DNA of 64,000 bases from Marinobacter guineae (GTDB lineage: Bacteria; Pseudomonadota; Gammaproteobacteria; Pseudomonadales; Oleiphilaceae), in assembly GCF_002744735.1 (NCBI RefSeq), contig NZ_KZ319340.1:124001-188000 (forward strand), read 5' to 3'. Of the stretch, positions 1 to 64,000 are shown in pieces. Each line of letters starts with the position of its first letter. The stretch's first letter is position 1. The translations under genes were made by a program, and so were the position numbers. Under the pieces are notes generated by a model that saw only the letters and a program-made list of their open reading frames with translations, made no database searches and was not told the DNA's origin.

Positions 1-1059
1 CTGATCGAGAACTGCCCGGAGGCCCGGGCCCGAAAGATTGCCCAGGAAGCCCTGGATCTGATCGGTGAATTCGTCTTCCAGTGGCAGGGCCACAAGCTAC
101 AGACCACAGCCTCCGGCGGCCTGCTGGTCATGGACAGAGACATTCCCCGTGACCCGGAACAGTTACTCAGCCAGGCTGCGGACCTGTGTCACACTGCCAA
201 AACCTCCGGTCGCAACCGTATCCATGCGGCCAGAGCCGTCACCCATCAGGCCGACGACTCGACCGCCAGCAAGCGGGTTGAGCAGATCCGCGAGGCATTG
301 GATGGCAATCATCTGATTCTCGAATATCAGGCCATGAGACCGGTTGCCAGCCCCACCTGGGGCGATCACATTGAAATCCTTTGCCGAATCCCGGCAACGC
401 CCGATGGCGAGACTGTGCTCAAGCCCGACGACTTCCTGCCCATCGCCGAGCGTTTTGACCTGGCCAAACGCCTGGACCGACAGGTGATCCGGCAAACACT
501 GGCCTGGCTCGGCAAACAGCCTTTGCTGGAACCCCGGTTAAAGTACTGCGGCTTTAACCTGTCACTGGCCAGCGTACTGGATGACACCTTCCCGGACTTT
601 ATGGCCCGGGCCCTGAGTGAATCGCCGTTTGACCCGAGCTGCTTCTGTCTGGAGATTCGCGAAGCCCACGCCACCCAGTATCCGGACGATGTCGCCGTGC
701 TTTGCGATGCATTGCATCGGGCAGGTTGCCGGGTTGCCCTTGATGGCGCCGGTGCGTCGGTGGAAAGCTACAGCCTGGCGGCAAAACTACCGGTGGACAT
801 AATCAAACTGGATCGGCGGATGGTGCAACAACTGGAAGAGGATCCGGTGCAGCAGGTGATGCTCGAGGCCCTGCACCGGATTGCCGAGGCCGCCGGCAAG
901 GTTACCGTGGCCACGTTTATCGAGAGCGATGATGCCCTCCGGAAAGTCAGAACACTCGGCATTCATTATGGCCAGGGCTACCGGTTGTTCCGCCCACAGC
1001 CCCTGGAACAGTTGACGCCGGCGGCGGTTGATCTGACCACGGGAAGGATCGGCGGCTAA
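1..1059 (+). CDS. GGDEF-EAL protein, 5' end outside window, degenerate EAL site
   Basis: The reading frame is open from base 1, with 352 codons visible, so the start lies outside the window. The first ~65 residues are the tail of a GGDEF domain (TAKTSGRNRIH is the usual end). An EAL domain for c-di-GMP hydrolysis fills roughly residues 95-345. The ExLxR motif is kept as EILCR, and the Asn of FNLS, the Glu of CLEIRE and the Lys of IIKLD are present. The DDFGTG loop reads DGAGAS, so its second Asp is lost, and the usual AEGVE reads ATFIE. From family knowledge these losses suggest weak or absent phosphodiesterase activity, so the domain may only sense c-di-GMP. An ATG at 130 is internal, not the start. 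It converges with argH. Confidence 0.88.
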   Translation: MIENCPEARARKIAQEALDLIGEFVFQWQGHKLQTTASGGLLVMDRDIPRDPEQLLSQAADLCHTAKTSGRNRIHAARAVTHQADDSTASKRVEQIREALDGNHLILEYQAMRPVASPTWGDHIEILCRIPATPDGETVLKPDDFLPIAERFDLAKRLDRQVIRQTLAWLGKQPLLEPRLKYCGFNLSLASVLDDTFPDFMARALSESPFDPSCFCLEIREAHATQYPDDVAVLCDALHRAGCRVALDGAGASVESYSLAAKLPVDIIKLDRRMVQQLEEDPVQQVMLEALHRIAEAAGKVTVATFIESDDALRKVRTLGIHYGQGYRLFRPQPLEQLTPAAVDLTTGRIGG

Positions 1060-1088
1060 CCGTCCATCCCGGAGCCGTTGGGCGCGGT

Positions 1089-2501
1089 TCAGTCCAGCTG
1101 GCTGCCGCGCGCCCGGCCAATGGCCGCACGTACCTGATCCGGCGCCGTGCCGCCCAGGTGATTGCGGGCCTGAACAGACCCCTCCAGGGTCAGCACATCA
1201 AACACGTCCTCGCCAATGTGGTCGGAAAACTGCTTAAGCTCTTCCAGGGTCATATCCGAAAGATCTCGACCTTCGGCCACACCAAAAGCGACTGACTTAC
1301 CCACGATTTCATGAGCATCCCGGAAAGGCACGCCTTTTTTCACCAGGTAATCCGCCAGATCGGTAGCAGTGGAGAAACCGCGCTTGGCTGCTACGCGCAT
1401 GTTATCGGCCTTTGAACGAATTGCCGGAATCATGTCGGCGTACGCCTTCAGGCAGCCCTTGATGGTATCGACGGTGTCGAAAAGCGGCTCCTTGTCTTCC
1501 TGATTGTCCTTGTTGTAGGCCAGTGGCTGACTCTTCATCAGGGTCAGCAGACTCACCAGGTGACCATTAACCCGCCCAGTCTTGCCCCGGACCAGTTCCG
1601 GAACATCCGGATTCTTTTTCTGGGGCATGATGGACGAGCCGGTGCAGAATCGGTCCGGCAGGTCAATGAAATCAAACTGGGCGGAGGTCCAGAGCACCAG
1701 CTCCTCACTGAACCGCGACAGATGCGTCATCAGGAGCGCGGAAAAGCTGCAGAACTCAATGGCAAAATCCCGGTCGCTGACCGAGTCCAGGGAGTTTTCT
1801 GTGGGCCGGTCGAAACCCAGCAACCTGGCTGTCAGCGCCCGATCGATGGGATAGGTGGTTCCGGCAAGTGCCGCCGCACCCAGGGGCATTACGTTCACCC
1901 GCTTGCGGCAATCCTGCAGGCGTTCGGCATCCCGGACCAGCATTTCGTACCAGGCCAGCAGGTGGTGCCCGAAGGTTACCGGCTGGGCGGTCTGAAGATG
2001 GGTGAAGCCGGGCATGATGGTCTCCGCCTCGCGCTCGGCCAGGTCCAGCAGGCCCGCTTGCAGGCGTTTCAGTTCCTCGGCAATGACATCAATCTCGTCC
2101 CGCAGGTACAGACGGATATCGGTGGCCACCTGATCGTTGCGGCTACGGCCGGTGTGCAGTTTCTTGCCGGTAATGCCGATACGGTCGGTCAGGCGCGCTT
2201 CAATATTCATATGCACGTCTTCAAGACTGACAGACCACTGGAAATTACCGGATTCAATGTCTGCCTTGACGCCCTTCAGGCCCTCAACAATCTGGTCCCG
2301 CTCGTCGTTGGTAAGCACGCCAACTTCCGCCAGCATGGTAGCGTGGGCAATGGAGCCGGTAATGTCATGGTGGTACAGGCGCTGGTCAAAACCCACGGAT
2401 GCGGTAAATTTCTCAACGAAGGCATCGGTAGGTTCACTGAAGCGTCCGCCCCAGGGTTTTTCAGAGCTTGTGGTCTGGTCAGACTTTTTCTGATCCGTCA
2501 T
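1089..2501 (-). CDS. argH: Argininosuccinate lyase
   Basis: Catalyses the last step of arginine synthesis, splitting argininosuccinate into arginine and fumarate in the cytoplasm. The 470-residue protein has the normal family length. It carries the fumarase/aspartase superfamily signature [11 protein letters not shown] in its middle third, [13 protein letters not shown] near residue 115 and TTYPIDR further on. It starts at an ATG divergent from algZ, with 119 bases between them. The argH-algZ neighbourhood is the same as in Pseudomonas aeruginosa. Confidence 0.97.
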
Positions 2502-2620
2502 GGTCTATCTTTCCTGCTGACAGCCCGGCATCATCTGGCGGGAACTGGGTACATTGAACGTGGCAGGAGTATACCATTCTGACCCGGGTAAAGGAGATAC
2601 CCCGTAACGGGGACAAAGCT

Positions 2621-3694
2621 GTGACAACTAACGAGTTCTACGTACCGGACCTGTGCCGGGTCCGGGCCGTGTTCCTGTTGCTGGTAACCAGCGAGCTGCT
2701 GGTTCTGGTGCTCGCCATCGTGCAGGCCACACAGGGCTGGATTGACTGGAACTACTTCGGGCTGCTGTCCCTTTTCGTGCAGTGGACGACCCTTACCAGC
2801 GCCGCACTGATCTGTCTCCTTCGGGCCAGGCTCGCCCGGATGTCCGTTTCCGGTGCCACGGCCATAATCGTCGCCATCGTGCTGCTGGATGTGCTGGCGT
2901 TCAGCCTGTTTGCCGACAGTGTCCTGCACCCCCAGGACGGCGTGGCGGTCTGGCAGGGCGTCGCCAAAAAGATGTTGCTGGCGCTGCTGATTGTATTGAT
3001 GGTGCTGCGCTACTTTTACCTGCAGCACCAGTGGCAGCAGCAGCGGGAAGCGGAAATGCAGGCCCACCTGGCGTCGCTCCAGGCCCGCATCCAGCCCCAC
3101 TTCCTGTTTAATAGTATGAACACCATCGCGAGTCTGATTGCGGTCAATCCGGACAAAGCCGAAGAAGCGGTGCTGGACCTGTCGGAACTGTTCCGCGCCA
3201 GCCTTCGCACCGTCGACCAGTTGATTCCCCTGTCGCGGGAGCTGGAACTGTGCCAACGCTATCTGGCCATCGAGGCACTTCGGCTGGGTGACCGGCTTAA
3301 GCTCGAATGGCATATTGAAACCGGCCTTGAGCAACAGGCAATTCCACCCCTCACCCTGCAACCCCTGGTCGAAAACGCCATTTACCACGGCATCCAGCCC
3401 AGGCCCGAGGGTGGCACAGTGCGAATTGAGGCCGAAGCCAAAGGCAACTTCGTCTATCTGCTGGTGCAGAACCCGAAACCGGACCAGAACACCCATCAGC
3501 ATGACGGCAACCGCATGGCGCTGGTCAACATCAAGTCCCGGCTCCAGGCCCTGTTCGGGGAACCAGCCGTTCTCAAGCATAGCCATCATAACGATGTCTA
3601 TACCGTCACCCTGCGACTGCCGCGCCAGAAGGTTAGCGAACAGAAAACCCACAATAAGAGAACTGAAAACCAAGGAAACTTAGATCAGCCATGA
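2621..3694 (+). CDS. algZ: LytS/AlgZ-type sensor histidine kinase
   Basis: Membrane histidine kinase partner of AlgR (also called FimS). The first ~145 residues hold four hydrophobic segments (for example VFLLLVTSELLVLVLAI). The His_kinase (PF06580) phospho-acceptor motif QPHFLFNSMNT lies near residue 165 and a compact ATPase region (PLVENAIYHGI) follows. The start is GTG at 2621. The end overlaps algR by four bases (ATGA), so the two are translationally coupled. In P. aeruginosa this pair controls alginate and type IV pili; the output here is inferred from that. Confidence 0.9.
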   Translation: MTTNEFYVPDLCRVRAVFLLLVTSELLVLVLAIVQATQGWIDWNYFGLLSLFVQWTTLTSAALICLLRARLARMSVSGATAIIVAIVLLDVLAFSLFADSVLHPQDGVAVWQGVAKKMLLALLIVLMVLRYFYLQHQWQQQREAEMQAHLASLQARIQPHFLFNSMNTIASLIAVNPDKAEEAVLDLSELFRASLRTVDQLIPLSRELELCQRYLAIEALRLGDRLKLEWHIETGLEQQAIPPLTLQPLVENAIYHGIQPRPEGGTVRIEAEAKGNFVYLLVQNPKPDQNTHQHDGNRMALVNIKSRLQALFGEPAVLKHSHHNDVYTVTLRLPRQKVSEQKTHNKRTENQGNLDQP

Positions 3695-4440
3695 GTGATA
3701 CCCGCAGCGTCCTGATCACCGATGACGAACCCCTGGCCCGGGAACGCATTCGCCGCCTGGTGGAGGCACTCCCCGGGTACCGGGTGTGCGGTGAATCGGC
3801 GGACGGCGACAGTACCCTGAAACAGGTGGCGGAACTCGAGCCGGACATTTTGCTGCTGGACATCCGCATGCCCGGCATGGACGGTATGGAAGCGGCCAAC
3901 CGCCTGAGCCAGCTGCCCAACCCGCCGGCCCTGATTTTCTGCACCGCCTACGAGCATTACGCCATACAGGCGTTCGACGTGCAGGCCATTGCCTACCTGC
4001 TCAAGCCCGTGCGCAAGGAGGCACTCGCTGAGGCACTAGCGAGGGCCGGCAGGGTCAATCGGGTGCAACTACAAACCCTGAGCGGTCAGGCCAGCCAGAG
4101 CGCTGAACAGCTGGCTGTGCGCACCCATCGCGGTACCGAGCTGATTGACCTGTCCGAAATTCTCTACTGCGAGGCAGACCAGAAATACGTCACCATTCAC
4201 CATAGCCGCGGTGAAACCGTCTGCGACTATACCCTCAAGGAGCTGGAAAACAGCTACCCCCGCGACTTGCTCAGGACCCACCGGCACACACTTGTGGGTG
4301 CGCGCTTCGTCCAGAGGCTGAAACGGACACCCGACGGACAGAACCTGGTTGTACTCAGGGACAGCCAGGGCGAACTTCCGGTCAGCCGCAGGCATGCCAG
4401 CAACGTTCGCCAGTGGCTCCAGGAGCGCCAGCCGGGCTGA
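3691..4440 (+). CDS. algR: LytTR response regulator AlgR
   Basis: DNA-binding response regulator. The receiver domain is residues ~5-120, with acidic pocket DDEP and phospho-acceptor Asp in LLLDIRMPGMDG (about residue 54). A LytTR DNA-binding domain lies at ~145-245 (ILYCEADQKYVTIH, LLRTHRHTLVG). The 249-residue length matches AlgR. It overlaps algZ by four bases and lies 92 bases upstream of hemC, as in Pseudomonas. Confidence 0.92.
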   Translation: MSDTRSVLITDDEPLARERIRRLVEALPGYRVCGESADGDSTLKQVAELEPDILLLDIRMPGMDGMEAANRLSQLPNPPALIFCTAYEHYAIQAFDVQAIAYLLKPVRKEALAEALARAGRVNRVQLQTLSGQASQSAEQLAVRTHRGTELIDLSEILYCEADQKYVTIHHSRGETVCDYTLKELENSYPRDLLRTHRHTLVGARFVQRLKRTPDGQNLVVLRDSQGELPVSRRHASNVRQWLQERQPG

Positions 4441-4532
4441 GGCGGCGCCCGATTCAAAGGTGGTAGCTACGGGACTTTTCTGCCGTCACAAGGTAACCTT
4501 GGCGGACATTTTCCGAACCGACAGTGAGTGTC

Positions 4533-5474
4533 ATGTCCAAACGTACCCTTCGCATTGCAACCCGCAGCAGCGCACTGGCGCTGTGGCAGGCGGAATTCAT
4601 CAAGGCTGAACTGGAAAGGCTGCACGACAACATCGCCGTGGAGCTGGTCAAGATCAAGACCCAGGGCGACAAGATTCTGGATGTGCCTCTGGCCAAGATC
4701 GGCGGCAAGGGTCTGTTCGTTAAAGAGCTCGAAGAGGCCATGCTGGACGGTCGTGCGGATCTGGCGGTGCACTCCATGAAAGACGTGCCCATGGAGTTTC
4801 CGGAGGGACTGGGGCTGGTGGCCATCTGTGAACGGGAAGACCCCACCGATGCCTTCGTCAGCAACCAGTTTGACAATGTCGACGCCCTGCCCGATGGCGC
4901 CGTGGTTGGCACCGCCAGCCTGCGCCGGGAGTCCCAGCTTCGGGCCTACCGCCCGGACCTGCAGATTCGCGTTCTGCGCGGCAACGTCAACACCCGGTTG
5001 GCCAAACTCGACGCCGGAGAATATGACGCCATCGTACTGGCCAGCTCCGGCCTGAAACGCCTGGGCTTCCATGAGCGCATCCGCTACGGCCTGCCAGACA
5101 CCGTCTCCCTCCCGGCGGTCGGCCAGGGCGCCCTTGGCATTGAGTGCCGGGTCGATGATAACGAGCTGCTGGCCATGCTTGAGCCGCTTAATCACAAAGA
5201 CTCGTCCGATCGCGTCAGGGCCGAGCGGGCCCTGAACCGTCGCCTCGAAGGCGGTTGCCAGGTGCCCATTGCCGCCTACGCCCTGCTTGAGGACGAAGAC
5301 ACCCTCTGGCTGCGCGGCCTGGTGGGGGCCGTGGACGGCACTCAGATCTTCCGCGTGGAAGGCCGGGCTCCCCGGGCCGAGGGCGAACGCCTGGGCCGGG
5401 AACTGGCCGAGGACCTACTGGCCCTGGGGGCCGACAAGGTACTGGCTGAAATCTATGGCCACACCCCACGCTGA
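4533..5474 (+). CDS. hemC: Hydroxymethylbilane synthase (porphobilinogen deaminase)
   Basis: Polymerises four porphobilinogens into hydroxymethylbilane in haem and sirohaem synthesis. The N-terminal [18 protein letters not shown] and [15 protein letters not shown] are family hallmarks. The dipyrromethane cofactor Cys is in [15 protein letters not shown] near residue 240. I chose ATG 4533 ([11 protein letters not shown], 313 residues) over a GTG nine bases upstream because family members begin a few residues before RIATR. Its end overlaps hemD by 20 bases. Confidence 0.96.
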
Positions 5475-6264
5475 GCCAGAACTGAACGGCCGGCGGATCC
5501 TGATCTGCCGGCCCGAACCGGAAGCATCCCGGCTCGCCAACCGTTTTCAGGCAGCGGGTGCCGATGTGCGCATCCTGCCACTGATTGACCGGGAACCTCT
5601 GCCGGAAACCGCGGAACGTCGCACCTTAATTCTCAGTCTGGATGAGTACTCCCACGTCATTGCAGTCAGCCCTTTCGCCGCCCGTCTTCTGCTCGATGAG
5701 GTGGACACCTGGTGGCCCCAGGTTCCCATGGGCATCCGCTGGTATGGTGTCGGCGCCGGCACGGCAGCGGTGCTCGAAGAATACGGTCTTAACCCCCTAA
5801 AACCGCCGGAAGGCTGGACCAGCGAAGCACTTCTTTCGCTGCCCTCACTGAAGGACTTTCAGGGCGAACGGGTGTTGCTGGCCCGCGGAGAAAACGGCCG
5901 CGAGCTGATCCGGGAAACCCTGGAGGCCCGGGGCGCCAGAGTTACTCCCCTACCCCTGTACCGGCGCTTCTGTCCGGAATATTCGCCGGAACAGACTCAG
6001 GAGACGCTTGAAACCTTCGCTCCGGAGGCCATCATCACGCTCTCTGGAGAAACCTTGAACAATCTCATCGCACTATGTGCGAATAGCAGCCATAATCTAT
6101 ACGATAGGTTATTGATTGTTCCCGCAGATCGGGTTGCCGAACAGGCCCGTGAGGCGGGATTCAGAAATCCGTGTATACCAGGAAGCCTTGCCGATAACGA
6201 CATCGTGGCCACGGTTGCAGCGCAACTCGGCGGCCGGGAAGGTGGCTCCGGAAAAGCCAAGTAA
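5455..6264 (+). CDS. hemD: Uroporphyrinogen-III synthase
   Basis: Cyclises hydroxymethylbilane to uroporphyrinogen III. The frame continues far upstream inside hemC, but the family begins at [14 protein letters not shown], so ATG 5455 (269 residues, 20-base overlap with hemC) is the sensible start. The two-domain fold is suggested by the duplicated pattern: [13 protein letters not shown] in the first half and [14 protein letters not shown] in the second. It is coupled to hemC and followed 8 bases later by hemX. HemD is poorly conserved, so position in the operon supports the call as much as sequence. Confidence 0.92.
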
Positions 6265-6272
6265 GGACGCCC

Positions 6273-7397
6273 GTGACAGATACAACGAATCAACTTCCCG
6301 CACCCATTGCCAAGGAACCACCTGCCCGTCAGAAACTGTGGCCGGTATGGCTGGTAGCCCTCATTGCCCTGATTCTTGCTGTTGCCCTGGCACTCTGGAG
6401 CTGGCAGCAGTGGAACAACCATCAGGCCGTCATGCAGTCCCTGCAGACCTTGCAGCAGGACACTGCCCAGCTCGAAAACCAATATGGCGACCGGGGCAGC
6501 CAACAAAGTCAGCGTCTGCAATCCCTGGAAGAAAAACTGGCTAGCCAGCGCGAGCTGATCGCCACCCAGCAGCGCCAGATCGACCACAACGCCAGGGAGC
6601 TTCTGGAAGCCGGTAACCGGACCCGGACCGACTGGCTACTGGCCGAGGCGGAGTATCTGCTGAGAATCGCCAACCAGCGGCTGATGATCGAAAAAGACAT
6701 CCGCGGCGCCCTGTCGGCACTGGAAGCGGTCGACGAAGTGCTGAACGAGTCTGACGACATCGGTGTCTATCCCGTTCGTCAGCAGCTCGCCCGTGAAATC
6801 CTGGCGCTGAAGGGCCTTACCGGTGTCGACCGGACCGGGCTTTATCTGAAACTCGAAGCCGCCATCGACAGCATTAACCAGCTGACCGACCAGGCGCTCG
6901 TCCACGAAAATGCCCCCGGTTTTCTTGCCGGCTCCGGCTCAGCTGCGGAGGCTGAAACCACCGGTGAGCCTGGCCCTCTCGCACGAGCCTGGAACAAGGT
7001 GAAATCGACTATGATGCAGGTGGTCGTGGTTCGCAGGCTGGACGAACCGGTCAAACCGATGCTGTCACCGGACCAGAGTGCCTACGCCCGCCTCAATCTT
7101 CAGCTGATGCTGGAAGAAGCGGAAATGGCCGTGTTGCGGGGTAACCAGGCGCTGTATGAACGGGCGCTGACCAAAGCCCGCACAACCATCGACGCCTGGT
7201 ACGACGCCAGCAATCCACGGGTCAAAGCACTCACCGAAACCCTTGCCGAACTGGCCCAGAGAAATGTGGACCCCAAACTGCCGGATATCAGCCAGTCCCT
7301 GAACCTGCTCAAGGAGCGGCTGGCCGGCCGCCTGAATGCCAGTAACGGTGATGGCGAGGACACCGCCAGCCAGGCTGATGGAGGCGGTGATTCATGA
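6273..7397 (+). CDS. hemX: HemX-family membrane protein
   Basis: 374 residues with GTG start at 6273. A cytoplasmic N-terminus is followed by one transmembrane segment (WLVALIALILAVALALW, about residues 27-45). A periplasmic coiled coil follows (LQTLQQDTAQLENQ through QQRQIDHNARELLEAG) and then a helical domain containing DWLLAEAEYLLRIANQRL, typical of PF04375. Older databases call this family uroporphyrinogen-III C-methyltransferase, but no methyltransferase motif is visible. The role in haem synthesis is inferred from the operon. It overlaps hemY by four bases. Confidence 0.9.
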   Translation: MTDTTNQLPAPIAKEPPARQKLWPVWLVALIALILAVALALWSWQQWNNHQAVMQSLQTLQQDTAQLENQYGDRGSQQSQRLQSLEEKLASQRELIATQQRQIDHNARELLEAGNRTRTDWLLAEAEYLLRIANQRLMIEKDIRGALSALEAVDEVLNESDDIGVYPVRQQLAREILALKGLTGVDRTGLYLKLEAAIDSINQLTDQALVHENAPGFLAGSGSAAEAETTGEPGPLARAWNKVKSTMMQVVVVRRLDEPVKPMLSPDQSAYARLNLQLMLEEAEMAVLRGNQALYERALTKARTTIDAWYDASNPRVKALTETLAELAQRNVDPKLPDISQSLNLLKERLAGRLNASNGDGEDTASQADGGGDS

Positions 7398-8635
7398 TTC
7401 GCCTGTTATTCATTATCCTGCTGGCACTGATAATCGGCACCGGGCTCTCGCTGGGACTGCAGTATGATCTGGGCTATATCCGGATCAGCCTTGGTCACTA
7501 CCTGATCGAAACCAACTTCTGGGTGGGGATGGGCCTTCTGGTGGCCGTTGTTGTCCTGACCGTACTGATCATCAACTTCGCCCGCCGGCTCGGAAAAAGT
7601 ACCGGTCTGGTCGCAGGCTGGATTGCCCGGAGCAATGAACGCAGGGCGCGCCGCCGGACTACCCAGGGCCTGCTGGCTCTGGCGGAGGGCAACTGGCCCA
7701 GGGCCCGCAAACTATTAACCGCCTCGGCAGGCCATGCGGACACTCCGCTGATTAACTATCTTGCAGCCGCCCAGGCGGCTTTCGAATCCGGTGATCATGA
7801 GGCGGTGGATGACCTGCTGCGCAAGGCCTTCGACAGCACCCCGGGGTCGGATATGGCCGTCGGCATCACCCAGGCCCAGCTGCAACTGGCCGGCAACCGG
7901 CTTGAGCAGGCGCTGGCTACCCTGGTTCGGCTGCGGAAGCAGTCACCACACCATCCCTTCGTGCTGAAGCTGCTGAAAAACACCTACCTGCGCCTGGAAG
8001 ACTGGCGGGAACTATCGAAGCTGGTACCGGAGCTGCGTAAGCGCAGCGTGTTGCCGGAGGCAGAACTGAACGACCTGGAACGTCAGGTCTGGCACAACCT
8101 CCTTGAGCGAGCCGCGGAAGATTGCCGTCGCCTGCAGAAACAGGACCCGGACGCTTCTCTGGAGCCGCTAACCCGGCTTTGGGATGAGCTACCCGGCTTC
8201 CTCCGTCGCGACGAATACACCATCCGGGATTACGCCCGCCTGCTTGCGGGCCTTGGCGACGAAGTACAGACCGAAACCCTGTTACGCAAGGTGCTGCGCA
8301 ATCACTGGAGTGACGAACTGATCAACATCTATGGCCGGGTAAAAGGCCAGAAGCCTGACGAGCAGCTGTTGTTGGCAGAGCAGTGGCTCAAAGACCGGCC
8401 CAACAACGCAGAGCTTCTGCTGGCCCTGGGCCGGCTTAGCCTGCGCAATGAGCTCTGGGGCAAGGCCCGGGAATACTTCGAAACCAGCCTGCGACTGAAA
8501 CGCAACCGGGAAGCACTGGCAGAGCTGAGTCGACTGAATGCCCACATGGGCGAGGGCGAGGCCAGCGTCAAACTGCTGATGCAGGGCCTGGAGAAAGACA
8601 GCGGGCTACCGGATTTACCGATGCCAAGGGCCTGA
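7394..8635 (+). CDS. hemY: HemY-family TPR inner-membrane protein
   Basis: 413 residues starting at the ATG of an ATGA overlap with hemX. Two N-terminal transmembrane segments (LLFIILLALIIGTGLSLGL and a second near residues 44-62) match the HemY_N domain. The rest is tetratricopeptide-like helical repeats (for example LLALAEGNWPRARKLL, ALGRLSLRNELWGKAREY). This is the gammaproteobacterial porphyrin-cluster HemY, not the Bacillus protoporphyrinogen oxidase of the same name. It is the last gene of hemCDXY, and a near-perfect palindrome follows at 8640. Confidence 0.92.
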   Translation: MIRLLFIILLALIIGTGLSLGLQYDLGYIRISLGHYLIETNFWVGMGLLVAVVVLTVLIINFARRLGKSTGLVAGWIARSNERRARRRTTQGLLALAEGNWPRARKLLTASAGHADTPLINYLAAAQAAFESGDHEAVDDLLRKAFDSTPGSDMAVGITQAQLQLAGNRLEQALATLVRLRKQSPHHPFVLKLLKNTYLRLEDWRELSKLVPELRKRSVLPEAELNDLERQVWHNLLERAAEDCRRLQKQDPDASLEPLTRLWDELPGFLRRDEYTIRDYARLLAGLGDEVQTETLLRKVLRNHWSDELINIYGRVKGQKPDEQLLLAEQWLKDRPNNAELLLALGRLSLRNELWGKAREYFETSLRLKRNREALAELSRLNAHMGEGEASVKLLMQGLEKDSGLPDLPMPRA

Positions 8636-8639
8636 ACAT

Positions 8640-8668
8640 GGGGTCAGATGAAAATTTCATCTGCCCCC
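8640..8668. repeat. Near-perfect 29-bp palindrome (REP-like or terminator)
   Basis: Arms 8640-8653 (GGGGTCAGATGAAA) and 8655-8668 pair at 13 of 14 positions around a single central base at 8654. It lies between the convergent ends of hemY and the flavoreductase gene. No T-run follows on either strand, so a simple intrinsic terminator is less likely than a REP-type repeat or a bidirectional transcript-end structure. Confidence 0.6.
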
Positions 8669-8680
8669 ACTTTCATGATT

Positions 8681-9685
8681 TCAGCCCCTGGGGGCGTACT
8701 CCAGCACATCCGAGAAGAAAGCGGCTTCAGGCAGGCCCGCCTCGACAAGCGCATCCATCAACGTGTACACCATGGTCGGCGAACCACTGGCGTGCACTTC
8801 CACCTTCCCCCAGTCCATCCCCGAGGCCAGAACCGCACGCACCAGCTGGTCATGGTGGCCACTCCAATCATTGTCTTCATCATCACCCACCACCGGCAGG
8901 AAGGTGAATGGCGGCCATTCCTCCTGCCATTGCTGGGCCAGGGACCGGAGGTACATGTCTTCATGACGGCGAACCCCCCAGTACAGTTTGACCGGCTGGT
9001 TGTAAGACGTTTCCCGGAGATAATCCACCAGGCTTTTCATCTGCGCAAACCCCGTACCGGCCGCCACCAACAGCAGCGGCTTCGCCGGCGCAGATGCCAG
9101 GCAGGCCTTGCCATGGGGTAATTCCACGGTCACCTCGCCGCCTGAGGTCAGGGCATCAATGACTTTCTGTGCCGACACCCATTCCGGCGTCGCCTGGATG
9201 TGAAGTTCGATGTTCTGGGCCGAAGGGCTGCTGGCAATGGAAAAGTAACAGGGCTCTGCGCCCGGCAGGTTGACCGAGAGATACTGCCCGGCGTGAAACG
9301 AAAGTTCCCGACGCCGAGGAAGCTGCAGCTCAACGCGATAGACATCGTGACTGATGGAACGAACGTCCACGACTTTCGCCTGGTACTTGCCAGGCTGATT
9401 GTTTCCGGCTGCCATAACGGCGGATATCTCCAAGTCCAGGTCCGTAAGCGCTGTGGTTCTGCACATCATCAGCCGCTCGCCGACCTCAATAGTCTGTTGG
9501 TTTCGGGTGTTAAGCGCGAGGCCTGCGATCAGCCGCGCCTCACAGATTTCACACACCCCGTTTCGACAGGCCGCAGGCACATCAACGCCTGCGCTGGCGG
9601 CGGCACTGAGTAAATCGCTATCCCGGGCAGCGTTAAACGCAATACCGGAGGGCAGAAGCATCACTCGCCAATCTTCATTGCCCAT
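8681..9685 (-). CDS. 2Fe-2S ferredoxin-FAD/NAD(P)H reductase beside ubiD
   Basis: Electron-transfer flavoreductase of the type annotated CDP-6-deoxy-delta-3,4-glucoseen reductase in pseudomonads. An N-terminal plant-type ferredoxin domain has cysteines in CRNGVCEICEARL plus a later MMCRT. A FAD domain follows (FHAGQYLSVNL, CYFSIASSP) and then a nucleotide domain (LLLVAAGTGFAQMKS, HASGSPTMVY). I chose ATG 9685 (334 residues), one base after the ubiD stop, which fits coupling. An ATG at 9739 would overlap ubiD. The physiological substrate is unknown; the fixed pairing with ubiD suggests redox support for ubiquinone synthesis, which is inference. Confidence 0.82.
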   Translation of the reverse strand: MGNEDWRVMLLPSGIAFNAARDSDLLSAAASAGVDVPAACRNGVCEICEARLIAGLALNTRNQQTIEVGERLMMCRTTALTDLDLEISAVMAAGNNQPGKYQAKVVDVRSISHDVYRVELQLPRRRELSFHAGQYLSVNLPGAEPCYFSIASSPSAQNIELHIQATPEWVSAQKVIDALTSGGEVTVELPHGKACLASAPAKPLLLVAAGTGFAQMKSLVDYLRETSYNQPVKLYWGVRRHEDMYLRSLAQQWQEEWPPFTFLPVVGDDEDNDWSGHHDQLVRAVLASGMDWGKVEVHASGSPTMVYTLMDALVEAGLPEAAFFSDVLEYAPRG

Positions 9686-9686
9686 A

Positions 9687-11174
9687 TCAGTCGGGTCGGG
9701 ACGCCGAATTTTCAATGCCCAGGCTGTCCCAGAGCTCATCCACCCGCTGTTTGACCTCGTCAGTCATGGCGATGGGCTCGCCCCACTCCCGGCTGGTTTC
9801 GCCCGGCCATTTATTGGTGGCATCCATCCCCATCTTGGATCCGAGCCCCGACACTGGCGAGGCAAAGTCCAGATAATCGATGGGCGTGTTCTCCACCAGG
9901 GTGGTGTCACGCACCGGATCCATCCGGGTAGTTATTGCCCAGATCACGTCTTCCCAGTTGCGGGCGTTCACATCATCGTCGGTGACAATCACAAACTTGG
10001 TGTACATGAACTGCCGCAGGAAAGACCATACCCCCATCATCACCCGTTTGGCATGGCCGGGGTACTGTTTCTTCATGGTCACGATAGCAAGCCGATAGGA
10101 ACAGCCTTCCGGAGGCAGGTAGAAATCGACAATCTCCGGAAACTGCTTCTGTAAAATCGGAATGAACACCTCATTCAGCGCTACCCCCAGAATCGCCGGC
10201 TCATCAGGCGGGCGACCGGTGTAGGTGCTGTGATAGATCGGGTCCTTGCGATGGGTCATCCGTTCTACGGTAAACACCGGGAACTGGTCCACTTCGTTGT
10301 AATAACCGGTGTGATCCCCGAACGGCCCTTCCGGGGCCATATCGTCCGGATAGATAAAGCCTTCGAGCACAATCTCGGCGCTGGCCGGCACCTGAAGGTC
10401 ACTCAGGCCACACTGCACCAACTCGGTACGACCGCCTCGCAGCAGGCCCGCAAAGGCATATTCCGACAAGGTGTCCGGCACCGGTGTGACCGCCCCCAGA
10501 ATGGTCGCCGGGTCCGCCCCCAAAGCCACAGCCACCGGATAGGGCTTACCCGGGTTGGCCTTCTGAAATTCCCGGAAATCCAGCGCACCACCCCGATGGC
10601 TGAGCCAGCGCATGATCAGCCGGTTACGGCCTATCACCTGCTGCCGGTAAATCCCCAGGTTCTGCCGTTCCTTGTGGGGCCCTCGAGTAATCACCAGCGG
10701 CCAGGTCACCAGCGGCCCGGCATCCCCCGGCCAGCAGTGCTGCACTGGAATCTGGTACAGATCCACCTGGTCTTTTTCGATCACCACGTCCTGGCAGGGC
10801 GCAGAGCGAAGCACTTTGGGGCTCATACGCATCACCTGCCGGAACAATGGCAGCTTCTCGATGGCATCCCGGAAACCTTTGGGGGGATCCGGTTCCTTCA
10901 GAAAGGCCAGCAGCTTGCCGATATCACGAAGCGCGGTCACGCTGTCCTGCCCCATGCCCAGCGCGACCCGCTTGGGTGTCCCGAACAGGTTGGCCAGTAC
11001 TGGCATGTCATAGCCCTTGGGATTCTCGAACAACAGCGCAGGACCACCTGCCCGCAGAGTGCGATCGCAGATTTCGGTCATTTCCAGGTGGGGGTCGACT
11101 TCAACGGTGATCCGTTTCAGCTCGCCCAGCTTTTCCAGCTGGCCAATGAAGTCTCGCAGGTCGTTGTATTTCAT
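9687..11174 (-). CDS. ubiD: 4-hydroxy-3-polyprenylbenzoate decarboxylase
   Basis: Decarboxylates the polyprenylated ring in ubiquinone synthesis using prenylated FMN. The 495-residue length is normal. It starts [19 protein letters not shown] and contains the conserved block [15 protein letters not shown], then [11 protein letters not shown] and [14 protein letters not shown]. Upstream of its start are two long palindromic elements. The downstream flavoreductase begins one base after its stop. Confidence 0.96.
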
Positions 11175-11243
11175 CGGTTGCTCCGTTCATTATCTGCCAG
11201 TACTACGGAGTATGGTGGTCTCTGGACTGCTTGTTGGGAGCCT

Positions 11244-11354
11244 GAACGAGGTGGGGACCTGCTTTCCCAGACACGCCGTGAACCCATCCCTGGGGGCTTG
11301 GTCTTGCCATCCATGGCAAGACACAGTCTGGGAAAGCAGGTCCCCACCTCGTTC
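11244..11354 (+). repeat. Long palindromic element A (29-bp perfect stem, two inner hairpins)
   Basis: Outer arms 11244-11272 and 11326-11354 are perfectly complementary over 29 bp. The 53-base middle has two smaller hairpins: CCCA/TGGG at 11283-11294 and a perfect 10-bp stem at 11301-11322. Both hairpin tips contain CATCCMTG (11285-11292 CATCCCTG, 11308-11315 CATCCATG). Predicted fold is a three-way junction. It lies between ubiD and rho, 70 bases upstream of the ubiD start. The same architecture recurs at 11450 and 33972 with unrelated stem sequence. Confidence 0.85.
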
Positions 11355-11449
11355 TGCAGATCGCCAGTTGTTCGCAACGCAATGATCGTCACTTTGGTTT
11401 TCTGAAACACCCATTCCCAAACAATCAGATGCGCGCACATGGCTTGAAC

Positions 11450-11558
11450 GGCGGAGCCGGGGCAAGCCTCCCCGGACCGTGCATTGCCAGGGATGGCAAT
11501 GCCGAGCCCCCAGGGATGGGTTCACGGCGTGTCCGGGGAGGTTTGCCCCGGCTCTGCC
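11450..11558 (-). repeat. Long palindromic element B, inverted relative to A
   Basis: Outer arms 11450-11477 and 11531-11558 pair at 26 of 28 positions. Inner hairpins are at 11481-11502 (9-bp perfect stem) and 11509-11520. Read on the minus strand the order and spacing match element A: conserved ACGCCGTGAACCC after the arm, then CATCCCTG in each hairpin. Its stem sequence differs from that of A. It ends 51 bases before the 3' end of rho, so it may also act at the end of the rho transcript. Confidence 0.82.
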
Positions 11559-11608
11559 CGCCCCCAAAACCTCAGGTGCTCGTCTAAAAAAACGCGTCAG
11601 GCCAGAAA

Positions 11609-12871
11609 TCACCGACGCTTCATGGACTGGAAGAACTCGTCGTTGGTCTTGGTATCCCGCAGCTTGTCCAGCAGGAACTCAAGAGAAGCGGTATCGTCGT
11701 CCATGGAGTGCAGCAGCTTGCGCAGAATCCAGACACGCTGGATATCTGCTTCGCTCATCAGCAGATCTTCACGGCGGGTACCGGACCGGCGAATATTGAT
11801 GGCCGGGTAGACGCGCTTCTCGGCGATCTTGCGGTCCAGGTGAATTTCCATGTTACCGGTGCCCTTGAACTCCTCGTAGATAACCTCGTCCATCTTGGAA
11901 CCGGTATCCACCAGCGCCGTCGCCAGGATGGTCAGGCTGCCGCCCTCCTCCACGTTACGGGCCGCACCGAAGAAACGCTTCGGTTTTTCCAGGGCGTGGG
12001 CGTCCACACCACCGGTCAGGACCTTACCGGAAGACGGAATCACCGTGTTGTAGGCGCGAGCCAGACGGGTGATAGAGTCCAGCAGGATAACCACATCCTT
12101 CTTGTGCTCGACCAGGCGCTTGGCCTTTTCGATCACCATCTCGGCCACCTGAACGTGACGGGCCGGGGGCTCATCGAAGGTGGAGGCGATGACTTCGCCG
12201 CGCACCGTGCGCTGCATCTCGGTCACTTCCTCCGGCCGCTCGTCAATCAGCAGTACCATCACATGGCACTCGGGATTGTTACGGGTGATGGACTGGGCAA
12301 TGCTCTGCATCAGCAGCGTTTTACCGGCCTTGGGCGGCGAAACGATCAGGCCGCGCTGGCCCTTGCCGATGGGTGCCACCAGGTCCAGCACGCGGGACGA
12401 GAGATCCTCGGTGCTGCCGTTACCTGCCTCGAGCATCAGGCGCTCGTCAGGAAACAGCGGTGTTAGGTTCTCGAACAGGATCTTGTTACGGGCGTTATCC
12501 GGCTTGTCGAAGTTGATCTCGCTGACCTTCAACAGGGCGAAATAGCGCTCACCGTCTTTCGGCGGGCGGATCTTGCCGGCAACTGTGTCGCCAGTCCGCA
12601 GGTTGAACCGACGAATCTGGCTGGGGGAGACGTAGATGTCGTCAGGTCCTGCCAGATAGGAGGCATCAGCAGAACGGAGGAAGCCGAATCCGTCCTGCAG
12701 AATTTCCAGTACGCCGTCACCGTAGATGTCTTCGCCGCTCTTGGCATGCTTCTTCAGGATGGTGAAGATCACATCCTGTTTGCGCGAACGAGCCAGGTTA
12801 TCGAGGCCCATCTCTTGCGCAATATCGAGCAATTCGGGCATGGAATTCTGCTTGAGTTCAGTAAGATTCAT
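11609..12871 (-). CDS. rho: Transcription termination factor Rho
   Basis: Hexameric RNA helicase/ATPase for factor-dependent termination. 420 residues, normal length. The N-terminal Rho_N region is [20 protein letters not shown] and the cold-shock-like RNA-binding domain includes [10 protein letters not shown]. The Walker A motif is [11 protein letters not shown] near residue 180, and [13 protein letters not shown] and [13 protein letters not shown] follow. In Pseudomonas rho follows trxA directly; here a molybdenum-cofactor operon lies between them on the other strand. Confidence 0.98.
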
Positions 12872-13232
12872 AGTTTATTGGATTTTCAGGAATGGAAGTA
12901 AACGAATATTGGAATGACAGGGGTGCCACAGAACGTATTGATCGAATAAACGCTGAAACTGATGCTGGCCAGATGGAGCAACCGGTGTAGATGAAGTCCG
13001 GGATTAAAGTACTGAAGCCAGAGAGTGGGAACAACCGTTCGCCGGGCAAGACGGATCATCGGCCACCTGACTGGCGAATGTCAAGTGTACCGCACAAAAT
13101 AACGCCAATTATCCTGCAACCCGGGCATCCAGCTGTCAACGCCTCCCCCTGATGGGTTACTCCCTTCCATTGGTAGCCCGTGATGGCGATACTGGCGTAT
13201 AAGAACTTTTCAACGATTCTGGAGTGCCAGCC
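12872..13232. other. Intergenic region between divergent rho and moaB
   Basis: 361 bases between divergent starts. It must hold the leader and promoters of rho (minus) and moaB (plus). I see no convincing sigma-70 pair, terminator or riboswitch by eye. A GGAG at 13221-13224 is the ribosome site for moaB. A 63-codon minus-strand frame overlapping the rho start lacks a credible ribosome site. Confidence 0.5.
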
Positions 13233-13805
13233 ATGAGCAGTAAACCAAGTAGTGAACTGAAACCCCTGAACATTGCCCTGCTGACCGTATCCGACACTCG
13301 CGGGCCGGAGGAAGATACGTCTGGACAGTTTCTCGAGGACAGCGTTATCGAGGCCGGACACCATCTGGTCGCCCGTCGCATTCTGCCCGATGATGTCTAC
13401 CTGGTGCGGGCGCTGATGTCTGGCTGGATTGCCGACCCGGAGGTGCACGTGGTAATTATCACCGGTGGCACTGGTCTCCTTGAACGGGACAGCACCCCGG
13501 AGGCGGTCGGCCCTCTGTTTGATAAAACCATTGATGGTTTCGGTGAGGAGTTCCGGCGCCTGTCTGCCTCTGAAATCGGCTCTTCTACCGTCCAGTCGCG
13601 GGCGCTCGGAGGCATGGCAAACCATACGGTGATATTCTGTCTGCCCGGCTCCACCGGCGCCTGCCGCACCGGATGGAACGGCATTCTCAGCAGCCAGCTG
13701 GACAGCCGGCACGGCCCGTGTAACTTCTCGGCCCTGGTCTTGCGCAAGCCGGACAAGCCGATGCAGCGGATCAATGAAGTCATTGGCCAACGCGCCCAAC
13801 GCTGA
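13233..13805 (+). CDS. moaB: Molybdenum cofactor biosynthesis protein MoaB
   Basis: Molybdopterin-binding (MoCF) domain protein that adenylylates, or assists adenylylation of, molybdopterin. 190 residues: [20 protein letters not shown] at the start, [20 protein letters not shown] as the ligand loop, and [13 protein letters not shown] near the end. I use ATG 13233 because GGAG lies 8 bases upstream; a GTG at 13224 overlaps that site. First gene of a moaB-moeA-moaD-moaE run. moaA and moaC are not in the window. Confidence 0.93.
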
Positions 13806-13839
13806 GGCGAATAGTAACCCGAACCGGAGTTCAGAATTG

Positions 13840-15054
13840 ATGGCCAACCCAAACCTGACGCCGCTGGAAGACGCCCTTGCTCGCCTGTTATCAGCAGCAC
13901 CCGTGGTCACCGGGGTAGAAACGGTGCCTCTCGCCGACTCACTGGGCCGGGTGCTTGCCGAGAATCATTATGTCCCGGCCGACGTGCCGCCGGCGGACAA
14001 CAGTGCGGTAGACGGTTACGCCCTGCGCAAACAGGATCTTCGCCAGGACCAGGCGATACCGGTCTCGGCCCGGATTCCCGCCGGTGAAGCGCCGAAAGCT
14101 CTGGCGCCGGGTACCGCCGCCCGAATTTTCACCGGCTCGGAGATTCCCGAGGGCGCAGACGCGGTGGTGATGCAGGAACGCGTGGAGGTGACCGACGCCG
14201 GGATTGTTGTCCAGGCAGAGGTGACCGAGGGGCAGAACATTCGTCGCCGGGGCCAGGATCTGACCAGGGGCGACCTTGCCCTGGCGAAAGGTACGCAGGT
14301 TCGTCCGCACGAAATGGGCCTGCTGGCTTCCATGGGTATTGCCAGGGTTCCCGTTCTGGCACGGCTGAAGGTCGCCATTCTCTCCACCGGCGACGAGCTG
14401 GTAGACCCCGGAACGCCCCTGGCCCCCGGGCAAATCTACAACAGCAATCGCTTCACGCTGCTTGGCCTGCTCGCCCAGGCCGGCTGCGAGGTGGTGCTGT
14501 GTGAAACGCTGCGGGACAAACGTGAAGCAACCCGGGAAACTCTGCTCCGCGCGGCGGAGTCGTCGGATCTGATCATTACCAGCGGCGGGGTTTCCGTAGG
14601 CGAAGAGGACCACGTGCGGGCAGTGCTGGAAGAATACGGCAGCCTGTCGCTCTGGCGCATGGCCATCAAGCCCGGAAAGCCTTTGGCCTTTGGCGCCATC
14701 GGCGGCACACCAGTGCTGGGATTGCCCGGCAACCCGGCCTCTGTGCTGGTGACCTTCCTGGTTGTGGGCATGCCCTACATTCGAAAATGCCAGGGACGGA
14801 AACGTACAGCACCCATCGGCGAGAAGGTACCGGCGGCCTTTACCATGTCATCAACCTCGGTGCGCAGGGAGTTTGTCCGGGCAAGGAAAGAGACCCGGGA
14901 ATCCGGGGTGGTGGTCGCCGCATTTCCCAATCAGAGCTCCGGCGTTCTGAGCGCTGCCTGCTGGGCCGATGGCCTGGCGGTGGTGCCGGAAAACACCACG
15001 GTGAGCCCCGGAGACCTGCTAACCTATTATTCATTTTCGGAATTGTTGAGCTGA
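13840..15054 (+). CDS. moeA: Molybdopterin molybdenumtransferase
   Basis: Inserts molybdenum into adenylylated molybdopterin. 404 residues from ATG 13840, preceded by GGAG at 13826. Family hallmarks are [14 protein letters not shown] (residues ~48-61), [52 protein letters not shown] and [14 protein letters not shown]. The frame is open upstream to an ATG at 13774 inside moaB, but those residues are not family-like. moaD starts two bases after its stop. Confidence 0.95.
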
Positions 15055-15056
15055 GC

Positions 15057-15317
15057 ATGAGTGATAACACGATTACGGTTCGTTTTTTTGCCCGCCTGCG
15101 GGAAGAGCTGGAAACAGAGGAGCTGAACGTTGAGGCCCTGCCGGGACTCACCGCCGGCGATGTGCTGGCCGAATTGGCGAGCCGGGGCGGTCGATGGGCC
15201 CAGTTGCAGGGGGACCAGCCTGTCATGATTGCGATCAACCAGACCATGGCAAAGGCCGGCTCTTCGGTTCAGGGTGGCGACGAGCTGGCATTTTTCCCGC
15301 CAGTGACCGGAGGTTAA
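15057..15317 (+). CDS. moaD: Molybdopterin synthase sulfur carrier subunit
   Basis: Ubiquitin-like small subunit that delivers sulfur as a C-terminal thiocarboxylate. 86 residues from ATG 15057, two bases after moeA. It begins ITVRFFARLREELE and ends FFPPVTGG, with the required terminal Gly-Gly. A longer open frame upstream lies inside moeA and is a shadow. The moaE start overlaps the tail of this gene's ribosome region by only one base. Confidence 0.95.
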   Translation: MSDNTITVRFFARLREELETEELNVEALPGLTAGDVLAELASRGGRWAQLQGDQPVMIAINQTMAKAGSSVQGGDELAFFPPVTGG

Positions 15318-15318
15318 G

Positions 15319-15765
15319 GTGATTACGATTCAGTCCGGGGATTTTGATGCTGCCGCCGAGTATGACGCGTTGCGGGACAGCGGTGCCGGAACTGGCGCCA
15401 TTGCGACGTTTACCGGGCTGGTGCGAGACAGCGGCGATTTGCAGGGTGTGACGGGGCTTTACCTGGAGCATTATCCGGGGATGACCGAGCAGGTGATACA
15501 GGGGCTGATTGATGAGGCTTCGAAACGCTGGGATGTCCGTGAGGCCCGGGTGATTCATCGGGTTGGGCGGTTAGCCCTGCGGGATCAGATTGTGTTCGTG
15601 GGGGTGTGCAGTGCCCATCGCGGAGATGCGTTTGCGGCCTGTGAGTTCATCATGGACGCTTTGAAGACTTCTGCGCCGTTCTGGAAGAAGGAGATTACCG
15701 GGGACCGCGAGCACTGGGTGGAACAGAAGGAATCGGATCTGGCGCGATCTCAGAACTGGGACTGA
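15319..15765 (+). CDS. moaE: Molybdopterin synthase catalytic subunit
   Basis: Large subunit that converts precursor Z (cPMP) to molybdopterin with MoaD. 148 residues, GTG start at 15319 preceded by AGGTTAAG. Seen: GAIATFTGLVRD, LYLEHYPGMTE, RVIHRVGRLALRDQIV, SAHRGDAF and the active-site lysine region FWKKEITGDREHWVE. Last gene of the operon; a bidirectional terminator follows at 15774. Confidence 0.95.
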   Translation: MITIQSGDFDAAAEYDALRDSGAGTGAIATFTGLVRDSGDLQGVTGLYLEHYPGMTEQVIQGLIDEASKRWDVREARVIHRVGRLALRDQIVFVGVCSAHRGDAFAACEFIMDALKTSAPFWKKEITGDREHWVEQKESDLARSQNWD

Positions 15766-15773
15766 ATGGCGAT

Positions 15774-15815
15774 AAAAAACCGCCCGTGAACCTCAGCTCA
15801 GGGGCGGTTTTTTTT
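15774..15815. terminator. Bidirectional intrinsic terminator between moaE and trxA
   Basis: CCGCCC at 15780-15785 pairs with GGGCGG at 15802-15807. The stem is flanked by A6 on the left and T8 on the right, so it can stop transcripts from both the moa operon (plus) and trxA (minus). Confidence 0.88.
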
Positions 15816-15831
15816 CGCGGCTGGGCTGCAA

Positions 15832-16158
15832 TCAGAGATTGCTGTCCAGAAAAGCCGCCAGTTGGGATTTGGAGAGTGCGCCGACTTTGGTGGCGTCCAC
15901 GTTGCCGTTCTTGAACAGCATCAGGGTCGGAATACCACGGATGTTGAACTTCGGCGGGGTCTGCTCGTTTTCGTCAATGTTAAGCTTGCAGACTTTCAAT
16001 TTGCCGTCGTATTCGTCGGCAATCTCTTCAAGCACCGGCGCGATCATCTTGCAGGGACCACACCATTCTGCCCAGTAGTCCACCAGCACGGGGACGTCGG
16101 ACTGGAGTACATCCTGCTCAAAAGACGCGTCGGTTACATTTACGATATTTCCGCTCAT
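15832..16158 (-). CDS. trxA: Thioredoxin 1
   Basis: Small cytoplasmic dithiol reductant. 108 residues with the active site [14 protein letters not shown] near residue 33 and [12 protein letters not shown] with the cis-Pro. The start is ATG 16158, with AGGAAAAAG just upstream on the minus strand. A longer open frame runs upstream but is not thioredoxin-like. In relatives rho follows directly; here the moa operon intervenes. Confidence 0.96.
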
Positions 16159-16465
16159 TACTTTTTCCTGATTCTTGCACCACTGTGAAACGCCGGCGGC
16201 CGGATCTGCGAGAGTTCCGATACCGGGCACAGGTGCTGATGACTGTTGCTGAAGGCTGCCACGGTCTGCACGGCAACCCTTCACCCAATTGGCGATACAC
16301 AATACTTTACGCGATTGATCACTCGGATGTGAAGCAGTAGATCCACCTCTATGAATCGATCCGGGCCTGACCCCGGTCAAATCCCCGCGTCTGCCGGTTA
16401 CTGACAGGCCTGAGGGATTTCGCTTATAGTACCCCGCAAGTTCATTCCAAAAGGATTTCGACCAC
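16159..16465. other. Intergenic region between divergent trxA and ppx
   Basis: 307 bases containing the ribosome site of trxA at its left end and AAGGAT (16451-16456) for ppx at its right end. A TATAGT-like -10 candidate lies near 16433 for ppx but has no well-spaced -35. I see no other structure. Confidence 0.45.
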
Positions 16466-17995
16466 GTGACGGCCGCCGCCTCCACCGCCGAAAACGCTGC
16501 GTCCTCGCCAGAGGTGCTTGCAGCCATCGACATGGGCTCGAACAGCTTCCACATGGTGGTTGCCAGACTAGTGCATGGGGAAATCCGGACCCTCGAGAAG
16601 ATGGGGGAAAAAGTACAGCTTGGCGCAGGACTGGATCAGTACAACCGACTGACTGAAGAGGCGCAGGAGCGCGCCCTGACCTGTCTCGGCCGCTTTGCTC
16701 AGCGTCTCCAGGGGATGCCACCGAAGGCTGTGCAGATTGTCGGCACCAACGCCCTCAGGGTGGCTCGCAACGCCCATGAATTCATGGCCCGCGCGGAGGA
16801 GGTTCTCGGCTATCCGGTGGAGATCATTGCCGGGCGCGAGGAAGCGCGGCTGATCTACCTGGGTGTATCCCATACCCTGTCTGACGATATCGGGCGCCGG
16901 CTGGTAATCGATATCGGCGGCGGCAGTACCGAGTTCATTATCGGCCAGCGTTTCGAACCCCAGGAGCTTGAAAGCCTGCACATGGGCTGTGTTTCCTTCC
17001 GGAACCGGTATTTCCCGGATGGCAAGATTACCCGGCGACAGATGGACAAGGCGGTGACCCACGCCGAACAGGAACTGCTGAATATCCGCCAGCATTACCG
17101 CTCCGTGGGATGGCAGAGCGCCGTCGGTTCATCCGGCTCGATCAAGGCGATTGCCAGTGTCCTGTCATCCCTGAAAATTACCGATGGCACCATCACCCTC
17201 CCCGCCATGCAGGAACTGCGCAAGCGCTTGGTGGATATGGGTAAAACGGAAAAACTGGCTGATCTGGGTGTGCGCTCGGACCGCCAGAGCATTTTCCCTG
17301 CCGGCTTTGCCATTCTGATGGGAGCGTTCCAGTCCCTCGGTATCACCGAAATGTCGTTTGCTGACGGCGCCCTGCGGGAAGGCCTGCTCTACGACATCGT
17401 CGGGCGGATCCAGCACGAGGATGTGCGGGAGCGGACAATTTCCGCCCTGCAGGAACGTTATCACGTTGATCAGGAGCACGGCGCGGCAGTCGAAGCGACC
17501 GCCGTTGCCGCCTGGGAGCAGGTGGCGGACGCCTGGGCGCTGCACACAGCGGCCGATGAAGAGGTTCTGCGCTGGGCCTGCCGTCTGCACGAAATCGGTC
17601 TGACGATCTCCCACAGTCAGTACCACAAGCACGGTGCCTACCTGTTGCGATACTCGGACCTTCCCGGCTTCAGCCAGCAATTCCAGCGGGACCTGGCCAC
17701 GCTGGTTCGCGGCCACCGGCGCAAGTTCTCCTCGGCCATCTTCGAGGGGCTGGACCCGGAAGATATTATCCGGCTTCGCTATCTCTGCGTCCTGGTGCGT
17801 CTGGCCGTCCTCCTTCAGCATCCCCGCAATATGGAGCCGGCGCCGGAGTTCACCCTGAATCCCCACAAGAACAAGCTGGTACTGGAGTTTCCAGCCGGCT
17901 GGCTGGATGACCGGCCGCTGACCCTGGCCGATCTTGAAAACGAACGTGATTATCTCACCAAGCAGAATTTCACTCTGGAGATCAGTGGAGGCTGA
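16466..17995 (+). CDS. ppx: Exopolyphosphatase (Ppx/GppA family)
   Basis: Hydrolyses terminal phosphates of polyphosphate. 509 residues, GTG start at 16466. The ASKHA-fold phosphate loops are seen as [32 protein letters not shown] and [14 protein letters not shown]-terminal HD-like region contains [22 protein letters not shown]. In Pseudomonas ppx is convergent with ppk; no ppk is seen here, where an ABC-F gene lies convergently 6 bases away. Confidence 0.93.
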
Positions 17996-18001
17996 GGGCG
18001 G

Positions 18002-19945
18002 TCAGTCCGCCAGCTCCGCCTCCAGCGATTCGACAGCTTCACTGACCTCAAGCCATTGCGCCTCGACCTCTTCGAGGCGGGCTTTTGCAGTTGCCTGCTC
18101 GCCAAGCAACCCTTTCATCCGGACCTTACCGCTCTCTTCATACAGCTCCGGGTCCGCGAGTTCTCCCTCCAGCACCACCAGTCTCTGGTTCAGCCGATCC
18201 ATTTCCTTTTCCAGGGACACCTGCTGCTTGCGATAGGGGCTGAGCTTTTGCCGGAGGGCTGCCTCCGCGCGCTTGCGGGCCTTCCGGTCATCGGCGCTTT
18301 CGCCGGTTCCAACCGCCGATTCCGCCGAGTCTTGCTGACCAGACTGCGATCGCTTCGGTGCTTCGGTTTCATCCTTGCGACGGTCTGCCAGCCAGCGCTC
18401 GTAGTCTTCAAGATCACCCTCATACTCAACAAACCGGCCATCGTTCACCAGCCAGAATTCGTCTACCGTGTTTCTTAGCAGGTGTCGGTCGTGGGAAACC
18501 ACCACAATAGCACCCTCAAAATTCTGCAGGGCCATGGTCAGGGCCTGGCGCATTTCCAGGTCCAGGTGGTTGGTCGGCTCGTCCAGCAGGAGCAGATTCG
18601 GTTTCTGCCATGCAATAACCGCCAGTGCCACCCTGGCCTTTTCGCCACCGGAGAATGAACGGATCGGGCTCAGAGCCTCATCGCCATGAAAATCAAAGCC
18701 TCCGAGAAAGTTCCGGATGCTCTGTTCCGAGGCTTTCGGTGCCAGCCGCTGCAAATGCAGGAACGGGCTGGCATCCAGGTCCAGAGATTCCAGCTGATGC
18801 TGGGCAAAGTAGCCAATGGCTAAATGCTCGCCACAGGTGCGTTCTCCGGACAACAGGGTGCTTTCCCCCCTGAGCGCATCCATCAGAGTGGATTTACCAG
18901 CACCATTGGGGCCCAGAAGACCGATGCGACTGCCGGGTAGCAGGGTCAGATTGATGCCGTCGAGGATTGTGGTGCTGCCGTGTCCGGCCTTGCCGTTGCG
19001 GATCCCTAACAGGGGATTGGACACTTTCTCCGCCACCGGAAACTCGAAGCTGAAGGGAGAATCAATATGGGCCGGGGCAATGCGCTCCATACGTTCCAGG
19101 GCCTTCACCCGGCTCTGGGCCTGACGGGCCTTGGTCGCTTGCGCCTTGAAGCGGTCGATAAAACGCTGAATCTCGGCAATCCTGGCTTGCTGGCGCTCGA
19201 AACCGGCCTGCTGCTGGGCCAGACGCTCGCTGCGCTGACCTTCAAAGGCTGAGTAATTACCCGTATAAAGCTCCAGCTTCCTTCGGTCGAAATGCACCAC
19301 ATGGGTGGCGACACGGTCCATGAAATCACGGTCGTGGGAAATGAACAGCAGGGTGCCCTGGTACCGGCGCAGCCAGTTTTCCAGCCATAAACAGGCATCC
19401 AGATCCAGGTGGTTGGTTGGCTCATCCAGCAGCAACAGGTCTGACGGTCGCATCAGGGCCTGTGCCAGGTTCAGGCGGATTCGCCAGCCGCCGGAAAACG
19501 CCGATACCGGCCGGTCTGCGTCCTCGTCCGAGAAGCCCAGCCCCCTGATCAGCGCCTCTGCGCGACGGGCCGCGGACCATGCCTCGTGCACATCCAGCTC
19601 ACCGTGGATGCGGGCAATGGCATGGTCATCACCGACGGCTTCGGCCTGCTCCAGCTCCCGTTCCAGGCGGCGCAGATCGAGATCGCCATCAAGAACGAAA
19701 TCCCGCGCACTGCGCCCTGAGGCTCTGACCTCCTGGGCCATGTGGGCAATGCGGCAACCCCCGGGCAGTGAAACCGTGCCCTGTTCCTGAGCCAACTGGC
19801 CCAGCAACAGCTGGAAAAGGCTCGATTTTCCAGCACCATTGGCGCCGACAATAGCCACTCGCTGGCCGGGCTGGACCGTGAGGCTGACCGATTCTAGCAA
19901 CCAGACGCCGCCCCGTTGTAAACTGAGATCAGTGATCGTTAACAT
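18002..19945 (-). CDS. yheS: ABC-F family ATPase, YheS type
   Basis: Soluble twin-ATPase of the ABC-F class, predicted ribosome-associated. 647 residues. First cassette: VGANGAGKSSL, SGGWRIRLNLAQAL, LLLLDEPTNHLDLDACLWLE. Second: LGPNGAGKSTLMDAL, SFSGGEKARVALAV, LLLLDEPTNHLDLEMRQAL. An interdomain linker is rich in Arg/Lys/Gln (residues ~245-290), and a charged coiled-coil tail follows at ~525-645. Length and linker fit YheS better than Uup or EttA. No transmembrane segment. The gene after its start on the plus strand is the usual TIGR02444 neighbour. Confidence 0.9.
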   Translation of the reverse strand: MLTITDLSLQRGGVWLLESVSLTVQPGQRVAIVGANGAGKSSLFQLLLGQLAQEQGTVSLPGGCRIAHMAQEVRASGRSARDFVLDGDLDLRRLERELEQAEAVGDDHAIARIHGELDVHEAWSAARRAEALIRGLGFSDEDADRPVSAFSGGWRIRLNLAQALMRPSDLLLLDEPTNHLDLDACLWLENWLRRYQGTLLFISHDRDFMDRVATHVVHFDRRKLELYTGNYSAFEGQRSERLAQQQAGFERQQARIAEIQRFIDRFKAQATKARQAQSRVKALERMERIAPAHIDSPFSFEFPVAEKVSNPLLGIRNGKAGHGSTTILDGINLTLLPGSRIGLLGPNGAGKSTLMDALRGESTLLSGERTCGEHLAIGYFAQHQLESLDLDASPFLHLQRLAPKASEQSIRNFLGGFDFHGDEALSPIRSFSGGEKARVALAVIAWQKPNLLLLDEPTNHLDLEMRQALTMALQNFEGAIVVVSHDRHLLRNTVDEFWLVNDGRFVEYEGDLEDYERWLADRRKDETEAPKRSQSGQQDSAESAVGTGESADDRKARKRAEAALRQKLSPYRKQQVSLEKEMDRLNQRLVVLEGELADPELYEESGKVRMKGLLGEQATAKARLEEVEAQWLEVSEAVESLEAELAD

Positions 19946-19991
19946 ACTTTCATTTTATCAACGTAAAGTGTTCAGGAAAGGCTCAGCGCAT

Positions 19992-20549
19992 ATGCCGGTA
20001 AACTCGGCTACTATCCCGGATTTATCGACACCGCCTCTGGAATTACCGGCAGATCTGGAACCGGAAAGCCCGCTCTGGCGTTTTGCTCTGGCATTCTGGA
20101 AACAGCCCGGGGTTCAGGACACTTGCCTGGCCCTTCAAAAACAGGGCTGGAGCGTAACGCGGATTCTATGCGCAGGCTGGCTCGCACTGACTGGCAGGGC
20201 CTTCACCGGGGTCGAGGACGCTACGGTAACAGAGTGGCGCGACCGTGTAACCGGTGCGCTGCGCGCCGCGAGAAAATCGCTGCCAGGCACGACCGGCAGG
20301 TATAACCAGCTTCGCACCGGCATCGCCGGCCTGGAACTCGAAGCCGAACAGATAGAACTGGCCCTGGCCTGGCGAACGTTAATAACCAACAATCCGGAAC
20401 CATCTGACATGCATGGACGCGATACGCTGATCAGAACCAATCTTGCTGCGGCGGCACCGACATCGCGAATCGATGACCGTGCCGGCCCCCCGCTGAATGC
20501 ACTGGCCACAGCCCTGGCCAATTTCCCAAAGGGAGACCACCAGCCATGA
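19992..20549 (+). CDS. TIGR02444 family protein of unknown function
   Basis: 185 residues from ATG 19992. Contains SPLWRFALAFWKQPGVQDTC and LQKQGWSVTRILCAGWLAL, which I recognise as the TIGR02444 (DUF2390) pattern found beside yheS in pseudomonads. No catalytic motif, signal peptide or membrane segment is visible. It overlaps the next gene by four bases, so the two are likely co-translated. Function unknown. Confidence 0.8.
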   Translation: MPVNSATIPDLSTPPLELPADLEPESPLWRFALAFWKQPGVQDTCLALQKQGWSVTRILCAGWLALTGRAFTGVEDATVTEWRDRVTGALRAARKSLPGTTGRYNQLRTGIAGLELEAEQIELALAWRTLITNNPEPSDMHGRDTLIRTNLAAAAPTSRIDDRAGPPLNALATALANFPKGDHQP

Positions 20550-20932
20550 TGATGAAATGGCTCATAAGGCTCTCGTTTCCCGCCCTCGGGTTACTGTTAT
20601 TGCTGATTTTCTTCGGACTCAATGATCCGGAGCAGGTATCCGAACCGGTTGCAGACGAGGAACAGCCGGAAATCCCGGCCTTTGAAGGCCTGGTACCGTC
20701 CCCGATTCCAACCGAGGGTCCGGAAATCGTGTTCAAATGGCAGGACACCGATGGCAACTGGCATTATGCCGACCAGCCCCCGAAACGGGGGCCTTGGTAT
20801 ACGCTGGCCATAGAGCGGCAGGACAAGGCTTCGCCCCTCAGCCGGACTCCGGAATCGGAGACCGACTGGCAGTCCCCTTACACCGCGCCATTTTCCCTGG
20901 CCCCCTCAGCGGCCGGCAACAACGGCAGTTGA
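20546..20932 (+). CDS. Membrane-anchored DUF4124-like small protein
   Basis: 128 residues with one N-terminal hydrophobic segment (WLIRLSFPALGLLLLLIFFG) that is a signal anchor or uncleaved signal. An acidic linker follows and then KWQDTDGNWHYADQPP, the short beta motif of DUF4124. The C-terminal ~40 residues are Ser/Pro-rich. Overlaps the upstream gene by ATGA. Probably a periplasm-facing accessory protein; function unknown. Confidence 0.75.
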   Translation: MMMKWLIRLSFPALGLLLLLIFFGLNDPEQVSEPVADEEQPEIPAFEGLVPSPIPTEGPEIVFKWQDTDGNWHYADQPPKRGPWYTLAIERQDKASPLSRTPESETDWQSPYTAPFSLAPSAAGNNGS

Positions 20933-21056
20933 TCTGACACGTCCGGATTCTTAACACATGTTCAGTGGCATCCGGCGCCGGAACCCGTTACCTTCTCCGT
21001 TCTGACAAACACAACGCGGGGCGCTGCCCCATGCACAGACGTTAAAGGATGAAGCA

Positions 21057-21773
21057 ATGAAAAAGACGCTCCTTGCACTGGCAGTGACCGGCCTCGTTGC
21101 CGGCTGTTCAACACCGCCCGAGGCTCCGGAACAAGCCAAACTGGAATCAACCGACCAGAAGGTCAGCTATGGCATGGGCCTGGTTCTCGGTGAGCGCATG
21201 AGCAACGATCTGCCGAATCTTCAGATGGACCAGTTCCTTGAAGGTATTCAGCATGGCCACGCTGGCGATGAAGAAGCCAAGCGCATGAGCCGAGAGGAAA
21301 TCCAGCAAGCGCTGATGGCCTATCAGCAGCAGCTTCAGGACGAGCAGACGAAGCAGACGGAAGAGCTGGCCAACAAGAACCTTGAGGCCGGCAAAACGTT
21401 CCTGGCGGAGAATGCCAATCGGGAAGGTGTAGAAACCACTGAATCCGGCCTGCAATACGAAGTGCTGGAGAAAGGCGAAGGCGAAAAGCCTGCGGAAACC
21501 GATACCGTCAAAGTACACTACACCGGTGAACTTCTGTCCGGCGAAGTCTTTGACAGCTCCCGCGAGCGCGGCGAGCCGGTAACCTTTGCCCTGAACCAGG
21601 TCATTCCGGGCTGGACAGAGGGCCTGCAGCTGATGAGCGAAGGCGCCCGTTACAAGCTCTACATTCCGTCTGACCTGGCCTACGGCCCGGGTGGCAACCG
21701 CGCCATCGGTCCTAACGAGACCCTGGTATTCGACGTCGAGCTTCTGGACGTCAATCCGGAAACCGGAGAGTAA
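21057..21773 (+). CDS. FKBP-type peptidyl-prolyl isomerase lipoprotein
   Basis: 238 residues. The lipoprotein signal MKKTLLALAVTGLVAGC has its lipobox Cys at residue 17. An FKBP_N helical dimerisation region (~30-125) includes KVSYGMGLVLGERM. The C-terminal FKBP domain (~140-235) has VKVHYTGELLSGEVFDSS, VIPGWTEGLQLM and YGPGGNRAIGPNETLVFDVELL. This is a Mip/FkpA-like periplasmic foldase. It matches the FKBP gene beside algQ in P. aeruginosa. A strong terminator follows. Confidence 0.93.
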   Translation: MKKTLLALAVTGLVAGCSTPPEAPEQAKLESTDQKVSYGMGLVLGERMSNDLPNLQMDQFLEGIQHGHAGDEEAKRMSREEIQQALMAYQQQLQDEQTKQTEELANKNLEAGKTFLAENANREGVETTESGLQYEVLEKGEGEKPAETDTVKVHYTGELLSGEVFDSSRERGEPVTFALNQVIPGWTEGLQLMSEGARYKLYIPSDLAYGPGGNRAIGPNETLVFDVELLDVNPETGE

Positions 21774-21811
21774 GAGCCCGATCCGGCCGCATTTTCTGAA
21801 ATTGCGGCCAC

Positions 21812-21851
21812 AAAAAAGCCCCAGGTCGGCAACACCGAACTGGGGCTTTTT
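21812..21851. terminator. Bidirectional intrinsic terminator
   Basis: AAAAGCCCCAG and CTGGGGCTTTT pair across a ~15-base loop, with A-run on the left and T-run on the right. It serves the FKBP gene (plus) and algQ (minus), which converge here. Confidence 0.9.
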
Positions 21852-21865
21852 GTATCAGGCGCTCG

Positions 21866-22345
21866 TCAGGCAGGCGCTACTTTACCCGCATGGGCATTGT
21901 GAAGGTGCTCAATCAGGAAATCTTCCATCTCGAACCGGGTCTCGAGGGTTTCGCCGAGCTTCGACAGCTCGCCAAACAACTCTTTCACGTCCTCCTCTGA
22001 CAACTCTCTGCCATCAAGACGGTCATTGAAGTTGAGGGCGACCTCGGTAGTCTGCTCAATCCGGGGATAAACCTTAGCAGCCAGTTCCAGGCCACCATCA
22101 TTAAATTCACGGGCCTCGCTGACCAACTGCTCATAGATTTCGAAATGGCCAGTTGAGACATAATCAACAAGCACCTCGCACAGGCGCACGAACTTCTCTT
22201 TCAGCGCTTCTGTCTGTGTAAAATCATTCTCTCCGGACAGATCGCAGTAATGAACCAGCAGCTCCTGACGCTCTTTGAGCCAGCGATCAATCAGTTCGCT
22301 GACGCCACCCCAACGCTCCCTGGCATTTCGGCAATTTTCCAACAT
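21866..22345 (-). CDS. algQ: AlgQ/Rsd anti-sigma-70 regulator
   Basis: 159-residue Rsd/AlgQ family protein that binds the housekeeping sigma factor. It starts MLENCRNARERWGGVSELID, contains LLVHYCDLSGE and ends in a helical bundle with FEMEDFLIEHLHNAH. Cytoplasmic, no membrane segment. In P. aeruginosa AlgQ affects alginate production; only the sigma-binding family role is supported here. Confidence 0.92.
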   Translation of the reverse strand: MLENCRNARERWGGVSELIDRWLKERQELLVHYCDLSGENDFTQTEALKEKFVRLCEVLVDYVSTGHFEIYEQLVSEAREFNDGGLELAAKVYPRIEQTTEVALNFNDRLDGRELSEEDVKELFGELSKLGETLETRFEMEDFLIEHLHNAHAGKVAPA

Positions 22346-22447
22346 GACGCCTGTTCTCCGCTTGGTATCCCGGTACTTCTGTTTCGGTTCTGATTTTTCT
22401 CAGGTTTGGGTCAAGTTACCCCATGCCTGTGGTCCCCCGCAACCGTT

Positions 22448-22954
22448 TCAGCTCCGAAACCATTCCCCGGACTTCTGCCGACGAAACATCAGAATCAGAC
22501 CGGTAATTATCAGCAGAGAAAAGAACACTGCTGTCCAGCCTGGAATACTCAGCCCCAGGAACCGCCACACCACTTCAGCACAATCCCCGGTGCCTTTCAG
22601 GGCGGTGGAAAGGACCTCAAACCATGGCAACACCTCCAGCATGTAGTCGACGGAAGGGCCACAGGCGGGCACCTGATCCGCCGGCAGGCTCTGCAGCCAC
22701 AACTGCCGACTGGCCACACCCAGCCCGGCACCAGCGGTCAGTACCAGCAGGAACCCATAAATACGAACCCCGAATCCGGTAGGCCCCTGCAGCAAGGCCA
22801 GAAAGCTGACCAGGCCGGCCCCCATGAACCCGAAACGCTGTAGCCAGCATAACGGGCAAGGTTCGAGGCCCATCACATGTTCCATATAAAACGCGACACC
22901 CAGAAGTGCGGCACACACTAGGAAAATAAGCCCGAAAACCCATCTGCTGGTCAA
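22448..22954 (-). CDS. dsbB: Disulfide bond formation protein B
   Basis: Inner-membrane quinone reductase that reoxidises DsbA. Four transmembrane segments. The first periplasmic Cys pair is EPCPLCWLQRFGF near residue 33, and the second pair is in VPACGPS and GTGDCAE. No ATG start fits. I chose TTG 22954 (168 residues) because GAGGTG sits about 7 bases upstream; a TTG at 22987 gives 179 residues with no such site. It neighbours algQ, like dsbH in P. aeruginosa. Confidence 0.9.
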   Translation of the reverse strand: MTSRWVFGLIFLVCAALLGVAFYMEHVMGLEPCPLCWLQRFGFMGAGLVSFLALLQGPTGFGVRIYGFLLVLTAGAGLGVASRQLWLQSLPADQVPACGPSVDYMLEVLPWFEVLSTALKGTGDCAEVVWRFLGLSIPGWTAVFFSLLIITGLILMFRRQKSGEWFRS

Positions 22955-23076
22955 AAGAACACCTCGAATTGTGAATTGAAACTGCAACCTCGCGCCGGGC
23001 CTGCTATTCTCGGTGCTACCGGCGCTATCGCCCTCGACTCGTCACTAAACCCTAAACCACGATCAACTTCAAGCCT

Positions 23077-23526
23077 ATGACACACCAGCTAAAACCTGTT
23101 CTCACGATGTTCTTCCTGTTGCTTTCACTGGTCTCCTTGCCGGCGGTCTCCCAGGATGAGGAAACCACAGAAGAGGAGGTGGTTCAGGAAGACAGTGGTT
23201 TCACCGACTACATCAGCATGGATCCGGCTTTTGTCACCCATGTTGGTGCTGCAGACAACAAGCCAACCTATCTCAAGGCAGCCGTCAGCCTCCGGGCCCG
23301 GAGCGCAAGTACCAGACCGGCACTGGAAGCCCACATGCCACGGCTGCGCCATGAACTGGTGATGCTGTTCGGTGAGCAGACAGATACCGACCGCCTGACC
23401 TCTATGGAAGGCCAGCAGGCACTGCGAGAGGAAGCAGAACAACGGATCAATGCGGTGCTTGAAGAGCAGCAGACCGGCGAGAGCATTGCCGGTGTGCTGT
23501 TTACGGAATTCGTCGTGCAGAAATAG
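23077..23526 (+). CDS. FliL-family protein outside a flagellar cluster
   Basis: 149 residues. A secretory signal (VLTMFFLLLSLVSLPAVS) is followed by an acidic Glu-rich linker (EETTEEEVVQEDSG) and a FliL-like domain: FVTHVGAADNKPTYLKAAVSL, RHELVMLFGEQ, INAVLEEQQTGESIAGVLFTEFVVQ. The FliL ending LFTEFVVQ is clear. No other flagellar gene is in the window, so it is a stand-alone paralogue that may act in flagellar or another periplasmic context. Confidence 0.82.
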   Translation: MTHQLKPVLTMFFLLLSLVSLPAVSQDEETTEEEVVQEDSGFTDYISMDPAFVTHVGAADNKPTYLKAAVSLRARSASTRPALEAHMPRLRHELVMLFGEQTDTDRLTSMEGQQALREEAEQRINAVLEEQQTGESIAGVLFTEFVVQK

Positions 23527-23547
23527 AGCGGAACGAGGCCAGGGTAC

Positions 23548-23763
23548 TCAGGCGATTTGTGAAAGCAGGTCGTCGCCCTTGCCCCGGCTTTCACGGGCAA
23601 CCTGGTCGGCATCATCCCATCCGGCCTCCCAGGCCGCGATGACGACATCTCCCCGGTAGGGGCAGCGTGACTTGTCCATATTCATGGTGGCTGCCATGTA
23701 TCCCTGGCGGTAAGCCTTGTTCAGTGCTTCCACATCCCAGCCAAGTTTGATGTCCCTTGCCAT
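23548..23763 (-). CDS. Ribosome modulation factor-like protein
   Basis: 71 residues from ATG 23763, with GGAGGAG upstream on the minus strand. AYRQGYMAATMNMDKSRCPY followed by AAWEAGWDDA is the RMF pattern (RGYxAG...CPY...W..GW). RMF dimerises ribosomes in stationary phase. The N- and C-termini differ from E. coli Rmf and the CrpP relatives share this fold, so I call it Rmf-like. It lies just downstream of gshA on the opposite side of a short gap. Confidence 0.78.
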   Translation of the reverse strand: MARDIKLGWDVEALNKAYRQGYMAATMNMDKSRCPYRGDVVIAAWEAGWDDADQVARESRGKGDDLLSQIA

Positions 23764-23883
23764 GCCGACTCCTCCGATCCTGATGTTACAAAAATTAACA
23801 GGCAGGCCGGAGGGTGACAAATCTTTGTTCAGTTTCTGTGCGTCAAGTCCGCAGACAAATGAGATATGGACCCGGCCGGCGGA

Positions 23884-25437
23884 TCAGGAGCGCAGGTAGT
23901 GCTGCAGAAACTCGTCAAACGTCAGGGTGTCGGCCTGTTCCATTTTCTGCTGATCCGTCAGGGAATCGGCGGACATGGCTTCAAAGGCTTTGCGAACGTC
24001 GGCATCCAGGCCTTCCTGCCTCAGGGTTTGTTGATGCTGGCGCGCCATTTCCATACCCCATTCCCGGTGCCCCAGGCCAGACGAACGCATGGCGTCAAGC
24101 ACCCTGGCCGAGGGTACGGCCCTCTCGCCAGACAACACCTCACGCTGGGTCGCCAGGGCCTTGCAGTAGGTGTCTCCCCCCTGCCAGCTATCCAGCAGCT
24201 CCGCCAGGGGTTCCAGCTGTTCAAGCAGATCGGTCGCGGCCTCTGGTACCGGCGTGCGTTGCCCGCCACGGCACAGGGTCAGTTCACGATAGCGTCCGCG
24301 GGCCACCACATCCTTGTAGTTATCGTCCAGCCGCTCACACTCGGCGTCGCTAATACGAGGGGAGTCTGACAGCAGGCAGTCCAGCAGGAACAGATCCAGG
24401 AAATCGATCTGGGCCTCGTTCACGCCAACCGGAGAGAACGGATCCAGATCCAGGCAGCGCACCTCGATGTACTCCACGCCCCGTGCTTCAAGGGCCTGAA
24501 TGGGTTTTTCTTGCCGTTCAGTCGTGCGCTTGGGCCGCACGGCACTGTAATACTCGTTCTCAATCTGCAGGACACTGGTATTGATCTGGATGAACTGATC
24601 GCCCCGGCGAGTACCGATAGCTTCGTACGCTGGCCAGTTGGTGTGGATGGCCCTGTCCAGAGTCCGGGTGTAGGTGCTGAGCTCGTTGAAACAGATGTTC
24701 AGGGAAGCCTGGGCGTTGTTGTGGTAGCCCAGGTCACCCATGCGCAGGGAGGTGGCGTATTCACCGTACCAGGTGTGCTCATCAAACTGGCTCAGATCGT
24801 GGCGGATATCGGCAACAAAGCTCGCATCCAGTGCCGGAGAAGCACCAAACAGCAGCATCAGCAGCCAGCTCCGGCGCCGGAAATTCCGGATCAGCCAGAA
24901 ATACTGGTCTGATTTGAAGTCCTTCAGGCTTTGCTGGCTCCCCAGAGACTCCTGCCATTTCCGCCAGAAACTGTCCGGCAGTGACAGGTTGTAGTGGGCG
25001 CCCGCGATGCTCTGCATCATCCGGCCATAGCGGACAGCCAGGCCCTGGCGGTACACGTGTTTGAGACGGCCAATATTGGAGCTGCCATATTCGGCAATGG
25101 GGATGCTTTCATCGCCATCCAGTTCACAGGGCATGCTCGCTGCCCAGAACACTTCATCACCGAGGTTCTCTTGCACAAACGTGTGAATGTCCCTCAGGGA
25201 TTTGAGCATTCCACCAGTGCTATTGAACACAGGCGTGATCAATTCCAGCAGGGCTTCAGAGTAATCGGTGGTGATCCTGGGGTGGGTTAACGCCGAACCC
25301 AGGACCTCCGGATGCGGGGTCTGGGCGATGAACCCGTTGCGGTCCACCCGCAAGCCCTCTTTCTCGACACCCTTCAGAAAACCATCCCAGTCGCTGGCTG
25401 CGAACTGACGAAATACGGAATGGCGGGATTCAGCCAT
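23884..25437 (-). CDS. gshA: Glutamate-cysteine ligase
   Basis: First step of glutathione synthesis, ATP-dependent. 517 residues, the length of the gammaproteobacterial GshA class. Seen: GVEKEGLRVDRNGFIAQTPHP, TDYSEALLELITPVF, LKHVYRQGLAVRYGRMMQ, IAGAHYNLSLPDSFW and ARGVEYIEVRCLDLDPFSPVG, all landmark regions of the family. gshB is not in the window. Confidence 0.96.
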   Translation of the reverse strand: MAESRHSVFRQFAASDWDGFLKGVEKEGLRVDRNGFIAQTPHPEVLGSALTHPRITTDYSEALLELITPVFNSTGGMLKSLRDIHTFVQENLGDEVFWAASMPCELDGDESIPIAEYGSSNIGRLKHVYRQGLAVRYGRMMQSIAGAHYNLSLPDSFWRKWQESLGSQQSLKDFKSDQYFWLIRNFRRRSWLLMLLFGASPALDASFVADIRHDLSQFDEHTWYGEYATSLRMGDLGYHNNAQASLNICFNELSTYTRTLDRAIHTNWPAYEAIGTRRGDQFIQINTSVLQIENEYYSAVRPKRTTERQEKPIQALEARGVEYIEVRCLDLDPFSPVGVNEAQIDFLDLFLLDCLLSDSPRISDAECERLDDNYKDVVARGRYRELTLCRGGQRTPVPEAATDLLEQLEPLAELLDSWQGGDTYCKALATQREVLSGERAVPSARVLDAMRSSGLGHREWGMEMARQHQQTLRQEGLDADVRKAFEAMSADSLTDQQKMEQADTLTFDEFLQHYLRS

Positions 25438-25505
25438 GGTCGACTCCTGCTGCGGCTGACCCCTACTCTTGAGCGGGACCAGCCGGTGAAAAGATTGAAA
25501 ACCTG

Positions 25506-27848
25506 TTAACGGCTGTCCTTGCGGGCCGAAGCCAGCGCCTGGGCCAGTGCACCAGCCATGGCGCCCTGGCCGGATTTCTCGCTGGCGCCGGAGCTACGGC
25601 TGTTTCTATTACCTGACTTCTGGCTGGCACCGGCGCGGTTTCCAGCCATTGGCTTACCATCATTTTTCTCGCCAGGCTGGTCCTCCATGCGCATGGTCAG
25701 GGCAATTCGCTTGCGCGGAATGTCCACATCCAGAACCTTCACCTTGACGATGTCCCCGGCTTTGACAACTTCCCGTGGATCCTTGATGAAGGTGTTGGAC
25801 AGCGCCGAAATATGCACCAGCCCATCCTGATGGACGCCGATGTCCACAAACGCGCCGAAGTTGGTCACGTTGGTTACCGATCCTTCCAGCACCATGCCCG
25901 GCTTGAGGTCATTGAGGGTTTCAACGCCCTCCTCAAAACTGGCAAACCGGAATTCCGGACGCGGATCCCGGCCCGGCTTCTCCAGCTCGGAGATGATGTC
26001 CTTGATGGTGGGCAACCCGAACAGTTCAGTTACGTAATCCTTGGGATTCAGACCACGCAGAAACGAGGAATCCCCGACAATATCATCGACCCTGCGGTTG
26101 TTGCGCTTGGCAATGGCTTCCACCACGCCGTAGGCTTCCGGGTGCACGGAAGACCGGTCCAGCGGGTTCTCGCCGCCGGCGATCCGCAGGAAGCCCGCCG
26201 CCTGCTCAAAGGTCCGGTCCCCGAGCCGGGTGACCTTCAGCAGTTGCTTGCGGTTGCGGAACATGCCGTTCTGGTTGCGGTATTCGATGATATTCTGGGC
26301 GATGGTGTGGTTCAGACCGGACACCCGCGACAGCAGCGGTGCCGAGGCGGTGTTCAGATCCACGCCCACACCGTTCACACAGTCTTCCACCACCGCATCA
26401 AGGCTACGGGACAACTGGACCTGGGATACATCGTGCTGGTACTGCCCTACCCCGATGGATTTCGGCTCGATCTTCACCAGTTCCGCCAGCGGGTCCTGCA
26501 GCCGACGGGCGATGGACACGGCACCACGAATGGTGACATCCAGATCCGGCAGCTCTTTGGAGGCAAATTCGGACGCCGAGTATATGGAGGCACCGGATTC
26601 ACTGACCACGATCCGGGCCAGTTTGAGTTCGGGGTAACGCTTGCTCAGGTCGCCCACCAGCTTCTCGGTTTCCCGGGACGCAGTACCGTTGCCAATAGCC
26701 ACCAGCTCGATTTTATACTCGCGGCACCAGGCCGCCAGCTGCTCGATGGAGCGGTCCCACTGGTTCTTGGGTGCGTGGGGGTAAATGGCACCATGGCCCA
26801 CTACCTGCCCGGTACCGTCGATAACGGCCACCTTCACTCCGGTACGCAGCCCGGGATCCAGCCCCAGTGTCGGGCGCGGGCCGGCCGGTGCCAGCAACAG
26901 AAGATCCTTGAGGTTGGCGGCGAAAACGTTAATGGCTTCGGTCTCGGCGGCTTCGCGGACCTGGGCCATGAGATCGGTTTCAATCTGGGTGGAGAGCTTG
27001 ACCCGCCAGGTCCAGCGCACCACTTCCGACAGCCACTTGTCGGCGGCACGGCCGTTATCCCGGATGTTCCAGCGGGCGGCAATCCGCTGCTCCGCCGGAT
27101 GGGGCGTACGGCGGTCGTCATCGGCATCGCCAACCACGATACTGTAGGCGAGGATGCCTTCGTTGCGACCGCGCAGAATGGCCAGGGCGCGATGGGACGG
27201 TACCTTTTTCAGTGGTTCAACGTGGTCAAAATAATCCCGGAACTTGGCGCCTTCGTTTTCCTTGCCTGCCACCACAGTCACTCTCAGCTGGCCTTCCTGC
27301 CAGATGAAGTCCCGCAGACTGCCCAGCAACTCGGCGTCCTCGGCAAAGCGCTCCATCAGGATGTAGCGGGCGCCATCCAGAGCCGCCTTGGTGTCTTCCA
27401 CCCCGGCTTCCTTGTTGAGATAGCCCTGGGCCGTCGTTTCCGGATCCAGAGTCGGGTCGTCATACAAGGCATCCGCCAGGGGCTCCAGGCCGGCTTCCCG
27501 GGCAATCTGGGCCTTGGTCCGGCGCTTGGGCTTATAGGGCAGATAGAGATCTTCCAGGCGGTTCTTGGCATCCGCCTCGTTAATGCTGGCCTTGAGTTCA
27601 TCGGTCAGCTTACCCTGCTCCTCAATACTTTTGAGGATGGTGGCGCGACGGTCTTCCAGTTCCCGCAGATAGCGCAGGCGCTCCTCCAGGGTCCTCAGCT
27701 GGCTGTCGTCCAGCGAGCCGGTTACCTCTTTGCGATAACGTGCGATAAACGGAACGGTGGAGCCCTCGTCGAGCAGGGCGACGGTGGCATTAACCTGTTG
27801 CTCGCGGACACCGAGCTCGTCGGCGATGCGCCTGGAAATACTGTTCAT
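25506..27848 (-). CDS. tex: Tex-family transcription accessory RNA-binding protein
   Basis: 780 residues from ATG 27848 (AGAGGTTGC just upstream). The order is a helix-rich Tex_N region ([20 protein letters not shown]), a YqgF-like RNase H fold ([17 protein letters not shown]), helix-hairpin-helix motifs ([20 protein letters not shown]) and a C-terminal S1 RNA-binding domain ([20 protein letters not shown]). The last ~55 residues are Gly/Ser/Lys-rich and disordered. A cytoplasmic factor that affects transcription by an unsettled mechanism. Confidence 0.95.
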
Positions 27849-27897
27849 GCAACCTCTGTTTGATGCTTTGCCAATAAAGCAGCAAAGGTACAGCGGC

Positions 27898-29637
27898 TTA
27901 CTGTTGCAGGCAAGCGGACTGACCACGCTTGTTCAGGAATTGCACAAGATCGGCCCAGGGCATAGGGCGGGCGTAATAATAACCCTGAATTTCATCGCAG
28001 TGCTGCTGGCGCAGGAACTCCAACTGACCTTCGGTTTCCACCCCTTCCGCAACCACGCTGATCTGCAGGCTGTGGGCGAGGCTGATTATCGCCCGGATAA
28101 TGTGCTCTGCGTCTGCCGAGTGCCCCAACTCCTGCACGAAGGATTTATCGATTTTGACCAGGGAAATGGGCAAATGCTGGAGATTGCTCAAGGAGGAAAA
28201 ACCGGTCCCGAAGTCATCAAGGGCAAAGCTGATCCCCAGCTGATTCAGCTCCCGCAGGCAACGCTGGGCGTATTCCGGATCGTGCATCATGGCGCTTTCC
28301 GTGAGCTCCAGCTCCAGCAGGCTGGTATCCACATTGGCGTTGAAAATAATCCGGAAAATGGTCTCGGTCATCTTGCGATCGTGGAACTGCCGGAACGAAA
28401 GGTTAACGGCAAACACCAGGCCCGGGAACCCCAGCTCGGCAGACTCCTGCAAGCGTTTACAGGCCTGCTCGATAACCCAGTATCCGATGGGCACGATCAG
28501 ACCGCTGCGCTCCGCAACCGGAATGAACTCATCCGGCCCCACCAACCCCCGCTCCGGGTGGTTCCAGCGCAACAGGCACTCGACACCACGGACCTCTTCC
28601 GTGGCCAGATCAATCCGGGGCTGGTAGTAAAGCTCCAGTTCCTTGCCCCTCAGGGCATTGCGCAGGTCGGCCTCGAGCCGAAGCTGATAGCCGGCGGAGA
28701 TATGTAGCTGCCGGTCGTAGAAGCGATAACTGGTACCGGGATCCCGCTTGGCCTCGAACATGGCCCGATTGGCCCGGCGCAAAAGATTCTCGGCGCTGTC
28801 ACCGGCTTCGGGGTAGGTGGCAACACCGAGGCTGGCGCTGACCACCACACTTTGGCCGTCGATCGTGACCGGCTCATCCAGGGCGCTGACCACCTTGCGG
28901 ATAATCTGGGTGATGTCGAGGGAGTCTTCCACCTTCTCGATGATAATGGCCAATTCGTCGCCGCCGATGCGCATCAGGGAATCCACCCGCCTCAGGGACT
29001 GCCGGAGACGCTCTGCCAGCTTCATCATCAACTGGTCGCTTTTCTGATAACCGAACGATTCATTGATACTACGGAAGTCGTCGATATTGAGGTGCAGAAG
29101 CGCCAGCCGGTGGCTGGCCCGTTCGGCACGCAACAGCGCCTGCTGGAGACGATCAAAGAAGAGATCCCGGTTGATGAAACCGGTGGCGACCTCCCGCCCC
29201 AGCTGGCCGTGGGCCGAATCGGACAACTGCTCCCGGTACCAGAGGCATTTCACAGCCCGGCGGAAATTCCAGTGATCCAGATTCTGGCGGCAGAGATAAT
29301 CAGCGGCGCCGGCGGCCAGCAGTTCCGGAGCCCGCAGTTCCGGCAACTCGGCACTGAGGGCAAGGACAGGCTTATCATTGCTGCCAACCGCCAGGTATTG
29401 AAGAAAAGAAGCCTCAGAACCGCCATGGAAGATACAGTTCCAGACAATGACATCGAAACTGGCGTTACGGATCAGGTCGTCACAATCCACCAGATCCGGG
29501 CACCAGGTGGCGTCCGCACTGATTTCGACGTCACCCGCCAGAAGATCGTTCAGCCAGAGAAAATCAGCATAATCTGGTGTCAGAACCAAGAGGCGTAGCT
29601 GTCCGGGCCTCATGGTTTCCAGTGGCAGTGTCATCAA
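27898..29637 (-). CDS. Degenerate receiver-GGDEF-EAL protein
   Basis: 579 residues. Residues ~12-130 resemble a response-regulator receiver, but the expected phospho-acceptor position reads VIVWNCIF with no Asp. The GGDEF domain (~150-310) has IGGDELAI, a GGDEL variant. The EAL domain (~330-570) keeps the catalytic pattern: [53 protein letters not shown] and VAEGVETE. The likely activity is c-di-GMP phosphodiesterase (inference). No phosphorylation of the receiver is expected. Confidence 0.9.
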
Positions 29638-29777
29638 GCAGAATCCATTTATGCGTGAACAACCGAGTCCGTTCTACCAATCATAGTCGATAGATCGTCA
29701 AGGTACAGGAACGCCCGCTCGTGTAGAATAACCCCACGTCCGTTTTCCCCATTTCGTTCCATTCTGGCAACTAATTT

Positions 29778-31796
29778 GTGAACAAGCTCAATCCGAGACA
29801 AAGCGAAGCAGTCCGCTATTCAGACGGCCCCCTGCTGGTATTGGCTGGTGCCGGCAGCGGCAAAACCAGCGTGATTACCCGCAAGATCGCCTACCTGATC
29901 GAGCAGTTGGGCATCCCTGGTCGTCACATTGCTGCCGTGACCTTTACCAACAAGGCCGCGCGGGAAATGAAGGAGCGGGTTGGCCGGATTGTCGACCGGA
30001 AGTTGACCCGGGGTCTGATTGTATCCACTTTTCATAATCTTGGCCTCAATATGATCCGGGAAGAGCACACCCACCTCGGCTACCACCCCGGTTTTTCCAT
30101 ATTTGATGCCGAGGATGCCAAAGCTTTGTTACAGGATCTGATGCTCCGGGAAGCCAGTGCCGAAGCCGGCGACGAACTCAGCGATGTCCAGATGACCATC
30201 TCGTCCTGGAAAAACGCCATGCGCGCGCCGGCCGAAGCCTTGAGCAAGGCGGCGGACGAACGGGAGCAGCGGATCGCGATCATTTACAAGCAGTACAACG
30301 AGTACCTGAAGGCCTATAACGCCGTAGATTTTGATGACCTGATCCTGCTTCCGGTGCAGTTGTTCCGGTCACACCCGGACGTGCTCGCGAAATGGCGCCG
30401 GAAGATTCGCTACATGCTGGTAGACGAATATCAGGACACCAACGTATGCCAGTACGAACTGGTCAAACTGCTGGTAGCCGAAAGGGCGGCTTTCACGGTG
30501 GTCGGGGATGATGACCAGTCGATCTACGCCTGGCGCGGTGCCCGCCCGGAAAACCTGGAGCAGCTCAAGGAGGACTTTCCCAGCCTGAAGATCGTCAAAC
30601 TGGAGCAGAACTACCGCTCCACGGCCCGAATCCTTCGCAGCGCAAACATGGTGATCGCCAACAATCCCCACGTCTTCGAAAAGGCGCTTTGGAGTGACCA
30701 CACCATCGGTGAAGAGATCCGGATTGTCCGATGCCGCAACGAAGACGCGGAAACCGAGCGGGTTGCTACCGAGATTCTCGACCAGAAACTGAAAAAAGGC
30801 CTCGATTTCCGGGATTTTGCCGTGCTTTACCGGGGTAACCACCAGGCCCGCCTGCTGGAGATCAAACTCCAGGGCTACCAGATTCCCTATCGCATCTCCG
30901 GTGGCCAGTCGTTCTTTTCCAAGAACGAGATCAAGGATGCCATGTCGTATCTGCGCCTGATGATCAACCCCGATGACAACGCCGCTTTCCTGCGGGTGGT
31001 TAACGTACCCCGCCGGGAAATCGGTCCGCGCACGCTCGAGCAGCTGAGCCATTACGCCCGCTCCAGGAACGTCAGCCTGTTCAAGGCCCTGGGCGATATG
31101 GGAGCGGAAACTCATGTTACCGAGAAGGGTCTGGACCGCCTGCGACGATTTGCCCACTGGGTAGATGCCACCTGCGAGCGGTTACACAGCGAAAACCCGG
31201 TCCCCGTAATCAAGCAACTGTTTACCGACATCGAGTACGAGGAATGGCTGCACCAGCACTCTGGCACTCCCAAACAGGCCGAGCGTCGGATGGAGAACAT
31301 CTGGTATCTGGTGGAGTCCATTCAGCGCATGCTGGATGATGGCAAGGGCACCGCCGACGAACTGGGTATCGAGGACGCCATCACCAAGCTGATCCTCCGG
31401 GACATGATGGAGCAAAGGGAAGAAGAGGACGACAGCGACAAGGTTCAGCTGCTGACTCTCCACGCCTCCAAGGGCCTTGAGTTTCCCCATGTGTTCATTA
31501 TGGGCCTGGAGGAAGAAATTCTTCCCCACCGGAGCAGCATTGAAGAGGGCAACATTGAGGAAGAACGGCGGCTGATGTACGTGGGCATCACCCGGGCCCG
31601 GGAAACACTGACCCTGACCTACGCGGCAGCCCGGAAACAGTACGGCGAAAAACTGGAAACCATCCCCAGCCGGTTTCTGGATGAACTGCCGGAGGAGGAT
31701 CTGAAGTGGGAAGGTCTGGGCGACCTTGACGTGGAAGCCAATCACAAAAAAGGCAAAGCGACTCTCAGCGCCCTGCTGGGGGATCTTGGCCTCTAG
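29778..31796 (+). CDS. rep: ATP-dependent DNA helicase Rep
   Basis: 3'-5' superfamily 1 helicase that supports replication forks. 672 residues, as in E. coli. GTG start at 29778. Motifs in order are GAGSGKTSVITRKI (Walker A), VDEYQDTN (Walker B), GDDDQSIYAWRGA, LEQNYRST, LLTLHASKGLEF and RLMYVGITRARETL. It stands alone as a single gene ahead of a convergent cytochrome gene. Confidence 0.96.
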   Translation: MNKLNPRQSEAVRYSDGPLLVLAGAGSGKTSVITRKIAYLIEQLGIPGRHIAAVTFTNKAAREMKERVGRIVDRKLTRGLIVSTFHNLGLNMIREEHTHLGYHPGFSIFDAEDAKALLQDLMLREASAEAGDELSDVQMTISSWKNAMRAPAEALSKAADEREQRIAIIYKQYNEYLKAYNAVDFDDLILLPVQLFRSHPDVLAKWRRKIRYMLVDEYQDTNVCQYELVKLLVAERAAFTVVGDDDQSIYAWRGARPENLEQLKEDFPSLKIVKLEQNYRSTARILRSANMVIANNPHVFEKALWSDHTIGEEIRIVRCRNEDAETERVATEILDQKLKKGLDFRDFAVLYRGNHQARLLEIKLQGYQIPYRISGGQSFFSKNEIKDAMSYLRLMINPDDNAAFLRVVNVPRREIGPRTLEQLSHYARSRNVSLFKALGDMGAETHVTEKGLDRLRRFAHWVDATCERLHSENPVPVIKQLFTDIEYEEWLHQHSGTPKQAERRMENIWYLVESIQRMLDDGKGTADELGIEDAITKLILRDMMEQREEEDDSDKVQLLTLHASKGLEFPHVFIMGLEEEILPHRSSIEEGNIEEERRLMYVGITRARETLTLTYAAARKQYGEKLETIPSRFLDELPEEDLKWEGLGDLDVEANHKKGKATLSALLGDLGL

Positions 31797-31814
31797 CCTA
31801 GCCCCCCCGGAATG

Positions 31815-31838
31815 CAAAAAGCCCCACGAGGGGGCTTC
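31815..31838 (-). terminator. Intrinsic terminator of the cytochrome c5 gene
   Basis: AAGCCCC, a 4-base loop and GGGGGCTT form the stem. The A-run on the left becomes a T-run on the minus strand, so it is oriented to stop the cytochrome transcript. It sits 23 bases after its stop codon and may also cap rep. Confidence 0.85.
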
Positions 31839-31861
31839 AAGACACCGCAAGGCCTGTTCAG

Positions 31862-32281
31862 TTACTGGCCTTGTTCGACAAGGTACTCAACGGCCGCCTG
31901 AATTTCCTCGTCGGGGCAGCTTGCACAGCCACCCTTGGCAGGCATGGCATTGAAGCCGTTAATTGCGTGACTGATCAAGGTTTCCATGCCCTGGTCGATC
32001 CGCGGAGCCCAGGCTTCTGCATTACCAATGACCGGAGCGCCGGCAGCACCAGTGGTATGACAGGCCATACACACGGCGTCGTAAACTTCGCTTCCTGAGC
32101 GGGGACCAGAACTGGCAGACTGGGTCGGAGCCGCGGCGGCACCGCACTGCTCACCCTCAAGACATACTTCGCCAACCGGCTCGATCCGCGCGCGAATTTC
32201 GTCTTCAACACTCGCCATTACAGCGCCGGCTGTCAGGCCAAGAACGACCAGTACAGCAACCAGGACTCTCTTCATCTTCAC
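31862..32281 (-). CDS. Cytochrome c5-like monohaem protein
   Basis: 139-residue secreted c-type cytochrome. The signal is RVLVAVLVVLGLTAGAVMAS. The haem site is VCMACHTTGAAGAP near residue 71, and the methionine ligand region is FNAMPAKGGCASCPDEE, whose extra Cys pair is typical of cytochrome c5. The start GTG 32281 has GAGGTG six bases upstream; ATG 32275 is the alternative. A periplasmic electron carrier, partner unknown. Confidence 0.88.
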   Translation of the reverse strand: MKMKRVLVAVLVVLGLTAGAVMASVEDEIRARIEPVGEVCLEGEQCGAAAAPTQSASSGPRSGSEVYDAVCMACHTTGAAGAPVIGNAEAWAPRIDQGMETLISHAINGFNAMPAKGGCASCPDEEIQAAVEYLVEQGQ

Positions 32282-32477
32282 AATGCACCTCGCATTTGAG
32301 CGTTATAATCTTCGGTCGCCGCATTATAGCGACTGAAACCTGGCAAAAAAACCAAACAGCAAAATCATAAATTGATTTCAACCATTTTAATTGCGATTTC
32401 GTAAGTCGGAGGGTGTTTCGCGGACAATCCGGTTACCATGGTGTTCGACGATGTTTAACGATTCAGGACCTGTTTCC

Positions 32478-32816
32478 ATGACCAATACGGAACCAACTTC
32501 GCCTCACCCGCTGCGCAAACCGCTGCTGATTGCCGAATTCGCTGCACTAGCGGTGTTACTGGCTTCCATGGGGTGGTTTTCCAGCCAGACCGGCGACGGC
32601 CAGACCATCAGTGCGGCCTGGCTGTTGATCCCCGCTCTGGCGAGCCTGGGCGTCTTCCTGAGTTTCATCGGGCTGATGTACCTACGCTGGGTGGCATCCG
32701 CCGACAGCGCCAACCGGTTTCGCCACAAGGTCATTTTCTCGCTTTTGGCGGTTACCCTGATCGGCATCTGGATCTACGGCATAGCCAATACCTGGGTAAG
32801 CCTGAACGCCAGCTAG
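32478..32816 (+). CDS. Small two-pass membrane protein, unknown
   Basis: 112 residues from ATG 32478, with AGGA at 32465-32468. Hydrophobic segments are LLIAEFAALAVLLASMGWF, AAWLLIPALASLGVFLSFIGLMYL and VIFSLLAVTLIGIWIYGIA, so there may be three membrane passes. I recognise no family. It ends 14 bases before pldA and probably shares its transcript. Confidence 0.6.
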   Translation: MTNTEPTSPHPLRKPLLIAEFAALAVLLASMGWFSSQTGDGQTISAAWLLIPALASLGVFLSFIGLMYLRWVASADSANRFRHKVIFSLLAVTLIGIWIYGIANTWVSLNAS

Positions 32817-32830
32817 GAGAATCATTGCTC

Positions 32831-33946
32831 ATGACGTGCTCTCGTGCCTTATTGGCCGGAACCCCGTTCATTCTGGCCTGTGTGCTGCCCGCCGCCGTCC
32901 AGGCAGAATCCACGCCGGAAATTCCGATCGATTTGCCTGAGCAATGTGCGTTGATCGAAGACGGTATCCAGAGGCTCGCGTGCTTCGACAGCATTTTCAA
33001 CTCGGAGAAAGCGCAGGCACAGGCTACCGAGGCAGAGAAAGAAGAAGCCCGCAGCAGCCTTGGTAGTCTCGCTCCAGATGGAGATGCGCTGAAGCAAGCT
33101 GGCGGTAATGGCCTGGAAGAGGATTCGGACACTGGCGTAATGTCCGCCCTCATGGACCGTTATGTCGCTGCCGAGAAAGCGGTATTTTCATTTTCCGGCA
33201 GTTTTGTCGGGCACCGGCCCACCTATATCCTGCCGGTGACCTGGGTGGAGGATCCGAACTCGACTCCGACCAGCCCCAAACTGGGTTCCATCGGCTACGA
33301 TTACGAACTGGCGCGGGAAGAAGCAAAGTATCAGATCAGTTTCAAGGTTCCTTTGTTGACCGGCTTTCTGGACGACCGCACCACCATGTGGTTCGGCTAC
33401 ACCCAGCAGTCCTTCTGGCAGGTCTATAATCAGGACGATTCTGCGCCTTTCCGGGAAACCAACTACGAGCCGGAGATCTTTGTGCGTTATCAGATCGATT
33501 GGGATATCGGCCCTGGCCGATTGAACGGGGTAACACTCGGCATCAATCACCAGTCGAACGGGCAGGCTGAACCTCGGTCACGGAGCTGGAACCGGATCAT
33601 TGCTACCGCAGCCTACAGCTATGACCGCTGGCTTTTCATGGTGCAGCCCTGGTACCGGCTTCCAGACGGCAGCAACGATGATAATGCGGATATTGAGCGG
33701 TATCTGGGGCATGCCAATTATCAGGCAGTTTACAAGCTGACGGAGGACCGTACGTTTTCGCTTCGACTGATGAATAATCTGAGGTCGGATAACAAGACGT
33801 CGGTGGAGTTCGGGTACAGTTTTCCGATGGGGGATACGGTTAAGGGGTTTTTCCAGTACTACAACGGGTATGGGGAGAGTCTGATTGACTATAACCACCG
33901 GATTCAACGGTTTGGTATCGGGGTTATGCTGAACGACTGGTTCTGA
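32831..33946 (+). CDS. pldA: Outer-membrane phospholipase A
   Basis: 371 residues from ATG 32831. A signal peptide (LLAGTPFILACVLPAAVQA) precedes a Cys-containing segment QCALIEDGIQRLACFDSIF, found before the barrel in several periplasmic and outer-membrane proteins. A Gln/Glu/Ala linker follows, then the 12-strand barrel. The catalytic His-Ser are in GINHQSNGQAEPRSRSWNR, with the Asn of SWNR completing the triad. It ends FGIGVMLNDWF with a terminal Phe, typical of outer-membrane proteins. Acts on outer-leaflet phospholipid. Confidence 0.92.
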   Translation: MTCSRALLAGTPFILACVLPAAVQAESTPEIPIDLPEQCALIEDGIQRLACFDSIFNSEKAQAQATEAEKEEARSSLGSLAPDGDALKQAGGNGLEEDSDTGVMSALMDRYVAAEKAVFSFSGSFVGHRPTYILPVTWVEDPNSTPTSPKLGSIGYDYELAREEAKYQISFKVPLLTGFLDDRTTMWFGYTQQSFWQVYNQDDSAPFRETNYEPEIFVRYQIDWDIGPGRLNGVTLGINHQSNGQAEPRSRSWNRIIATAAYSYDRWLFMVQPWYRLPDGSNDDNADIERYLGHANYQAVYKLTEDRTFSLRLMNNLRSDNKTSVEFGYSFPMGDTVKGFFQYYNGYGESLIDYNHRIQRFGIGVMLNDWF

Positions 33947-33971
33947 GTTATCCCAGGCTTTCGGTGCAAGA

Positions 33972-34087
33972 CCGACTGGTGCGATCCCCTCTCCTGAAAC
34001 ACGCTCCTTGCGGCACATCCATGTGGCGCTTGGGCTCCGCCATCCATGGCTCCGCACAGTTTCAGGAGAGGGGATCGCACCAGTCGG
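33972..34087 (+). repeat. Long palindromic element C (29-bp perfect stem)
   Basis: Arms 33972-34000 and 34059-34087 pair perfectly over 29 bp with sequence unrelated to the stems of elements A and B. The 58-base middle starts ACGC as in A. It has two small hairpins: CACAT/ATGTG at 34014-34025 and GCCAT/ATGGC at 34039-34050. Both tips read CATCCATG. It lies between the convergent 3' ends of pldA and the phosphomannomutase gene and may end both transcripts. Confidence 0.84.
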
Positions 34088-34102
34088 CCCCGAAATCCGG
34101 AG

Positions 34103-35461
34103 TCAGCCTTCTTCGTTCAGCCTCTGCATTTCTTGTAACAGCTCTTCCGTCTTTGCTTCCATCAACGGAATATCCGCCCTCGATTCCACGTTCAGGCGCA
34201 CAACCGGCTCGGTGTTGGACATCCGGAGGTTAAAGCGCCAGTCGTCGAATTCGATGCTCACGCCATCGACGTGACTGACGTTTTTGGCGCCGACGCTGTA
34301 TTTGGCTTCGATCGCGGCGATCACTTTCGGGGGATCGGCGATGGTGCGATTGATTTCGCCGCTGGCCGGGTAGGCTTCGATTCGGGCGTCGATGAGGGAT
34401 GAGAACGGCTGACCGGACTGGCAGAGGCGTTCGGCGATCAGCAGCCAGGGGATCATGCCGCTGTCGCAGTAGGCGAAATCCCGGAAGTAGTGGTGGGCGC
34501 TCATTTCGCCGCCGTAGACGGCGTCTTCGTCGCGCATTCTCTGTTTGATGAAGGCGTGGCCGGTTTTGCTTTCGATGGGTTCACCACCTGCGGCCTTGAC
34601 CAGCTCTATGGTATTCCAGATCAACCGTGGGTCGTGGATGACTTTGCCGCCGCCGGTTTTGCGCAGGAACTGGTCGGCCAGCAAGCCGACGATGTAATAA
34701 CCCTCGATGAAGCGGCCGTTTTCGTCGAAGAAGAAGCAGCGGTCGTAGTCGCCATCCCAGGCGATGCCCATGGCGGCGCCCTGTTCGATAACAGCGTCGG
34801 CGGTGGCCGCGCGGTTTTCCGGGAGGATCGGGTTGGGCACGCCGTTTGGAAAATGGCCATCCGGCTGGTGGTGCACTTTCACGAATTCGAAGGGAAGATG
34901 CTGCTCGAGTTCGTCGATGACCAGGCCGGCGCCGCCGTTGCCGGCGTTAACCACGATGGTCATGGGGCTGAGTGAACCGGCATCGACGTAACCCAGCAGG
35001 TGGTCGATGTAGGCGCTCATCACTTCCAAAGGCTCGTAACTGCCCTGCTGCGGTGCATCGGCAAACGGTTCCAGAACGCGATCGCGGATGTCGTTGAGGC
35101 CGTTGTCGGAGCTGATGGGCCGGGATTCGGGGCCGACCATTTTCATGCCGTTGTGGTCTTTGGGGTTGTGGCTGGCGGTGACCATAATGCCGCCGTCCAT
35201 CTTGTAGTGGCTGGTGGCAAAGTACACCTGCTCGGTGCCACACAGGCCAATATCAAACACATCCGCCCCGGCGGCCATCAGGCCCGAGCTGAGGGCTTCG
35301 GTGATGTCCGGGCTGGACAGGCGGATGTCGTAGCCGACGATCACTTTTTTTGCGCCGGTGATTTCCACGTAGGCGCGTCCGATTTTTTCGGCCAGTGCCG
35401 GATTCAGTTGATCCGGCACGCGGCCACGCAAGTCGTAAGCTTTGAAACAGGACAGGTCCAT
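34103..35461 (-). CDS. manB: Phosphomannomutase (CpsG/ManB type)
   Basis: Interconverts mannose-6- and mannose-1-phosphate for surface polysaccharide. 452 residues. It starts LSCFKAYDLRGRVPDQLN. The active-site phosphoserine is in VTASHNPKDHNGMKMV (about residue 98), the metal loop is IAWDGDYDRCFFFDE near residue 240 and the sugar loop is GGEMSAHHYF. Similar in layout to E. coli CpsG. It starts nine bases after bfr and so may share the bfd-bfr transcript. Confidence 0.93.
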   Translation of the reverse strand: MDLSCFKAYDLRGRVPDQLNPALAEKIGRAYVEITGAKKVIVGYDIRLSSPDITEALSSGLMAAGADVFDIGLCGTEQVYFATSHYKMDGGIMVTASHNPKDHNGMKMVGPESRPISSDNGLNDIRDRVLEPFADAPQQGSYEPLEVMSAYIDHLLGYVDAGSLSPMTIVVNAGNGGAGLVIDELEQHLPFEFVKVHHQPDGHFPNGVPNPILPENRAATADAVIEQGAAMGIAWDGDYDRCFFFDENGRFIEGYYIVGLLADQFLRKTGGGKVIHDPRLIWNTIELVKAAGGEPIESKTGHAFIKQRMRDEDAVYGGEMSAHHYFRDFAYCDSGMIPWLLIAERLCQSGQPFSSLIDARIEAYPASGEINRTIADPPKVIAAIEAKYSVGAKNVSHVDGVSIEFDDWRFNLRMSNTEPVVRLNVESRADIPLMEAKTEELLQEMQRLNEEG

Positions 35462-35469
35462 TGTCTGGT

Positions 35470-35946
35470 TTACTCCGAAGCGGATGATTGAAGCTGAATA
35501 TAGTTCTGAATGCCCATCTGGGTGATCATTTCCAGCTGGGTTTCCAGCCAGTCGATGTGCTCTTCTTCACTGTCCAGGATACTGCGGAACAGCTCGCGGC
35601 TGGTAAAGTCCTGAACCTGCTCGCAATAGAGAATGGCTTCTTTCAGGTCAGTATGGGCGATCTGCTCCAGCTTGAGGTCGCAGGAGATCATTTCCTCGAC
35701 ATTCTCGCCAATAAGCAGCTTGTTCAGGTCCTGGAGGTTCGGCAATCCTTCGAGAAACAGGATCCGCTCAATGAGCTGGTCCGCATGCTTCATTTCATCG
35801 ATGGATTCTTCGTATTCCTTGGCGGCCAGCTTGGTGATGCCCCAATCCTTGTACATGCGGGAATGGAGAAAATACTGGTTGATGGCGGTCAGCTCGTTGG
35901 CGAGGACCTTGTTGAGATACTGAATGACTTTCTTGTCGCCTTTCAT
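35470..35946 (-). CDS. bfr: Bacterioferritin
   Basis: 24-mer iron-storage protein, 158 residues. Ferroxidase ligands are visible as Glu18 (LANELT), Glu51 and His54 (DEMKHAD), and a later EEEHIDW. Haem ligand Met52 is present, so a haem-binding subunit. A good ribosome site (GGGAG) lies 8 bases upstream of the start. It follows bfd by 89 bases on the same strand. Confidence 0.96.
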
Positions 35947-36035
35947 GCTGCGGCTCCCTGATGGCCGGGTGAATCAGCCTTTTAGGATAGCCCCTTATCG
36001 GACAAGAGAAAAATACAGTCTGGCAATCGAGACGG

Positions 36036-36242
36036 TCAGGCCGGCTGGGCGAGCAGGTTGGCCAGTGCCAGGTAGTCCGGTGAGCGACTCTCCCTCAGGA
36101 TTTCCCGGGCGGTGCAGGCACAGCGGCCGCATTGGGTACCAACACCCAGTTCTTTTCCCAGCTGACGCATGGAAGAGACACCGTTATCGGCGGCTTCGCG
36201 AATTTCCCGGTCGGTTACCCCGTGGCACAGGCAAACATACAT
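36036..36242 (-). CDS. bfd: Bacterioferritin-associated ferredoxin
   Basis: 68-residue 2Fe-2S protein that reduces and releases iron from bacterioferritin. Ligand cysteines are in YVCLCHGVT and TQCGRCACTA, the BFD fold pattern. A Fur-box match lies 33 bases upstream. Its position ahead of bfr supports the function. Confidence 0.95.
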   Translation of the reverse strand: MYVCLCHGVTDREIREAADNGVSSMRQLGKELGVGTQCGRCACTAREILRESRSPDYLALANLLAQPA

Positions 36243-36275
36243 AGTAATGACTCACCAATGACGTTAAAGGTTAGT

Positions 36276-36294
36276 GATAATTATTGTCATTAGC
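36276..36294 (-). promoter_or_regulatory. Fur box upstream of bfd
   Basis: GATAATTATTGTCATTAGC matches the 19-base Fur consensus GATAATGATAATCATTATC at 15 positions by direct comparison. It sits 33-52 bases ahead of bfd, a position suited to repression in iron-replete cells. Confidence 0.75.
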
Positions 36295-36365
36295 ATCCCA
36301 AAATGCAACCCCATTTGGCTTAAATTTGTGCAACCGAGTGTCCCGGGCCAGGAAGTGTTTACGAC

Positions 36366-37652
36366 TTACGGGGCCCGGGTCAGATTCCGGCTTCCTGTCC
36401 CGGTGACCACCACGTTGTCCTCAATGCGAATGCCACCACAGCCTCGCAACCGGCTCAGCAACTCCCGGTTCAGATACTGTCCTGACTCCCCTGCCAGCAA
36501 GGATTCCAGTAACGACGGGATGAAATAGAGGCCAGGCTCGATGGTTACCACCATCCCGGGCTCGAGTTGGCGAGTCAGGCGCAGGAATGGTGCATCCTCC
36601 GGCGCAGGTGCCGGCTTGCCGGCAACGTCATGGACCTGGACACCGAGAAAGTGGCCAATACCGTGGGGAAAGAAAGCCCGGGTAATGCCCTGCTCCACGA
36701 TGCTCTGATCGTCCAGACCAGTCACCAGACCGGTGGCTGACAGTAATGCGGCAATGCCCTGGTGGGCCTTGCGGTGGATATCAATGTAGTCCACACCGGG
36801 CGCCACCATGTCACAAAGCCGAAGCTGGAGCCTCTCGAGTCCGTGAATCACGGCGGCGAAGTGGGACTCGCCCGGCCCGGCCGTGGTGCGGGTGATGTCG
36901 GAGCAGTAGCCCCGAAACCGGACACCGGCATCGATCAACAAGCTGCGGGGATGGCCCGGAGGCTGGGTGTCGTAATACTGATAGTGCAAAGTGCCCGCAT
37001 GCCCGTTCTGGCCGATGATGCTGTGGTACGGCGCATCGGCTTCCCTCTGCCGGGTAGCCTGCTGATAGGCGAGGCTGATGCCAAACTCGCTCTCGCCATT
37101 GACAAAAGCATCCCGGGCAGCCCGATGCCCCGCCAGTGCCATGCGATTGGCCTGGGCCAGGCATTCAATCTCGTAAGCGGTCTTGCGCACCCGGGTTTCG
37201 TCCAGAGCTTTGAGCAGGCCTTCCGGATTTTGTTTACCCGCCGCGGTACCAAGCAGGGCCGGATCACCGATCACCGCCAGGGTACCCGGATCATCGAGCA
37301 ATGGCGCCTCAGGCGACTGGCTGCTGCGAACTTCAATAAAGGCCTGCCAGGGCTCTTCCGGCAACGGCTGGTTGGCGTGCCAGAAATCCACCGGCTCGTG
37401 AAGCCACAACACCGGCTTTTGACCGGTCCGGACCCACAGCCAGCAGTGTTCTCGGCCGGTCAGCCCGGTCCAGTGCAGGAATGGGCCATAGCCCTGGAAA
37501 TGCCAGGCCTGATCGTCACCATAGCGATATGGTGCGGCGCCGGAGGCGACCAGCAGGCTATCGAAGCCATGATCTGCCAGGGCCGATTCATACCGGACCT
37601 GCAGCTCTTTCAGGTGATCAAGCTGTAACGACAGCAGGGCATCATCAGGCAT
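36366..37652 (-). CDS. pepQ: Xaa-Pro dipeptidase (prolidase, M24)
   Basis: 428-residue metallopeptidase cleaving X-Pro dipeptides. The pita-bread metal ligands are all seen: LLIDAGVRF, CSDITRTT, FFPHGIGHFLGVQVHD, MVVTIEPGLYF and GGIRIEDNVVVTG. Its length and the GHFLGVQVHD loop resemble gammaproteobacterial prolidase/OPAA enzymes. The LysR gene ends (on the minus strand) one base before its start, so they are co-transcribed. A peptide transporter lies next upstream, fitting peptide use. Confidence 0.92.
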   Translation of the reverse strand: MPDDALLSLQLDHLKELQVRYESALADHGFDSLLVASGAAPYRYGDDQAWHFQGYGPFLHWTGLTGREHCWLWVRTGQKPVLWLHEPVDFWHANQPLPEEPWQAFIEVRSSQSPEAPLLDDPGTLAVIGDPALLGTAAGKQNPEGLLKALDETRVRKTAYEIECLAQANRMALAGHRAARDAFVNGESEFGISLAYQQATRQREADAPYHSIIGQNGHAGTLHYQYYDTQPPGHPRSLLIDAGVRFRGYCSDITRTTAGPGESHFAAVIHGLERLQLRLCDMVAPGVDYIDIHRKAHQGIAALLSATGLVTGLDDQSIVEQGITRAFFPHGIGHFLGVQVHDVAGKPAPAPEDAPFLRLTRQLEPGMVVTIEPGLYFIPSLLESLLAGESGQYLNRELLSRLRGCGGIRIEDNVVVTGTGSRNLTRAP

Positions 37653-37653
37653 A

Positions 37654-38559
37654 TCAGATTTCCAATTGTTTCCAGAGGGTTATCAGGTCATCCGAGCGGG
37701 CATCCCGCAGGCGGATCAGGCGAATTTCCAGGGGCACATCCCAGAGTTTGTCGCCGGCGCGCACCAGGCTGCCGAATTGTTCGCTTTTTTCCGTCATGCG
37801 TTTTGGCAGCCAGCCCATACCAAAGCCCTGTTTGACCAGGGCCTTGATACTGGCAGACTGGGTATTCTCGTTCAGGGGCAACAGGTGTGCGGTCAGTTTT
37901 TGCCTCGCCAGATGCCCCTCAATCGCGGATTGGAGAAACCCCCGGTTGTGATAGGCAATCAATGGTACCGGCTGCTCCTGACTGCCCGGCAGAGCGAAAC
38001 GGGGATGGCCCTGTTCGTCCACCACACTGACTGGCACCAGGGATTCCCGGGCCAGAACCAGCCACTCAAACCTGTCCTCGATCAGCCGGCCACCCCAGGG
38101 GAGGTCCGGATGCCAGTAACACAACACAAGATCGCATTCACCATTTTCCAGGGCATCCAGAAACTGTTCGCCGACCCAGCTAGTGGCTTTCAGGTTGAGC
38201 TGGAGGCGCCCGGCTATGCCGGCATCCCTGGCCCAGCCCTGATAGAAATGGGAGAACAGTCCCTGGGTAGAGCCGACACTGATCCGCGATGACGCCTCTG
38301 CTTCAAGGGCGGCGATTCGATCCTTCGTGTCCCGCACATCCCGGGTAATCCGTTCACAGAATTCCAGGAACAGTTCACCTGCCGGCGTCAGCGACAACGG
38401 CAGGGTCTGCCGGTTGACCAGTATGCTGCCCATGGACTCTTCCAGCAGCCTGATCCGGCGGCTGAACGTAGGCTGGCTCACGTGCTGCATTTCAGCAGCA
38501 CGTGAGAAATGACGCGTGCGGGCCAGCGCCAGGAAATCTTCCAGCCAGCGTACTTCCAT
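37654..38559 (-). CDS. LysR-type transcriptional regulator
   Basis: 301 residues. The N-terminal winged helix-turn-helix is WLEDFLALARTRHFSRAAEM followed by VSQPTFSRRIRLLEE. The C-terminal effector domain spans ~90-295. It is immediately upstream of pepQ on the same strand, so it probably regulates that gene or itself. The inducer is unknown. It begins about 90 bases from the end of the transporter operon. Confidence 0.93.
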   Translation of the reverse strand: MEVRWLEDFLALARTRHFSRAAEMQHVSQPTFSRRIRLLEESMGSILVNRQTLPLSLTPAGELFLEFCERITRDVRDTKDRIAALEAEASSRISVGSTQGLFSHFYQGWARDAGIAGRLQLNLKATSWVGEQFLDALENGECDLVLCYWHPDLPWGGRLIEDRFEWLVLARESLVPVSVVDEQGHPRFALPGSQEQPVPLIAYHNRGFLQSAIEGHLARQKLTAHLLPLNENTQSASIKALVKQGFGMGWLPKRMTEKSEQFGSLVRAGDKLWDVPLEIRLIRLRDARSDDLITLWKQLEI

Positions 38560-38647
38560 GAAATCCCCCGGGGTCAGGTGGAAAGGCTAAGTGGTTGTAT
38601 CGATCCGGGCTTGACTGCTGGCATCATAGCCTATCGCAGCACACCCG

Positions 38648-39658
38648 TTACAACCGCCCCTCTTCCACCGCGTGGCAGGCCACCTGATTGCCACCATCGG
38701 TGGTGATCAACCCGGGCACTTCCTGCCGGCAACGTTCGTTGGCGTAGGGGCAGCGGCCGTGAAACACACACCCTGAAGGCAGGTTCACCGGCGTGGGCAC
38801 CTCGCCTTTCAGGCGGATGTGGTTGGGCCGGTCGTCCTCGAGCTTGGGAATGGCGGACAACAGCGCCTGGGTATAAGGATGCCGGGGTGTCGCAAACAAA
38901 GTTTTGGTGTCCGCCAGCTCACATACCCGGCCCAGGTACATCACCGCCACCCGGGTGCCGAAATGCTCCACCACCGCCAGATCGTGGGTGATGAACAGAT
39001 AGGTAAGTCCCCGGCTCTCCTGGGCATCCATCAACAGATTCAGCACCTGGGCCTGGATGGACACGTCCAGGGCGGAAATCGGCTCGTCCGCGACGATGAA
39101 CTCCGGATCCACCGCCAAAGCCCGGGCTATGGCTATCCGCTGGCGCTGGCCACCGGAGAACTCATGGCCGAAGCGACTGCCCCAGTCCGGATCGATGCCC
39201 ACCGAATGCATCACTTCATGAATCTTGTCCCGCACCTGGATTGGCGACCAGTCCGGATGATGAAAGCGGATGGGCTCTTCCAGGGTCTGCTGAATGGTCA
39301 TACGCGGATTCAGGGACGCATAGGGATTCTGGAAGATCATCTGCATCTTTCGCCGGTACGGCAGCGAAGCCTTGCGTTCCAGGTTGTCGATGCGCTGGCC
39401 GTCATAGTGGATCTCCCCGGCGCTGGGAGAAAGCAGACCCATCACGGTGCGAGCTATAGTGGACTTGCCACAGCCGGATTCGCCCACCACACACAGAGCC
39501 TCGCCCCTCTGTACTTCCAGGTCGACGCCGTTAATGGCGTGCACCGCTTCCTTTTTGCGGCGGAAGCGGCCACCCTCGAAGGTTATCTGTTCCAGCAAGC
39601 TGCCGGAGAGGTCAAAGCGTTTTTCCAGCCCGCGAATACTTACCAACGGGGAGGTCAT
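38648..39658 (-). CDS. dppF: Dipeptide/oligopeptide ABC transporter ATP-binding protein (DppF-like)
   Basis: 336 residues. Walker A VVGESGCGKSTIARTVMGLL, signature FSGGQRQRIAIARAL, Walker B EFIVADEPISALD. The C-terminal oligo_HPY segment has CVFHGRCPYANERCRQE, which in relatives binds an iron-sulfur cluster. It overlaps dppD by four bases. One of two distinct ATPases of the transporter. Substrate inferred to be peptides. Confidence 0.92.
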   Translation of the reverse strand: MTSPLVSIRGLEKRFDLSGSLLEQITFEGGRFRRKKEAVHAINGVDLEVQRGEALCVVGESGCGKSTIARTVMGLLSPSAGEIHYDGQRIDNLERKASLPYRRKMQMIFQNPYASLNPRMTIQQTLEEPIRFHHPDWSPIQVRDKIHEVMHSVGIDPDWGSRFGHEFSGGQRQRIAIARALAVDPEFIVADEPISALDVSIQAQVLNLLMDAQESRGLTYLFITHDLAVVEHFGTRVAVMYLGRVCELADTKTLFATPRHPYTQALLSAIPKLEDDRPNHIRLKGEVPTPVNLPSGCVFHGRCPYANERCRQEVPGLITTDGGNQVACHAVEEGRL

Positions 39659-40653
39659 GATTCGGCCTCCTGCATGTGTTTCTCCTGCTCAATCAGGTTG
39701 GCGACTTCGTAACAGGCCACATCCACATTGCCCGAGCGGACATAGTCCGGCATCGAGTGCTTACACTGTTCAGTGGCGAAGTTGCAGCGGGGATGGAACG
39801 GGCAGCCCGTGGGCACATTTTTCAGGGACGGCATGGAGCCGGGAATCTGGAACAGCCGCGCGCCCGGCTCGCCCAGCTGGGGTAGAGCATTAATCAGCCC
39901 CTGGGTGTAGGGGTGCTGGGCATCATTGATAATTTCCCGGGTCGGGCCCTGCTCAATGATGCGACCGGAATACATCACCAGCATGCGCTGGGTTACCTGG
40001 GAAACCACGCCGAGATCATGGGTGATCAGCATCAGCGCCACGTTCTCCTGCTCACACAAGTCCAGCAGCAGATCCATGATTTCCGCCTGAATGGTCACAT
40101 CCAGGGCTGTGGTGGGCTCGTCGGCAACGATGATCTCCGGATCCAGCAGCAGCGCGATTGCAATGATCACCCGCTGGCGCATACCGCCGGACAGCTCGTG
40201 GGGATACTGATCAAGGCGTTTGCCCGGGGACGGAATCTGCACTTTCTGCAGCCGGTCCAGGGCGATCGCCCGGGCTTCCTTCTTGCTGATTTTCCGGTGT
40301 GCCAGTATGGCCTCCACCATCTGGGTACCGATGGTCAGTACCGGATTCAGTGTCATCATCGGGTCCTGGAAAATCATGGCGATGCGGTTGCCCCGGATCT
40401 TCCGCAGCTCCCGCTCACTCATGGCAGCCAGGTCCCGGCCCTCGAACAGGATCTGACCGCCGGCGATGTAGCCGGGTTTAGCGATCAGGTTGAGGATGGA
40501 AAACGCCGCCACGGATTTACCGGCGCCGGATTCGCCCACCAGGCCCAGCCGCTCGCCTTTATCAAGGCTGAAGCTGATACCCCGGAGCGCCGTCAGGTCG
40601 CCACCACGCACCGCAAAGCGGACATCAAGATCTCTTACTTCCAACAGTGCCAT
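39655..40653 (-). CDS. dppD: Dipeptide/oligopeptide ABC transporter ATP-binding protein (DppD-like)
   Basis: 332 residues. Walker [20 protein letters not shown], signature [15 protein letters not shown], Walker [14 protein letters not shown]. The C-terminal segment has [17 protein letters not shown], the same Cys-rich oligo_HPY extension as its partner. Four-base overlap with dppF downstream and a four-base gap from dppC upstream. Confidence 0.93.
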
Positions 40654-40657
40654 GGTG

Positions 40658-41590
40658 TTACCCCTTGTACAGCCGTGGGTTCATTACATCCCGCAACCAG
40701 TCACCCAACAGATTGATGACCAGCACCAGCACCACCAGCACCAGGCCCGGGAGCAGCGTGATCCACCAGGAACCGCTCTGGATATAGTCGAAACCGGACT
40801 TGATCAGCGAGCCCAGGGACGGCTGGGTTTCCGGCATGCCCAGGCCCAGGAAGGACAACGCCGCCTCGGAGATAATGGCGTTGGCGATCTGGACCGTGGC
40901 GATCACGAAGATGGGCGACAGGGTATTGGGGAGGATGTGCCGGAACATGATCCGGGGCGTGCTGAAGCCCATTACCTTGGCGGCGTCCACGTACTCTTTT
41001 TTCTTCTCCGCCAGCACCGAGGCGCGCACGGTGCGGGCAATCTGTGGCCATTCCGACACACCGATGATAAAGATCAGCATGTAGATGGCGATTTCTCCAA
41101 ACATCAGGTTGCCGAAACTGGCCTTGAAGACGGCGCCGACAATGATCGCCACCATCAGCGTGGAAAAGGACAACTGCACGTCGGCAATGCGCATCAGAAC
41201 GGCGTCCACCCGGCCACCCAGGTAACCCGCCAGCAGGCCAAACAGGATGCCAAGCGCCGCCTGCAACACTACTGCACCGAAGCCGATCATCAGTGACACC
41301 TGTGTGCCGTAGAGAATGGTTGAGAGCATATCCCGGCCCTGGGCGTCAGTGCCCAAAGGGAAGGCAGGATCGGACCCCGCCAGCCCGGCCGGCGGCAGCT
41401 CCGAGTTCATGATGTTGATCTGTGCCAGATCATAGGGGTCAGCAGGCGCCAGCAGGGGTGCAAACACCGCAGCCAGCACCATCAGCATCAATACCACGAA
41501 GCTGACAATAGCCACTTTGTCGCGTTTGAAGCTGTACCAGAGGAAGGACTCGCGGAAGCGGTCCCAGCGGGAAACCGTTGCCGTTGTCAT
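40658..41590 (-). CDS. dppC: Peptide ABC transporter permease DppC-like
   Basis: 310 residues. OppC_N-type N-terminus (SFLWYSFKRDKVAIVSFVVL) and about six transmembrane segments. The EAA coupling loop is in EYVDAAKVMGFSTPRIMFRHILPN and the FPLGTDAQGRDMLS region is typical of DppC/OppC. Overlaps dppB by four bases. Confidence 0.93.
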   Translation of the reverse strand: MTTATVSRWDRFRESFLWYSFKRDKVAIVSFVVLMLMVLAAVFAPLLAPADPYDLAQINIMNSELPPAGLAGSDPAFPLGTDAQGRDMLSTILYGTQVSLMIGFGAVVLQAALGILFGLLAGYLGGRVDAVLMRIADVQLSFSTLMVAIIVGAVFKASFGNLMFGEIAIYMLIFIIGVSEWPQIARTVRASVLAEKKKEYVDAAKVMGFSTPRIMFRHILPNTLSPIFVIATVQIANAIISEAALSFLGLGMPETQPSLGSLIKSGFDYIQSGSWWITLLPGLVLVVLVLVINLLGDWLRDVMNPRLYKG

Positions 41591-42636
41591 GCTTTCTTAC
41601 CTGTCAGTTTGACGGTGGGGTTAACGAGACCGTAGATCAGGTCCACCAGCGTGTTGGTGATCACAAAAATCAGACCCACCACCATCAGGTAAGCCACGAT
41701 CAGCGGGATGTCGCTGCGAGTGATGGCTTCGAGAAACATCAGGCCCACCCCCGGCCACTGAAACACTGTCTCGGTGAGAATGGTGTAGGCCACCATGATG
41801 CCGATCTGCACCCCACCCACGGTGATCACCGGCAGCATGGTGTTCTTGAGGGCGTGCAAAAAGTTGATGCGGCCAGCGCTCAGACCTTTGGCCCGGGCGT
41901 AGCGGATGTAGTCGCTTTGCAGCACTTCCATCATCTCGGCACGAATCAGGCGGATAAACAGCGGCAGCATGATCGACGCCAGCGAGACCGACGGCAGGAC
42001 CAGGTGCATCAGGCCGCTTTCGCTGAAGAAACCGGATTCCCAGGTGCCGAATAGGTGTGTCAGTTCATCGCCACGGCCATAGGAAGGCAGTCCACCCTCG
42101 GTGGAGAAAAAGTCGTTCAGCCACTGCCCCCATCCGGTGTCCTCCGGGAATGCACTCACTGTGACACCGATGGAAAACAGCTGGATCAGCATGATGGCCG
42201 TCAGGAACACCGGGATGGATATACCGACGGTGCTGATACCCATGAAAAATTTTGACAGCCAGGCCTGGGGCCGGATGGCAGAGTAAACCCCGATGGGAAC
42301 CGAAAACACGACAATGATCAGACTGGCGCCGATCACCAGTTCCAGGGTCGCCGGCAGATGCTCCGCGATCACTTCCAGGGTCGGCTTGCTGTAGAAATAG
42401 GAATTGCCCAGATCACCCTGAAGCGCGTTACCCGCAAAGCGCAGGTACTGCACCACAACCGAATCGTTGAGCCCGAGCTCGTCCCGAAGGGCCTCACGCT
42501 CTTCCTGGGAGACAGACATGCCCACCATCTGCTGAAGCGGATCACCAAGGCCATCCTGAATGGCAAAGGCGATCACGCTGATCACGAACATGACCAGAAA
42601 CGCCTGGGAAATCCGCTGAACCAAAAACGCTAACAT
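41587..42636 (-). CDS. dppB: Peptide ABC transporter permease DppB-like
   Basis: 349 residues with about six transmembrane helices, starting LAFLVQRISQAFLVMFVISV. The EAA loop is DYIRYARAKGLSAGRINFLHAL. A large periplasmic loop near residues 165-205 (EDTGWGQWLNDFFSTEGGLP) is longer than in E. coli DppB. It is separated from dppA by 94 bases holding a stem-loop. Confidence 0.92.
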   Translation of the reverse strand: MLAFLVQRISQAFLVMFVISVIAFAIQDGLGDPLQQMVGMSVSQEEREALRDELGLNDSVVVQYLRFAGNALQGDLGNSYFYSKPTLEVIAEHLPATLELVIGASLIIVVFSVPIGVYSAIRPQAWLSKFFMGISTVGISIPVFLTAIMLIQLFSIGVTVSAFPEDTGWGQWLNDFFSTEGGLPSYGRGDELTHLFGTWESGFFSESGLMHLVLPSVSLASIMLPLFIRLIRAEMMEVLQSDYIRYARAKGLSAGRINFLHALKNTMLPVITVGGVQIGIMVAYTILTETVFQWPGVGLMFLEAITRSDIPLIVAYLMVVGLIFVITNTLVDLIYGLVNPTVKLTGKKA

Positions 42637-42667
42637 GAAGGTTTTACCGGTAGTGAATTTCTGAAAG

Positions 42668-42692
42668 CCTCTCTCCCCTGGCGGGAGAGAGG
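42668..42692. promoter_or_regulatory. Stem-loop between dppA and dppB
   Basis: A perfect 10-bp stem, CCTCTCTCCC with GGGAGAGAGG, around a 5-base loop. No T-run follows on the minus strand. Stem-loops in this position commonly protect or limit the message so that the binding protein is made in excess over the permeases; that role is inferred. Confidence 0.6.
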
Positions 42693-42730
42693 TTTGGAGA
42701 GAGGGGGTAACAAAGAGTCACGAGCCCCGT

Positions 42731-44293
42731 TTATTCAACGACCAGGTCTCCCAGGTACGGGAAGTTCATGACATTGAGCACCGGCTCAATCTTCACGTTC
42801 TCCTTCGACGCCCAGGCCAGGTCCTGCCAGTGCAGCGGAATAAAGGCGGCGTCCTCGTAAAGGCGCTGCTCGACTTCCTGCAACATGGCTGCCCGCTTGT
42901 CCCTATCGGTCTCCACGTTGGCCTGGTTAACCAGCGCATCAAGCTCCGGGTTGCAGTATTTACCGGCATTGTACTGGCCAGCACCGGTCTCAGCGTTCGG
43001 ACAGAAGGTCAGAAATTCGAAGAAGTTGGCGGAATCCTCAGTATCCGCATGCCAGCCGATCATCATCATGTCTGCGGCGCGGTTGTCATACTCCGGCCAG
43101 TACTGTGCCTTGGGCAGAGTTTTCAGATCCACCTTGATGTTGATGCGGGCCAGCATCGCGGCCACCGCCTGTGCGATCTTGTCATCGTTCACATAACGGT
43201 TGTTGGGCGCCATCATGGTGATGGTGAAGCCGTCCTCATATCCGGCCTCCTTCATCAGCGCCTGGGCCTTGGCCACATCGAAACGAGGCGTGAGTGATTC
43301 GTTAAAACCCTGGTAGCCCCGGGGTGACATCTGGGCGGCAGGAGTGGCAAAGCCCTTCATGATCTTGGCGGCAATACCTTCCTGGTTGATGGCATAGGCG
43401 ATCGCCTGGCGAACCTTCGGGTTCTTGAAGGCTTCCACCCGCTCCTGGTTCATGTGAAACAGGATGATGCGGGTACCGCTCATGGTGACCAGGCTGGAGT
43501 CTTCATCCCGCTTGATCCGCTCGAGATCCGTGGGCGGTACCGGCGCAATGAAATCCACACCACCGGAAAGCAGGGCCGAAACACGGGTATTATTCTCCTT
43601 GATCGGCGTCAGCGTGATCTTGCCGACGTTGCCCGGGGATTCGGTGTCCCAGTAATCATCGAACCGCTCAAACTCTACACGCACGCCCTGCTGACGATCC
43701 CTGATGATGTAAGGACCCGTACCAGACATGTTCTCTGATGCGAAGGAGTTGCCATGCTTGGTGATAGCGCTCTTGCTTTCGCCACTCTCGGTCTTGCCAG
43801 AGTAAAACTCGCTGTCCATCGGAAAGATGTAAGTCGCGGTATTCAGCAGCAGCGGGTAGGGCTCTTTAGTGACCAACTCGAAGGTGTAATCGTCGATCAC
43901 TTTCAGCTCGCTGAACGGCTGGAAAATCGCCTTGTAATCCGGGCTCTGCTTGAGACGCTCCAAGGTGAACTTCACATCCTTGGAGGTCAGTTGGTTGCCA
44001 GAGTGGAATTTCACCCCTTCCCTGAGTTCGAACCGCATGGTGTTTTCATCGATGCGCTCCCAGCTTTTGGCCAGGCGCGGCTCGAACTTCAGATCGGACG
44101 TCCAGCGCACCAGCGGATCGAATGTCATGTGGCTGAGCTGCAACATGCCACCAGAGAGCTGCTCATGAATATCAAGGGTCACGGGATCGGCGTCATACGC
44201 CATCTTCAGTTCCTTGGTCGCCTCGGCAGACAGGGCTACCGGTGCCGCCGTCAGGACCATGGAACCGACAAATGCTGTAATCAGTTTTTTCAT
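42731..44293 (-). CDS. dppA: Peptide ABC transporter substrate-binding protein
   Basis: 520-residue SBP_bac_5 periplasmic protein from ATG 44293. The signal peptide KKLITAFVGSMVLTAAPVALSA is followed by the mature start. Seen: LRFELREGVKFHSGN-type core (RFELREGVKFHSGNQLTSKD), DPLVRWTSDLKFEPRLAKSW, and AIAYAINQEGIAAKIMKG. An upstream in-frame ATG would add 11 non-signal residues. First gene of dppABCDF; uptake of di/oligopeptides or similar compounds is inferred. Confidence 0.93.
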   Translation of the reverse strand: MKKLITAFVGSMVLTAAPVALSAEATKELKMAYDADPVTLDIHEQLSGGMLQLSHMTFDPLVRWTSDLKFEPRLAKSWERIDENTMRFELREGVKFHSGNQLTSKDVKFTLERLKQSPDYKAIFQPFSELKVIDDYTFELVTKEPYPLLLNTATYIFPMDSEFYSGKTESGESKSAITKHGNSFASENMSGTGPYIIRDRQQGVRVEFERFDDYWDTESPGNVGKITLTPIKENNTRVSALLSGGVDFIAPVPPTDLERIKRDEDSSLVTMSGTRIILFHMNQERVEAFKNPKVRQAIAYAINQEGIAAKIMKGFATPAAQMSPRGYQGFNESLTPRFDVAKAQALMKEAGYEDGFTITMMAPNNRYVNDDKIAQAVAAMLARINIKVDLKTLPKAQYWPEYDNRAADMMMIGWHADTEDSANFFEFLTFCPNAETGAGQYNAGKYCNPELDALVNQANVETDRDKRAAMLQEVEQRLYEDAAFIPLHWQDLAWASKENVKIEPVLNVMNFPYLGDLVVE

Positions 44294-44449
44294 CGCGTTT
44301 TCCGTCGCTGTTTTAGGAATTTTCACGGAACATCGGCGCAGAAGGACGCCGAATGCCTGAGCAACAAGCTAGTCTCGGAAAACCCTTACGGCAATCGAAA
44401 TTGCGACATGGCGTTATTCGCCAGGTGAATGACCTGATTTGGCGCAGCC

Positions 44450-45181
44450 CTACAGGCGGAAAACCAGTGGCAGAATCAGCGCGGTGAACACGCCAGTGAG
44501 GCCCATGCCCAGGGAGGCAAATGCACCGGCAGTATGGCTGATCTCAAACGCCCGCGCCGTTCCGACGGCATGGCCGTTCAGACCCAGGGCAAAGCCCAGG
44601 ATTCGTTCATCCTTTACCGGCAACAGGCGCGCGAGCAGGTCAACGAAGAGGGTTGCGACCACGCCGGTAATCAGCAGGCCACCCATCATCAGGGGAACAG
44701 AACCACCCAGCTGTTCGGTGATCCCGATGGCAATCGGTGCCGTCACCGACTTTGGCGCCAGCGACGCCAGCACCTCCGGCGTGGCACCCAGAGCCCAGCC
44801 AATCACCACGGCGTAAACCGCCGCCATGGTAGCGGCGATCGGCAAGGTCACCACGATCGGGCGCCACATGGCACGGATATGGTGCATCTGCTGGTACAGG
44901 GGAATGCCCAGGGCAACCGTGGCGGGACCCAGCAGAACCGAAAGCCAGCGAGCGCCCTGCTGGTAGCTCTGGTAATCCACTGCCAGAAAAGCGATCACCC
45001 CGGCCAGAAGTAGTGCCGACAACACCACGGGCGGCAGCCATAAAGGCCGCCCCACGCGGGAGAACAACCAATTGCCAGCAAAGAAGGCTCCCAGGGTTAA
45101 GCCAATGGCGAGAATCGGCGTGGCTGCGAGAATGTCCGGCAGCGCCTGGAGTCGGGCGAGAATCTCATTCACCATCGCCAT
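44450..45181 (-). CDS. LrgB/CidB-family membrane protein
   Basis: 243 residues with about seven transmembrane segments. LrgB landmarks: LGPATVALGIPLYQQMHHIR, SLAPKSVTAPIAIGITEQLGG and GLNGHAVGTARAFEIS. The family is linked to murein hydrolase export and to transport of small organic acids. It overlaps the upstream CidA/LrgA gene by 17 bases, so the pair is coupled. Confidence 0.92.
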   Translation of the reverse strand: MAMVNEILARLQALPDILAATPILAIGLTLGAFFAGNWLFSRVGRPLWLPPVVLSALLLAGVIAFLAVDYQSYQQGARWLSVLLGPATVALGIPLYQQMHHIRAMWRPIVVTLPIAATMAAVYAVVIGWALGATPEVLASLAPKSVTAPIAIGITEQLGGSVPLMMGGLLITGVVATLFVDLLARLLPVKDERILGFALGLNGHAVGTARAFEISHTAGAFASLGMGLTGVFTALILPLVFRL

Positions 45182-45524
45182 CCCCCCTGGCTGTCACCAG
45201 TTGCATCAACAACAACGTGGTGAGAACACTCAGAAAGGTGCCAACGAGCAAAGCCGTCGCAACCGCCAGCCACTGCCCGGAGAACTGATCGGCGGTGAAG
45301 AACACCCCCACAACACCCGGCATGATCAGCAGCACCAGTACCGAGATCAGCCCCTGGCTGGCCGAGGCCAGCTCATCGCTCACGTTGCCTTTCACCATCA
45401 GGGTGAAGGTAATGACGACCATTCCGAGAACGCCGCCACTGACCGGCAATGCGAAGAGCACCCGCATGGACTCACCAAGGATAAAAAACAGCACCAGGAC
45501 CAGAAAACCACGCAACATCGACAT
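45165..45524 (-). CDS. CidA/LrgA-family membrane protein
   Basis: 119 residues from ATG 45524; a GTG at 45542 is an alternative. Four transmembrane segments: FLVLVLFFILGESM, GGVLGMVVITFTLMV, LISVLVLLIMPGVVGVFF and LAVATALLVGTFLSVLTTLLL. Holin-like protein that works with the LrgB-type partner overlapping its end. Confidence 0.88.
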   Translation of the reverse strand: MSMLRGFLVLVLFFILGESMRVLFALPVSGGVLGMVVITFTLMVKGNVSDELASASQGLISVLVLLIMPGVVGVFFTADQFSGQWLAVATALLVGTFLSVLTTLLLMQLVTARGDGDGE

Positions 45525-45599
45525 GCGTTCACACTCAGCCACGGAAGAATTGCATTACACTAGCTCAAACCGACACCCCGATACCAATGCAGGAAGCCC

Positions 45600-46142
45600 A
45601 TGGCGCTCAAAGCAACCATCTTCAAGGCGACTCTCAACATCGCCGATATGGACCGGCACTATTACGCGGACCATCACCTGACCATCGCCCGGCACCCGTC
45701 GGAAACCGATGACCGAATGATGATCCGGCTGCTCGCGTTTATCCTTAATGCCAGTGAACACCTGGAATTCACCCGGGGTTTGAGCACGGACGACGAGCCG
45801 GAGCTCTGGCAAAAAAGTCTGAGTGGAGAGATCGAACTCTGGGTCGAGCTGGGCCTGCCGGACGAAAGCCGTCTGCGCAAGGCCTGCAACCGGGCAGACC
45901 GGGTTATCCTGTACACCTACGGCGGCCGTGCCGTGCCCCTGTGGTGGGAAAAGCACCAGGGCAAACTGACCCGCTTCAACAACCTCACCATCATCAACCT
46001 GCCACCGGAAGCCACGGAGCCACTTGCCGACCTGGCAGAGCGTGGTATGAATTTGCAGTGCACCATCCAGGACGGAACTGTGAATATCGGCAACGAAGAC
46101 ACCCTCGTCAGCCTGACACCTGAACCACTCTACCCCGATTAA
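45600..46142 (+). CDS. yaeQ: YaeQ family protein
   Basis: 180 residues. It starts MALKATIFKATLNIADMDRH and has HPSETDDRMMIRLLAFIL and the PD-(D/E)XK-like core LSGEIELWVELGLPDE with a later LYTYGGRA. YaeQ is a fold relative of endonuclease-type proteins with an unsettled role. It stands alone, divergent from the cidA gene and upstream of the bkd operon. Confidence 0.9.
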   Translation: MALKATIFKATLNIADMDRHYYADHHLTIARHPSETDDRMMIRLLAFILNASEHLEFTRGLSTDDEPELWQKSLSGEIELWVELGLPDESRLRKACNRADRVILYTYGGRAVPLWWEKHQGKLTRFNNLTIINLPPEATEPLADLAERGMNLQCTIQDGTVNIGNEDTLVSLTPEPLYPD

Positions 46143-46143
46143 A

Positions 46144-46179
46144 AAACTGCGCTCCGGCCCTACCAGAGCGTCGCAGTTT
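46144..46179 (+). terminator. Possible terminator of yaeQ
   Basis: AAACTGCG at 46144-46151 pairs with CGCAGTTT at 46172-46179, with three more pairs inside. Only a short T-run follows, so it is weak as an intrinsic terminator. Confidence 0.45.
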
Positions 46180-46255
46180 ACGTTAAGGTAAACTTTAGCC
46201 GGTATTGACGAGGGCCACACCAGGTCCCGTCAGCTTGGCTATACTAAAGCCAACG

Positions 46256-46280
46256 ACACCCTCACAAGGGGTGTTTTGTT
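46256..46280 (+). promoter_or_regulatory. Terminator-like hairpin in the bkd leader
   Basis: ACACCC (46256-46261) pairs with GGGTGT (46269-46274), followed by TTTTGTT. An outer AAC/GTT extends the stem. It lies 30 bases before the E1alpha start. It could attenuate the operon or end upstream transcription. No leader peptide rich in Leu, Ile or Val is visible. Confidence 0.4.
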
Positions 46281-46309
46281 CCTCAGGCCACTACCCCAGG
46301 AAGAGGATT

Positions 46310-47512
46310 ATGACAACAACAAAAGCCAAAGTTGTTTACTCCCCGGTCTTTACCGACGGTGCGGAATTCCGGATTCCCACCTTTAAACTACTGAAACAGG
46401 ACGGTTCCCTTTTTAAGGGCGCCAAAGCGCCGGATCTGGATAAAGAGAAGGCCCTGCGCATTTACCGTGCAATGGTCACCACCCGGATTCTCGATGAACG
46501 CATGCTCGCCGCCCAGCGACAGGGGCGTCTCAGCTTCTACATGCAGTGCACCGGTGAGGAAGCGGCCGTAATCGGCAGCGCCGCAGCACTGGACGACGCC
46601 GACATGATTATGGCGCAGTACCGGGAACAGGGCGCCCTGGCCTATCGCGGCTTCTCCATTGATGAATTCATGAACCAGCTGTTCGGCAATGAACTGGACT
46701 ATGGCAAAGGTCGCCAGATGCCCGTTCACTATGGCTCCAGCAAGCTGAACTACATGACCATTTCATCGCCGCTGGCCACGCAGATTCCCCAAGCCACCGG
46801 TTATGCCTACGGCCAGAAATTGGCGGGCGACGGCCACTGCACCATTACCTACTTTGGCGAAGGCGCCGCCTCGGAAGGCGACTTCCACGCCGCCCTCAAT
46901 ATGGCCGCGGTCCATCGCGTTCCGGTGATTTTCCTGTGCCGCAACAACGGCTACGCCATATCCACGCCGGCCACCGAGCAGTTCGCCGCCGATGGCGTTG
47001 CACCGCGGGCCTACGGCTACAAAATGGACGTGATCCGTGTCGATGGTAACGATATTCTCGCCATGCACGAGGCCACCAAAGCGGCACGCCGCCTGGCCGT
47101 GGAGCACAATCGCCCGGTACTGATTGAAGCCATGACCTATCGACTGGCCGCGCACTCGTCGTCCGACGATCCATCCGGCTATCGCAGCAAGGACGAGGAA
47201 GCCGTATGGCGCGAGAAAGACCCGATCCTGCGCATGCGTCTCTGGCTTGAGCGCAAGAAATGGTGGACTGAAGACGACGAGAAGCAGCTGCAGGAGAACA
47301 TGCGTCGCGAAGTGCTCGAAACCATGAAGCGGGCCCAGAAGCGGCCGCCACCGGCGCTGGATACCCTGGTCAGTGATGTTTACGACGAGGTGCCGCCAGC
47401 CCTGGCTGAACAGTTCGATAAACTCAAGGCCCACATCCGCCGCCATCCGGATGCGTACCCGAAGAGTGCTGAACACGCGAAGGGAACGGCCAAAGAGGGA
47501 GGCCTGAAATGA
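46310..47512 (+). CDS. bkdA1: Branched-chain 2-oxoacid dehydrogenase E1 alpha
   Basis: Thiamine-diphosphate E1 alpha chain of the branched-chain 2-oxoacid complex. 400 residues from ATG 46310, preceded by GAGGATT. Seen: [37 protein letters not shown] and the ThDP-magnesium motif [20 protein letters not shown]...NNGYAIST. The FHAALNMA and HSSSDDPS segments fit the branched-chain rather than the pyruvate enzyme. It overlaps the E1 beta start by four bases. Confidence 0.94.
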
Positions 47513-48486
47513 CACAGATGAATATGCTCCAGGCCATTAACAACGCCCTTGATACCGCCATGGCCGCCGACGAACGGGTGCTGTGTTTCGGTGAGGACGT
47601 GGGCATCTTCGGTGGCGTTTTCCGGGCCACCAGCAACCTGCAACAGAAATACGGCAAGTCGCGCTGTTTTAATACGCCACTGGTAGAGCAAGGCATCATC
47701 GGCTTTGCCAACGGCCTCGCGGCCCAGGGTTCCGTGCCGGTCGCCGAGATACAGTTTGCCGATTACATCTTCCCGGCCTTTGACCAGATCGTGAACGAGT
47801 CGGCCAAGTTCCGTTACCGCTCGGGCAACCTGTTCAATGTGGGCGGACTCACCATTCGTGCACCCTACGGTGGCGGCATTGCCGGGGGGCTCTACCACTC
47901 GCAATCGCCGGAGGCCTATTTTGCCCACACACCGGGCCTCAAGATTGTGGTACCGCGCAACCCGCACCAGGCCAAAGGCCTGCTGCTTGCTGCCATCCAC
48001 GACCAGAACCCTACCCTGTTCTTCGAGCCAAAACGGCTCTACCGCGCCTCCGTCGGTGACGTGCCGGATGAAGATTACCGGCTGCCACTGGGCGAAGCCG
48101 AAGTGCTCAAAGAAGGCACGGATGTCACCGTACTGGGCTGGGGTGCACAAATGGAAGTGATTGAACACGCCGTCGAAATGGCGGAAAAAGAGGGCATTTC
48201 CTGTGAAGTCATCGACCTGAGAACCATCCTGCCATGGGATGTGGAAACCGTCGCCAACTCGGTGTTCAAGACCGGGCGCCTGGTGGTTACCCACGAAGCC
48301 CCGCTGACCGGCGGTTTCGCCGGCGAAATTGCGGCGACCATACAGGAGCGTTGCTTCCTGTACCTGGAGTCCCCGATCGCTCGGGTGACCGGGATGGACA
48401 CACCCTTCCCGCTGGTGCTGGAAAAAGAGCATCTGCCCAATCACCTGAAGGTCTATGAGGCCATCAGGTCGAGCGTGGATTTCTAG
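47509..48486 (+). CDS. bkdA2: Branched-chain 2-oxoacid dehydrogenase E1 beta
   Basis: 325-residue E1 beta. Starts [18 protein letters not shown], then [36 protein letters not shown] and [20 protein letters not shown], all usual for this family. Forms the alpha2-beta2 heterotetramer with the preceding gene, to which it is coupled by a four-base overlap. It lies 26 bases upstream of the E2 gene. Confidence 0.95.
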
Positions 48487-48512
48487 GTTGATATCAGGAC
48501 AGGAGAGCAATC

Positions 48513-50117
48513 ATGAGTGATTTTATACTGCCCGATATCGGCGAAGGTATCGTGGAGTGCGAACTGGTCAAATGGCTGGTCAGCGAAGGGGACATCATTG
48601 AAGAGGACCAGCCGGTTGCCGAGGTGATGACCGACAAGGCGCTGGTGGAAATTCCCGCGCCTTACAAGGGCAAGGTAACCCGCCTGTATCACAAGGAAGG
48701 CGACATTGCGAAGGTTCACGCTCCGCTGTTCGAACTGGTGGAAGAGGGCAGCGACAGCGAACAGGACGTAGCACCTCAAACACCAGCGACAGAAGCCGGA
48801 GCTGACCCCAAGGAAGCAGAGCCTGTGCAGGAAACCACTGGCACCACCACAACCAATGACGATGAGACCGAAGACTTTATCCTCCCCGATATCGGCGAAG
48901 GTATCGTCGAATGTGAAGTGGTGGAATGGCGAGTGGCCGAGGGTGACGAAATCGAGGAAGACCAGCCGGTAGTGGATGTCATGACCGACAAGGCCATGGT
49001 CGAGATTACCGCGCCCAAGGCTGGCCGCGTCACGAAGCTTTACCATAAGCAGCAGGAGATGGCCCGGGTGCATTCCCCGCTGTTTGCGTTTATTCCCCGT
49101 GACCGTGACGAGCCCACCGAAGTAAAAGCCGCATCGAAGCCGGCACCGGAACCCTCCCCGGCTACCGCAAAACCTGCTTCAACAGGAAACCGGCAGCGGA
49201 TTCCCGCCAGCCCCGCCGTGCGCCGCCTGGTGCGGGAGCACAACCTGAACCTGTCGGACATCGCCGGTTCCGGTAAGGATGGCCGGGTACTGAAGGCCGA
49301 TGTGCTCGCCCACCTCGACAAGCCCACTGCGCCTGCGCAAAGCCAGGAACGCCCCGGCGAATCACAGCCGGCAAGTGCAGGCGGTGGACGCAGGATGCCT
49401 GATCGCGAGCAGGAAGTCCGGATAGAACCGATCAAGGGTATGAAAGCGGCGATGGCCCGCAGCATGGTCAAGTCGGCAACCACCATCCCGCACTTCATCT
49501 ACAGCGAAGACATCGACGTTACCGACCTGCTGAAACTGCGGGAGCAGCTCAAACCGGAAGCCGAAGCCAGGGGCTCACGGCTGACACTGATGCCATTCGT
49601 CATGAAGGCCATGGCCCTGGCGGTTCAGGAGTTCCCGGTGCTCAACAGCCGTGTTAACGACGACGTTACCGAGATTCACTACCTGCCCAATTGCAATATC
49701 GGCATGGCGGTGGACGGCAAGGCCGGGCTGATGGTTCCCAATGTCAAAGGTGTTGAGAGCCTGACCCTGCTGGGCATTGCCGATGAAGTGGCCCGTCTGA
49801 CCGAGGCGGCCCGCTCGGGCAGGGTAAGCCAGGAGGACCTCAAGGGCGGCACCATCACCATCTCCAACATTGGCGCACTGGGCGGCACCTATGCCTCCCC
49901 CATCATCAATGCCCCGGAAGTGGCGATTGTTGCGCTGGGGCGGACCCAAAAACTGCCTCGCTTCGACGGCAACGGCCAGGTGGTGGAACGGGCCATCATG
50001 ACCGTGAGCTGGGCGGGGGACCATCGCATCATTGATGGTGGCACCATTGCGCGTTTCTGCAATCGCTGGAAAGGATACATGGAATCGCCGCAATCGATGT
50101 TGTTGCATCTGGGCTGA
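48513..50117 (+). CDS. bkdB: Branched-chain 2-oxoacid dehydrogenase E2, two lipoyl domains
   Basis: 534-residue dihydrolipoyl acyltransferase. Two lipoyl domains in tandem: residues ~2-78 (lipoyl Lys42 in VMTDKALVEI) and ~120-197 (Lys160 in VMTDKAMVEI), separated by a Thr/Glu/Ala-rich linker. A peripheral subunit-binding domain at ~229-268 (ASPAVRRLVREHNLNLSDIA) follows. The catalytic domain ends in SWAGDHRIIDGG, with His504. Many bacterial BCKDH E2 chains have one lipoyl domain; two is less usual. No E3 gene follows. Confidence 0.94.
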   Translation: MSDFILPDIGEGIVECELVKWLVSEGDIIEEDQPVAEVMTDKALVEIPAPYKGKVTRLYHKEGDIAKVHAPLFELVEEGSDSEQDVAPQTPATEAGADPKEAEPVQETTGTTTTNDDETEDFILPDIGEGIVECEVVEWRVAEGDEIEEDQPVVDVMTDKAMVEITAPKAGRVTKLYHKQQEMARVHSPLFAFIPRDRDEPTEVKAASKPAPEPSPATAKPASTGNRQRIPASPAVRRLVREHNLNLSDIAGSGKDGRVLKADVLAHLDKPTAPAQSQERPGESQPASAGGGRRMPDREQEVRIEPIKGMKAAMARSMVKSATTIPHFIYSEDIDVTDLLKLREQLKPEAEARGSRLTLMPFVMKAMALAVQEFPVLNSRVNDDVTEIHYLPNCNIGMAVDGKAGLMVPNVKGVESLTLLGIADEVARLTEAARSGRVSQEDLKGGTITISNIGALGGTYASPIINAPEVAIVALGRTQKLPRFDGNGQVVERAIMTVSWAGDHRIIDGGTIARFCNRWKGYMESPQSMLLHLG

Positions 50118-50126
50118 CGGGGCATC

Positions 50127-51971
50127 ATGGCGCAGAACACGCAACTGCAGCAGTTCTACATACCTGAAGAGCAGTCGATCTACCTGCTCAGTCATGATGA
50201 TGCCAAGAAGCTCAAGGACTGGGTGGCGCTTTGCGCCGCTCAGCTCCGCCAACTGGGTTACCTGGACATTGAGCTGATTGGCAAGGGCGCCTACGGGTTC
50301 GTGTTCGCGGGCCGCCTTCCAAGCCCGGACAACACCGGCCCCGAACACGTCTTCAAATTCACCCGCATAAACCTGCCCCAGCACCTGCAGGACCGCCTGG
50401 AAGACGAAGCCTACATCCTCGAGCAGGTCCGGCACCCAAGAGTGCCCCGGCTGATCGCCTATCAGCGGGCCCACAACCAGCCCATTCTGGTGATGGAGCG
50501 GGCCGCAGGTCTTAACCTGGAAGAAGTCTCGTTGCGTGAGGGCCGCCTCAAACCCCGGGTGGTGATGCGCATCGCCGACCAGCTTGCGGACATTCTACGC
50601 AACCTGCGCCGTGAGAACGGTCCCGCCGGACGACCCATCGTGCATGGTGACATCAAGCCATCAAACCTGGTCTTCGACGCCAGCACTGAAAACATCGCCC
50701 TGATCGACTGGGGCTCCTCGGTGTTCGCACAGCTCGATGCCAACCAGCAGTTCCTCACCACCAATGTCATGGAACTGATGTCCGATAACCTGCAACAGAC
50801 CAATGCCCGGCTGGGGGATGTCTACTTCATTGGCGAGGAGCAGCTCAACGGCGGCCTGTCGTCACCGCGTTTTGATGAACAGGGCGCTGCCGGGACGCTC
50901 TATGCACTGGCTTCCGGCCAGTCATGCCGTTTTGGCCACCAGGCGATTCCCGCCACCTCCCTGGGGCTGCCCATGGAGTTCGCCCGCATGCTGGACGGCA
51001 TGCTGGCCCCGGATCCAGAGACTCGCCGGCGGGCCGGTGATTACTATCTGAATGAAATGCCAAGAATGGCGCGCACGGTGATGATTGATCTGCCGGAGCC
51101 CCCGGCAAATCCATTGGTACCAGTGTGGACACGGCCTTCCGAACACGACATCGACACCGTGGTGTACAGCTCCCGCAAATCCTTCCTTCGGCAGGAAGGT
51201 GCTCCGGAAACGCTCAACGATGTTAACGACGTTCAGCTGGACCGCTACTACAAGAACTTCATGCAGGGCATGGGTGAAACGGAAAAGGCCTTCCTGGCCG
51301 CCGTCAGCCGACTGGGACGATACCCCGTCGAAGGCGGCCTCGCCGTGCGCTGGGAGACCGATGGGGTCTACATTGACACCTCACTGAACCTGCACGACCC
51401 CAGCCTCAAGACCGCCTTCATCAGGGCCGTCAACAACATGGTCTACCTGGCCCAGGCCATTTATCGCCAGGGTATCTTCAAAAGCTGCCTGTTCAACGCC
51501 CGCAACACCCTGCACATCGACCGCGCCGAACCGGACCAGCCGTTCGTGATCGAGCCGGGCATGCAACTGCGCTACGAGGTCAGTGCGGCACCCGAAGTGG
51601 AAGACGAATCCCGGGTGCATTCCTATTTCGAGGACGGGCCGGACCCGGAGGAATTCCTGGTGCTGCCGCAAACCATCATCACCGCGCTGGAGTCCCTGAA
51701 CGATATCCATCACACCGGCATGATCATCTTCGAAGCCCTGCCCCGCCACCTCAAGATCCACAGCCACTACCGCTTGCTGGACCCGGACCGAGAGGGAGAG
51801 TTTTCCGGACTGCTCGATGAAATCCTCTCCGCCGTGGACCAGATCACCGGCCTGGGCGTGTCCGGCTTCATGAAAATGCCCTACAAGGACACCCGCTTCT
51901 TCCCCCACATCGAACGCCTGCCCGAACGCTACTACCCACGAAACCCCAGAGCGGAGACCGATTCCGCCTGA
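50127..51971 (+). CDS. Hanks-type Ser/Thr protein kinase downstream of bkd
   Basis: 614 residues. The kinase domain spans ~45-310: glycine loop IGKGAYGFVFAGR (51-63), probable VAIK lysine at 77 (HVFKFTR), catalytic loop IVHGDIKPSNLVF with Asp175 and Asn180, and metal Asp194 in LIDWGSS (DFG replaced by DWG). The remaining ~300 residues have no motif I recognise and no membrane segment. It begins nine bases after the E2 stop, so probably in the bkd operon. Substrate unknown; control of BCKDH is a hypothesis. Confidence 0.88.
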   Translation: MAQNTQLQQFYIPEEQSIYLLSHDDAKKLKDWVALCAAQLRQLGYLDIELIGKGAYGFVFAGRLPSPDNTGPEHVFKFTRINLPQHLQDRLEDEAYILEQVRHPRVPRLIAYQRAHNQPILVMERAAGLNLEEVSLREGRLKPRVVMRIADQLADILRNLRRENGPAGRPIVHGDIKPSNLVFDASTENIALIDWGSSVFAQLDANQQFLTTNVMELMSDNLQQTNARLGDVYFIGEEQLNGGLSSPRFDEQGAAGTLYALASGQSCRFGHQAIPATSLGLPMEFARMLDGMLAPDPETRRRAGDYYLNEMPRMARTVMIDLPEPPANPLVPVWTRPSEHDIDTVVYSSRKSFLRQEGAPETLNDVNDVQLDRYYKNFMQGMGETEKAFLAAVSRLGRYPVEGGLAVRWETDGVYIDTSLNLHDPSLKTAFIRAVNNMVYLAQAIYRQGIFKSCLFNARNTLHIDRAEPDQPFVIEPGMQLRYEVSAAPEVEDESRVHSYFEDGPDPEEFLVLPQTIITALESLNDIHHTGMIIFEALPRHLKIHSHYRLLDPDREGEFSGLLDEILSAVDQITGLGVSGFMKMPYKDTRFFPHIERLPERYYPRNPRAETDSA

Positions 51972-52071
51972 TCGTTATTACGAGCTAAACCAGCACCAAC
52001 AGGACTGGACAGGGCACGCCATCACACGTAAGATTGCGCACTCGAAATTGATGCAACAGCAATAATTTCAA

Positions 52072-52148
<77 letters not shown>

Positions 52149-52158
52149 TATTTATCAG

Positions 52159-52189
52159 GGACTTGCGTGAAAACGCAGGTCCTTTTTTT
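52159..52189 (+). terminator. Intrinsic terminator after tRNA-Arg
   Basis: GGACTTGCGT and ACGCAGGTCC form a 10-bp stem (one G-T pair) around a GAAA tetraloop, followed by T7. Confidence 0.92.
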
Positions 52190-52518
52190 GGCCTGTGCCC
52201 AAATGGTGCCCTGACAGTGCCTATCATTTTTCAGAGATTAACCTCCAATTTTTTTATCGACCTTTGCCCTCCTTTGCCGTTTGCGCGATTTGGGCACAGT
52301 TTCCCTAGCCTTGCCTAACCCCACCAACTAACGTAATGCAACCCTATGTCGAGTGGTTAGCAAGCCGGATTTTTCCAACTCCGGGTGGACCTAAAACGGG
52401 GCCAGGTTCACACCCTCACCGCTCCGCAGGATGCTCAGCAGGCGGAAGTAGCAATGGCGCGGAAGGAGTCTAGCTGCCAGACTGCGCTTTGGTCGCAAAG
52501 CGAACATTCAGGTTTGGC
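52190..52518. other. Gene-free stretch between tRNA-Arg and the cassette array
   Basis: 329 bases with no supported gene. Two TTTGGGCAC-like segments (about 52196-52206 and 52288-52298, opposite orientation) and CTAACG/GGTTAGC motifs near 52330-52360 look like remnants of recombination sites or of a lost element. I cannot assign them. Confidence 0.4.
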
Positions 52519-52577
52519 AATAACGCCAGCGGCAGGGGCGCGACGAAAGGAGCGTCCCTTGACCGCACTTGTTAGGG
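52519..52577 (-). repeat. attC-like recombination site 1
   Basis: Read on the minus strand it opens with CCCTAAC and closes with GCGTTATT, 59 bases in all. The arms pair imperfectly (GCGG..AAGGG..CGC with GCG-CCCCTGCCGC), leaving bulged bases as in integron attC sites. The TAA stop of the preceding AlbA_2 gene lies inside the first core box, typical of gene cassettes. The closing core is the least conserved of the three. Confidence 0.6.
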
Positions 52578-53951
52578 ATCTTGTGTGTAAGAGTTAATCT
52601 TATCGAATCCCCACGCTTCTGTATCTTTGGTGAACTCTTCTGGACTGGAAACTATTCCAACCGAATGGAAGATGTTATAAAAAATAGGTGCAGAATATAA
52701 GTAAGGAATCGGTTGGTACTTTTCTTGTGAGGTAAAATCGACATCCCTTACGGAAAAATTATGTATAAACATGTTTTCTTCTTTCGGCTCACTTGGAACT
52801 GAAATCACATTATCGGCTGTGATGGGAATAGAGTTTTCTCGGATTCTCTCCAAAAACACCTCGGAATCCACATAAGGAGAGGTGAAAAATACGTTTCTCA
52901 ATGTAAAGCACGAATATGTATTTCTCTTATCACCTTTAAAATTCAAAATCTGAAGATAAAAGTTTGCAAGGGAAGCCAAAGCCTGAGCCAGCAAAGAGTA
53001 ATCTACAATTTTTATATTTGAGTAACCTTGAAGTCGAGCTAGTTCGCAAAAGTCATCAACGTACTTATGCTTATCACGTACTTCCGAAAAGGAATCAAAA
53101 TCATACGAATTCAAAGGGATATCCAGGCGGGCAGTACCATCATGCCACCACCTGAAGCTCAATGTAGCCAAGCTGGGGTCATTGCCGTCGATTTGTCTTG
53201 CTAAATACCCGTCTGCCGTGGTTTGAAGGGCCTGCATAGGACACCAAACACCAAGTGCACTAACGTCTTTATTCTTGATAATTCTTGAGAAATCATCAAA
53301 GGAAAACTTTCTCTCCGGCCCTACTTGATGTTGCGCAGGTCTAAGGTAGATGTGAGCCCAAGCCATATCTGATTGAGCATCTGGAAGATCGGGAATGGTT
53401 CCTAAGAAATGAGTTACCTTTTCTTGGTGGTTTGTTCCCCGTCTCCAGAGTTCGTCAAGAATAAATCGGTCAGTTTCTTCTTTCGGTTTGGATTGATCAG
53501 CCAACCGACGATAAATCCTTCCCGAAGAATGGATATGTGGAGTGTTTAGGCTCATGGGTATCCCAACGATAAGGATACAGTAACCGTTAGCCAACCCTAT
53601 TTCCTCAATGGGTCCGCTGATTATACGCTCTTCATACAAAACCTCTGGATTCACATGTGCGGCGGCAGCTTCCCTGATGTCTCTCGATACCTTTTCTAAC
53701 TGATCATTCGGTATCCCAGGAAATCTTGAAGCGGTTCGTGTTCCGTCGGAACCTTCCTCTACCCCGATGAATAACCAGCCGCCATACTGGTTTGCAAAGC
53801 CAGACAAATGCTTAGCAAAGTCAGGAATTTTGAGGCCCTGCACTTTGTAATCAATGTACCAACCTTCTGAAACGGATTTAAGACGTAACAAATCGTCGGC
53901 ACCGATATTTTCCAAGTTGTTCTTAAAAGGGTAGTACGAATAATCTAGCAA
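52572..53951 (-). CDS. AlbA_2/Schlafen-domain protein, cassette gene
   Basis: 459 residues, AT-rich. The N-terminal AlbA_2 (Schlafen-like) domain is at ~18-140: EGWYIDYKVQGL, FAKHLSGFANQYGGWLFIGVEE, and HSSGRIYRRLADQSKP. The rest (~160-459) is not recognised. AlbA_2 proteins are predicted nucleic-acid-binding and several act in defence. It starts at TTG 53951, whose ribosome site GGGAG is part of the attC core box before it. Its stop codon is inside attC-like site 1. Confidence 0.75.
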   Translation of the reverse strand: MLDYSYYPFKNNLENIGADDLLRLKSVSEGWYIDYKVQGLKIPDFAKHLSGFANQYGGWLFIGVEEGSDGTRTASRFPGIPNDQLEKVSRDIREAAAAHVNPEVLYEERIISGPIEEIGLANGYCILIVGIPMSLNTPHIHSSGRIYRRLADQSKPKEETDRFILDELWRRGTNHQEKVTHFLGTIPDLPDAQSDMAWAHIYLRPAQHQVGPERKFSFDDFSRIIKNKDVSALGVWCPMQALQTTADGYLARQIDGNDPSLATLSFRWWHDGTARLDIPLNSYDFDSFSEVRDKHKYVDDFCELARLQGYSNIKIVDYSLLAQALASLANFYLQILNFKGDKRNTYSCFTLRNVFFTSPYVDSEVFLERIRENSIPITADNVISVPSEPKEENMFIHNFSVRDVDFTSQEKYQPIPYLYSAPIFYNIFHSVGIVSSPEEFTKDTEAWGFDKINSYTQDP

Positions 53952-53959
53952 AGCTCTAC

Positions 53960-54076
53960 TCCCTAACGAATGATTGTTCAGCGGCAGCCTTGGCAGAGCG
54001 TAGCGGTTACAAGGCTGTCCGGTGGAGGGCTGCCAGGCCCGGAACGAACTGGAACAATTTATTTGAACGTTGATAC
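53960..54076 (-). repeat. attC-like recombination site 2
   Basis: About 117 bases between the SYTHGG gene and the AlbA_2 gene. On the minus strand it ends in GTTAGGGAG just before the TTG start, and begins GTATCAAC near 54076. ATTGTTC and GAACAAT pair across the site, and GGCAGCC pairs with GGCTGCC, with an unpaired centre. The length is within the range known for long attC sites. Less regular than site 3. Confidence 0.6.
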
Positions 54077-54079
54077 CCC

Positions 54080-54670
54080 TTAAGGCTTGGCAGGCGAAAG
54101 TCTCTTGATCGCCTCGTCGGCCAAATCGATGCGCCCGGCCTCAATTGCAATTTGCTGGAAAGCCATAAGTGCAAAAGTACCAGAGAGACGTATAACTTCC
54201 TCTATTTCCTCAGCTTCATAATTGGGTTCAACGCTGTTTCCCGAAAATCTCCGGCCTGACTGAAGCGCTCCACCATGGGTGTAGCTGTTCATTGCGCTCC
54301 AAGAGTTTGCCTTGAGCCCTGAGAGAACCCCGTCGCCAAACCCTGGAACAGCCTCGACAGCCGTTACTAGATGACCGAAATTCAAATTCAGTTTGTCGGA
54401 TTGATACTTCAGAATTTCCGAATCCGTAGCACAGTGCCTCAGCCATACGCCTCTGACAAAAGCTTCGAATACTGAACGAACCAACGCAAAAGCTGAGCCG
54501 TAGATTTTGCCTCGGGCCAGAACAGCAATACCAAGATGATGCTCTATGACTAGGTCATGACATGATATGGACAACGATGCTCGGGTTCCTCCGGGCATCT
54601 CTAGCCCATCTAAACGCTCGGCGATCCATTCATGCAATTCAAAAGACTTGGGCACTATTTTTTGAGTCAT
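54080..54670 (-). CDS. Cassette protein with MNSYTHGG motif, unknown function
   Basis: 196 residues. Helical, no signal or membrane segment. Features are FALVRSVFEAFVRGVWLRH (~62-79), an invariant-looking MNSYTHGG at 127-134 and a C-terminal helix FALMAFQQIAIEAGRID. The layout (arginine helix, then a Tyr-Thr-His-Gly loop) recalls small families near DUF5677/DUF6988, but I cannot name it. The ATG lies 3 bases after an attC-like core GTTAGAGC, as in mobile gene cassettes. GC is nearer the host than its two neighbours. Confidence 0.72.
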   Translation of the reverse strand: MTQKIVPKSFELHEWIAERLDGLEMPGGTRASLSISCHDLVIEHHLGIAVLARGKIYGSAFALVRSVFEAFVRGVWLRHCATDSEILKYQSDKLNLNFGHLVTAVEAVPGFGDGVLSGLKANSWSAMNSYTHGGALQSGRRFSGNSVEPNYEAEEIEEVIRLSGTFALMAFQQIAIEAGRIDLADEAIKRLSPAKP

Positions 54671-54673
54671 ATC

Positions 54674-54744
54674 GCTCTAACGCCACGCTCTGGGGCAAAC
54701 CGGAGCGAAGCGTAGGTTTGTCCCTAGCAGCGTTTTGTTAGGGC
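54674..54744 (-). repeat. attC-like recombination site 3 (best match)
   Basis: 71 bases. On the minus strand it opens GCCCTAAC and closes GTTAGAGC. The outer boxes pair (CTAACGC with GCGttttGTTAG), and the inner GGGGCAAACC pairs with GGTTTGTCCC with one mismatch. A 13-base unpaired centre GGAGCGAAGCGTA separates them. It follows directly on the stop of the HEPN gene (the stop abuts it) and precedes the next ATG by 3 bases. Confidence 0.75.
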
Positions 54745-56081
54745 TAGGAAAAGACAAGATCTTCATTTTCTTCAATCCCGATTTCAAGAGAATAGTTGTC
54801 TCTGAGCTTTCTATTCGATTCCACAAAAGAATGGAGTCGCAAAGATGTATTGTTAGAGTTCAATTGAAATTCCTGAGTTGCACTAATCGACGGAATCTGA
54901 TCAGTATCACCAAAAACCATCGAACTCATGTCTATCGTTAGCTTACCGTTTAGACTACTTACTCGGGAAATATCAAAATGGTGTTCATTGAATAACCCTT
55001 CTGATTCACACTCAATTTCTAATAATAGACTTACTTCAGGCATCTTTATGAAAGGAACATAATCCTCGTACTCAGGAATATTGAAAAAGCCTTCTGCGCT
55101 TAATACTGACACCTTCGCGGTGATCCTTATTTTTGTTCGACATTTGGTATATCCATGCTGATCATGTGCATCTTCTAATATTTCAGGCTGATCAATATTT
55201 GTGGTTGCCTCATATATCGCCAAAACTGGCTCTTTTTCAAAGGGAAACCTATTTTCGCTACTATTTCTATGTGGCGTAAAGTTCTCATTCAACCATCCTT
55301 GTAGGGTAATCTCCGGCATGTAGGGTGGCGCTCCACAGTGTCCGTGATCCCGCACTTTTATGCTTAGTGGAAGTTGCTTTACCGTGCTTGACTTAAATCT
55401 TTGAATAGCTTCATTCAGTAAAGCATCATAACGATGCTCTAAATCACTAAGAACTTCTGTGGCTTTTTCGTATATGCCGTTCAAGTCCACATCAATATTT
55501 CTGGAATGACCGAACAACCCTTCCATCCCGGGGAGCGGACTATGTGGAACAACATTGGCTCGCAACTGGCGCGGAAGATTATTTGCTGATGCATAGCAGG
55601 CTTTTAACACTGAAACCGACCGAGGTATTAAGTTACCCATTACTCTGACTAGCGAATCAGGATTCGCCTTTATTGCAAAGTGTTGGAGTTGATTCCTAAC
55701 ACTATTCAGGACATCAAATGACGAGGTCAATTGATTTAGATCCTTTTTCTTTAACCCATTTATTATTTTGAGAGAAACAAGCCTTTGAATTGTTTCCGTT
55801 GGGCTTATTGTTTTAGCCTCATCAAAAAGATAGCTATTCTTACCATCAAAAAAACCTTGATAGTAGGAAAGAATTTCCTTCATTGTGGTCTTATCGTCGA
55901 GAATAAATATAGGGTTTTTCTGAAAAAGTAGATCTTTGAAAAGGGTTTCCAGGCCGTGATGAACCTTAATGATAACCTCTTTCATTAAGTAAGGATCTTC
56001 ACCAGTTTCTAGAAAATCATTAAGATTTTTTAATCCAATTGCTAAAGAGTGTATTCCATTCTTATAAGGAGTTATTTCCAT
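54744..56081 (-). CDS. HEPN-like N-terminal domain protein, cassette gene
   Basis: 445 residues, markedly AT-rich. The first ~140 residues are helical, with VIIKVHHGLETLFKDLLF at 37-54 and Rx4H as RNQLQH at 129-134, the HEPN ribonuclease signature. The remaining 300 residues include a beta-rich C-terminal part (~240-445) with KVRDHGHCGAPPYMPEITL; no family recognised. HEPN proteins are often toxins or phage-defence RNases, so a defence role is inferred. It is the first gene of the array and is bounded by a core site at 56113. Confidence 0.7.
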   Translation of the reverse strand: MEITPYKNGIHSLAIGLKNLNDFLETGEDPYLMKEVIIKVHHGLETLFKDLLFQKNPIFILDDKTTMKEILSYYQGFFDGKNSYLFDEAKTISPTETIQRLVSLKIINGLKKKDLNQLTSSFDVLNSVRNQLQHFAIKANPDSLVRVMGNLIPRSVSVLKACYASANNLPRQLRANVVPHSPLPGMEGLFGHSRNIDVDLNGIYEKATEVLSDLEHRYDALLNEAIQRFKSSTVKQLPLSIKVRDHGHCGAPPYMPEITLQGWLNENFTPHRNSSENRFPFEKEPVLAIYEATTNIDQPEILEDAHDQHGYTKCRTKIRITAKVSVLSAEGFFNIPEYEDYVPFIKMPEVSLLLEIECESEGLFNEHHFDISRVSSLNGKLTIDMSSMVFGDTDQIPSISATQEFQLNSNNTSLRLHSFVESNRKLRDNYSLEIGIEENEDLVFS

Positions 56082-56505
56082 CTCAACCTCGATTGGTCAT
56101 GAGTAGTTTAAAGCCCTAACAGCAATTAGACCGACGTTTCAGTGACTGCAAAACTTTGACTGCTTCATTATTACTGACCTTGCACCATCAATCACGCTGC
56201 ACATAAATCGATAAAACAACAGCTTAGCTGAGCAATGCCATCTCTGCCATGTAATCATTCAGCGTCTGCAATTTGCTCAGCCCATCATACTGGATGAAAT
56301 GATTGTGATTAGCTTGGAGGCTCTGGAGGAGCCCTGGGTCGAATGTTCACTTTTGTTTAAAAGCAAACAATTCCTGACATGCGCAATAAAAGCGTCACAC
56401 AACTGAAATAGCCCTCCCCGATAGTTAAGTATCGTATGAATTTTGCACAGCACCACAGCAAGACCCCAGCGCTATAAAAGACAAGCAAGACCCAGGAAGT
56501 GAAGC
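56082..56505. other. Boundary of cassette array and upstream region of PK-like gene
   Basis: 424 bases. A core-type GTTAGGGC (minus strand, 56120-56113) lies 31 bases before the HEPN gene and marks the array boundary. A frame of about 40 codons at 56224-56346 (minus) ends HNHFIQYDGLSKL...MALLS and looks coding but has no start; it may be the tail of a lost gene. AGGAAGTG at ~56495 is the ribosome site of the next gene. I see no integron integrase. Confidence 0.5.
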
Positions 56506-58389
56506 ATGGACGAAATACCGAAAGCAACGCTGGCACCTTCCGAACTTGAGGAAGTCGGCAGCTTGCTGGAAGACCTGAAGAAACTGCGTGAAACCCTGAT
56601 TCGGGAAACTGCGGAGCACCGGGTTAACCTGAACGACATTAATCCTGCTTATCAGCTCAGCGCCGAAAACCTGCTCTATTATTTGTCTCTTCGGCGGCAT
56701 GACATTCGGCCGACTCAGCAGCGCCTTGCATCGCTGGGGCTTTCATCACTGGGCCGTTCCGAGTCCTGCGTCCTTGCCACCCTGGATGCCGTCATTCGCA
56801 CACTGGCAGCGCTCCTCGGTCACCCACTCCCCGATCCAGAAACCGAAACCATTCAGAGAGTGGGTATCCAGGACGGTCCGAGGTTACTCACCGAACATAC
56901 GGATCAGTTGCTCGGATCCGCCACAAACGAACGGAATGTTCGGATCATGGTCACCATGCCGACGGAAGCGGCCCACGATGAAAGCATCATTCACAGCCTC
57001 CTGGCCAAGGGTATGAACTGCATGCGGATCAACTGCGCCCATGACGCCCCCGAAACCTGGAAGGCGATGATCAGCAATTTACGTAAAGCGACAGAAGCCA
57101 CTGGCATTGATTGTCGTATTTTCATGGACCTGGGCGGGCCCAAGATACGAACTAGCGAGATTCAACCAGGGCCAAAGGTTGTTCATATACGGCCCAAACG
57201 AACTGAGTATGGCATTACGGTGATACCCGCCAGAATCTGGCTTGCTCCAGAGGAATCCCCATCTGATGCTCCCGGTGACTGTGAGGCCGAGTTTCGGGTT
57301 TCCGAGAGTTTTCTTAAATGCCTGAATCGTTTCGACGAAATCACGCTGGAGGATGCCAGGAAAAAGTCCCGTAAATGGACAGTGGTGGAGATATCCGATT
57401 CGGGCTGCTGCGTCGAAAGCATCAAGGCATGCTATGTGGTGCCTGGCACGAAGCTACACCTACGAAACGGAGAACCTGAAAAGGTATGCAGTACGATCGG
57501 TGATTTCCCGCCACACCCCGGCTTCGTCCTGCTTAACAGAGATGATTCACTGATCGTTACCGCGCAACCTGTATCGGGGCACTCCGAAATCCGGGACAGC
57601 AAGGGGAAAATTCTCACGCCCGCAACCATAAGCTGCACCATGCCGGAGATCGCCTCTCAGGTCCGGCCGGGGGAAACAATCTGGTTCGACGATGGCAAGA
57701 TTGGTGGCGTAATTGAAAAAGTGGAAGAGGCCAGTTTCCTGGTAAAAATCCAGCATGCGCATCCAGGCGGGAGCAAGCTTCGTGGCGGTAAAGGAATCAA
57801 TCTCCCAGACAGCGAATTGAACATTGCCGCAATCACATCGGAAGACGTCGACAATCTCGCTTTTATTGCAGAACACGCCGACGCAGTCGAGATGTCCTTC
57901 GCAAACTCGGCACAAGATGTCCGGTTGCTCGAAAAGAGCCTGGAGGCTATCAACGCCAATAAGCCTGCCATCATACTGAAAATAGAGACTCTGGAAGGTT
58001 TTGAGAACCTCCCCTCAATGCTCCTGGCCGCCATGCGATGGCCCAGCTGTGGTGTGATGATCGCCAGGGGCGACCTGGCGGTGGAATGCGGATACGAACG
58101 TTTGGCAGAAGTTCAGGAAGAAATACTCTGGGTCTGTGAAGCAGCCCATGTGCCCGTGATCTGGGCGACACAAGTGCTTGAGAACCTGGCCCAAAAGGGC
58201 ATGCCATCGAGGGCGGAAATTTCCGATGTCGTCATGGCCCATCGGGCAGAATGCGTCATGCTCAACAAGGGCCCGCACATCATTGAAGCTGTGGAAGTCC
58301 TGGACAATATTCTGAAGCGGATGCAAAACCACCAAAGGAAAAAGCGCGCCATGCTGAGGGAGCTTAGGTTGGCGCACATGAAACCTTGA
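56506..58389 (+). CDS. Pyruvate kinase-like protein with N-terminal extension
   Basis: 627 residues. The first ~140 are unlike pyruvate kinase: acidic, helical, with LKKLRETLIRETAEHRVNLN and SLRRHDIRPTQQRLASLGLSSLGR. Pyruvate-kinase landmarks follow: RIMVTMPTEAAHD (~148), FMDLGGPKIRTSEI, WFDDGKIGGVI, AIILKIETLEGFENLP, VMIARGDLAVECGYERLAEVQ, WATQVLENLAQKG, PSRAEISDV. No C-terminal allosteric domain is visible. The partner gene order suggests carbon-storage metabolism. Activity and substrate need testing by experiment. Confidence 0.85.
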   Translation: MDEIPKATLAPSELEEVGSLLEDLKKLRETLIRETAEHRVNLNDINPAYQLSAENLLYYLSLRRHDIRPTQQRLASLGLSSLGRSESCVLATLDAVIRTLAALLGHPLPDPETETIQRVGIQDGPRLLTEHTDQLLGSATNERNVRIMVTMPTEAAHDESIIHSLLAKGMNCMRINCAHDAPETWKAMISNLRKATEATGIDCRIFMDLGGPKIRTSEIQPGPKVVHIRPKRTEYGITVIPARIWLAPEESPSDAPGDCEAEFRVSESFLKCLNRFDEITLEDARKKSRKWTVVEISDSGCCVESIKACYVVPGTKLHLRNGEPEKVCSTIGDFPPHPGFVLLNRDDSLIVTAQPVSGHSEIRDSKGKILTPATISCTMPEIASQVRPGETIWFDDGKIGGVIEKVEEASFLVKIQHAHPGGSKLRGGKGINLPDSELNIAAITSEDVDNLAFIAEHADAVEMSFANSAQDVRLLEKSLEAINANKPAIILKIETLEGFENLPSMLLAAMRWPSCGVMIARGDLAVECGYERLAEVQEEILWVCEAAHVPVIWATQVLENLAQKGMPSRAEISDVVMAHRAECVMLNKGPHIIEAVEVLDNILKRMQNHQRKKRAMLRELRLAHMKP

Positions 58390-58473
58390 GCGTAAGAAAA
58401 CCGTTCACATGATGGTCACACTATTCCAGCATTATCATTTTACTTGAAACACTGAAAGTCAGGTTGGTGGCAA

Positions 58474-59802
58474 ATGGATGAGGTGGACCCGGATCTTAAA
58501 GCACTTTACCTGGATCGGCGGCTGCTCCCTCACGAAGCTGTTCAGACGATCGCCGGCTGCAAGAATCTGATTCTCGGCATGAGCGCCGCGCAACCGCCCG
58601 CACTTATGGCGGCAACCGCCGACGCTTTGAAAGACCGGCTTATTGGTCCACTGGCACTCTATTACCTGCATGGCACAGAAAGCCTGCGACGCAGTCTGTT
58701 GGCTCCGGAATTAGCAGACCGCATCACCCCTCGCCCTCTGTTTCTGAGCCATTCCGACAGAGCCGCAATTGCCCAATCCGGTTCCCAAAGCTGGATAGAG
58801 TTTGTGCCCGCCATGCTGCACCAAGCCGGACGCCTGCTAACCGAGCACATTGACCCCGAGTGCTTTTTCGTAACGGTGTCACCCATGGACCGCCATGGCT
58901 ACTTCAGTCTCGGCACCAACGCCGATTACGGCGCGTCGGTCATCCGAAAAGCAAAAAAGGTCATTGTCGAGGTCAATCGCTACATGCCCAGAACATTCGG
59001 CGAATGTTCCGTTCACATCTCCGAAATCGATCACCTGGTGGAACACGACGAGCCGCTGATTGAAGCTATACCTAACCCGCCTACCCCGGTGGACACAAAG
59101 ATTGCCGAGCAGATCGTCCAGCGGATTAATGATGGCGACACACTGCAGATAGGCGTTGGCGGTGTTCCCAATGCCGTCCTAGCCGGGCTGACGAATCACC
59201 AGAACCTGGGCTTGCACAGCGAGCTGCTTTCTCCGGCCATGATGCCGCTCATTCAGACCGGGGTAATGAACGGTCGACGTAAAACCTGGATGCAACACAA
59301 GCACGTGTTCACCTTTGCACTCGGGGATCAGGCTCTCTACGACTTTCTGGACGACAACCCCTCGATTGTCGGATACCCGGCCTCCTGGGTGAACAACCCG
59401 GACATCATTCGACTCAATGACAACATGGTCTCCGTGAACTCTGCACTTGAGATCGACCTCACCGGCCAGATCAACTCCGAGCAACTTGGTGACCGGCCCT
59501 TCTCCGGGAGCGGCGGGCAATTGGATTTCGTTCGAGGGGCCTATTCCGCCCGGAACGGCCGTTCGTTCGTGGCCCTCCGGTCGACGGCGCAGTCTGGCAG
59601 GGTCAGCCGAATCGTGCCCCGACTCCTGGGAGGGACCGTCACTGACCCCAGAAACGACGTCCACTTCGTGGTTACGGAGTATGGCTGCGTGAATCTCAAA
59701 GGTCTCTCGATCCCCCAACGAGCCCGGGCACTTATCGATATCGCGGCCCCGGAATTCAGAGAACAGTTAGAGAGCGAAGCAACATCTATGGGGCTGGTGT
59801 AA
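58474..59802 (+). CDS. Acetyl-CoA hydrolase/CoA-transferase family protein
   Basis: 442 residues of the acetyl-CoA hydrolase / 4-hydroxybutyrate CoA-transferase family. Seen: CFFVTVSPMDRHGYFSLGTN, GDTLQIGVGGVPNAVLAGL, and the catalytic glutamate region MVSVNSALEIDLTGQINSE, where the Glu forms the CoA thioester. C-terminal: FVVTEYGCVNLKGLSIPQRA. The direction and acyl substrate cannot be read from sequence. Lies upstream of acetoacetyl-CoA reductase. Confidence 0.9.
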   Translation: MDEVDPDLKALYLDRRLLPHEAVQTIAGCKNLILGMSAAQPPALMAATADALKDRLIGPLALYYLHGTESLRRSLLAPELADRITPRPLFLSHSDRAAIAQSGSQSWIEFVPAMLHQAGRLLTEHIDPECFFVTVSPMDRHGYFSLGTNADYGASVIRKAKKVIVEVNRYMPRTFGECSVHISEIDHLVEHDEPLIEAIPNPPTPVDTKIAEQIVQRINDGDTLQIGVGGVPNAVLAGLTNHQNLGLHSELLSPAMMPLIQTGVMNGRRKTWMQHKHVFTFALGDQALYDFLDDNPSIVGYPASWVNNPDIIRLNDNMVSVNSALEIDLTGQINSEQLGDRPFSGSGGQLDFVRGAYSARNGRSFVALRSTAQSGRVSRIVPRLLGGTVTDPRNDVHFVVTEYGCVNLKGLSIPQRARALIDIAAPEFREQLESEATSMGLV

Positions 59803-59854
59803 ACCGGGTAAAACGAGAAATTAGTACAATCTTTGACAGCAAGGAAGGTAGGAA

Positions 59855-60613
59855 ATGACAGCTCAGAAACAATCAGGCATTGCTTTGGTTACAGGCGGCA
59901 CCAGAGGAATCGGAGAAGCCATCTGCAAAATGTTTTCTGGCGAGGGCTATCAGGTGGTCACGACGTTCAGGAACAAAGAGCGTGAGCGCCAGGCGCGGGA
60001 GTGGCAAAGCCGCATGGCAGACGATGGCCTGGAAATCGACCTGGTGAAAATGGATGTCTCCGATATGCGAAGCTGTGAGATCGCCGCTGACGAACTGCTG
60101 CAGCGTTATGGGCGACTTGATGTACTGGTAAACAACGCCGGCATTACCCGGGATTCAGTAATGAAAAAAATGCCGATTGAAGCCTGGCAAGAGGTCATTC
60201 ACACCAATCTTGATGGCGTATTCAATGTTACACGCTGTTTTTTAGACACCTTCCTCGCACAGCACTATGGCCGCATCATCAATATTTCGTCTATCAATGC
60301 CCAGAAAGGCCAGTTTGGTCAGGTGAACTATTCGGCGGCAAAAGCGGGTATTCATGGCTTCACCAAAGCGCTGGCCCAGGAAACCGCCCGTAAAGGCATC
60401 ACAGTAAACACGATCTCTCCGGGCTACGTGGAAACCGACATGATAATGGCCATTGATGAGAAGATCCGGGAACAGATCAAAGCCCAGATTCCGGTAGGTC
60501 GTTTCGGCCAGCCCGAAGAAATTGCCCGACTGGTGGCCTTTCTCGCGAACGAGCAATCTTCGTTCATTACCGGTGCCGATTTCTCCATTAACGGTGGCAT
60601 GTTCATGCACTGA
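59855..60613 (+). CDS. phaB: Acetoacetyl-CoA reductase (PhbB/PhaB)
   Basis: 252-residue short-chain dehydrogenase. The Rossmann motif is ALVTGGTRGIGEAI, then LVNNAGITRD, the active-site residues are SSINAQKGQFGQVNYSAAKAG (Ser, Tyr, Lys), and VGRFGQPEEIARLVAFLA is characteristic of PhaB. NADPH-dependent reduction of acetoacetyl-CoA to (R)-3-hydroxybutyryl-CoA for PHB. Runs alone with the preceding CoA-transferase gene; no phaC is visible in the window. Confidence 0.91.
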   Translation: MTAQKQSGIALVTGGTRGIGEAICKMFSGEGYQVVTTFRNKERERQAREWQSRMADDGLEIDLVKMDVSDMRSCEIAADELLQRYGRLDVLVNNAGITRDSVMKKMPIEAWQEVIHTNLDGVFNVTRCFLDTFLAQHYGRIINISSINAQKGQFGQVNYSAAKAGIHGFTKALAQETARKGITVNTISPGYVETDMIMAIDEKIREQIKAQIPVGRFGQPEEIARLVAFLANEQSSFITGADFSINGGMFMH

Positions 60614-60714
60614 CCGGAGGACCACCCCCAAGAAACGCCATCCTTTTATCAGGCATTGGCAAGGCAACTCAAAACAGAAGGAAGTTTGCGAAAGAAGCCC
60701 CGGACAACAGTGTT

Positions 60715-60954
60715 TCAAAGCTCTAGCTCGCCTGGCGCTGAGCCCAAAAGCATTTCCAGGTACTGCATGGCCGCGTGCTCGCTCTTCGATTTGTAGAGTA
60801 CGGATTCACCGGAAATATGAACTTCGTAACGGAACGGGCGGAAATAACCATTCATTTCCTGGACACCCAACTCCAACAACTCAATACATCTTGTTCGGCA
60901 CGACCAAAGGACGCGAGCTTCGGTCCCCTCAATCGCTTTCATCATAATTGACAT
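60715..60954 (-). CDS. Small hypothetical protein
   Basis: 79 residues from ATG 60954 with AAGGGGGCAG upstream on the minus strand, an unusually strong ribosome site. Begins MSIMMKAIEGTEARVLWSC and includes YFRPFRYEVHISGESVLYKSKSEHA. No family, signal or membrane segment recognised. It converges with phaB. Confidence 0.65.
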   Translation of the reverse strand: MSIMMKAIEGTEARVLWSCRTRCIELLELGVQEMNGYFRPFRYEVHISGESVLYKSKSEHAAMQYLEMLLGSAPGELEL

Positions 60955-61279
60955 GATCTGCCCCCTTATAACTTCGTTGCAACCGATTGCAGCAACAGAG
61001 GGCTCATCCTGAGCACCACACCCCGGTGGGATGTGAGATACGGCTTATCTCAACGGCGACGCCATTACACCATTAAATTATTGCTGGTCTGTTAAATGAC
61101 ACAGCACAGAAATTGATGAAGAAAAGAGCTGAGAATCGTCTGTAGGTTTTCATATAAGACCCAAACCGAACCAAAAATACTATCCCAGGAGTTGACTTAA
61201 GGGCAAACTCGGCAATCTCGAAGCATTGACTGAATTGCAGGGGCCGCAGCATTGAGGGTTTATTGATTTAGCTGTCGGA
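60955..61279. other. Gene-free stretch between two small minus-strand genes
   Basis: 325 bases. Holds the leader of the 79-residue protein (GTTGC...GCAAC inverted half-sites near 60976-60995) and the downstream region of the next gene. No terminator or promoter is clear. Confidence 0.4.
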
Positions 61280-61753
61280 CTACGCACTCCAGTCCTGACG
61301 CGATTTCAAAAGCTGGTTTTTGTAGGGTGCGATCGACTCCAGCAATACATTGGACCTTGAGAACCAGCTGCGCCCCCATGCAATTTCGTTGTCAGCTTCG
61401 TCGTACAGTGTCGATTCAATCGTCCACTGATGCAGGTCGGAATGAAGCACTCTGGCCACCGAAACAACGCGGCACTGGTAAAGCGGCTGAAAGGGAGAAA
61501 ACTCGAACTTATCGCACTTTGCCAGGAGCGAGGTTTCCTGGGTGTTCGCAGCCAATGCTGCCGCATCCCAAAGAAGCTGAAAGATGACGGTGTCTCTTAC
61601 GGTTCCCCAAGACGTTGAGGCAAAGGGAGTGAGTCGGACTGAAACAGAGCAGAATCCGTACTCAAGGTGGAGACTTGGACGAATCCAGCCATCAGCTGTT
61701 GAGGAGAAATACAAAGCTTGTAAAGCCCGATGGTGGCCTTCCCTATCACTCAT
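61280..61753 (-). CDS. Possible hotdog-fold thioesterase-like protein
   Basis: 157 residues. LHLEYGFCSVSVRLTPFAS and LHSDLHQWTIESTLYDEADNEIAWGRSWFSRS resemble the last strands of hotdog thioesterase/dehydratase proteins. No catalytic Asp/Glu helix is obvious, so a non-catalytic or divergent member is possible. Isolated gene near the PHB genes, suggesting an acyl-CoA context but no direct evidence. Confidence 0.5.
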   Translation of the reverse strand: MSDREGHHRALQALYFSSTADGWIRPSLHLEYGFCSVSVRLTPFASTSWGTVRDTVIFQLLWDAAALAANTQETSLLAKCDKFEFSPFQPLYQCRVVSVARVLHSDLHQWTIESTLYDEADNEIAWGRSWFSRSNVLLESIAPYKNQLLKSRQDWSA

Positions 61754-61962
61754 TGCACCCGCTCCCTAATGCGGCATTCGACGAGGCCTGTTAGAGGTGC
61801 ATGAAACCTCTGGGATGGCACCTCAAAGGACGAGAGAGTTGGCGAAAAAAACGGGAGGGGCTCTCCCGGCAGTGCAATTCCACTAAGAGAAATCACGATG
61901 ATGCCTTTCATCAACATAGCTACGATATCAGAAAGGCATTGCAGTAGTGTTTCAAGTTCCGG

Positions 61963-62220
61963 TTAATGGGAGGAGCTTTTGCTAAACGCTTTCCAGTCGA
62001 CGATATTTCCCTCAGAATCAAAATGCACGAAGCCTGCATAGTCATCTTCGTCATGCCACGTTTTAATAAACCCGATCACTTCACCTTGCTCCGAGAGAAT
62101 TTCAAAAGACGTCGTCTTGGTAAGGTCTATTGGCGCCTCGCCGGCATCTTCGTTATTGACTTCCTGGAGCGTAAAGTTCATGTCGTTTAGCAGGGCGAGG
62201 GCGAGAAGGTCAGAATTCAT
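61963..62220 (-). CDS. Small hypothetical acidic protein
   Basis: 85 residues from ATG 62220, with GGAG about 9 bases upstream on the minus strand. Sequence is acidic: NNEDAGEAPIDLTKTTSF, WHDEDDYAGFVHFDSEGNIVDW. Predicted beta-rich. No family recognised. The region has lower GC than the core genome. Confidence 0.6.
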   Translation of the reverse strand: MNSDLLALALLNDMNFTLQEVNNEDAGEAPIDLTKTTSFEILSEQGEVIGFIKTWHDEDDYAGFVHFDSEGNIVDWKAFSKSSSH

Positions 62221-62412
62221 TAGGAAACTCCGTATTAGGCACAAAATCGTGAGTCTGACTCAAGAAGGTTACTAAGTGTATCCCAAACCTCAAACGATGG
62301 TTTGACATGTCTCAAGACTCTTTTCGTATGAAAATTGACCAGCTAATAGCGCGCGACGACATTGCTTACAAGAGATAGATCGCTTCATAGTGCAGCAAAT
62401 TAAAGTGGAGCC

Positions 62413-62655
62413 CTATATGTTATTCGCCTCTCGAAATTGCTCAATCTCACTCCGAACTTCCCGAGACACGTCCTTTTCCTCAAGACTATCGAGAAGGTTC
62501 CGAAGCACTTCTTTTTCTTTTTCATCGACCTTGCCATCTTCGAGCGCGAGCGTCTCCAACATGACAAGTTCCTTGGTGTCTAGAATGTGATCGCGGGCAA
62601 AGACAATCAGGAATGAGTAACCAACAAGCTCTTTAACTCTTGAGTGATCGGCCAA
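62413..62655 (-). CDS. Small hypothetical helical protein
   Basis: 80 residues, start TTG 62655 with AGAGGA about 8 bases upstream. FARDHILDTKELVMLETLAL and DGKVDEKEKEVLRNLLDSLE give a charged two-helix pattern that slightly resembles EF-hand or TerB-like segments, but no real match is claimed. Confidence 0.55.
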   Translation of the reverse strand: MADHSRVKELVGYSFLIVFARDHILDTKELVMLETLALEDGKVDEKEKEVLRNLLDSLEEKDVSREVRSEIEQFREANNI

Positions 62656-63005
62656 GGCTTCAATCCTCTGTGTTTAGTCACCATTTTTACCTGACATTTA
62701 TAACGATTTGATGAATGCCCGGGCCCAGACGTATGCCGGAAAATAGACATCTGCTACACCACCTCAGTACCGGCAAGCAAAGGCGGTGTGGCAAGACGCA
62801 TCCCGACCAGTAACACCGGTGAAACAGTATCAAGCCCATCATTGGGCATTTGAAAACGATGGCCGGGTGTTGCTGGACGGTCGCACCGCCCGGTTCTCTG
62901 CAGGTTATCTGGAAATAGCGATTTGTATGACCAACTCCTGAGTTAAAAAACTGCTAGGCTGACTAAAATTTAATGTGTATCTAATAAAAACATATAGGCA
63001 TCACA
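62656..63005. other. Gene-free stretch with a coding-like remnant
   Basis: 350 bases before the final gene. A plus-strand frame, 62747-62941 (64 codons, no credible start), reads HHWAFENDGRVLLDGRTARF near its end and may be a fragment of a larger gene. No terminator or promoter I can support. Confidence 0.35.
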
Positions 63006-64000
63006 ATGGCGCAACGAGGTTGGGTTTCCACGACATTGATCATTCTGCTAGTAATAGCGGCCGGCGCCGGTGTCTATTTCTATCAATCCCTTTACTCGGA
63101 CCTGAAACAACTTGAGAGCGCCCATGAGGAAGCCCTGTCTGAGGCCAAACGTTTGCAACAAAAGCTTTCTCAGGCCCGCCAACGCCTGACCCAGCGCAGC
63201 ACCAGTGCGGACCGGCTAGAGGCCCGCCTCAATGAAACGCAACAATCCCTGACCAATGCCGCCAGTGAGCTGGAAGCATTGCGGAGTCAGATTGAAACTC
63301 TGGAAGATCGTGTTGATGAACTGGAGGCAAACTTGTCAGCCAGCCAGACGCTTGCCAGTGCCCGCGGCGACCAGCTGGTTCAGAGCCAAGCCCGGATCGA
63401 CGAACTCAATGAGCAACTCACACAACGCAAAGCCCAGATTACAGAACTGCTTACCAGCAGTGAAAAACTGGAAGTCTCGCTCGCTGCAGCCAGGGAGAAA
63501 CAGACCCTGACCGGAGTCCAAACCGATGAGCTATCGCAGGAGCTGGACAACACCCGGGACGCCCTCGCACAGGCCCGTCAGCAGCTGGCACAAAGCGAGG
63601 CCCGGGTCGCCGACCTGAACATTAGCCGCGAGGATCTGGCAGCTTCTTTGACCAGGGCCAAAGAGGAGCAGAGCGTGACTACGGCCCAGGCTGATACGCT
63701 AACGGAAGAGCTGGATTCCATACAGAACGACCTTAAACAAGCCCGCAAGCAAAAGGCACAGCGGGAAGCCCGGATCGCGGAACTGGAAATCCGGATTGCC
63801 AGGCTGGATACCGGTCGCCAGGAAATGGAAAACTCCGTGGCCACAGCCAGAGAGCAACAGGCCCGGACCGAAGCCCAAGCTGATGAACTCTCAGAGGAGC
63901 TGGAAGCCACCCGGGCCGCTCTTGCTCAGGCCCGGAATCAGCTGGCACAGAAAGAAAGCACTCTGGAGGAAGTGGCGGAGGAACGGCTGTCGGTCGCTGA
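63006..64000 (+). CDS. Membrane-anchored coiled-coil protein, 3' end cut by the window
   Basis: Opens at ATG 63006 and stays open to the last base, giving 331 codons. One N-terminal membrane anchor (TTLIILLVIAAGAGVYFY, residues 9-26) then a long uninterrupted coiled coil rich in Gln, Ala, Glu and Arg. A unit starting xDELSxEL recurs at residues 173, 229 and 292; spacings of 56 and 63 are 8 and 9 heptads. Probably a periplasm-facing or envelope-spanning protein; a C-terminal OmpA-like domain is often found in such proteins but lies outside the window. Confidence 0.75.
   Translation, partial: MAQRGWVSTTLIILLVIAAGAGVYFYQSLYSDLKQLESAHEEALSEAKRLQQKLSQARQRLTQRSTSADRLEARLNETQQSLTNAASELEALRSQIETLEDRVDELEANLSASQTLASARGDQLVQSQARIDELNEQLTQRKAQITELLTSSEKLEVSLAAAREKQTLTGVQTDELSQELDNTRDALAQARQQLAQSEARVADLNISREDLAASLTRAKEEQSVTTAQADTLTEELDSIQNDLKQARKQKAQREARIAELEIRIARLDTGRQEMENSVATAREQQARTEAQADELSEELEATRAALAQARNQLAQKESTLEEVAEERLSVA

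Follow-up and report, generated by a model that had tools for sequence, protein, structure and literature searches.

Directly behind the genes for a branched-chain 2-oxoacid dehydrogenase (BCKDH) of mitochondrial type, Marinobacter guineae carries a gene for a predicted Hanks-type protein kinase. The active-site residues of the kinase are intact, its linkage to the dehydrogenase genes is conserved, and its presence depends almost strictly on one subfamily of bkd genes. We consider a functional coupling of the kinase to the mitochondrial-type BCKDH, beyond operon hitch-hiking, to be highly probable and well supported. By analogy with the mitochondrial system, we lean towards the reading that the protein is a dedicated BCKDH kinase, not homologous to BCKDK, with E1-alpha as its putative target and inhibition as the putative outcome. 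The findings suggest that one enzyme may have gained an off-switch twice, through kinases of different families. The fuller proposal, that a bacterial lineage independently evolved a Hanks-type BCKDH kinase with a new tandem docking or sensing domain, acting on the same enzyme as the GHKL kinase and perhaps on the same serine, is tentative and falls a little short of an even chance.

In mitochondria, the covalent control of branched-chain keto acid oxidation is textbook knowledge and is linked to metabolic disease. If the proposal holds, bacteria regulate BCKDH post-translationally, and control of this enzyme type by a dedicated kinase from a second family in many gammaproteobacteria would amount to a clear example of convergence in regulation. 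The carriers comprise many bacteria of salty waters, in which the kinase gene often lies right behind those of the branched-chain enzyme.

The bkd operon and its E1 type

The window is the whole stretch of DNA that was analysed, 64,000 nucleotides of a Marinobacter guineae contig, and contains the following features.

46177-46192, both strands: near-palindromic, LiuR-like box TTTACGTTAAGGTAAA, 133 bases upstream of the E1-alpha start
46310-47512, plus strand: BCKDH E1-alpha, mitochondrial type, with Ser283 and Ser293 (match to 1dtw_A; human alignment)
47509-48486, plus strand: BCKDH E1-beta (1dtw_B at 4.4e-137 versus 1qs0_B at 4.9e-94)
48513-50117, plus strand: BCKDH E2 with two lipoyl domains (NCBIfam; lipoyl-type motif VMTDKA found twice in the translation)
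50127-51971, plus strand: kinase gene, 614 amino acids (open reading frame with ATG start, Pfam match, alignment)
50247-51077, plus strand: Hanks-type kinase domain, about residues 41-317, with HGD and DWG in place of HRD and DFG (Pfam, alignment, model)
51153-51521, plus strand: apparent C-terminal repeat 1, about residues 343-465, in the order strand, helix, two strands, helix, strand (model elements, profile match)
51621-51890, plus strand: apparent C-terminal repeat 2, about residues 499-588, identical element order (model elements, profile match)

The E1-alpha start was taken at MTTTKAK, and an in-frame TTG also occurs earlier, at 46205. NCBIfam leaves the type of the E1 undecided, its best models being pyruvate dehydrogenase ones that score below their cut-offs. 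Among solved structures, E1-alpha matched 1dtw_A at 1.2e-118 (400 bits) and 1qs0_A at 1e-63 (219 bits), which we take to be the human and the Pseudomonas putida BCKDH, respectively; the other matched structures, presumably a Thermus 2-oxoacid dehydrogenase and a Bacillus-type pyruvate dehydrogenase, followed at 2.2e-70 and 4.5e-68. The protein is 50% identical to human E1-alpha over 363 aligned positions, and six other sampled members of its subfamily are 48-51% identical, compared with 42% for L171, which scored highest among the phylum sample's E1-alpha sequences from outside the subfamily. The E1 thus resembles mitochondrial BCKDH more closely than it does P. putida BCKDH or pyruvate dehydrogenase, and the structure matches together with the human identity indicate that the operon encodes a mitochondrial-type BCKDH and not a pyruvate dehydrogenase. 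That E1-alpha and E1-beta (46310-48486) lie so much nearer to the human mitochondrial enzyme than to that of P. putida may also bear on the origin of mitochondrial BCKDH.

The human phosphorylation loop YRIGHHSTSDDSSAYRS aligns without gaps to a 17-residue stretch of the window's E1-alpha, and Ser283 and Ser293 therefore correspond to the two mammalian regulatory serines, which we take to be sites 292 and 302 in mature numbering. The first mammalian regulatory site is named Ser293 in PMC11358235.

Between E1-alpha and the kinase, a simple scan detected no promoter of sigma-70-like type, nor any terminator-like site on the plus strand from the E2 start to the kinase end, so that co-transcription of the kinase with bkd is predicted to be likely. 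The box upstream of E1-alpha, which resembles the LiuR motif, is the window's sole match to the pattern at up to 2 mismatches, where 0.02 were expected. A LiuR-like box within 3 mismatches occurs in 111 of 144 bkd upstream regions, kinase-negative operons included, when scored with a consensus drawn partly from these same regions. LiuR control of bkd operons has been predicted in Shewanella (PMC3223726).

Linkage and co-occurrence of kinase and E1-alpha

Linkage of the kinase to bkd across genomes, on which the original prediction depended, proved to be conserved. Full-length orthologues are present in 21 genomes among 38 relatives, and in all 21 the E2 gene precedes the kinase by no more than about 170 bases. 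A contig scan matched at least 591 stretches, of which 492 were confirmed and the best 80 kept as named loci, which biases the set to close relatives (Marinobacter and Halomonadaceae genera, plus one Oleiphilaceae MAG and one Aquisalimonas). E2 is found upstream of the kinase in 79 of these best 80 loci, within 320 bases in 76, and the sole locus without it (L068) is cut by a contig end. The two genes are separated by 0.9-7.7 kb in L084, L085 and L101, and in two distant genomes (L036 and L037, kinase identity 58-59%) the kinase is still near E2, with other DNA in between. Among the 88 genomes of family f155 that hold both genes, E1-alpha and the kinase lie within 12 kb of each other in 64, 14 kb to 3.1 Mb apart on one contig in 15, and on different contigs in 9. 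Directly behind the kinase, similar small VOC-like proteins (by eye) are encoded both in L036 (10031-10426, reverse complement), where the pair is linked, and in L199 (7657-8028), where it is distant, as if the kinase and the VOC-like gene had moved together; both loci are from f155.

The kinase, counted at E up to 1e-40, was present in 29 of 398 genomes of a phylum sample, and an E1-alpha with 59% identity or more occurs in exactly those 29; a further 68 genomes have an E1-alpha at E up to 1e-50, and in these the identity does not exceed 44% and the kinase is absent. In a class sample of 369 genomes, E1-alpha (E up to 1e-100) occurs in five and the full kinase in exactly those five, while one further genome (G399) has a 90-residue kinase fragment at a contig end and no close E1-alpha. 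Six congeners among the relatives lack both. All 72 genomes of family f208 have E1-alpha and 65 of them have the kinase, and the 113 genomes of f155 divide into 88 with both, 2 with the kinase only, 12 with E1-alpha only and 11 with neither (Fisher p 1.4e-7, with genomes treated as independent of phylogeny). In the union of 948 genomes, tallied by hand, 183 hold both genes, 2 the kinase only, 19 E1-alpha only, one a kinase fragment, and the rest neither. By the same tally, the close E1-alpha subfamily is present in 183 of 185 kinase carriers, and the two carriers without it (G912 and G927) are 84% and 85% complete.

The kinase is absent from 19 of 202 genomes with a close E1-alpha and is therefore dispensable. 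Given that genomes with E1-alpha only exist and those with the kinase only are nearly lacking, the dependence is one-way, as expected of an accessory regulator. Seven of the 19 belong to f208 and 12 to f155; four of the absences may be assembly gaps, as G786, G886 and G941 are 62%, 85% and 80% complete and the contig of G915 stops 136 bases past E2. Several of the bkd-positive, kinase-negative genomes are small (2.3-2.9 Mb). In genera g479 and g480 (f208) and g489, g502 and g503 (f155), all 15 sampled members keep bkd E1-alpha and the kinase was not found; this group, which includes the 62% complete G786, constitutes a natural control.

Candidate target of the kinase

The mechanism that we infer gives the kinase a target, a site, a regulatory sign and a role for its C-terminal part. 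The kinase would be dedicated to the mitochondrial-type branched-chain 2-oxoacid dehydrogenase encoded just upstream, and its kinase domain would phosphorylate E1-alpha, most likely in the Ser283/Ser293 loop, which corresponds to the site used by mammalian BCKDK. A probable role of the C-terminal tandem domain is docking to the complex or sensing of a ligand, for example a branched-chain keto acid, and phosphorylation of E1-alpha would lower BCKDH activity when branched-chain amino acids should be spared.

A residue used solely for regulation might decay where the kinase is absent, and Ser/Thr/Tyr columns were accordingly compared between kinase-positive loci (126 E1-alpha, 127 E1-beta and 130 E2 sequences) and 17 kinase-negative ones, leaving out L215 and L218 (contig end of G915, 136 bases after E2, and the 80% complete G941). 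No Ser or Thr column of E1-alpha, E1-beta or E2 fell below half in the kinase-negative rows. The largest drop was at Ser143 of E1-alpha, from Ser/Thr in 116 of 126 rows (92%) with the kinase to 10 of 17 (59%) without it; the other 7 of the 17 have Cys in the alignment, as does the human protein. Tyr52 and Tyr148 drop to 7/17 (41%) and 8/17 (47%), respectively, mostly to Phe. The kinase-negative rows come from few lineages, so that such drops can be inherited, and none of the three residues was convincing as a kinase-dependent site. Column 283 has Ser in 126/126 kinase-positive and 17/17 kinase-negative rows, and column 293 has Ser or Thr in 121/126 and 16/17. As Ser283 is invariant in both sets of rows, its conservation speaks neither for nor against it as a site, and the residue may be structural. 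Since the regulatory serines are kept without the kinase and no Ser or Thr column falls below half, E1-alpha is a target that we infer. Of the regulatory kinase for BCKDH, independently evolved, that had been proposed at the outset, the association with bkd stands, as linkage and co-occurrence uphold it also for genes that are not neighbours; the column comparison yielded no clear site for it.

Both linkage and co-occurrence point to the pathway as much as to E1, and loss of bkd may accompany loss of the whole pathway. The kinase could serve branched-chain amino acid catabolism by acting on a substrate other than E1, such as E2, a downstream enzyme or a regulator (LiuR, TyrR), in keeping with the lack of a clear kinase-dependent site in E1 or E2. 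We regard this reading as unlikely; the linked kinase gene sits behind E2 itself, and no branched-chain catabolism genes were recognised by eye in five distant kinase neighbourhoods.

The dedicated BCKDH kinase that we favour is also consistent with the pairs whose genes lie far apart. Among the 65 carriers in f208, counted by hand, the two genes share a contig in 24, at distances that all exceed 1 Mb, and lie on separate contigs in 41; the pairing there is not explained by adjacency, and since every one of the 72 genomes keeps E1-alpha, joint loss is not seen in f208. Joint absence was seen among siblings in two genera of f155, compared without a tree: in g350 the genes are 1.1 Mb apart in the one carrier and both are missing from two siblings, and in g496 they are 303 and 125 kb apart in two carriers and both are missing from one sibling. 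Counting against a tight coupling, the LiuR-like box is absent from 7/7 distant kinase upstream regions (5-7 mismatches, as in shuffles). That the kinase is an operon passenger of unrelated function, as the 19 of 202 genomes without it and the 0.9 to 7.7 kb between E2 and kinase in three named loci might suggest, is very improbable, because the pairing holds where the genes are far apart and sibling species in two genera lack both distant genes.

The kinase, its C-terminal part and known systems

The kinase ATG (50127) follows the E2 stop (50117) by nine bases, and the open reading frame bears out the kinase with intact Asp175, Asn180 and Asp194 that had been described from the translation. 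An alignment of 12 sequences, the most divergent of which is 57% identical to the window's kinase, has K77, E94, D175, N180 and D194 in every row, as does a second set of 25. The Pfam Pkinase profile matches residues 47-209 at 3.1e-17. In structural alignment, the model of the kinase domain superposes on PknB (2fum_B) over 236 residues at Z 18.7 and rmsd 3.1, and on AMPK and NEK7 at Z about 18. With the profile, the fold and the conserved catalytic K, E, D, N and D all present, the gene product is assigned as a Hanks-type protein kinase, predicted from sequence and model to phosphorylate proteins on Ser/Thr. All five Pfam families matched at E up to 1 have a protein-kinase-like fold and none is GHKL; the protein is thus not a member of the BCKDK/PDK family, in agreement with the original prediction.

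One of these families is APH (1.7e-7; 31.7 bits, above the cut-off of 23.2), which, together with HGD in place of HRD, would fit a small-molecule kinase of the APH kind acting on a pathway metabolite. Such an activity has little probability in our view, as the Pkinase match is far better and the domain aligns to PknB, AMPK and NEK7; an APH-type assignment by best profile was rejected on the same comparison (1.7e-7 versus 3.1e-17). A reading as a defence kinase was likewise rejected, the 25 listed of 31 PADLOC matches all falling within residues 36-307, that is, in the kinase domain. No match to the kinase was found in a plasmid collection at E up to 1e-10, which would have pointed to a mobile element. 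Non-RD kinases usually need no activation-loop phosphorylation, and given the HGD/DWG, non-RD type of this protein, it may be controlled through its C-terminal part or through binding to the complex.

The 300-residue C-terminal part had been left unassigned in the original prediction and still has no family or significant structural match, the gain from structure prediction being an apparent internal duplication. Searched alone, the last 290 residues had no family match in Pfam (E up to 1) or in NCBIfam (E up to 0.1). Two structure predictions, of the whole protein and of the C-terminus alone, both contain one order of elements in two copies. A local profile comparison of the halves gave a match of 64 columns (E 3.9e-5, probability 70.6%), against a probability of only 10.3% in global alignment, and with this modest support from sequence and model the C-terminal ~285 residues look like an internal duplication. 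Foldseek found nothing better than E 0.27 for the C-terminal model, and VIA-align over 999 chains gave a best Z of 3.9 at rmsd 9.6. A tandem ferredoxin-like (ACT-like) fold was considered from the element order in the model; because model confidence is moderate (mean pLDDT 71.9 for the C-terminus alone and 66.7 for the full-length kinase), we make no claim of a new fold. If the proposed function is correct, this domain, for which no solved relative was found, is a candidate docking or sensing module.

The nearest known system is the mitochondrial BCKDK/BDK and PPM1K pair acting on BCKDHA. The enzyme type is the same as that of the proposed target (50% identity, both serines), and inhibition by phosphorylation is the logic also proposed here. 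BCKDK is a GHKL-type kinase with a BCKDK N-terminal domain, whereas the window's kinase is of Hanks type with an unrelated C-terminal part. In contrast to BCKDK/PPM1K, no partner phosphatase was seen by eye beside the operon, which counts against a dedicated kinase. Regulation of mammalian BCKDH by phosphorylation is described in PMC11358235 and PMC11021975.

With PknB and StkP the kinase shares the kinase fold (PknB Z 18.7) and complete catalytic residues, but it differs from them in its HGD and DWG motifs, in having no PASTA match in the Pfam search, in its tandem C-terminus and in being tied to one metabolic operon. Pseudomonas-type bkd operons have the order bkdA1-bkdA2-bkdB-lpdV. The order E1-alpha, E1-beta, E2 is the same here, but the E2 gene is directly followed by the kinase gene instead of an E3 gene, and the E1 is much nearer to mitochondrial BCKDH than to 1qs0. 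A literature search covering few subscription papers found no report of a BCKDH-linked Hanks-type kinase, and the accessible parts of PMC3223726, PMC3219624, PMC5343134, PMC1262709, PMC11021975 and PMC11358235 describe no such kinase. A BCKDH-linked kinase from a family other than that of BCKDK is what is new here.

The genome that the window comes from has a single further match to the kinase, at L002 166-2937, in a cluster that by eye holds an FHA protein and a PP2C-like phosphatase, a possible, unlinked phosphatase source. Within the window, the kinase gene is followed by a tRNA-Arg(CCG) at 52072-52148 and then by genes on the opposite strand. These minus-strand genes encode a protein with a Schlafen/AlbA_2 domain, a DUF6988 protein and one protein without a Pfam match, and the region 52072-56081 might be a small genomic island at the tRNA.
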